Shown: positions 1 to 33,847 of the stretch, piece by piece
Layout: each line of letters starts with the position of its first letter
How positions within the stretch are numbered: position 1 is the stretch's first letter
Origin: Desulfobacterales bacterium
Lineage (GTDB): Bacteria > Desulfobacterota > Desulfobacteria > Desulfobacterales > Desulfatibacillaceae
NCBI GenBank assembly: GCA_020057225.1
Contig: JAGVGH010000256.1
Coordinates: 1-33,847 of the forward strand
Length of the DNA stretch: 33,847 bases
Reading direction: 5' to 3'
Translations under genes and position numbers: made by a program
Notes under the pieces: model-generated
What the model was told of the DNA's origin: nothing
Database searches by the model: none
The model's input: only the letters and a program-made list of their open reading frames with translations

Positions 1-99
1 GCGGGTTCACCCAACACTTGGTATTCTATTAGAACCACCCAAATATAACAACATAAATGTCACTATGGAAAGTTAACGCCTATGGGTTGAAACCCCAGG
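1..99 (+). repeat. Left copy of a perfect 99-bp inverted repeat shared with the other end of the window
   Basis: Bases 1-99 equal the reverse complement of 33749-33847; identity stops at base 100 (c versus g). Confidence 0.97.
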
Positions 100-218
100 C
101 AGGGGAAAACCTTGCCGCACCGCGGCTGCTATGCGGATAAAGACCCGCTTTATAAGAATAAAACACAACAAAGCAGGATGTTCTTATTCTAACTTCTACC
201 TCCTGACTCCTGCCTTCC
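78..218 (+). repeat. Family A intergenic repeat (hairpin, GCCGCACCGCGGC hairpin, CTCCTGACTCCTG tail)
   Basis: gcctatgggttgaaaccccaggc...cttgccgcaccgcggctgctatgcgga...attctaacttctacctcctgactcctg; same module order as at 9232-9560 and 30571-30720. Confidence 0.85.
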
Positions 219-237
219 AACTCCCGGGACACGCGGG

Positions 238-2010
<1,773 letters not shown>

Positions 2011-2098
2011 CGACACTGCTCCTTTAGGCGTGTGCCATGACGGGTGAATGATACGGGCGGGCCTGGTGCTGCCGTCCGGAAATTTTGCCGGTTGCGTG

Positions 2099-4129
2099 CT
2101 AAAAGGGCACGTCGTCCGCGTCGGGCTCCGCCGGGGCGTCCCGGGCCGGGCTGGAGGAGGGGGGGCCTGTCGCCTGATCCTGGGCGCGCCAGCGTGTTTT
2201 CACGGCGGCTTTCTGTTTCTGCAAAAGCGCCATCATAAGCGCCTTTGTCCGGGCCTCGTCGCCGGCTTTTTCCGCGTCGCCGATTTCTCCATAGAGTCTG
2301 GGCGCGCTTTTTTCCAGACAATGTTCAAACTTGTCAAGATTGCCGAGGGCGCAGTCCCGGTCCACGTTCCCGTCCGCCAGGGTGAGGGCGGCCGTGTTTC
2401 CGGCAAGGGAGGCCAACAGTTCCTCCTCCTCCGGGGTTTGCGCCAAACCCTGCGGCGGCGTAGGATCTTCTGTTTCCAGACGGGCAAGCGCCCTTTCCGT
2501 GATGGTTTGAAGAAGCGGGTCTTTAAACCGCGCGGCGTAATTGCCCTGCCGCATCCGGAGGATGTATTCGGGAAACGGGGAAACCACCAATACCGTTACG
2601 ATTTCCCGTTCGAGTTTGAGCGCGTCCCTGTCCGTCCTTGGACTATGGAAGGGTTCCGGCGCGCCGGAGGTGTCCTGGACATCCTCCTCGGGCCAGGGGG
2701 CGTCGTCCTGCCGAAACGCGCCGCTGCCTTCTTCCATTGCCGCCGGAACGCGCCCCCGGTTGTTAGCGCGCGGGGCGCTTCTGTCCCTGTCGGCCGCGGG
2801 GCGGGTCCGCGCTGTTTTTCCCGCGGGAACAAGTTTTGCCAAAACATCGGCCTGGTCCACTCCGAGACGCTCCGCAATGGCGCGGGCATAGAGGGAGCGG
2901 GTGAAGGAGTCTTCGATGACCGAAAGCCGGCGGACCATGTCGTCCATGACCCGGATCGTCGCCTCGATGCCTTGGCCGTGCTCGGCAAAGGAGGCGTCCA
3001 TCAGAAAAGGCAAAAGTTCCTGGCTTTGTGTTTTGGCGAGTTCCAAAAACGCGGCGCCGCCATGTTCCCTGACAAAGGTGTCGGGGTCATGTCCGCCGGG
3101 CGGCACCAGAACGCGGACGCTCATTTTTTCCCCGAGGAAGACGGGAAGGGAGCGCCTTGCCGCGGCGATGCCCGCGGAGTCGCCGTCAAACACAAGCACT
3201 GCCTCCCGGGCAAAGCTTTTCAGCAGCCTGACATGTCCCTGGGTGAGGGCGGTGCCGCAGGTGGCCACCGTGTTTTTCACACCCTGGGCGTACAGGGTAA
3301 TCATGTCAAAGTAGCCCTCGACCACAAACACCGAGCCGCCGGCCCGGGCGGGATCCCGGGCAAGGTTGATTCCGTAGAGCACCTGCTTTTTGTCATAGAG
3401 GAGCGTCTGGCTGCTGTTCAGGTATTTGGCCTGGTTTTTGTCGTCGTTGACAAGAACGCGGCCGCCAAAGCCGACGATCCGGTGCTGGATGTCCGCGATG
3501 GGGAGCATGACGCGGCCCCGGAAGCGGTCGTAGAAGCGTCCGTCCTTTTGTGTGAGGAGTCCCGCCGCAAAGGCGCGCTCTTTGGTCACGCCTTTTTTGG
3601 CCAGAAAGGCGCCCAGGGCGTCCCAGGAGTCCGGAGCGTAGCCGATGGCGAACTCGCGGAGGATTCCCGGGGGGAGACCCCGGTCCGCAAGGTATTTTTG
3701 GGCGCGGGCGCCGGTTCCGGGGTGGCGGAGCGTGCTTTGGAAGAATTCGACAGCCACGCGGTTGATGGCGAGGATGTCTTCGCGTTCGGAAGCGAGGCGT
3801 TTTGCCTCGGGATCGGGTTTGTCCTGGGCGAGCTGGATGCCGGCGCGGGCGGCCAGCATTTTGAGGGCCTCCGGGAAGGAGGTGTTGTGGTAGCGCATGA
3901 GAAAGTCGAAGACATCGCCGCCGGCCTTGCAGCCAAAGCAGTGGAAGATTTGTTTTTGGGCGTGGACGCTGAAAGAGGGGGTTTTTTCGGAGTGAAAGGG
4001 GCAGCAGCCCCAGTGGTTTTGTCCGTTGGGTTTAAGGGGGACGTATTCGGAGACCACGTCCACGATGTCCACGCTGTTACGGACCAATTCCGCCTGGTTG
4101 TCGTGAAACTGGCCCTTCACGCGGCGCAC
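2099..4129 (-). CDS. dnaG: DNA primase DnaG
   Basis: N-terminal Zn-binding [31 protein letters not shown] region [18 protein letters not shown] and [10 protein letters not shown]; adjacent to rpoD. Confidence 0.97.
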
Positions 4130-4418
4130 CTCGTTGTGGGAGCGGGGGAAAACGCCGCTCCCGGAAACAACCGGGTCCCCCGGGCCGCGCCGGGAAGGGC
4201 GGGTCCGGAATAATCCGGGGGCGGAAACGCGCGCCCGCCGGGAGGGGGACAGAACGCGGGGGGCGCGGCTTCCGGGGTTCCATGGAGGGGGAAAAACGCC
4301 CTTTTAGGGGGTGGAAAGCCCCCTTGTGGTTCCATGGGACAGGGTCCGGGAGAGGCGGCCCATGCGGTGAGAACAGGGAAGCTAAGTTATGGGAGGAAGA
4401 TTTCTCCCAAATCTTGTT

Positions 4419-4447
4419 AGCATATCGCGTGGCCAACAAGATGTCAA
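4419..4447 (-). promoter_or_regulatory. Sigma-70 promoter for dnaG-rpoD
   Basis: Minus strand reads TTGACA-N17-TATGCT, about 290 nt upstream of dnaG; a 7-bp hairpin (AAGATTT/AAATCTT) lies at the expected 5' end (4397-4415). Confidence 0.6.
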
Positions 4448-4760
4448 CAAAAAAATGCAACTTTCATGCCGCGACTTACACCCCAAAAATAAACAAAGAT
4501 CTCCCCTCGGCGAGCCCCCTATGCTCTGGTCACAACCCTAAGCACTCGGAGGCAAACTTCAACCCCCGGGAAAAAATTTCCTCCCCCGCCTTCATCCCAT
4601 TTCTGTTTTAAATGCGGGAAATGTTGTCCGGCAAAAACGGTATGCCATAAAACCGGGGGATTTGGCGCGCAACGCGCCTGGCGCCTGTCCGGCCAGCAGG
4701 GGCAGGGCTTGCCCGGCCCCAAAGCCAGCCCTGCCCATTGCCCTGCCGGAAAACGGTGTC

Positions 4761-4874
4761 ATACCAAAATGCGGCCCAATCCGTACCACCTGCTGAAAGC
4801 TCCCGCTCTATCTCCCTCTCCCTGCGGGAGAGGGCCTGGGTGAGGGCATTGCTTGTCTGATTGCAACTTGGTAT
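4761..4874. repeat. Composite intergenic repeat carrying the ctccctctccctgcgggagagggcctgggtgaggg motif
   Basis: Bounded by ataccaa...ttggtat; the core resembles the widespread repeat that translates to spurious PHPGPLPQGEG peptides (minus frame: QCPHPGPLPQGEGD). Confidence 0.6.
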
Positions 4875-6007
4875 CAGTCCTCGTCCATCTCAACCACCCG
4901 CCCCGTTGCGCTCCGCACCCTCCACTTCCCCCCCCGTCTTCCCAGGATGGTCTGCGGCGAAAGCGCCGCCTTCCCCGCCCCTCCGGGCAGATCCACCACG
5001 TACCGCGGCAGCGCCATGCCCGACACCCGGGCGCGCAGGGTCTCCATGATCCGCAGTCCCCGGCCCGGCGGGGTGTAAAAATGCCCCGCGCCCCGCACCC
5101 GGTCCAGGTGGTGCAAATAGTACGGGCGGACTCCAAGCCGCAACAGAGCCGTAAAAAGCCCGGCAAGGGTCTCCGCGCTGTCGTTCACCCCGCGGAGCAG
5201 CACGCTTTGGCTGCCCAAAGGTATCCCCGCCGCCCCGAGAATCCGGAGCGCCCTGCCGCCCTCTCCGCCCAACTCACTAGGATGGTTCGCCTGCACGTTC
5301 ATGTAAACCGGGAAAAACCGGGCCAGCCTCCGGGCAAAAGCCGGAGTGATTCGGGACGGCAGAGCCAAAGGCGCCCGGGTGTGGACGCGGAGCACCTCCA
5401 CATGGGGGATGTCCCGGAGCCGGGATAACAGACCGAAAAAAACGGAATCCTCGAGGAGAAGCGGGTCGCCGCCGGAAAGCACCACCTCTCTTACAGCCGG
5501 TGTTTTACGAATATAACCAATGCCCTCTTCCAGAGCCTCTTTTCCGTGTTCCTGCTTTTTCCCCACAAGACGCTTGCGCAGACAGTACCGGCAGTACACG
5601 GCGCAGCGGGTCTCCACCTGGAAAAGCACCCGGTCCGGATACCGGTGGACCAGCCCGGGAACCGGGGACTGGGCCTCTTCGCAAAGGGGATCCTCCTCCC
5701 CTGTGCCGTCGGGTTCCCGGGGGTCTGGAACGAACTGCCTCCACACCGGGTTTTCCGGGCCGCCGCAGGGTCCGGAGAGGGCCTGGCGCACCGAGGGGGA
5801 AATCCGGGCGGGATAGGCCGCGCACACCGCCTCCAGACTGCCTGCCGTGACGCCTAAAACCTTTTCGATGTCCCGGGCGCGGCAAAGGCTCCGGGCGAGA
5901 TCCCGCTTCCAGGACACGCGCCCGGGCGCGGCTCCCGGCGTGTCTTCAAAAGGCTCCTCCACGGCGCCTTCGTCCGTACCTGGAGAGGTTTCCGCGCGGC
6001 CTTTCAC
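4874..6007 (-). CDS. KamA-family radical SAM protein (lysine 2,3-aminomutase / EpmB-like)
   Basis: Radical SAM CAVYCRYCLRK motif, VVLSGGDPL and YMNVQANHPSEL; PLP-type C-terminus. GTGA overlap with the upstream gene. Confidence 0.9.
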   Translation of the reverse strand: MKGRAETSPGTDEGAVEEPFEDTPGAAPGRVSWKRDLARSLCRARDIEKVLGVTAGSLEAVCAAYPARISPSVRQALSGPCGGPENPVWRQFVPDPREPDGTGEEDPLCEEAQSPVPGLVHRYPDRVLFQVETRCAVYCRYCLRKRLVGKKQEHGKEALEEGIGYIRKTPAVREVVLSGGDPLLLEDSVFFGLLSRLRDIPHVEVLRVHTRAPLALPSRITPAFARRLARFFPVYMNVQANHPSELGGEGGRALRILGAAGIPLGSQSVLLRGVNDSAETLAGLFTALLRLGVRPYYLHHLDRVRGAGHFYTPPGRGLRIMETLRARVSGMALPRYVVDLPGGAGKAALSPQTILGRRGGKWRVRSATGRVVEMDED

Positions 6008-6402
6008 TCCCCCTCCTTGAAATAGGGCTTGATGTCCAGCACCGGAGTTCCGTCCAGCATGTCAAGCCCTTTGACCGCGATCGCGGCGCCCTCGCGTCCC
6101 AAGACTTCCAGCACGGACATGCCGATGGGGTTTGGCCTTTTGGGCGAGCAGATGGAAAAGACCCCGAACTGTTGTCCGCCTTTGTGGGGCGGCGCCTGGA
6201 GGAGCAGCTCCGGGCTGAAGGGGGGGCTTTTGTGAAAGGCGAAGAGCACCACGATTTTTTGACCAGAGGCAATGTCCCGCAGCCCCAATTCATAGCGGGG
6301 GTCAATCTCAATGACACCTGAAACGTCCGAGACCGAGTAATGCCGGGGCACGGTCTGCGCCTTGGTTCGGACGCGGCCTATAGGCTCCATTTCGATTTTC
6401 AC
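6004..6402 (-). CDS. trmO: TrmO/TsaA-family tRNA (t6A37) methyltransferase
   Basis: IEMEPIGRVRT ... FAFHKSPP ... FSICSPKRPNPIGMSVLEVL ... GLDMLDGTPVLDIKPY are TsaA/TrmO signatures. Confidence 0.93.
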   Translation of the reverse strand: MKIEMEPIGRVRTKAQTVPRHYSVSDVSGVIEIDPRYELGLRDIASGQKIVVLFAFHKSPPFSPELLLQAPPHKGGQQFGVFSICSPKRPNPIGMSVLEVLGREGAAIAVKGLDMLDGTPVLDIKPYFKEGE

Positions 6403-6478
6403 GGCGGCGGCTCCTTGGATACGGACCGCCCAAGGCGGACCGGGACAGCATACTCCGGACCGGACAGGTCCGGACGGT

Positions 6479-7750
6479 TCAGGGTCTGCCTATGCCATAC
6501 CCGGTGATTTTGCGCAACAGGGTCCGCCGGTCCACCTCCAGGATGTCCGCCACCCTGCCACGGTGCCAGCGGTTCATGCCCAAAAGCCGTCCAATGTACT
6601 CCCGCTCGAAGTGGGCGATGGCTGTCCGCAAGGGCACGCCCTTTTCCCCGCACGCGTCGGCCGCCACGCGCCGGACTTCCTCCTTGAAGCCGCCGGGAAC
6701 ATCGCCGATCTCCCGCGCCCAGCCCCGGCGGCCCTCCTCCTGGTCTTCCTGGTCCTCCGCGCGCTCCTCCTCCGGGTCGTCTCCGCTGTCCTCCTCTCCG
6801 GCCCGGACTTCCCCGGGATCCTCGGCGGCGCGGACGGGCGGGGTTGCGGGCCCGGACTCTCCGGAAAAAGGCGCGGGGCATTCCACAAATCCAACGAGCC
6901 TGTCCCTCTCCTGGCTTTGGTCCTGTTCCGCAAGGGTTATGAGGGCAAGCGCGGAGCGTGTTTTTCCTTTCCCGTCCCGCAGGCCGCAGGGAAACCCCTC
7001 CAGCAGGCCGGAGGGGGCGCGGGCTTCCAGAAAACGGGCGGTAAACGTGTCTTTGGAGTCTTCGTCCACAAGGCTCTCGAGCCTGATTCCCTCCGCCAGA
7101 GACTCCCGGGCCAGACCGAAAAGGCGCAAAAACGCGGGGTTGGCGTCCCGGACCGTCCCCATCTCCGCCACGCGCGCCACCGCGGTTCCGGGCAGACACA
7201 GGGGGCTTCCCTCCTTGTGTTTGGGCCCCGGCGCCTGTTCCTCCCGGACAAACACATACACTCCCTCAGGCCCGGCGCCGTCCTTCTCAAGGACCGCGGT
7301 GTATTCAACAGATTCCTCGCCGCCGCCGGGCTTTCGGATTTTCACGGTCCGCTCCATGGCCGTCTCGTCCTGGAGCTGGGCGATGTATTGCTCGAACCCG
7401 TTTTGGTGCCTTTCGGGCAAAAGGTCGCGGATGTTTTGCCCCGCCGCGCCCTGGCCCGGGCGCCCAAAGCGGGCGGAGAACCGCGCGCTTGCGGTGTGGA
7501 TATGACCGTCGAGGGTATGCGCGCACCAAGCAAGGGGAAGGGCGGCGAGAATGCCCGAAAGCCGTTCCTGGAGGGCGGCGAGGCTGTTTTCGGCCCGGGC
7601 GCGCAAGGCGGTTTCCCGTTCCAGGTTTTGAGCGCAGGCCTCGAGTTTCTCAGGGCACACGTCCATGCTCAGCTTAAGGCGGGCATGGCGGGCCTGAAGG
7701 TCTTTGTATTTGACCTCAAGGGTTTCACAGCGTTTTTTGTAGTCCTCCAT
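6479..7750 (-). CDS. PAS-domain protein with C-terminal Fis-type HTH and no sigma-54 AAA+ domain
   Basis: N-terminal coiled coil, PAS-like segments (ILAALPLAWCAHTLDGHIHTASARFSARFG; VARVAEMGTVRDANPAFLRLFG) and a Fis HTH (HFEREYIGRLLGMNRWHRGRVADILEVDRRTLLRKITGYGI). Start chosen at MEDYKK (7750); the ORF extends to 7810. Confidence 0.82.
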   Translation of the reverse strand: MEDYKKRCETLEVKYKDLQARHARLKLSMDVCPEKLEACAQNLERETALRARAENSLAALQERLSGILAALPLAWCAHTLDGHIHTASARFSARFGRPGQGAAGQNIRDLLPERHQNGFEQYIAQLQDETAMERTVKIRKPGGGEESVEYTAVLEKDGAGPEGVYVFVREEQAPGPKHKEGSPLCLPGTAVARVAEMGTVRDANPAFLRLFGLARESLAEGIRLESLVDEDSKDTFTARFLEARAPSGLLEGFPCGLRDGKGKTRSALALITLAEQDQSQERDRLVGFVECPAPFSGESGPATPPVRAAEDPGEVRAGEEDSGDDPEEERAEDQEDQEEGRRGWAREIGDVPGGFKEEVRRVAADACGEKGVPLRTAIAHFEREYIGRLLGMNRWHRGRVADILEVDRRTLLRKITGYGIGRP

Positions 7751-7829
7751 GGCGTCGGCCTTTCTTCGCGGGCGCAGGGAGACGCCCGGGCCTGAGTCCG
7801 GACAGGGCATGGAAAAACAGGATGCGTCT

Positions 7830-7859
7830 TTGACGGGAAGCGCTTATTTCCTTTAAGAT
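7830..7859 (+). promoter_or_regulatory. Candidate sigma-70 promoter for the oxidoreductase gene
   Basis: TTGACG-N18-TAAGAT, about 55 nt upstream of the ATG at 7915, which has a GGAAGGAG SD. Confidence 0.5.
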
Positions 7860-7914
7860 AAGTCATTGTACATCAAGACCCCGTGACGATAAAAGGGGGG
7901 AAGGAGAATTTAAC

Positions 7915-8847
7915 ATGAAAACCTTGGACGCCTCCCAGGCCGAGCTGGGATGGATTGGTACTGGAACCATGGGCGCGCCCATGTGTGCTCATCTGGCCAG
8001 GGCGGGATACAGGGTGCAAGTCCACAACCGGACCCGGAAAAAGGCCCTGGCGCTTGAGGAGTCCGGAGCGAAGGTCGTGGACTCGCCTGCCCGGGCCGCG
8101 GCGGGCGCGGATGTGGTGGTCACCATGGTGGGATATCCCCGGGATGTGGAGGAGGTGTATTTCGGCGCGGATGGGGTTTTCGCGGGGGCAACGAAGGGAG
8201 CGGCGCTGGTGGATATGACCACCGCGCCGCCGGCCCTCGCCCGGCGGATATATTCGGAAGCGCTTTCCAGGGGAATGCATGCGGTGGACGCGCCAGTGTC
8301 CGGGGGGGATGTGGGCGCGCGGAACGCCTCCCTGGTCATCATGGCCGGAGGGGATCCCCATGTCATCCAGGCTCTTCAGCCCCTGTTCTCGAAACTGGGA
8401 AGGCGTGTCTGCTCCATGGGCGGCCCTGGCGCGGGGCAGCACGCCAAAATGTGCAACCAGATTGTTATCGCGGGAACCATGGCCGGAGTATGCGAGGCGC
8501 TTGTGTACGCCAAGGCGGCGGGGCTTTCACCGGAGGACACGGTGGAGGCCATCAAAGGCGGGGCCGCGGCGTGCTGGAGTCTTGAAAACCTCGCGCCCCG
8601 GGCTCTTCGTAAAGACTTTGCGCCGGGGTTTTCCGCGGCACATTTTTTGAAAGACATGGAAATAGCCCTTGAGGAGTCCAGGCGCATGGGGCTTGTTCTT
8701 CCGGGCCTTGCCCTTGTGAGGGATTTGTACGGGAAACTGTGCGCGGATGGAAAAGGGAGCCTTGGCACCCAGGCTTTGATTCTGGCGCTGGAAAAACTTT
8801 CAGCCTGCCAGGAGGGTCTGTATGGAAACTGTGAGGCAAAGGATTGA
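7915..8847 (+). CDS. NAD(P)-dependent oxidoreductase, 3-hydroxyisobutyrate dehydrogenase family
   Basis: Rossmann IGTGTMGAPMCAHLARAGYRVQVHNRT, DAPVSGGDVGARNASLVIMAGG and the catalytic-lysine region AKMCNQIVIAG. Confidence 0.95.
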   Translation: MKTLDASQAELGWIGTGTMGAPMCAHLARAGYRVQVHNRTRKKALALEESGAKVVDSPARAAAGADVVVTMVGYPRDVEEVYFGADGVFAGATKGAALVDMTTAPPALARRIYSEALSRGMHAVDAPVSGGDVGARNASLVIMAGGDPHVIQALQPLFSKLGRRVCSMGGPGAGQHAKMCNQIVIAGTMAGVCEALVYAKAAGLSPEDTVEAIKGGAAACWSLENLAPRALRKDFAPGFSAAHFLKDMEIALEESRRMGLVLPGLALVRDLYGKLCADGKGSLGTQALILALEKLSACQEGLYGNCEAKD

Positions 8848-9106
8848 GGCGCTGTTGCGGGAGAGGGAGTGTTCGTCCCGGGAAATTTCCGCGCGGCTTG
8901 GGATACCTGAAAAGGATGTGCCCGCCCATCTGGACCATGTGGCGCGGGGTCTTGCGGCCCGGGCCGGCAGGATGGCGGTGCGTCCCGCGGAGTGCAAGGC
9001 CTGCGGTTTTTTGTTTGAGGGGAGGCGGCGTTTTACGAAGCCTGGGCGGTGTCCCCGGTGCCGGGGGGAGCGGGTGGAGGCGCCCAGTTTTCATATAAGG
9101 GATTAG
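8822..9106 (+). CDS. Small HTH plus zinc-ribbon transcriptional regulator-like protein
   Basis: 94 aa; N-terminal winged-HTH-like segment, then CKACGF...RCPRCRG zinc ribbon; GGAGG SD; overlaps the upstream CDS by 26 bp. Confidence 0.82.
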   Translation: METVRQRIEALLRERECSSREISARLGIPEKDVPAHLDHVARGLAARAGRMAVRPAECKACGFLFEGRRRFTKPGRCPRCRGERVEAPSFHIRD

Positions 9107-9231
9107 TACTACTCCAACAGATATGCCGCAACTTCCCGCCCCGAAGGAGCGGAACAACCTGTGCTTCTTTAATGTCTATTTGCAGGCGTGGTATTAGATA
9201 CGATTCTTACGCGGGCAAAGGCGACGCTCTT

Positions 9232-9560
9232 GCCCTGGGGCTGAAACCCCAGGCTTTGGGAAACACCTTGCCGCTCCGCGGCTGCTATGCGGAAAAATGC
9301 CTATTTACAGAGGTAATTGCAAAATGAGGCGTAGGTTGGGTGGTTCTGGGCCGCAAGGCCCAGGTTCACCCAACATTTCTAAAATGATTCCTATCTGTTG
9401 GGGGAACCTGCCCTTCGGGCGGAACCACCCGGGCTACCTCAAATTTGTCGTTTCTATGAGTTTTGCGATTACCTCTACAGCATAAAAACTATCGCAAAAA
9501 ATAGATATTTTCCCCATTATTCTAACTCGTAACTCCTGAGTCCTAAGTCCTGACTCCTCA
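9232..9560 (+). repeat. Family A repeat interrupted by a family B element (9310-9475)
   Basis: gccctggggctgaaaccccaggc...ccttgccgctccgcggctgctatgcgga before the insert; attctaactcgtaactcctgagtcctaagtcctgactcctc after it. Confidence 0.8.
9310..9475 (+). repeat. Family B palindromic MITE-like element, copy 1 (166 bp)
   Basis: Terminal inverted repeats gaggtaattgcaaaa / ttttgcgattacctc; flanked on both sides by taca; internal hairpins with GCAA and TTCG loops; near-identical copy at 30365-30530. Confidence 0.88.
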
Positions 9561-9610
9561 AGCCGCTCAAGAATCTTATATGTTTCATCTCACGCGGGAA
9601 ACTTTTTTTC

Positions 9611-9638
9611 TTGACAAGGAAGGGGCCGCCATTATAAA
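9611..9638 (+). promoter_or_regulatory. Strong sigma-70-like promoter upstream of the FecR-domain gene
   Basis: TTGACA-N16-TATAAA. Confidence 0.65.
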
Positions 9639-9820
9639 TGCAACAAAGCGGATGTATTGTTGATGACCAGGGAAAGCGGGCGCGCAAGGGGAACCGGCCT
9701 GCAAAGGTGCCGCGCGCCAAGACTCCCCGTAACGCGGACCGCGTCAGACCCTTGCCGTGACGGAGCGCGCCAGGCTGTGGCGGAAGGATCCGGCGAGCGG
9801 GTGGAAGAGGGTGGATTGCC

Positions 9821-10918
9821 ATGCCAGACAAGTGTGCCGCACGGGATCGCGTATGGGGAAAGACAGCTCTTTTTGGGCTGACCCTTTGCGTGGCGCTTTT
9901 ATGTGCTTCGGCCAGCGCCTTTGCAGCGGCGCCTGTGGCCAAACTGACCGCGTTTTCAGGGCAGGTGCTGGTCCGCATCCAGGGCAACTGGGGCAAGGCC
10001 CCGGCCTTGGGCATGGATCTCTATCCCGAGGACAAGGTGGTGACCCGGCTGGGAACAGCGGTGGTCACTTTCCATGACGGCGGAAAACTGGATATCAACC
10101 AGTGCTCCAACGTGGAAATCCAGCAGTGGGAGGAGGAAAAGGGCTTTTTCACCAAGACCAAGGTTGTAAAGCGCCGCATCTTCCTGTATCTTGGCAAGCT
10201 GGCGTTCCGCTCGGGCAAGGCCGGAGTTGAAAACTCCCTGGGCACGCCCACCGCGGTCTGCGGGTTGCGCGGCACTGCGGGTGTTTTGAGCTTTGGCGCG
10301 GACGGACAGGCGTACATCACCTTCTCCGAAGGCGGCCAGAGTTATTCCATTGGTAATTTCATCCAGGGCGAGGCGCCCGATATTCCTCCGGAGGTGGCGG
10401 ATCTCAACCCTGCCCAAAGGGCCGCGTTTGTGGCCAAGGCGGCGTCGGTGCAGGCTGCCGCGGCCCAGACCATGGTCGATCAGGCCAAGGCATCGGGCAA
10501 TCCCGAGGAGGTGAAAAAGGCCGAGGCCCAGGTGGCGGCGGCTTACGCGTTCGCGGCCCAGAAGGCGGCGGAGGAGGCCCAGGCGGCGGCCACGGTGCTT
10601 ATTCAGAGCAATCCTGACCCGCAGGTGGTGGAGCAGGCCACACGCGCCCGGGACAGCGCGGCGCAGGCGGCCACCCAGGCCCAGGCCGCGGTGCAGGAGG
10701 CTGTCCAGGAAGGCGCCACAGACCCGGCAACCCTTGTGGCCACAGACCCTGCCGCCATCGTCACCATTATCCAGCAGCATCAGGAATCGCAACAGCCCGA
10801 AGGGACGCCGCCCCCGGCCCCCCCCGAGGAGGGCCCCATCTACGAGCCCCCCAGGATAGAGGTCAACGCTCCGACATTTAACGTGGATCCCGAGGACGTT
10901 AAAGAAGCGTCCCAGTGA
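9821..10918 (+). CDS. Secreted FecR-domain protein with long Ala/Gln-rich helical tail
   Basis: Signal peptide (TALFGLTLCVALLCASASAFA), FecR-like core (LTAFSGQVLVRIQGNWGKAPALGMDLYPEDKVVTRLGTAVVTFHDGGKLDI...GTPTAVCGLRGTAGVLSF), then a 150+ aa Ala-rich region. Confidence 0.85.
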   Translation: MPDKCAARDRVWGKTALFGLTLCVALLCASASAFAAAPVAKLTAFSGQVLVRIQGNWGKAPALGMDLYPEDKVVTRLGTAVVTFHDGGKLDINQCSNVEIQQWEEEKGFFTKTKVVKRRIFLYLGKLAFRSGKAGVENSLGTPTAVCGLRGTAGVLSFGADGQAYITFSEGGQSYSIGNFIQGEAPDIPPEVADLNPAQRAAFVAKAASVQAAAAQTMVDQAKASGNPEEVKKAEAQVAAAYAFAAQKAAEEAQAAATVLIQSNPDPQVVEQATRARDSAAQAATQAQAAVQEAVQEGATDPATLVATDPAAIVTIIQQHQESQQPEGTPPPAPPEEGPIYEPPRIEVNAPTFNVDPEDVKEASQ

Positions 10919-10938
10919 TTGGTTTTGGCGCGGGAGTT

Positions 10939-10973
10939 TAAAAAGGCGCCCTTCGGGGGGGGCGCCTTTTTAA
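10939..10973 (+). terminator. Rho-independent terminator after the FecR-domain gene
   Basis: aaaaaggcgcccttcggggggggcgcctttttaatt: GC stem followed by a T run. Confidence 0.88.
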
Positions 10974-10991
10974 TTCGCGCTTACAAACCCC

Positions 10992-11687
10992 TCATTTCCC
11001 GGGGCGGTGCAGGGATACGAGGCCGGTGTCCCGGTCCCAGACCATGCAAAGTCCGTCCGCGAGCGCTCCGCAGGTGACCACGCAGGGCAGGCGGGAGGGA
11101 AGGTTTACCCTGTCCCCGGGCGCGAGGTCCTGGCGGCGCAGCCCCCCGTTGTTGAAAAACGCGAGGCGCGGGGTGTGGCTGTGCCCCCGGAAGAGAACCC
11201 GTTCAGGGTTTTCCTCGAAATACCGGCGGATATGGCGGTCGCCCATGTTCCCAATCATGGCCACCAAGCCCAGCTCACGGGCAAAGGGAAGGGAATGGGC
11301 GAAATCAGCGCCGTCCATGGCGCAGGTGACCGGCAGGTTTCTAAGCCAAAGCAAGGTCGCCCCGCTTACAATATCCTGGGCGCGACCCTCGTGGTTCACC
11401 AGCACATAGTAGTCGTTGTTCCCCTTAAGCGCGATAATCCGGCGCCCTTCCACCGCCTCCCTGCAGGCGTCCGCGGTTCCGGGCGCAAGGGAGTCACACA
11501 CGTCCCCAAGATGCACCAGGACGGTGCAGCCAAGGTCAAAAAGAAACCGCGCGGCCAAACGAATGCTTGAGGCGTCACCGTGGCTGTCGGCCATGATGCC
11601 TATCCTGCGGTGCGCGGACATGTCTTCGACGGGGCGGGACAGGGAGCGCGGGAGTTCCTGTTTCATCGGCTCGGTTGCAGTCGTCAT
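10992..11687 (-). CDS. Metallophosphoesterase, YfcE-like
   Basis: IMADSHGDASSIRLAARF, VLVHLGDVCD, LKGNNDYY, VLFRGHSHTPRL. Start MTTATEP at 11687 or MSAHRR at 11621; the ORF's extra N-terminus overlaps the remnant at 11837-12219 and is probably not translated. Confidence 0.87.
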   Translation of the reverse strand: MTTATEPMKQELPRSLSRPVEDMSAHRRIGIMADSHGDASSIRLAARFLFDLGCTVLVHLGDVCDSLAPGTADACREAVEGRRIIALKGNNDYYVLVNHEGRAQDIVSGATLLWLRNLPVTCAMDGADFAHSLPFARELGLVAMIGNMGDRHIRRYFEENPERVLFRGHSHTPRLAFFNNGGLRRQDLAPGDRVNLPSRLPCVVTCGALADGLCMVWDRDTGLVSLHRPGK

Positions 11688-11836
11688 CCTTATCTCATGC
11701 CGGAGCAGGCTCCTTTTATTGGCCGGGCAAAGCGGCCCGGCCGCCAATCCCCAAGGAAACATGACACCACTATAAGGGCTTTCCGGCGGAAACGCAAACG
11801 CCCGCGCGCGCCCGTCAAACGCGCGCGGGGAGCGCC

Positions 11837-12219
11837 CTACACCCGGCCCGGCCACTCCGCGAAAACCAAATGGCACAGAAGCGCCAAGGGAACCACGGCA
11901 AGCACCGCCTTTTTTTCCCCGCAAGGCTCATGTTGTCATACACCCAGGCCGTGGCGAAAAACGGCAGCCCGTAGGCCAAAAGAATCAGCCATACATGGGG
12001 AAAACACCCGAAGGACCAGTCCCACACCAGGGCGCCCGCCAGGTTTAAAAAGGTCTCCACCCCACGCAAAACACGGCCCAGAACGCCGGGATGGAAATCC
12101 TGTTGGACACTCCCGGCACTTTTTTCCCCTTGTCCCTGGAAAGGCTCTTCAACACAATCACATCGAAACGCGCGCTGCTTCGCAAATTTTCATAGCGCTT
12201 TCACACTCGCTTCTGTCAT
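11837..12219 (-). pseudogene. Frameshifted remnant of a small membrane protein
   Basis: Protein-like segments join across three frames: MTEASVK / RYENLRSSARFDVIVLKSLSRDKGKKVPGVSNRISIPAFWAVF / ETFLNLAGALVWDWSFGCFPHVWLILLAYGLPFFATAWVYDNMSLAGKK / AVLAVVPLALLCHLVFAEWPGRV*. ATG at 12219 is preceded by GGAAAGG; one switch lies at a G4A7 tract. Confidence 0.6.
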
Positions 12220-12295
12220 TGCCTTTCCTCCCTTGCCGGACGCGCCCGGTGTCTTTTGCTGTTTTCTTCTCCTGTTCTCTTCCCGCGCTCCAAGC

Positions 12296-12335
12296 AAAAA
12301 GGGGAAAGCGCCATCCGGCGCCCTCCCCTTTTCTC
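12296..12335 (-). terminator. Probable terminator for the cohesin-like gene cluster
   Basis: Minus strand: gaaaaggggagggcgccggatggcgctttccccttttt, a GC-rich stem ending in a T run. Confidence 0.6.
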
Positions 12336-12363
12336 CCGTCATGATGAATTCTCCGGTCTGTCT

Positions 12364-12402
12364 GTCCGGGCCGCTGCCCGGCGGTATTTCCGACAGCGGC
12401 CC
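12364..12402. repeat. 11-bp perfect inverted repeat just after the 1539-aa ORF
   Basis: ccgggccgctg ... cagcggcccgg with a 17-nt loop. Confidence 0.7.
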
Positions 12403-12419
12403 GGGTCAGGATTCATTCC

Positions 12420-15400
12420 TTACCGCCTGCGGCGGACCAGAAGCGCAAGCCCGAGAAGGGCCAACAGGCCGAACACCGCCAGCGCGGGCGCGGCGTCCCC
12501 GGAGGACACGGTCCGGATGAGGCAGTCGCTGTCATCCGTTTCATCATCCGTTGTGCCGGTTGTGCCCGTGACGTTGGTCGCGCCAAAGCTGGACAGGTGC
12601 GTTGTCTCAAAGAGCACAAGGCCCGTGTCATCCACTGTGAAGCTCATGGTCTCGCGCACGTACTTGGCCGTCCCGTCGCCCCGCTCGCTCACCAGCATCT
12701 GGATGGAGCCTTTTGCCTTGGAAAGCTGGGAGAAACGCTTGAAGTAGGACGACTCGGGGTTCAGGAAGAGCGGAAGCGTAATGGCCGGAGCGTTGGCCAC
12801 GCGGCCCCTCCTTCCCGCCGCCGTGTAAGGGTTGTACCGCACGGTGGCGCCGTTGTAGGCGCCGCCCTGCATGGTGAATTCCAGCGAGACGCCGCTGGCG
12901 AAGGCATCGCCGCCAAAGGTGTAGTAGCTGAAGTGGGCGGTGAGCTTGTCGCCCGGCGTGAGCGTGACCGGATTGGCGGGCACCGTGTAGGTGTCCTTTG
13001 TCGCGTTGTAGCCCATGGCGTTGGTGCCCGGGGTTTGTGTTTCCTCATAATAGTAGTCATCCACATACAGAAGGTCCGGAGGCAGGGGCGGAATGGAGAT
13101 AGTGACATTCTGCTCCACACCGTCCGCGTCCGGCAGCGTGACATCGAAGGTCGCGCCCTGGATGGGGTAGAATTCCAGTTTGCCCAGGGTTTCGAACTTC
13201 ACGTCCTCGTTGCCATAATAATCCGACCGGAGGTCACGCACCGCCTGGGGCAGGGCGGCCGCAAAGTTGGTGGCGCTGGCGAACACCGTGAAGTTGACGG
13301 TGTAATGGTCCACCAGGGTCGCGCCGTCATAGACCAGGAAGCGCACCACGTGGGTGGTGTCGCCGGGTTTCGGCCTGTCGGCGAGCGCCTGGGTTTCGGG
13401 TCCGCCCAGATTCCAGTCGTAGGAGTAATTCCTGAAAGGCTCGCCCTGCTTGTTCGTGCCTGTGTACCCCTCGGCCGGAACAACGGCGCCCGCGTTTACA
13501 ACATTCACCACAGGCGGCCAGGCCTGGAAGTTGAGGGCCCGGAACTGCAGGTTGAATCCGTTGGCGTCTTTGGTGTGCTTGAACTGCACCCGGCGCGCCG
13601 CGGGATCAAAGGCCGCGTCCGCCACCAGAAGCGCGGTGATATCCGTGTCCGTGCTCAGGTCAATTTCCCCGTCCTGGGTGGTGGGATGCGTCCAGACATA
13701 GGGCTTGTAGTCTTTGGCCAGTATCCGGAGGAAATATTTGCCCGCCTTGAGGGTGATGGTCAAGGGATCCGCCGTGCTCTGGGCGGTCACGACAGCCTTG
13801 TTGGTTGTGGCGTCAAAGACCGTGTACCCGTACACGTCATTGGCAACATAATCGCCCGCCATGTCAACAGTGAGCACATGGGCCTGGTCCACCGGGGTAA
13901 GGGTTCCCATAACGAAGTTCTTGGTAATCTGCGCCGCGTTGACATCAATGCGCGCCTCCGCCATGTAAGGCAGGTAAACAGGAGGCACTGTGGTGTCCAC
14001 CGCGGTCAGCCGGATGCCGTAGGACCTCCAGGGCACGCCAAGGAACTGGTACGTGCCTGCAGCGGCCACAAATGTCTTCACCGCCGGAGAGAAGGGCGAC
14101 ATATCGGCGGCGTTTAAAAGCTCCACCGCCACGTCGGTCGCCGGGTTGGGAATGTAGGTGGCGGAAATGCCGGTAACCGTGCCGGAAACCGTTGCGGTGC
14201 CAATCACCTGGGTCCTGAGGCTGCCCATGTACTTCTTGTCCACATCCAGGGCCGTCTGCACGGTAACCACCGCGGAGCCGGGATTTTCCGCCGTCACGTT
14301 GAAGAGGTTGTCAGTATCCGTGGCGTTGTGATCTATCACGCTCTTGCCTGCCGTGACCGGAGTTTCGGCGGCGGTGATGGTGAGCGGTCCCGCAGTTCCC
14401 CGCGCGCGCATCCTGTACCCTCCTCCGCCCGCGGTAAAGACCGGCGGAATGGAATTGCCCGCCAAATCCTCAGCCACGAGCCGGATGGGCACGTACACGT
14501 CAAAGGTCGCCTGGCTGCTGCCCGCGCCGTCCGTCACGGTCACGGTGTACTTGCCCGCGAAATTCCCTGTGTCCGGGGCGTTGAACTGGAAGGTCCGGCT
14601 GTTCGACACAGGCGTGTAGGGCACCGGGCCGGCCACTGTCCAGTTGTACACTCCATCGCCGCCCAGAGCCGTGTAAATGCCCGGGGAAGAGCCTGCGGGA
14701 ACGGTGATGGGCTGGGCCGGGGCGTTCTGGATAGTCACCGCGCCATAGACGTTGAAGGTGGAGGTGTCCACCACGCCAAGGCCGGTGTCCGTGGCCGTGA
14801 CCGTCACCGCAACCGCCGGAGCCGTGACAGCCACCGTGGGCGCGGTGAAGAGCCCGGTCGTGGCGTTGATGGCGCCCTTGCTGGCGGTCCATGTCACCGT
14901 TCCGGAGCCGCCCACGGTGTTGAAGTCGTGGGACGCTGAGGATTTAATGGCGTTGATTTTGTTGGAGATGCCGAAGGAGACCACGTTGAGGTAGATAACC
15001 GCCCTGTGGACCGGAGTGTAGCCCTGGTTGTCCTCCACCGTGAGGGTGACGACCTGGTCCAGAGCAGCCACATTGGCGGTAAAAATTTTCTGGGCGGGAC
15101 TGGCGCCCGCGGTGAGCGTTCCCACGTTGGGGTTGAGCGTCCAGGTGTAGCCCGCGCCGGATCCGCCGGCCGCGGTGATGGGCACCGTGTTGCTGCCCGC
15201 GATTTTCGGCACGTTGACGGTGTAACCCGTGCCGGTCTGGCCGCTTGCGGTGAGGGTGACAGCGGGCTGATAGATGACAGTGCGGGGGTCGGAGGTGGAA
15301 AGGTTGCCCGCGTTGTCCAGGCCCCGGGCCAGTATGATGTTCGCGCCCTGGACAAGGTTGACCGCGAGGTTCCAGTTGTTGCCGTTTCTGTTGGCCTGTG

Positions 15401-17039
15401 CCCAGGCGCCGTTGTTGATGGAGACTTCCGCCTTGTTCACGCCCGAGCCCGCGTCCGTGACAGTGCCGCTCACTGTGTAGGCGGGAGCGGTCACACCGGA
15501 AAGGGTGTCCGCCGGGACGATGATTCCCCCGTCGGGCTCGGTGGTGTCCGCAGTGAATGCCGTGGTGTTGTTGTAGGCGGCCATGGTGTTGCCCAGGATG
15601 TCCTTGCCGCCGGTGGCGGTGAGCGCCTGGACGCCGTTGACTCCGGCCACGACAATGGTGCCCTGCCACGTGGCGGCCCCGGTCCACCCGCCCGCGACAT
15701 TGTTCCCCCCGCCCCATTGCACGGTGAGGGGCACGGTCTGGTCCATGGTCTCGTTGAACGTCAGGGTGGCCGTGATGTTTCCAGCCTTGTAATAGGTTGT
15801 TTGCGGGGCCAGTGTGAGGTTGGTGACAGAAGGCCCGGTTGTGTCTTTGGTGATGATTGGCCCGGCTGAGATGATGCCCACGTTGCCTGCGGCGTCCGTC
15901 ACCCGGACATGGACAGGGTTCGCCCCTTCGCCGAGGGTGAGGTTGACGCCCCAGTCCGCCGTGGTGGCGGTGGGGGTAAGCATGGCGGCCTCGTAGGCGG
16001 CGTTGCCGTCCCTGCTCACCTGAACCTCGGCCACCGCGCTGCCGGTGCCGTCGGCTGTGCCGGTGACGAGGAAGGCGCCTGTGTTAACGGTGACCGCGCC
16101 GGGGGGCGCCGTGACGGTGTAGGTGGGGGGGGTGTTATCAATGATGATGTTTTTGTTGCCGCCCAGAGACCCTCCCGCGCCCGGGGCGGGCAGGGTGAGA
16201 ACGGCCGCAAGCCCTGTGTCTGTGCTGGTAATGCCGCCGTCATTGAGCGCCAGGGAGTTGGTCGCGGCGTAGTCGAGATCGGCGCTGGTGTCGCCGCTGG
16301 CAACGGTGTAGCTGAAATTCAGCGTATCGTTGCCGGTCATGCCGGTGTAATTCAGCACGGTGGTTCCGGCCCCGGTCTGGAGGGTCAACTGGGGCGTGCC
16401 GGTGACGGTGACGTTCTGGTTGAACTGCACCGTCACAGGAATCGCCTCTCCGGACTTGTACGCGCCGTTGGCCTTGGTGGAGGACACATTGGTCACGGCC
16501 GGCGCGTCAACCACAGTGACGGTGCCGTTGGTAACCTGCGCCTGTTGTCCAGCGCCTGGGGCGTTGACAAAAATTGTGAGCGGTGTGGCGCCCAGCGCCG
16601 CATTGGACTTCACGGAAAAATTCAGCGTGACAAGGTTAGTCGGCAGCGTGTTGGGCCATTGGACGTCCGTGTCCACCCATGCCATTGCGACCTTTTTATC
16701 AGTTGTCGCATCGCCGTCCGCATCGCTGGAGTCAGCGCTGTCGGTTGGCGTGACCTTGGTTCCTCCCTCGTTGAGAAAGTTGGAGTGGGAATTATAGGTC
16801 AAAATATTGGAATTGTAATGGACGGCAAAACCAATACCTGTTGTCTGTGCTCCGTCATCCTGGTTGTAGGTCAGGATTACATCAAAACTTGTGCCTTTTG
16901 CTTTAGTTTGTGTAGCCGGAGAAACGGCAACACGTTGGATGCTTGCCGCAAATGCCGTCGTGGCAAATGCGGAGGCAGTAATTAAAGCCACTGCCAAGAA
17001 AACAAATTTCAAAGGAATTTTTGACGTTGTTTTTACCAT
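12420..17039 (-). CDS. Large secreted surface protein: cohesin-like N-terminus, Ig-like repeats, C-terminal Cys/TM/Arg-rich sorting-type signal
   Basis: 1539 aa; signal peptide; cohesin-like segment (GTSFDVILTYNQDD...TGIGFAVHYNSNILTY...VAMAWVDTDVQWPNTLPTNLVTLNFSV); Ig-like segments (SGTVTDAGSGVNKAEVSINNG); C-terminus DSDCLIRTVSSGDAAPALAVFGLLALLGLALLVRRRR. Confidence 0.88.
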   Translation of the reverse strand: MVKTTSKIPLKFVFLAVALITASAFATTAFAASIQRVAVSPATQTKAKGTSFDVILTYNQDDGAQTTGIGFAVHYNSNILTYNSHSNFLNEGGTKVTPTDSADSSDADGDATTDKKVAMAWVDTDVQWPNTLPTNLVTLNFSVKSNAALGATPLTIFVNAPGAGQQAQVTNGTVTVVDAPAVTNVSSTKANGAYKSGEAIPVTVQFNQNVTVTGTPQLTLQTGAGTTVLNYTGMTGNDTLNFSYTVASGDTSADLDYAATNSLALNDGGITSTDTGLAAVLTLPAPGAGGSLGGNKNIIIDNTPPTYTVTAPPGAVTVNTGAFLVTGTADGTGSAVAEVQVSRDGNAAYEAAMLTPTATTADWGVNLTLGEGANPVHVRVTDAAGNVGIISAGPIITKDTTGPSVTNLTLAPQTTYYKAGNITATLTFNETMDQTVPLTVQWGGGNNVAGGWTGAATWQGTIVVAGVNGVQALTATGGKDILGNTMAAYNNTTAFTADTTEPDGGIIVPADTLSGVTAPAYTVSGTVTDAGSGVNKAEVSINNGAWAQANRNGNNWNLAVNLVQGANIILARGLDNAGNLSTSDPRTVIYQPAVTLTASGQTGTGYTVNVPKIAGSNTVPITAAGGSGAGYTWTLNPNVGTLTAGASPAQKIFTANVAALDQVVTLTVEDNQGYTPVHRAVIYLNVVSFGISNKINAIKSSASHDFNTVGGSGTVTWTASKGAINATTGLFTAPTVAVTAPAVAVTVTATDTGLGVVDTSTFNVYGAVTIQNAPAQPITVPAGSSPGIYTALGGDGVYNWTVAGPVPYTPVSNSRTFQFNAPDTGNFAGKYTVTVTDGAGSSQATFDVYVPIRLVAEDLAGNSIPPVFTAGGGGYRMRARGTAGPLTITAAETPVTAGKSVIDHNATDTDNLFNVTAENPGSAVVTVQTALDVDKKYMGSLRTQVIGTATVSGTVTGISATYIPNPATDVAVELLNAADMSPFSPAVKTFVAAAGTYQFLGVPWRSYGIRLTAVDTTVPPVYLPYMAEARIDVNAAQITKNFVMGTLTPVDQAHVLTVDMAGDYVANDVYGYTVFDATTNKAVVTAQSTADPLTITLKAGKYFLRILAKDYKPYVWTHPTTQDGEIDLSTDTDITALLVADAAFDPAARRVQFKHTKDANGFNLQFRALNFQAWPPVVNVVNAGAVVPAEGYTGTNKQGEPFRNYSYDWNLGGPETQALADRPKPGDTTHVVRFLVYDGATLVDHYTVNFTVFASATNFAAALPQAVRDLRSDYYGNEDVKFETLGKLEFYPIQGATFDVTLPDADGVEQNVTISIPPLPPDLLYVDDYYYEETQTPGTNAMGYNATKDTYTVPANPVTLTPGDKLTAHFSYYTFGGDAFASGVSLEFTMQGGAYNGATVRYNPYTAAGRRGRVANAPAITLPLFLNPESSYFKRFSQLSKAKGSIQMLVSERGDGTAKYVRETMSFTVDDTGLVLFETTHLSSFGATNVTGTTGTTDDETDDSDCLIRTVSSGDAAPALAVFGLLALLGLALLVRRRR

Positions 17040-17105
17040 TACCCTTTTCTCCCTATTAAGTGTTTGCCTTGATTTTGGAAAAAACAGAACCTTTGCCTTT
17101 GTTAA

Positions 17106-17630
17106 TCATTGTCCTTTTGCCACTGGAAGAACGAGCTTGTTAGCGATGGAACCATATCCTTCCGCAGCTTTCACAACTTCTGGAGTCAATTCCACCTCGC
17201 CCTCTTTGGTTTCTTTGACTCGAAATTTTAGAACCGCTAAATCTTTTGGCAACTCTGTTCCGGGCCAGCTTTTGGCGATGCTCACCCAGCCAAGGCTGAT
17301 ATAACCTGTTTTCGCCCCTTCCTCGCTATTGCCAAGTGTGGGCTGAACAACCACGTCACCACCGACAAAAAAATTGTCATATCCTTCGAAAATAAGCTCT
17401 TCCTGGCTAAAATGGACTTTGAGAGCAGCCCCGGTCAACTGGTTGTTGCCATCTGTAGCATCATAGACCACTTGAACCTCAAGGGTTTGTCCTGGGACTG
17501 CTTCAACAGCGTTTGTTTTTAAGGAAACCACAATGTCCCCTGCAAATGCCGCGCCGCTGAATACAAGCATCAGCGCTGTTGCAAGGACGGGTATCCCGAG
17601 CGATGCCAAATTAAAGTTCGGCTTTTTCAT
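17106..17630 (-). CDS. Secreted single-domain cohesin-like protein
   Basis: 174 aa; signal peptide (ALMLVFSGAAFA); GQTLEVQVVYDATDGNNQLTGAALKVHFSQEELIFEGY...ISLGWVSIAKSWPGTELPKDLAVLKFRV; GGAGG SD. Confidence 0.85.
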   Translation of the reverse strand: MKKPNFNLASLGIPVLATALMLVFSGAAFAGDIVVSLKTNAVEAVPGQTLEVQVVYDATDGNNQLTGAALKVHFSQEELIFEGYDNFFVGGDVVVQPTLGNSEEGAKTGYISLGWVSIAKSWPGTELPKDLAVLKFRVKETKEGEVELTPEVVKAAEGYGSIANKLVLPVAKGQ

Positions 17631-17641
17631 GGCAATCCTCC

Positions 17642-17674
17642 AAAAAGGCCCCTGGAGGCGCGCTCCAGGGGCCT
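17642..17674 (-). terminator. Intrinsic terminator/attenuator between two cohesin-like genes
   Basis: Minus strand aggcccctggag-cgcgc-ctccaggggccttttt: 12-bp perfect stem, 5-nt loop, T5, running directly into the next gene's GGAGG. Confidence 0.85.
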
Positions 17675-17691
17675 GCGGTGGCGCGCAAGGA

Positions 17692-19761
17692 TTACGGCAT
17701 CAGCGCGTCAAGGTAGGTCTTAACGGCATCCTCGGTTTTCCGGGTTCCAGTCGTGTCAAACAGATTGGCTGACCAGCCCGGGCCCATGATGCCAAGCTGC
17801 GTGTACAACTGATACCTCACAATCAGGACACCGTCCGTCATTGCGTCATTGTCTCCGTCTCCATCAACGTCCGTGATGAAAGCGGCGGCGCCATTGTCCA
17901 GGAATGGTTTCACGAGGTTTTCCGTATTCCGCGTACCGGACAGTCCAAACAGGTTGGCGGACCAGCCTGGACCCATGATGCCAAGCTGGTTGTAGAGCAT
18001 GTAGCGGACCGCCATAACACCGTCTGTCATGGAATCCGCATCCCCGTCGCCGTCAACGTCCATGTTCCAGTTCTGAACATGCACGGTCCCGCCCTGGCCG
18101 GTGAAGGCGTAGCCAGCGCCCGTCACATTGCTCGTGATGTTGAGCGCAGTGTTGCCATTGAAGGCGTTTTTAATACGGAAGCCAATCTTCACAAGGTCCA
18201 CTGGCAGAGTTCCGCCGGGCCACGCCACACTCGAATCCACCCAGGACATCACGACTTCCTTGTCCGTGGAAGGATCGCCGTCATCCTGCTGCTCGGTATC
18301 CCTCAGAGTCGGCCTGACCTTGACGCCGCCCACCTCAAGGTAATCGCTGTAGCCCATATACTCGAGCTTCGTCGAGTCGAAGTGGACGTAGAAGCCTATG
18401 CCGGTAGAGGCGTTGTTGGCGTCGGAGGTCGTGTATCTGACAGTCACCGTAACGGTCGAGCCGACCGCGGCGGCGGAATCCGCCGGATTTACGCTCACAA
18501 TCTGATACGCTCCGACAATCCGGTTGTCAGTTGCAGGGTTGTACCCTGGCAGGCCGGTGGGCGTCTGCACCGTCGGATCGGTCCCGTTCTGGTACTCCAC
18601 CGAGTTCTTGTAGCCGTCGCTGTCCGTGTCGGCGTTCGGGTCGCAGTTGCCGCCGCAGTAGAGCGCTTCCCACCAATCCGGCAGGCCGTCCGCGTCGGTG
18701 TCCGGATCGCCCAGGGTGATGTCTTTGCCCGTGAGGGCCGCGTTGCTCACAACCACGTCGCTTGAATGCAGGCCCTGGGCCTCCCAGGTGTCCTTGCCGT
18801 TGGACGCGGTGTCAATCCATGCGTAAATTTTAAAGGTTCCGGCGGGAAGCCCGGTGCTGTTGGAACTGTCAAACAAGTACGCCTTGCTGGTGGCGCCCTG
18901 GGTCCAGGAGTACTGGATTTCCCGCGCGGGAGTAACCAGGTCTGTGGCGCGGTAGGCCGCCACGTGCAGCGTCCCAACCTGCGGGCCGGTGTAGCTCACT
19001 GTGCCCGCCACGTTGTATGTGGGCTCCGAAACCACCTGAAGGCCGGAAAGCGTCACCGGCAGCGTCACCGTATGCACGGGAAACGCGGCGTTCAGGTTAT
19101 ACCAGTTCGGATCGTTTTTGTCCACCGCGCCCACCAGAACCGGCACAGGCTCTTTCTGGTCCCCGGCGCCCATGGCCCGGTCCGTGGTAACGGGTGTGCC
19201 GGTGGAGTCCAGGCCGTAGCCCGCCAGCGGGTTCCAAAGATAGGTCTGGGTGAGCTTGAACCCGAACAGGCTGTTGATAGGAGCGTCGCTCTTGACTTTG
19301 AATTTCACCGTGAAGAGTTCGGCGGCCCCGCTGTTGGTATAGGGAGCGCCGCCCGTGGTGGTGTTGATGGCGGCTCCGGAAAAGAGAATCTTGCCCGCCT
19401 CGGTGGCGCTGTTTTCCCGGTTGGTCGGGTAGTTGGTGTACTGGCCGTGGGTGAAAGTGAAGGGGAAGGTGGTGATGATTTCCCCTGGAACTGTCGGCGT
19501 GCCGTCGGTGCCGGTGGCCGGGGCTGTGAGGAGCGTGGGGCTGTATTCCAGCGTAAACGCGCAGCCCGCGACGCCCGCCATGTTGTCCACGGCGATGTTG
19601 AGGTAGAGGTCGCTCCCCTGGGTGTACTGGGTGGCCACGGTGTTGCCGTCCGTGGTTGCCTCCAGACTCAGGGTGTAGTTGGCGGCGTTGGCGGCGCCGG
19701 ACATGCCCAGCGTCAAAAGGGCCGCCGCGAGCAAAACAGCGGGAAAGCGCTTCTGCATCAT
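17692..19761 (-). CDS. Secreted protein with two cohesin-like domains, TSP3-like Ca-binding repeats and a tandem dockerin-like C-terminus
   Basis: Start MMQKRFPAVLLAAALLTLGMSGAANA at 19761; the ORF's further N-terminal extension is unlikely. TSP3-like DPDTDADGLPDWWEALYCGGNCDPNADTDSDGYKNSVEYQNGTDP; C-terminal DVDGDGDADSMTDGVMAVRYML and DVDGDGDNDAMTDGVLIVRYQL repeats. Confidence 0.88.
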   Translation of the reverse strand: MMQKRFPAVLLAAALLTLGMSGAANAANYTLSLEATTDGNTVATQYTQGSDLYLNIAVDNMAGVAGCAFTLEYSPTLLTAPATGTDGTPTVPGEIITTFPFTFTHGQYTNYPTNRENSATEAGKILFSGAAINTTTGGAPYTNSGAAELFTVKFKVKSDAPINSLFGFKLTQTYLWNPLAGYGLDSTGTPVTTDRAMGAGDQKEPVPVLVGAVDKNDPNWYNLNAAFPVHTVTLPVTLSGLQVVSEPTYNVAGTVSYTGPQVGTLHVAAYRATDLVTPAREIQYSWTQGATSKAYLFDSSNSTGLPAGTFKIYAWIDTASNGKDTWEAQGLHSSDVVVSNAALTGKDITLGDPDTDADGLPDWWEALYCGGNCDPNADTDSDGYKNSVEYQNGTDPTVQTPTGLPGYNPATDNRIVGAYQIVSVNPADSAAAVGSTVTVTVRYTTSDANNASTGIGFYVHFDSTKLEYMGYSDYLEVGGVKVRPTLRDTEQQDDGDPSTDKEVVMSWVDSSVAWPGGTLPVDLVKIGFRIKNAFNGNTALNITSNVTGAGYAFTGQGGTVHVQNWNMDVDGDGDADSMTDGVMAVRYMLYNQLGIMGPGWSANLFGLSGTRNTENLVKPFLDNGAAAFITDVDGDGDNDAMTDGVLIVRYQLYTQLGIMGPGWSANLFDTTGTRKTEDAVKTYLDALMP
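17695..18060 (-). repeat. Tandem coding repeat: two ~60-aa dockerin-like/EF-hand units
   Basis: Consensus DVDGDGDxDxMTDGVxxVRYxLYxQLGIMGPGWSANLFxxxGTRxTExxVKxxLD occurs twice at the C-terminus. Confidence 0.9.
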
Positions 19762-19788
19762 GGGTTCCTCCGCGTGATCGAAATGGGT

Positions 19789-19817
19789 TGTATATTGAAG
19801 AAGTGTGTTTCCGTTAA
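19789..19817 (-). promoter_or_regulatory. Candidate sigma-70 promoter for the cohesin/dockerin-like cluster
   Basis: Minus strand TTAACG-N17-TATACA about 30 nt upstream of the ATG at 19761. Confidence 0.5.
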
Positions 19818-19919
19818 AAAAACAAACGGGCCTCCCTTCCAATGGAAGGGCGCATGGCGCTCTATGCAAGGCCGCGCGTTGTTTGTCAGGATTTTTCTCC
19901 TGGCGGCGCGGGCCAGGGG

Positions 19920-20339
19920 TCACGCGGTTTCCGGCGGCGGACGTGGAGGGGAGAGGGGCTCCGAGGAAAAGAGGCTTGCGGGTTCTGTTGGCCGGCCCAA
20001 AGGAGCCAGGGCGGCGGCGGCGTCCCAGGCCGGGCCGGAGCAGGCCGCAAGCAGGGACTGCGCCGGATTGGCGGCCTTCGGGGGGTCCGGGGCTTTGAAC
20101 GAGGCGCTGATGCCCGCGGCGGTTCGAAGTGTCGCCACAAGGCGGGCGTAGGCCGGGGCAAAAAGGGAGGCGTCCCCGGCGGCGCCGGAAAAGTCCCGCA
20201 CACCAAGAATGGCTTCGGCCAGCGCCCCCGCGTCGTCCGGGCGCGCGCGTTCCAGGCCGGGAAGGCCGGACATGCCCGCCGCGAATACAAACGCGAGGAT
20301 GATGGAGAGACCCTTTTTGGCCATTGCGGAACCTTTCAT
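19920..20339 (-). CDS. Small secreted hypothetical protein
   Basis: MKGSAMAKKGLSIILAFVFAAGMSGLPGLERA: basic N-region and hydrophobic core typical of a signal peptide; no recognised domain. Confidence 0.5.
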   Translation of the reverse strand: MKGSAMAKKGLSIILAFVFAAGMSGLPGLERARPDDAGALAEAILGVRDFSGAAGDASLFAPAYARLVATLRTAAGISASFKAPDPPKAANPAQSLLAACSGPAWDAAAALAPLGRPTEPASLFSSEPLSPPRPPPETA

Positions 20340-20602
20340 GGCGCGCCGCCCGCGGAAGACCCCCAGGCATCCCCAGGGCGCGCCCGTGCCCTGAGGCCCA
20401 AAAGACATTTGGTCTTACTAATATCAGAACGGAACGCCCCATGTCAACGAAATTGAAAGCGCCGCGGCGCGCTTCACAGCCCGGCCCCCGGCAAAAAACC
20501 CTTCCACGCCCCAAAAGGGAGCGTTGACACCCCGGCCCGCCTACGGTAGAGGCTATCCCCGGACAAAACAGGACGCGCCGTCCGGCGAAAGGGAGACGAA
20601 CA

Positions 20603-23600
20603 TTGGAGGCGGAGGAGCAAGCACAGATCGGGCATTCCATCGCGGATGTTGTCAAAGCCCTGCCAAGGGCAAAGGGACGGGTGCCTGTCTCGGGCCTTTC
20701 AGGCTCGGACCGCGCCTTTTTTATCACGGAACTCGCCCGCCGTCTGGAGCGCCCCCTCCTGGTTGTAACACCCTCCGACCACGAGGCCCGGGACTTTCTC
20801 TCGGCCATCGAGGTCTTTTCCTCCGGCCACAGCGCCCCGCGTCCCCTTATCCATTTTCCCCATTACCATCTTTTGCCCTTTAAGGAGACCGCTTACCACG
20901 CGGAAACCGCCAGCGCCCGCCTCTCCGCCCTGTACCGCATGGCCGGGGGAGGCGCTCCCGCCACTGTGGTGTGCGCGGCCCAGGCCCTCATGCCCAGAAC
21001 CATTCCGCGGAGCGTGCTGTTCGCCTCCGCGGAATTGATCATGGAAGGGGAGGAGACCGACCGCGAGCGCCTGCTTGTGAGTCTCGTAAGCCGCGGCTAC
21101 CAGCCCGGCCTGATTGTCGAGGGACCGGGCGGGTTCTCCGTCCGGGGCGGCATTCTCGACGTGTTCCCTCCCGGCCGCGCCGAGCCTTTGCGGATCGAAT
21201 TTTTCGGCGACACGGTGGAATCCATCCGGCGTTTTTCCCCGGCGAACCAGAGAACAACGGGAAAGCTCTCCGAGGCGGTTCTGTTGCCAGCCAGCGAGGC
21301 GGTGGTGGAGCAGGAGGCGCTTCCCGGATTTGTGTACCGGGTGCGGGAGCAGGCGGCGCGGCTGGGGGTTAAGGCGTCCCGGGCGCGGGAGACGGCGGAG
21401 GAGCTGAAGGAAAACCACCGTTTTCCGGGCCACGACAGCTTTTTGCCTCTTTTGTATGAGGAATGCGGGTCAGTGTTTGATTATCTGCCCCCGGGCGTTC
21501 TGTGCGTGGTGGCGGATCCCGCGCGGGTCCGGCGGGAGATGGAGGAGCACGCGCGGCTCTTGGCGGATAATTATTTCAAGGTGAGGTCCGAGGGGCGGCT
21601 GTGTCTTGCGCCCGAAACGACACATTTGACACCGGAGAGGGCCTGGGAGGAGATTCTCGCCCTGCGTCCGGTGACCCTGGACGTGTTGCCTGTGCGCCGT
21701 CCCGGAGAGGCGGAGGGGGTGACGGAGGAGCCAGGGGGCTTTCATTTCGCGGTTCTTGACAACTCGGCGCTCCGCCAGGCCCTTTCCGGGGTCCAGAACC
21801 CGGATATGCCTTTCGCCCCCCTTGCGGAATGGGTCGAGGGCTGCCGTCAAAAAAATCTCGCGGTGGTTGTCGCGGGCAATTCCAAGACCAGGGCCGGGCA
21901 GATCGGGCGGATTCTCGCCCATTACGGGCTGGCCTCGTCCCGCGCCTCCCGCTGGCCTTCCGTGACGGGCGCAAAAGGCGGCGTTTTTATGGTCCCGAGC
22001 CAGCTTTCCTCGGGCTTTGTCTGGGAGGCGGAAGGGCTTGCCGTTGTCACCGACAAGGAGATTTTCGGGACCACCCGGCGGCGCGCCCAGGCAGGCCAGC
22101 GGCCCAGAACCGACCTCCTGGACCTTGCCGAGCTCAAACAGGGCGACCACGTGGTCCACGTGGACCACGGCATCGGCCGGTTCGAGGGTCTGCACAAGAT
22201 GGACGTGGCCGGAGTGCCGGGGGATTTTCTCCTAATTGTGTACAAGGACGGGGACAGGCTTTACCTGCCTGTGGACAGGACCAACCTGGTGCAGAAGTAC
22301 CAGGGGATGGAAAGCATCAACCCTGCCCTGGACAAGCTGGGCGGAAAGACCTGGGAGCGGGTCAAAAGCAAAGTCAAGCAGTCGGTGGAGGTTATCGCCG
22401 GGGAGCTTCTGGAGCTTTACGCCAAAAGGGCGGTGCGGGAAGGGCACGCCTACAGCCCGGCGGACAGCTATTTCAGGGACTTCGAGGAGGCGTTCGAGTA
22501 CGAGGAGACTCCTGACCAGTCGCGGGCCATCGAGGACGTGCTTCTGGACATGGAGCGGTCCCAGCCCATGGACCGGCTGGTGTGCGGGGACGTGGGGTAC
22601 GGGAAGACCGAGGTGGCGCTCCGGGCCGCGTTCAAGGCGGTATCGGACGCGAAGCAGGTGGCGCTGCTCGCGCCCACCACCATTTTGGTGGAGCAGCATT
22701 ACGAGACATTCAAGAAAAGGTTTGCCAGGTATCCCATCGAGGTGGCGTGCCTGAACCGGTTCCGTTCCGCGCGGGAGCAGACGAAAATCATCGAGGGGCT
22801 TAAGGAAGGGCGGGTGGACCTGGTGGTGGGCACGCACCGGCTTTTATCCAAGGATGTGGCCTTCAAAGACCTTGGCCTCATCATCGTGGACGAGGAGCAG
22901 CGTTTCGGCGTGCGGCACAAGGAGCGGCTCAAGGGACTGCGGGCCACAGTGGACGTGCTGGCGCTCACGGCCACCCCCATTCCCCGGACCCTGCACATGT
23001 CCCTTGCCGGAATACGGGACATCTCGGTCATCACCACGCCGCCCGAGCAGAGGCGCCCCATCACCACCTGCATCTCGCCCTTTGACGAGGCCCTGGCCGC
23101 GGAGGCCGTGCGCAGGGAGCTTGCGCGGGGAGGGCAGGTGTATTTTGTCCACAACAGCGTGGAAACCATCTGGAGCATGGCCAGAAGACTTCAGGACCTT
23201 GTTCCCGAGGCGCGGATAGGGGTGGGGCACGGGCAGCTTTCGGAAGAGGAGCTGGAGCGTGTGATGATGCGCTTTGTCAAGCGCGAGCTGGACATGCTGG
23301 TCTGCACCACCATCATCGAGTCGGGCCTGGACATTCCCGCGGCAAACACCATTTTGGTGAACCGGGCCGACCGGTTCGGCCTGGCCCAGATCTACCAGCT
23401 CCGGGGCCGCGTGGGGCGCGGGGACGAGCAGGCGTTCGCCTATCTCTTCATTCCGGACGAGTCGGTGCTCACCCGGGACGCCCAGCGGCGGCTCAAGGTG
23501 CTGATGGAGCACAGCGACCTGGGAGCGGGATTCCAGCTTGCCATGAGCGACCTGCAAATCCGGGGGGGCGGCACCATTTTGGGCCCGTCCCAGTCCGGCC

Positions 23601-24136
23601 ATGTGGCCGCCGTGGGGTACGAGATGTATCTCACGCTCATGGAGGAGGCAATGGCGCGCCTCAAGGGCGAGGAGGTGGCGGCGCCCCTGGAGCCGGAAAT
23701 CACGGTGGATTTCGCCGCGCTCTTTCCTGAAGCCTATATTCCGGACACGGACCAGCGGCTTCTTGCCTACCGGCGTCTTGCCAGGTGCAGGGAAATCGCC
23801 GCCATTTCCCAGTTTAGGGAGGAGCTTATGGACAGGTATGGAAAGCCGCCTGACGAGGCCAGCCAGCTTCTTTACAAAGTCATGCTCAAGTGTATGTGCA
23901 GGCCGGCGGGGGTGAAGCGGCTGGAGATGCAAAAGAAGACGCTTCAGGTCTGGCCGTCCGGAGAGCACATGAAACATCCACAGGAGCTTCTCAAAATGGT
24001 GGGGGAGAACCGGGAGCGGATGCGCCTTGGGGGGGACGGGGCGGCGCGTGTTGTCCTGACAGGGGAGAGCGTGGAGGCGAGGGTGAGGCAGGTCAAAAAC
24101 GTCTTGAAAGAAATGACGCGCCGTGTTAACGGGTAA
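20603..24136 (+). CDS. mfd: Transcription-repair coupling factor Mfd
   Basis: 1177 aa; CarD-like LKQGDHVVHVDHGIGRFEGL; helicase motifs GDVGYGKTEVALRAAF, LIIVDEEQRFGVRHKERLK, LALTATPIPRTLHMSL; TRCF C-terminus. TTG start. Confidence 0.98.
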   Translation: MEAEEQAQIGHSIADVVKALPRAKGRVPVSGLSGSDRAFFITELARRLERPLLVVTPSDHEARDFLSAIEVFSSGHSAPRPLIHFPHYHLLPFKETAYHAETASARLSALYRMAGGGAPATVVCAAQALMPRTIPRSVLFASAELIMEGEETDRERLLVSLVSRGYQPGLIVEGPGGFSVRGGILDVFPPGRAEPLRIEFFGDTVESIRRFSPANQRTTGKLSEAVLLPASEAVVEQEALPGFVYRVREQAARLGVKASRARETAEELKENHRFPGHDSFLPLLYEECGSVFDYLPPGVLCVVADPARVRREMEEHARLLADNYFKVRSEGRLCLAPETTHLTPERAWEEILALRPVTLDVLPVRRPGEAEGVTEEPGGFHFAVLDNSALRQALSGVQNPDMPFAPLAEWVEGCRQKNLAVVVAGNSKTRAGQIGRILAHYGLASSRASRWPSVTGAKGGVFMVPSQLSSGFVWEAEGLAVVTDKEIFGTTRRRAQAGQRPRTDLLDLAELKQGDHVVHVDHGIGRFEGLHKMDVAGVPGDFLLIVYKDGDRLYLPVDRTNLVQKYQGMESINPALDKLGGKTWERVKSKVKQSVEVIAGELLELYAKRAVREGHAYSPADSYFRDFEEAFEYEETPDQSRAIEDVLLDMERSQPMDRLVCGDVGYGKTEVALRAAFKAVSDAKQVALLAPTTILVEQHYETFKKRFARYPIEVACLNRFRSAREQTKIIEGLKEGRVDLVVGTHRLLSKDVAFKDLGLIIVDEEQRFGVRHKERLKGLRATVDVLALTATPIPRTLHMSLAGIRDISVITTPPEQRRPITTCISPFDEALAAEAVRRELARGGQVYFVHNSVETIWSMARRLQDLVPEARIGVGHGQLSEEELERVMMRFVKRELDMLVCTTIIESGLDIPAANTILVNRADRFGLAQIYQLRGRVGRGDEQAFAYLFIPDESVLTRDAQRRLKVLMEHSDLGAGFQLAMSDLQIRGGGTILGPSQSGHVAAVGYEMYLTLMEEAMARLKGEEVAAPLEPEITVDFAALFPEAYIPDTDQRLLAYRRLARCREIAAISQFREELMDRYGKPPDEASQLLYKVMLKCMCRPAGVKRLEMQKKTLQVWPSGEHMKHPQELLKMVGENRERMRLGGDGAARVVLTGESVEARVRQVKNVLKEMTRRVNG

Positions 24137-24176
24137 CCTTTGGAAGATAAGGAAGATACGTCCGGGTCAATCTTTA

Positions 24177-24187
24177 GGGGGGGGGGG
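24177..24187 (+). repeat. G11 homopolymer upstream of the SurA-like lipoprotein gene
   Basis: tcttta-ggggggggggg-ttccggg. Confidence 0.85.
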
Positions 24188-24231
24188 TTCCGGGCGGGAA
24201 AGGGAGGCCGCCGGAAAAAGAATTTTCCGGT

Positions 24232-25185
24232 GTGCCGCGTCCCCTTTTTTGTTTGAGACCGGCAAAACACCATTCGGACACAACCGTGAGCCAGACTGTT
24301 TTGCGAAACGCCTGCCGCAGGAGGAAAAGAGACCCTCTGTTTTGGGCCGCCTTGCGGAAAACAGCCCGGCGCGCCCCTGCCGTATTGGCGGTGGCGTTGT
24401 TCTTGGGCGGCGCGGGCTGCGATAAACCGGATTCCTCCCTGGCGCCGGAAATCGTGGCCAAGGTCGGGGAAACGACCCTGACAGCCGCGGACTTCAACGC
24501 GGCCTTCACCATTGCCTCGGCCGCCCTTCCCGCGGGCGACATCGCGGACCCTGAGGGGCGAAAGAAGGCGCGCAGGGATTTTCTCGAGCAGACCATCGAG
24601 GAGATGATTGTGCTGGAGCGGGGCAGGGAGCTGGGGATCAAGCTTTCCCCGGCGGAGATTCAAAAAGCCCTTGCCGACATCCGGCAGGATTATCCGGAGG
24701 ACAGTTTTGAAAAAATGTTTGAAGAGCAGGCCATTGCTTACGATGTGTGGCTTGGGGCGCTCAAGCGCCGGATTTTGATACAAAAAATAGTGGACCGGGA
24801 CATGCCCGCCGTGCGTGTTTCGGATGAGGAGGTGCGGCAGTACGCCCTTGAAAATCCGGAGATGGAATCCGTGGAGGAGGGCGCGCCGGACGATCCCGAG
24901 CTTGAGGCGCTTGAGAAGGAAGTGGAGACGCTGCCTCCCGGGGAGATGGCGGAAGGGGAGGAGGAACCGGCAGGGACGCCGCTTGCGTCCGGGGAGGCCG
25001 CCGCTCTTTCAGACGCTCAGGACTATTCAGAGGCCGCCTCCCTGACAGAGGCGGAAATGGAAAGGCTAAGGGAAATCTACGCTCCCCTTGCCCTGCGCGA
25101 AAAAACCGACCTTGCTTATCAAAAATGGTTCGCGGGCCTTAAGACGCGCTACACCATTTTCATCAACTGGGAAGCTATCAAATGA
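24232..25185 (+). CDS. SurA_N/PrsA-type chaperone-like lipoprotein
   Basis: Lipobox-like LFLGGAGC, then IVAKVGETTLTAADFNAAF and a SurA N-domain-type helical region. Real start may be GTG at 24286 (VSQTVLRN). Confidence 0.8.
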   Translation: MPRPLFCLRPAKHHSDTTVSQTVLRNACRRRKRDPLFWAALRKTARRAPAVLAVALFLGGAGCDKPDSSLAPEIVAKVGETTLTAADFNAAFTIASAALPAGDIADPEGRKKARRDFLEQTIEEMIVLERGRELGIKLSPAEIQKALADIRQDYPEDSFEKMFEEQAIAYDVWLGALKRRILIQKIVDRDMPAVRVSDEEVRQYALENPEMESVEEGAPDDPELEALEKEVETLPPGEMAEGEEEPAGTPLASGEAAALSDAQDYSEAASLTEAEMERLREIYAPLALREKTDLAYQKWFAGLKTRYTIFINWEAIK

Positions 25186-26249
25186 CGCCAGGAAAACGGA
25201 ACACACGTTTCGCCCGTGAGCCAGGGCCGGAAAAAGAGCGCCCCGGATGTTTTAAAAAGCGCGTCCTGGCGGGTTTTCTGTCCGCCGTCTGGACGGCGGC
25301 CGCGCTGTTCGCGGTGTGCGCGGTCCCGGGCGCCGCGCGGGCCGAAACGGTGGACCGTATCATTGCTGTGGTGAACAGCGATGTCATCATGCTTTCGGAG
25401 CTGGAAGAGATACTCAAGCCTGTTTACGCGAAGGTGGAGAAATCCAGCTACAGCGAAGGGGAAAAGGCGGAAGCCCGGGCGAAACTCAGGGAAAACGTGT
25501 TGCAGGAGCTTGTGGAGCGGAAGCTCGCGGACCAGGAGATCAAGCGTCTTGGAGTCAAGGTGGAAGAGGCGGAGGTGGACGCGGCCATCGAGCGGACCAA
25601 GACAGAGCGCGGCTGGAGCCAGGAGGATTTGCAGAAGGCGCTTGCCGCGGAAGGACTTGACGTGGCGGGAATGCGCGGGCAGATGAAGGAACAGATGCTG
25701 AGAGCCAAGCTGGTGCAGCTTGCGGTGAGCTCCCGGATTGTTGTGACGGACGAGGATGTGGCGCGCTATATTCAGGAGCACAGCGGGGAGCAGCCGGGGG
25801 ACAAAACCTATCATCTTCACAATTTGGTGATGACAGTCCCGGGGGGTTCCGGAGCGAAGGAAAAAGAGCTTGTCCGGGGCCGCCTCGAGCGTATCCGGGA
25901 AAGGGTCAACGCGGGAGAGCCGTTTCCAGAGGTCCAGGCGCGTCTTTCCGTGGCCGGCCTTCAGGACGGCGGCGGAGACCTGGGGCCTTTCGAGGCCGGG
26001 GAGCTTACCTCCAGCCTGCAGGAAGTGGTGAAAGACCTTGCGCCGGGCAAGTGCGGACCGGTGATGGAGGCCGAAGGGGGCTATCAGATTATCTGGCTTG
26101 AGAGCGTTAAAGCCGCCGAAGGCGCACCACCTCCCGCGGAGGCCAAGGACAATGCGGAGCGCGAGGTGTATAAGGAAATTGTCAACAAACGGTACGCGGA
26201 ATGGCTCGAAGGTCTCAAGAAGCGGGCGTATATCCGGATAATGCGCTGA
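25182..26249 (+). CDS. surA: SurA-like peptidyl-prolyl cis-trans isomerase
   Basis: Signal peptide; RIIAVVNSDVIMLSELEEIL; PpiC-like LSVAGLQDGGGDLGPFEAGELTSSLQEVVKDLAPGKCGPVMEAEGGYQIIWLE. ATGA overlap with the upstream CDS. Confidence 0.9.
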   Translation: MTPGKRNTRFAREPGPEKERPGCFKKRVLAGFLSAVWTAAALFAVCAVPGAARAETVDRIIAVVNSDVIMLSELEEILKPVYAKVEKSSYSEGEKAEARAKLRENVLQELVERKLADQEIKRLGVKVEEAEVDAAIERTKTERGWSQEDLQKALAAEGLDVAGMRGQMKEQMLRAKLVQLAVSSRIVVTDEDVARYIQEHSGEQPGDKTYHLHNLVMTVPGGSGAKEKELVRGRLERIRERVNAGEPFPEVQARLSVAGLQDGGGDLGPFEAGELTSSLQEVVKDLAPGKCGPVMEAEGGYQIIWLESVKAAEGAPPPAEAKDNAEREVYKEIVNKRYAEWLEGLKKRAYIRIMR

Positions 26250-26264
26250 CAGGGGGGAAGGGCA

Positions 26265-26981
26265 ATGGAAGAAGCGCCTAAAAGGAGCGCCCAAAGCTTT
26301 GGGGCCTATCTCCGTGACTTCAGAGTTCAAAAGGGTATTGACCTTGCGTCGGTGAGCAAGATTACCCGGATATCCGAGGGCACGCTTATGATGCTGGAGG
26401 AGGAGCAGCAGGACCGCTTCCCTCCGGACGTTTTTGTGTTCGGCTTTCTGCGCGCTTACGCCAAGGCCATAGGGGCGGACGACAATGAGGCGGTGGCCCT
26501 GTTCCGCAGGAGCCGGGGCATGCGGGAGCCTGTAAGGCTGTGGGTGCCCGAGGAGGACACCGGGGGAGGGGCAAACCGTCTGAAAATTGTCCTGGCAGTG
26601 CTGATCCTTCTCGCGCTCATCGCGGGCACCGCCATCGTCGTCATGCCCGGAGACAGAGACCCGGCGGTGCCGCCCGTGGCCATGCGGGTCCCTGCCATGG
26701 AGACGCCGGATTACTCCAAGGACAAGCGCGTTGTCCCCAACACCGGCAAAACCATGCTTCTCAAGATGGTGGCAATTGAAAATGTCCGGATTAAGGGGGG
26801 GGTGGACGCCCAGGAAATGGCCGAATACAAGCTCTTGCCCGGTGACAGCCTGGAATTCGAGGGCAGGAGCCGGTTCCATTTCCTGGTGGATCCCGCCTCC
26901 GGTGTCCGTGTGGAATACAATGGAGCGCCGATGGTCCTTTCCGCAAAGGGAAGCCAGCCCGGAGTCATCATGCTCCCATGA
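26265..26981 (+). CDS. RodZ-like HTH protein with DUF4115-type C-terminus
   Basis: SFGAYLRDFRVQKGIDLASVSKITRISEGTLMMLEEEQQDRFPPDVFVFGFLRAYAKAIG; one TM helix; C-terminal LLKMVAIENVRIKG... Confidence 0.88.
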   Translation: MEEAPKRSAQSFGAYLRDFRVQKGIDLASVSKITRISEGTLMMLEEEQQDRFPPDVFVFGFLRAYAKAIGADDNEAVALFRRSRGMREPVRLWVPEEDTGGGANRLKIVLAVLILLALIAGTAIVVMPGDRDPAVPPVAMRVPAMETPDYSKDKRVVPNTGKTMLLKMVAIENVRIKGGVDAQEMAEYKLLPGDSLEFEGRSRFHFLVDPASGVRVEYNGAPMVLSAKGSQPGVIMLP

Positions 26982-26993
26982 GAGGATCCGGGC

Positions 26994-28346
26994 ATGCAAA
27001 GCGACCGCGCAAAAGTCATTACCGAGACCGCCCGCCGCTTGCTGCGCCGGGGCGCAACACCACATCTTCGTAAAATCCTTGATAAAACCCACGCCGCAGA
27101 CCTGGGGGTCGTCTTCCGGCATCTTCCTCCCGGAGACAGGAAGGTGCTTTTTGGCCTTCTGGATGATCCCGCCAAAAAAGGCACCATTCTAAGCGACCTG
27201 GATGACGACGCGCTCCTCGCTCTCCTGGAGGAGGTGCCTGTGGCGGACATCGTGGGCATCTTAGACCGCATGCCCACCGATGACGTGGCCGACCTTATCG
27301 GACGCCTGCCTGAAGACCTTTCCCGCGAAATCCTCAAAAAAATGCCCCGAAAGGGGTCTCTTGAAATCGAGGGCCTGCTCCGCTACGACGACGAGACAGC
27401 GGGCGGCATCATGGTGCCCGACTTCGTGGCGGTGCGCGCCGAGACCACGGCCCGGGAAGCCATCGAGTCGCTCCAGAAGGAGCACATCAACGTCGAGATG
27501 CCCTTTTACCTCTATGTGGTGGATGAAAACGGACGCCTCGTGGGGGTAAGCAGCCTGCGCCAGCTTGTGGTGGTGCCTTCCGACACCCCTATCCGCAATT
27601 TCATGAACACCGATGTTGTCTCGGTGCGGGCCGACATGGACCAGGAGGAGGTGGCCCGCATAGTCGCCCGGTACGACATCCTGGCCGTGCCCGTGGTGGA
27701 CGAGAGCAACCGTCTGGTGGGTATCGTCACAGTGGATGACGTGATTGACATCATCCGCGAGGAGGCCACCGAGGATATCCTCAAAATGGCCGGCGTGGGC
27801 GACGAGTTTGTTGAAACACAATCTGTGGCCAACAGCACCCGAATTCGTCTGCCATGGCTTTTCGCAAGCTGCATGGGCGGTGTTTTCGCTTTTTTTATTA
27901 TCGGCGTTTTTGAAAACACCCTTGAAAAATTCACCTATCTGGCAGCGTTCATTCCCGTCATCATGGGCATGGGCGGCAATGTGGGAACCCAATCCTCGAC
28001 CATTGTCGTGCGCGGGCTTGCCATGGGCCGCTTCCAGGTGAGGGATTTATGGCGGGTAATAGGCAAGGAAGTGGCGGTGGGCGTAATTTTAGGCTGCTTT
28101 TACGGGCTCGTTGTAGGATCTGTGGCCCATTTCAACTATGGAGGCTGGGCCTTGGGACTGTCGGTCTCTTTGGCGGTGCTGTCCTCCATGTCTCTTGCCG
28201 CGTTTGTGGGTTCCATGTTTCCAATGCTGTTCGCGCGGTTTAACATTGACCCGGCGGTCGCGACAGGTCCATTCGTCACCACGTCCATAGACATATTAAG
28301 CGTGTTTTTATATTTTCAAATCGCAACATTTCTCCTGCGTCTTTAA
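26994..28346 (+). CDS. mgtE: Magnesium transporter MgtE
   Basis: MgtE_N, paired CBS motifs and the TM domain with FIPVIMGMGGNVGTQSSTIVVRGLA. Confidence 0.97.
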   Translation: MQSDRAKVITETARRLLRRGATPHLRKILDKTHAADLGVVFRHLPPGDRKVLFGLLDDPAKKGTILSDLDDDALLALLEEVPVADIVGILDRMPTDDVADLIGRLPEDLSREILKKMPRKGSLEIEGLLRYDDETAGGIMVPDFVAVRAETTAREAIESLQKEHINVEMPFYLYVVDENGRLVGVSSLRQLVVVPSDTPIRNFMNTDVVSVRADMDQEEVARIVARYDILAVPVVDESNRLVGIVTVDDVIDIIREEATEDILKMAGVGDEFVETQSVANSTRIRLPWLFASCMGGVFAFFIIGVFENTLEKFTYLAAFIPVIMGMGGNVGTQSSTIVVRGLAMGRFQVRDLWRVIGKEVAVGVILGCFYGLVVGSVAHFNYGGWALGLSVSLAVLSSMSLAAFVGSMFPMLFARFNIDPAVATGPFVTTSIDILSVFLYFQIATFLLRL

Positions 28347-28350
28347 CACC

Positions 28351-29187
28351 ATGTCCAGCCACGCCGCCCAGGCCATCCTGCTTGGAATCCAGGAAACAGG
28401 GGAACACGACCTGCTGGTCACCTATTTTACAAGGCCCGGGGGAAAACTCCGCGTCCTCGCGAAAAACGCCCGGCTGAGCAAAAAGAGGTTCGGCGGCGCC
28501 TTGGACCTTTTCATCTCCGGGGAGATTGTCTTCACCTACGGGAGGCGGGGCGCCATCCCCATCCTGAAGGAGGCCCTTGCCCGGGAGCACCACGCGGGAA
28601 TCCGGGGCGACATCTCCCGCACCGCCCACGCCGCTTACTGGACAGAGCTTGTGTCCCTGTACATGGAGGAGGGCGAGCCCCAGGAGGAATGCCACGACCT
28701 TTTGGCCTCCTCGCTTTTGGACCTTCATCTGGGCACCCCCCCGGAACAGCCCCACCTGCTCTTTCAGGCCCGGTTCGCGTGTCTCGCCGGATTCCGTCCC
28801 AACCTCGGCTCCTGCCTCAAATGCGGCGCGCCTCCCGGCGGCATGGCAAAAGGCGCCATCGGATTTGACATCAAGGGTGGAGGAATCGTGTGCCCCGCGT
28901 GCGCTGGACCAGGGCAAAACGCCCGGCTCGGGCTGGGCACGGTGCGGCAGCTTGCCTGGGTGATGGAAAGGGACCTTGGCCATGCGCGCCGCGCCCGGTT
29001 TTCCAAACAAGCCGCCTGGACGGCGGGAGGCGTGTTTGAGGCGTTTCTTCCCTACCATTTGGGAATCGAGCCCAGAAGCCTCCGGTTTCTGCGGGAAACA
29101 CGCCGTTTGGGGCTTTTGGATTCCATGCCTGGACTGTCCGCGCGCTTTGCGCAATCCCGTTTGAATCAACAAGGAGACAACCCATGA
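28351..29187 (+). CDS. recO: DNA repair protein RecO
   Basis: N-terminal OB fold (AILLGIQETGEHDLLVTYFTRPGGKLRVLAKNARLSKKRFGGALDLF) and zinc site CLKCGAPP...CPAC. Confidence 0.93.
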   Translation: MSSHAAQAILLGIQETGEHDLLVTYFTRPGGKLRVLAKNARLSKKRFGGALDLFISGEIVFTYGRRGAIPILKEALAREHHAGIRGDISRTAHAAYWTELVSLYMEEGEPQEECHDLLASSLLDLHLGTPPEQPHLLFQARFACLAGFRPNLGSCLKCGAPPGGMAKGAIGFDIKGGGIVCPACAGPGQNARLGLGTVRQLAWVMERDLGHARRARFSKQAAWTAGGVFEAFLPYHLGIEPRSLRFLRETRRLGLLDSMPGLSARFAQSRLNQQGDNP

Positions 29188-30257
29188 GGACCGCCCCGTT
29201 GGACGCGCCCCATAACCTCTCGGAAACCCTTGCCAAAGGGCCGGTGGAGGCATCGGCTCCCTGCCGGGCCGACATGGGCGGGACAGTGGACCTTCCCGCG
29301 TTTCATTACGCCCTGCGCCACGCGCGGCCCGTGACGTTCAACATGGCGCTTAACCTGCGCACCCGGGTACGGATTTCCGCATGGACACCCGGCATGGTCA
29401 GGGTCTCGTCCAAAGGCTTTGAACCCTGCGAACACCCGCTGGACGCCCTCCCCTTCCGCCATCCTCTGGGGCTTGTATTTTCCGTGGCCTCCTGGTTCCG
29501 GGCCTCCGGAGCGCATATTGAAATCGAGAGCGCCTCTCCTCCCAAAAGCGCCCTGGGGGGTTCCTCCGCAGCGGCCGCGGCTATTATCGGGGCGTTCTCC
29601 CGGGCCTTTTCCCGCGCGGGAGCGGAGCTTATGTCCCGGAAAACCATCGTGGTTTTGGCCCATGCGCTGGAGAGCGTGTGCGCGGGTGTGCCGTGCGGCA
29701 TGCAGGACCATCTTGCGGCGGCCTACGGGGGGGTCAACGCCTGGGAATGGCCCGCGGATCCGGAGGGGCCCCCCTTTGAGAGGCGCGTGCTTTTGCCCGT
29801 GAAAGACCATCCATGGCTCAATGAGCGTTTTGTTCTTGCGTTTTGCGGCAGGCAGCACGCTTCAGCGGATGTGAACGGGATCTGGGTATCCAGGTTTCTT
29901 GAAGGAAAAGACAGAGACCTCTGGACGCGCATGTGCGGGCTTTCCAGACGTTTTTGCGGGGCTGTGGAGGCGCGCGCCACGGCGGAGGCTGTTTCGGTCA
30001 TGGAAGAGGAGCTTGGGCTGCGGCGGGAGATGACGCCGGAAGTGCTGGACCCGGCCATGCGCCTTGTGATTGACGCGGCAAGAAGGGAAGGCTGCGGGGC
30101 GCGCTTTACGGGAGCGGGCGGGGGCGGCTGCGTGTGGGCGCTGGGAGAGCCGGAGGCTGTGCGGAGAACGCGGTCGGCCTGGGCGGGTCTTTTGGCGGAT
30201 ATATCAGAGGGCGGGCTTCTGGAAGCGTCTGTGGACGGGGAGGGACTTGCCTATTAA
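29184..30257 (+). CDS. GHMP kinase family protein
   Basis: PPKSALGGSSAAAAAIIGAFSRAFS, AGVPCGMQDHLAAAYGG and C-terminal GARFTGAGGGGCVWAL. ATGA overlap with recO. Confidence 0.9.
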   Translation: MRTAPLDAPHNLSETLAKGPVEASAPCRADMGGTVDLPAFHYALRHARPVTFNMALNLRTRVRISAWTPGMVRVSSKGFEPCEHPLDALPFRHPLGLVFSVASWFRASGAHIEIESASPPKSALGGSSAAAAAIIGAFSRAFSRAGAELMSRKTIVVLAHALESVCAGVPCGMQDHLAAAYGGVNAWEWPADPEGPPFERRVLLPVKDHPWLNERFVLAFCGRQHASADVNGIWVSRFLEGKDRDLWTRMCGLSRRFCGAVEARATAEAVSVMEEELGLRREMTPEVLDPAMRLVIDAARREGCGARFTGAGGGGCVWALGEPEAVRRTRSAWAGLLADISEGGLLEASVDGEGLAY

Positions 30258-30266
30258 ATTCCATGT

Positions 30267-30292
30267 CCGGATTATCTCTGTTTTTTGCGTAG
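30267..30292 (+). repeat. Short family C motif, copy 1
   Basis: ccggattatctctgttttttgcgtag; matches ccgggttatccgcgttttttgcgtag at 33637 (22/26 identical). Confidence 0.65.
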
Positions 30293-30364
30293 ATAATGCC
30301 TGTGCCATAGTCCTGGGGTTGAAACCCTGGAATCAATGCTTGGCTGCATAAATCCTACCCTGAT

Positions 30365-30530
30365 GAGGTAATTGCAAAATGAGGCGTAGGTTGGGTGGTT
30401 CCGGGCCGCAAGGCCCGGGTCCAGCCAACAATTATAGCATTATTCCAAGATGTTGGGTGAACCTGCCCTTCGGGAGGAACCATCCACCCTACATCAAATT
30501 TGTCGTTTCCAAGAGTTTTTCAATTACCTC
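30365..30530 (+). repeat. Family B palindromic MITE-like element, copy 2 (166 bp)
   Basis: gaggtaattgcaaaatgaggcgtaggttgggtggttccgggccgcaaggcccggg...ttcaattacctc; same length and architecture as 9310-9475. Confidence 0.88.
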
Positions 30531-30570
30531 ACCACCTAGAAATAAAAAGCTGATATAAATCATAGAGGTA

Positions 30571-30720
30571 AAGCGCCTGGGGTTGAAACCCCAGGCTAGT
30601 TCAAAAGCCTCGCCGCACCGCGGCTGCTATGAGGAGAAAGGCCCATTTCATATAAAAAATGGCATAGAACGATTTTTCCATTCTAACTCCTGACTCCTGA
30701 CTCCTGACTCCTGCTTCTCC
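30571..30720 (+). repeat. Family A repeat, intact copy
   Basis: gcctggggttgaaaccccaggc hairpin, gcctcgccgcaccgcggctgctatgagga, then attctaactcctgactcctgactcctgactcctg. Confidence 0.85.
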
Positions 30721-30737
30721 GGCAAAGGCGCGTTCCC

Positions 30738-31247
30738 ATGGGCACACACATCGTCATTGACGGCTACAACCTCATCCGGCAATGTCCCGGCCTTTTCCGG
30801 GGCACCATCGCGGACGAGCGCGAGGCCCTCCTCGACTTCCTCGCAGCCTACAAAAAGGTCCGCGCCCACTCCATCACGGCGGTGTTCGACGCGGCGGCCC
30901 AGGACCTCCTGATGGCCCGCTCCGAGACTGTCAAGGGAATCCGGGTGAGATACTCAGGCCCTGGCGGAAGCGCGGACTCCGTGATAAAAGAAATGGCCCG
31001 GGAGCTGGGAGAGCGCGCGCTGGTGGTGAGCTCCGACCGCGACGTTTCCGGCGGCGCGCGGGCCTCGGGAGCCGCGGTGATGGACTCTGTGGCGTTTTAC
31101 AGTCTGGTCATGGAGCGGGTTTACGGGGGGCCTGGCGGTCCGGACGGGGACGACGGCCCGGACAGGAGCGGCACCCGGAAAAAGGGGCCTTCCAAAAAAC
31201 CCTCCAAAAAGGAACGGAAAACGCGGCAACGCATTGGCAAACTCTAA
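30738..31247 (+). CDS. NYN/PIN-like (YacP-type) domain protein
   Basis: HIVIDGYNLIRQCPGL, ITAVFDAA, VRYSGPGGSADSVIKEMARELGERALVVSSDRDVSGGA. Confidence 0.85.
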   Translation: MGTHIVIDGYNLIRQCPGLFRGTIADEREALLDFLAAYKKVRAHSITAVFDAAAQDLLMARSETVKGIRVRYSGPGGSADSVIKEMARELGERALVVSSDRDVSGGARASGAAVMDSVAFYSLVMERVYGGPGGPDGDDGPDRSGTRKKGPSKKPSKKERKTRQRIGKL

Positions 31248-31261
31248 CCCTGGAGGCCACG

Positions 31262-31672
31262 GTGCGCATCGGCGTGATTGACGGACAAGGCGGCGGAATC
31301 GGGGCCGCTATCATCAAGCGTCTCAAGGAGGTGTTTGGCGAAAGTGTCGAAATCATCGCTCTTGGCACCAACGCCATTGCCACAGCCCAGATGCTGAAAG
31401 CCCGGGCCAACCGGGGGGCCTCCGGGGAAAACGCCATTGTCCGCACGGCGGCCCGGGTGGACATTCTCACCGGGCCCATAGGCATAGTCCTTGCCAACGC
31501 CATGATGGGAGAGGTGACGCCCCGCATGGCCGAGGCCGTGGCAGGCTCCCAGGCAAAGAAATATTTGTTGCCGCTCACTCAGGAAAACGTCGTGGTGGTG
31601 GGAATGCCCTACATCCCCCTGCCTGAGCTGGTCGAGCAACTGGTCAAGAACCTGGTGGAAATGGCCCGGTAA
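31262..31672 (+). CDS. DUF3842 family protein
   Basis: VRIGVIDGQGGGIGAAIIKRLKEVFG...LGTNAIATAQMLKARANRGASGENAIVRTA; GTG start after GGAGG. The longer ORF (30782) is out-of-frame read-through of the upstream gene. Confidence 0.82.
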   Translation: MRIGVIDGQGGGIGAAIIKRLKEVFGESVEIIALGTNAIATAQMLKARANRGASGENAIVRTAARVDILTGPIGIVLANAMMGEVTPRMAEAVAGSQAKKYLLPLTQENVVVVGMPYIPLPELVEQLVKNLVEMAR

Positions 31673-31698
31673 GACCGGCGGGAAAGGAGAAAGCGGAA

Positions 31699-31890
31699 AT
31701 GTGCGAAGCCAACGCCTATTTGGTGAAGGACGGGAGCGAGGAGCTGGTCATGGAGGCTGTGGACACCGTGACTCCCGAGGACGGAGGGCTTTTAATCAGC
31801 AATATCTTTGGCGACCAGAAGTTCTTAAAGGCCAGGATTGTTTCCTTGTCTCTGGTTGACCACAAAGTCTATCTGGCCGCGGTGTCGTGA
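31699..31890 (+). CDS. CooT-family (Ni-binding) small protein
   Basis: 63 aa MCEANAYLVKDGSEELVMEAVDTVTPEDGGLLISNIFGDQKFLKARIVSLSLVDHKVYL; Met-Cys-Glu-Ala start is typical of the family. Confidence 0.82.
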   Translation: MCEANAYLVKDGSEELVMEAVDTVTPEDGGLLISNIFGDQKFLKARIVSLSLVDHKVYLAAVS

Positions 31891-33608
31891 AAGTCACCAT
31901 CGCCAGAACCGCGGGGTTTTGCATGGGCGTGCGCCGGGCTGTCGAGATGGTGCTCGAGACGGCCAACCGCGCGGAGGGGCCTGTTTACACTTTTGGCCCC
32001 CTCATTCACAACCCCCAGGTAATGGACATTCTGCGGGAAAAGGGCGTCAGCGTCCTGGACACCCCGCCTGAATCCGGGCGCGGCACTGTTCTCATACGCG
32101 CCCACGGCGTGGGTCCCGAGGTCGCGGAGCGCCTCGAAAAAGCCGGTTTCACGGTGGTGGACGCCACATGCCCGCGTGTCCGCATGGTCCAGCGCCTCAT
32201 CCAAAAGCATGTGGAGGAGGGCTGGCTTCCCGTCATCGCCGGGGACGCCGACCATCCCGAGGTCATGGGCCTTGTGGGCCATTCCGGCGGCAAGGCCGTG
32301 GTCATCCGGGACGCCGACGGCGTGGACACCCTGCCGGACGCGGAAAAGATCCTCCTGGTCGCCCAGACAACCCAGGATACCCAGAGCTTTGTAAAAATCC
32401 GCGAGCGCCTTCTTGCCCGGTTTCCGGAGGCGAAAATCAAGAACACCATCTGCGACTCCACGCGCAAGCGCCAGGACGAAATACGGGAAATGGCCAAGGC
32501 CGCCGACGCCATTGTGGTGGTGGGGGGGAAAAACAGCGGCAACACCCGGAGGCTTGCCCAGATAGCGAAAGAGGCCGGAGTGCCAGCGTGGCACGTGGAA
32601 GGCGCCGAGGAGCTGGACCTCAAGGAGCTTTCCAAAGTGGAGAGGATAGGGGTGACCGCCGGAGCGTCCACTCCCAACTGGATTATCCGGGCGGTGTTGC
32701 GGCGGCTTGAAAACCCGGACTGCGCGCGGGGCGGATTTCGCCGGACCCTGGGCCGCCTTCAGCGTTTTCTGGTGCTCACCAACATCTATGTGGGCCTGGG
32801 GGCCGGAGCGCTGGCCTGGGCCTCGGGCCTCTATAGGGGCGCCCCCCCGTCCGCCGCCGCGATTCTCATCGCGTGCTCCTATGTCATTTCCATGCATCTC
32901 GCCAACAATTTCATCGGCGCCAACGCCCTACGCACCAACGACCCGGACCGGGCGGGCTTTTACGCGCTCCACAGGCGGCTTTTGCTGGCGCTGGCCGTGG
33001 GAGCGGGTATCGTGGGAGTGTTTACGGGCACGGTTTTGGGAGCGCTTCCCTTTGGGATTTTGCTTTGCATGATGACCCTGGGACTTTTGTACAACGTTCG
33101 GATTGTGCCCAAAAGGTTCAAATCGCGTTACATCCGGCTCCGCGCCGTGCCAGGGTCCAAGGCCGCCCTCATCGCGGTGGCCTGGGGCGTTGTGTGCGCT
33201 CTTCTGCCCGCGCTGGCCCGGGAGGACCCGCTCCGCGCGCTGGACGTGTTTGTTTTTGTCTGGGCCTGCGCCATGGTGTTTGTCCGGTCCGCGTTTTTTG
33301 ATTTTTTGGATGTGCAGGTGGACCGCATCGTGGGGCAGGAAACGTTCGCCACCTGGATTGGGGAGAAGCGGACGCTTTGGGTGATTCAGGCGGTCTTGGC
33401 GGTCCTTGCCGCCGGTCAGGCGCTTGCCGCGCTTACGGGACTGAGCGGGGCCATTGGCCTTGCGCTGCTGCCGCCGGTGGCGGCATTTGCCCTGCTTGTG
33501 CGGGCGCACACCCGGGACATGCTCTCCCACGGCTACCGGCTGGAGTTTTTGGTGGAGACCAATTTTGTTTTCGCGGGCGCCCTTGCCTGGGCGTGGAGCG
33601 CCGCCTGA
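31887..33608 (+). CDS. ispH: IspH (HMB-PP reductase) fused to a UbiA-like membrane prenyltransferase domain
   Basis: IspH: ARTAGFCMGVRRAVEM, IHNPQVMDILREKGV, VLIRAHGVGPEV, VDATCPRV, AGASTPNWII. C-terminal ~280 aa polytopic region with Asp-rich motifs (TNDPDRAG; DFLDVQVDRIVGQETFATWIGEKRT). Confidence 0.92.
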   Translation: MKVTIARTAGFCMGVRRAVEMVLETANRAEGPVYTFGPLIHNPQVMDILREKGVSVLDTPPESGRGTVLIRAHGVGPEVAERLEKAGFTVVDATCPRVRMVQRLIQKHVEEGWLPVIAGDADHPEVMGLVGHSGGKAVVIRDADGVDTLPDAEKILLVAQTTQDTQSFVKIRERLLARFPEAKIKNTICDSTRKRQDEIREMAKAADAIVVVGGKNSGNTRRLAQIAKEAGVPAWHVEGAEELDLKELSKVERIGVTAGASTPNWIIRAVLRRLENPDCARGGFRRTLGRLQRFLVLTNIYVGLGAGALAWASGLYRGAPPSAAAILIACSYVISMHLANNFIGANALRTNDPDRAGFYALHRRLLLALAVGAGIVGVFTGTVLGALPFGILLCMMTLGLLYNVRIVPKRFKSRYIRLRAVPGSKAALIAVAWGVVCALLPALAREDPLRALDVFVFVWACAMVFVRSAFFDFLDVQVDRIVGQETFATWIGEKRTLWVIQAVLAVLAAGQALAALTGLSGAIGLALLPPVAAFALLVRAHTRDMLSHGYRLEFLVETNFVFAGALAWAWSAA

Positions 33609-33636
33609 CAGAAGAAAGGCGCCTGCTTGGCTTTGG

Positions 33637-33662
33637 CCGGGTTATCCGCGTTTTTTGCGTAG
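33637..33662 (+). repeat. Short family C motif, copy 2
   Basis: ccgggttatccgcgttttttgcgtag, about 30 nt after the ispH-ubiA stop. Confidence 0.65.
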
Positions 33663-33748
33663 TTCTGCTTTGGCAACTTCATCTGCCCATGCCGCTAACC
33701 CGGTCATGGCTACCCGCTTTTAGCGACAAGGCAAGTTGAAGCCATGGC

Positions 33749-33847
33749 CCTGGGGTTTCAACCCATAGGCGTTAACTTTCCATAGTGACATTTATGTTGT
33801 TATATTTGGGTGGTTCTAATAGAATACCAAGTGTTGGGTGAACCCGC
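33749..33847 (-). repeat. Right copy of the 99-bp terminal inverted repeat
   Basis: Exact reverse complement of 1-99; includes a family A hairpin half and a family B-like arm. Confidence 0.97.

Follow-up and report, generated by a model that had tools for sequence, protein, structure and literature searches.

Cohesins and dockerins are hallmarks of cellulosomes, and what they do outside cellulosomes is a long-standing question. The locus described here, in a 33,847-nucleotide stretch of Desulfobacterales DNA (the window), raises that question in a compact form: what does a sulfate-reducer-type bacterium build from an operon of three secreted proteins that share cohesin domains, one of which ends in a dockerin-like tail? 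The answer that we consider probable is a small, self-contained, non-cellulosomal surface system of the cohesin-dockerin type, in which a non-enzymatic adhesin or matrix protein would be held on an anchored scaffold.

The operon and its four cohesin domains

The operon consists of three co-directional minus-strand open reading frames separated by gaps of 61 and 66 bp, and its products of 689, 174 and 1539 aa (Table 1) each carry an N-terminal signal peptide, read by eye (...GAANA, ...GAAFA and ...TTAFA). The first-pass annotation had likewise described three minus-strand secreted proteins, although it gave the first as 690 aa; the frame of 2070 nt includes the stop codon, and the protein has 689. 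Desulfatibacillum homologues match both halves of the 689-aa protein, and residues 1-1514 of the 1539-aa protein are homologous to a D. alkenivorans protein with 35% identity. A scan of genome contigs for close relatives of the 689-aa protein returned no match, and profiles were required. Promoter and terminator scans gave a signal hardly above that of shuffles, and a plasmid search gave no match. As a separate observation, a TSP3-type calcium-binding repeat absent from the first-pass annotation was found in the 689-aa protein.

Table 1. Features of the operon, in window coordinates
Feature	Position	Strand	Basis
Gene 1, 689-aa secreted protein composed of CohN, a middle region, TSP3, CohC and the dockerin-like tail	17692..19761	-	ORF; PF00963 5e-10, two stretches
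CohN, N-terminal cohesin-like domain of 689-aa protein	19078..19680	-	PF00963 at 19279-19623, 27.2 bits; profile match
TSP3-type Ca-binding repeat of 689-aa protein	18571..18630	-	PF18884, E=0.0012, below cut-off
CohC, C-terminal cohesin of 689-aa protein (socket within the plug-bearing protein)	18076..18507	-	PF00963 27.9 bits, over cut-off; AF2 pLDDT 89; cohesins as best PDB matches
Dockerin-like F-hand repeat 1, loop DVDGDGDADSMTDG	17896..18069	-	Profile match; loop analysis
Dockerin-like F-hand repeat 2, loop DVDGDGDNDAMTDG	17707..17880	-	Profile match; loop analysis
Gene 2, 174-aa secreted stand-alone cohesin, without anchor or dockerin	17106..17630	-	PF00963; AF2 pLDDT 83; cohesins lead the PDB matches
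Gene 3, 1539-aa scaffold with a cohesin, Ig-like stretches and a C-terminus of anchor type	12420..17039	-	ORF; Pfam; D. alkenivorans homologue
Scaffold cohesin of 1539-aa protein	16512..16940	-	PF00963 27.6 bits
Anchor-type tail of 1539-aa protein: acidic linker, SDC[LF][IV]..VS, hydrophobic stretch, Arg/Lys cluster	12423..12572	-	Kept in Desulfatibacillum and G068 scaffolds

The domains that the three proteins share are cohesins, and their common motif is not due to chance. It reads TGIGFYVHF...MSWVD...WPGGTLPVDLVKIGFRI in the 689-aa protein, TGIGFAVHY...MAWVD...WPNTLPTNLVTLNFSV in the 1539-aa protein and, more loosely, TGAALKVHF...LGWVS...WPGTELPKDLAVLKFRV in the 174-aa protein. Two PF00963 matches were found in the 689-aa protein, and in a scan of the genome with this Pfam model three places in the window, the cohesin of the scaffold and the two of the 689-aa protein, scored 27.6, 27.2 and 26.3 bits, above the gathering score of 24.1 bits; the 174-aa protein alone falls below it, with a weak match (0.004, 17.8 bits). 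The window's three CohC domains match the family profile with E values of 1e-35 to 1e-48, the profile itself including these domains. The AF2 models of CohC and the 174-aa protein predict an all-beta sandwich like that of solved cohesins. Cohesins make up the top 18 PDB matches of the CohC model in Foldseek (best E 1.1e-9) and the top 9 of the 174-aa model (best E 1.6e-7). Because the cohesin profile A2 gave no match against PDB sequences, the link to the PDB rests on Pfam and on fold comparison. The first-pass annotation was right that one cohesin-like domain recurs in all three proteins, and a non-cohesin fold, the outcome that it had named as speaking against it, was found for neither of the two domains modelled. 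It had overlooked the N-terminal CohN, so the operon holds four cohesin domains: two in the 689-aa protein and one in each of the others.

The anchor-type signal that had been noted at the end of the third protein also held up, in that its Cys/TM/Arg C-terminus is conserved in the scaffold homologues of Desulfatibacillum and of G068. A comparison with named sorting families gave no match over cut-off, and an LPXTG or Gram_pos_anchor identity was dropped since the matches were weak. A single clear further copy of the tail was found in this genome (C192), for which reason the idea of a widespread sorting signal was also dropped. Pfam and NCBIfam matches of the 1539-aa protein to glucodextranase domain B and a SorA region lay below cut-offs and were read as Ig-like stretches.

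The dockerin-like tail and its association with cohesins

Remote homology supports a dockerin-like identity for the tail of the 689-aa protein. In this respect the "tandem dockerin-like repeat" of the first-pass annotation stands, although the two repeats are better read as two F-hands of a single module. Pfam Dockerin_1 (PF00404) does not match the window's tail; it matches 5 of 11 family members, with a best value of 1.1e-5. Searched against the PDB, the tail family profile ranks the dockerins 1ohz_B, 4fl4_A and 2ccl_B first, weakly (E 0.008-0.013). The residues at loop positions 1, 3, 5 and 13, the calcium ligands, are D or N in 97-100% of 99 loops, and a helix follows each tail loop in the AF2 model, so that two loop-helix sites are present and calcium binding is predicted. 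Exactly two repeats were counted in 61 of the 67 tail-bearing frames. The tail departs from the 12-residue loop and roughly 60-residue module of a dockerin: its loop has 13 residues (as in 99 of 101 matches) and the module about 120 aa, with a spacing between loops of 63 residues in the window and of 57-63 in all but one match, as against 32 in 1ohz.

Among about 596 Desulfobacterota genomes, the tail occurs in 11 and the matching cohesin in 12, G032 being one that carries only the cohesin. In every one of the 11 tail genomes the two are encoded by adjacent genes on the same strand, no more than about 1.2 kb from each other, and synteny, which the first-pass annotation had proposed to look for, is conserved; these counts ignore kinship, and the association is partly inherited. 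The five of these 11 that come from outside the pool used for building the profiles show the cohesin alongside the tail without exception. The pair is present in Cyanobacteria and other phyla as well. Ten tail genomes, mostly of other phyla, have no cohesin near the tail; in seven of these it lies elsewhere, and in three the A2 profile found none anywhere, these being MAGs that may be incomplete. PF00963 was left out of such claims of absence because, used alone, it overlooked cohesins that A2 finds in tail-bearing genomes. A search of the present genome found no second copy of the tail besides that of the 689-aa protein, and the operon holds all three of the genome's family-type cohesins. Since tail and matching cohesin co-occur so strictly, there is good indirect evidence, drawn from gene content and adjacency, that the two would pair with each other.

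A probable tether and its alternatives

In the arrangement that we favor, the 1539-aa protein would be a surface-anchored scaffold to which the 689-aa protein, with its non-catalytic domains, is tethered by binding of its C-terminal, Ca2+-loaded dockerin-like module to the scaffold cohesin. The 174-aa stand-alone cohesin would bind the same module in soluble form and could serve as a shuttle, a cap or a competitor. The output would be an adhesive or matrix layer and not an enzyme complex. What counts against a tether is the remoteness of the dockerin match, with a loop one residue longer and a spacing nearly twice as large as in known dockerins, along with the three tail genomes in which no matching cohesin was seen, the partly inherited association, the tail-less cohesin of G032, and, for the anchor-type tail, the single clear further copy and the lack of a match over cut-off to a named sorting family. 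That the operon is a remnant cellulosome or another enzyme-carrying complex is very improbable. Dockerins of the ordinary PF00404 kind, and a protein with both cohesin and dockerin, are indeed encoded on other contigs of the genome; however, Pfam scans found neither a glycoside hydrolase nor a CBM among the operon proteins, the window genes checked or those proteins of this genome with a dockerin that were examined, and the first-pass annotation had likewise stated that no glycoside hydrolase is encoded here. A single cohesin is present in the scaffold, in contrast to a multi-cohesin scaffoldin with a CBM, and the domains found on partner proteins of other genomes are PKD, LRR, TIG, beta-helix and Ig.

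How the tether would work depends on the role of CohC. An X module adjoins clostridial and ruminococcal dockerins, and CohC could be a comparable stabiliser because it ends only 2-3 residues before the tail, a gap kept in 18 of 19 distinct dyads from Desulfobacterota and Cyanobacteria. CohC would then be a partner of the tail and not a receptor, giving a 1:1 tether without a polymer, and we give this variant a real chance, somewhat short of even. The same position before the tail is taken by an InlB-type B-repeat in G082 and by a CohN domain in G068, and on the tree a long branch separates the dyad cohesins of Desulfatibacillum from their scaffold cohesins; the window's own CohC and scaffold cohesin are instead sisters, 43% identical, as a shared ligand specificity would predict. 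Because the 689-aa protein thus carries a cohesin closely related to that of the scaffold, head-to-tail chains are conceivable, and its polymerisation is plausible. The full version of this idea, which builds on the polymerising unit of the first-pass annotation, has the tail binding the cohesin of the next copy, with the chain starting on the scaffold and the 174-aa cohesin controlling its length. Plug and socket do lie within one protein, the one plug gene of this type and the three related sockets of this genome share one operon, and the dyad recurs in Cyanobacteria, but the rigid dyad is equally compatible with an X-like role and no dyad cohesin was detected in several tail-bearing proteins of related loci; we regard such a polymer as rather unlikely. 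Slightly more doubtful still is a separate cohesin-dockerin class, defined by 13-residue F-hand loops, a spacing of about 60 residues and a rigid cohesin-plug dyad, that would occur in several phyla, with Prochlorococcus single-cell genomes among its carriers, and would serve to make surface matrices that are non-enzymatic and polymerise by themselves. Finally, the cohesin-fold and EF-hand-like modules might be mere structural parts of adhesins that do not dock at all. CohN-type domains do occur in the tail-less genomes G006, G016 and G022 (and G066, tail-less too in one tally), and the Foldseek matches of the two models include integrins and a fibrillar adhesin's CLIPPER domain, which have cohesin-like folds although they are not known as partners of dockerins. 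However, CohC and the tail lie side by side and go together almost perfectly over the roughly 596 genomes. Such a pattern is not to be expected of structural parts that are independent of each other, which makes this reading improbable.

Relation to known cohesin-dockerin systems

Non-cellulosomal cohesin-dockerin systems are already known, and the present operon is a distinct variant. From non-cellulolytic organisms among both bacteria and archaea, secreted proteins with cohesin and dockerin modules, of unknown role, have been described (work of Peer et al. 2009, cited in PMC9012536). The operon resembles these in that its exported products carry both kinds of module, and differs from them in that a single operon contains the scaffold, a stand-alone cohesin and the genome's only plug of its type found, and in the distinct loop length and spacing of this plug. 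Cohesin/dockerin complexes with a proposed role in aggregation or adhesion have been reported in the ANME-partner sulfate reducers HotSeep-1, Seep-SRB1g and Seep-SRB2 (PMC10553843), and ANME archaea have such complexes also (PMC9012536). The present host is likewise a sulfate reducer with adjacent cohesin and dockerin domains; unlike in those systems, we saw no sign of an ANME partnership here. The operon amounts to a minimal closed circuit of one plug, related sockets and one putatively anchored scaffold, and the homologues in cultured Desulfatibacillum alkenivorans make binding and surface tethering directly testable. Should the plug and socket form a distinct and widely spread class, they might offer an orthogonal pair for protein engineering.

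The type I pairs of cellulosomes (1ohz, Clostridium thermocellum) have in common with the operon the cohesin fold and F-hand calcium loops, and they are among its best PDB matches; they differ from it in the loop length and spacing given above, in their enzymes and in that the scaffold here has a single cohesin. The 174-aa protein recalls the autonomous cohesin ScaG of Ruminococcus flavefaciens (4n2o, 4wkz), in being a single stand-alone cohesin. ScaG is among the PDB matches, at a remote 11-14% identity, and the presumed partner here, unlike that of ScaG, is not an enzyme-borne X-dockerin.

Cohesins of the three-gene operon

The operon's three minus-strand genes lie 61 and 66 bp apart and code for secreted proteins of 689, 174 and 1539 aa. 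A cohesin was detected in all three, and the common motif noted in the first-pass annotation is real. The 689-aa protein, which had been sized at 690 aa, carries two copies: its N-terminal cohesin had been overlooked, as had a TSP3 repeat. The proposed check of the fold by structure prediction was run on two domains, the C-terminal cohesin of the 689-aa protein with its tail (AlphaFold2 pLDDT 89, pTM 0.72) and the 174-aa protein (pLDDT 83). The closest PDB structures found by Foldseek were cohesins, which fill the first 18 places for the former, an outcome driven by the cohesin part and not the tail, and the first 9 for the latter, at 12-20% identity.

Features with coordinates
Feature	Location	Strand	Description
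689-aa protein	window 17692-19761	minus	two cohesins, TSP3, dockerin-like tail
174-aa protein	window 17106-17630	minus	stand-alone cohesin
1539-aa protein	window 12420-17039	minus	scaffold, one cohesin, anchor-type C-terminus
FecR-like protein	window 9821-10918		secreted (by eye); Ala-rich C-terminal region; no Pfam match at 1e-5
753-codon frame	G000:C192 (L026:3279-5537)		elsewhere in the window's genome; scaffold-like Cys/hydrophobic/Arg C-terminal tail; no cohesin detected
251-codon frame	G000:C293:15960-16712 (L019:5961-6713)		cohesin, then ordinary PF00404-type dockerin

The dockerin-like tail and its matching cohesin

The best PDB matches of a profile of 11 tails are real dockerins (1ohz_B, 4fl4_A and 2ccl_B, E 0.0076-0.013), followed by ScaB dockerins; such sequence scores are weak, yet dockerin chains make up a tiny share of the PDB. 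Pfam Dockerin_1 matches 5 of the 11 family members and did not match the window's tail. Exactly two repeats are present in 61 of 67 tail-bearing frames (a few loci being counted twice), the loop consensus is D-[IV]-D-G-[DN]-G-x-x-x-A-L-T-D-G, and 99 of 101 matches place the closing Asp at position 13. With one exception, 57-63 residues separate the loops, whereas the alignment puts those of the 1ohz dockerin 32 residues apart. Given this loop length, spacing and repeat number, what had been described as a tandem dockerin-like repeat is better taken as a single enlarged dockerin-like module with two F-hands than as a pair of dockerins.

In the order (292 genomes), 10 genomes have the tail and 11 the matching cohesin, namely all 10 tail genomes and G032, which has the cohesin without the tail. 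In the phylum set of 317 genomes, tail and cohesin share the same 3 genomes, one of them new (G320). The profiles were built from matches in the first 95 genomes; in the roughly 501 beyond these, tail and cohesin each occur in 5, an identical set (G098, G123, G143, G172 and G320) with a naive chance of 4e-12, relatedness ignored. The two genes are neighbours on the same strand, separated by no more than about 1.2 kb, and except in G123 the tail gene is the upstream one. In the window's own genome the tail search matches the 689-aa protein only, and all three family-type cohesins lie in this operon.

A proposed surface assembly

The 1539-aa protein has a 35% identical homologue in D. alkenivorans, the similarity covering residues 1-1514. 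Its C-terminal tail, an acidic linker followed by SDCLIRTVSS, a hydrophobic stretch and RRRR, matched none of the named sorting families; SDCLIRTVSS aligns with ESDCFVDTVS and ESDCFVDSVS of the two Desulfatibacillum scaffolds and SDNCFISTAA of G068, and this sequence alignment supports anchoring.

In the simplest model, the tail of the 689-aa protein would dock on the cohesin of the anchored scaffold, and the 174-aa cohesin, in soluble form, would be a shuttle, cap or competitor. The cohesin directly before the tail could itself take up a further tail and so yield a polymer; shared specificity is favoured because this cohesin and that of the scaffold are sisters on the tree. It could also act as a stabiliser in the manner of an X module; the short, constant linker (2-3 residues between cohesin and tail matches in 18 of 19 distinct cases) favours a rigid pair. 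Both readings are overlapping variants of docking on the anchored scaffold, and the confidence in each is a share of that in the model.

No counterpart of the 174-aa gene lies between the tail and scaffold genes in Desulfatibacillum; in the ER2bin7 genome, small, related cohesin genes occupy this position. Elsewhere, the tail sits on proteins with LRR, TIG, beta-helix, Ig or InlB-repeat domains, and the scaffolds have PKD, fn3 or Ig domains; neither group shows a glycoside hydrolase catalytic domain. On one contig (G082:C93; L067, L068, L144), four tail-bearing proteins in a row (InlB-repeat, Ig and LRR/PKD types) are encoded upstream of a single large cohesin-PKD protein, resembling several plugs for one socket.

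Genome setting and spread

The window is one complete contig of a 3.5-Mb genome bin of 323 contigs, whose host belongs to the Desulfobacterota and is Desulfatibacillum-like. The operon is flanked by ordinary chromosomal genes, encoding a radical-SAM/lysine aminomutase-like protein, TrmO, a hydroxyisobutyrate-dehydrogenase-like protein, a metallophosphoesterase, Mfd, SurA-like proteins, a GHMP kinase and IspH-UbiA. None of these was detected in 19.5 kb around the locus in either of the two Desulfatibacillum genomes, one of which (D. alkenivorans DSM 16219) is from the same family, so the operon's context differs there. Outside the window, the bin (G000) encodes a second, different cohesin-dockerin set in the 251-codon frame, and PKD/NHL-repeat and Fn3-like proteins that lack glycoside hydrolase domains bear ordinary type I dockerins (G000:C260, L021; G000:C61, L022).

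Cohesin/dockerin proteins are known outside cellulosomes: in ANME-partner sulfate reducers they have a proposed role as aggregate adhesins, and they have been discussed for ANME archaea (PMC10553843, PMC9012536). This kind of system is therefore known. New here, as far as the searched open literature shows, are the enlarged form of the dockerin, the strict pairing of this form with a single cohesin type, and its distribution. Among named genomes, the tail profile matches Cyanobacteria (Anabaenopsis, Prochlorococcus single-cell genomes and Synechococcus lacustris), Magnetococcales, a Nitrospirales MAG, Gammaproteobacteria and a Phycisphaera MAG, and in many cyanobacterial tails a cohesin is fused directly ahead, as in the window. 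In 10 tail-bearing genomes, mostly of other phyla, the tail had no cohesin nearby; 7 of these carry one elsewhere. Large proteins of Prochlorococcus AG-402-L23 and AG-412-J13 (L151, L155, L156, L159) end in such a cohesin plus dockerin-like pair; these genomes of 1.7-1.8 Mb hold 11-12 cohesin matches each, which is striking in a planktonic genome so small.
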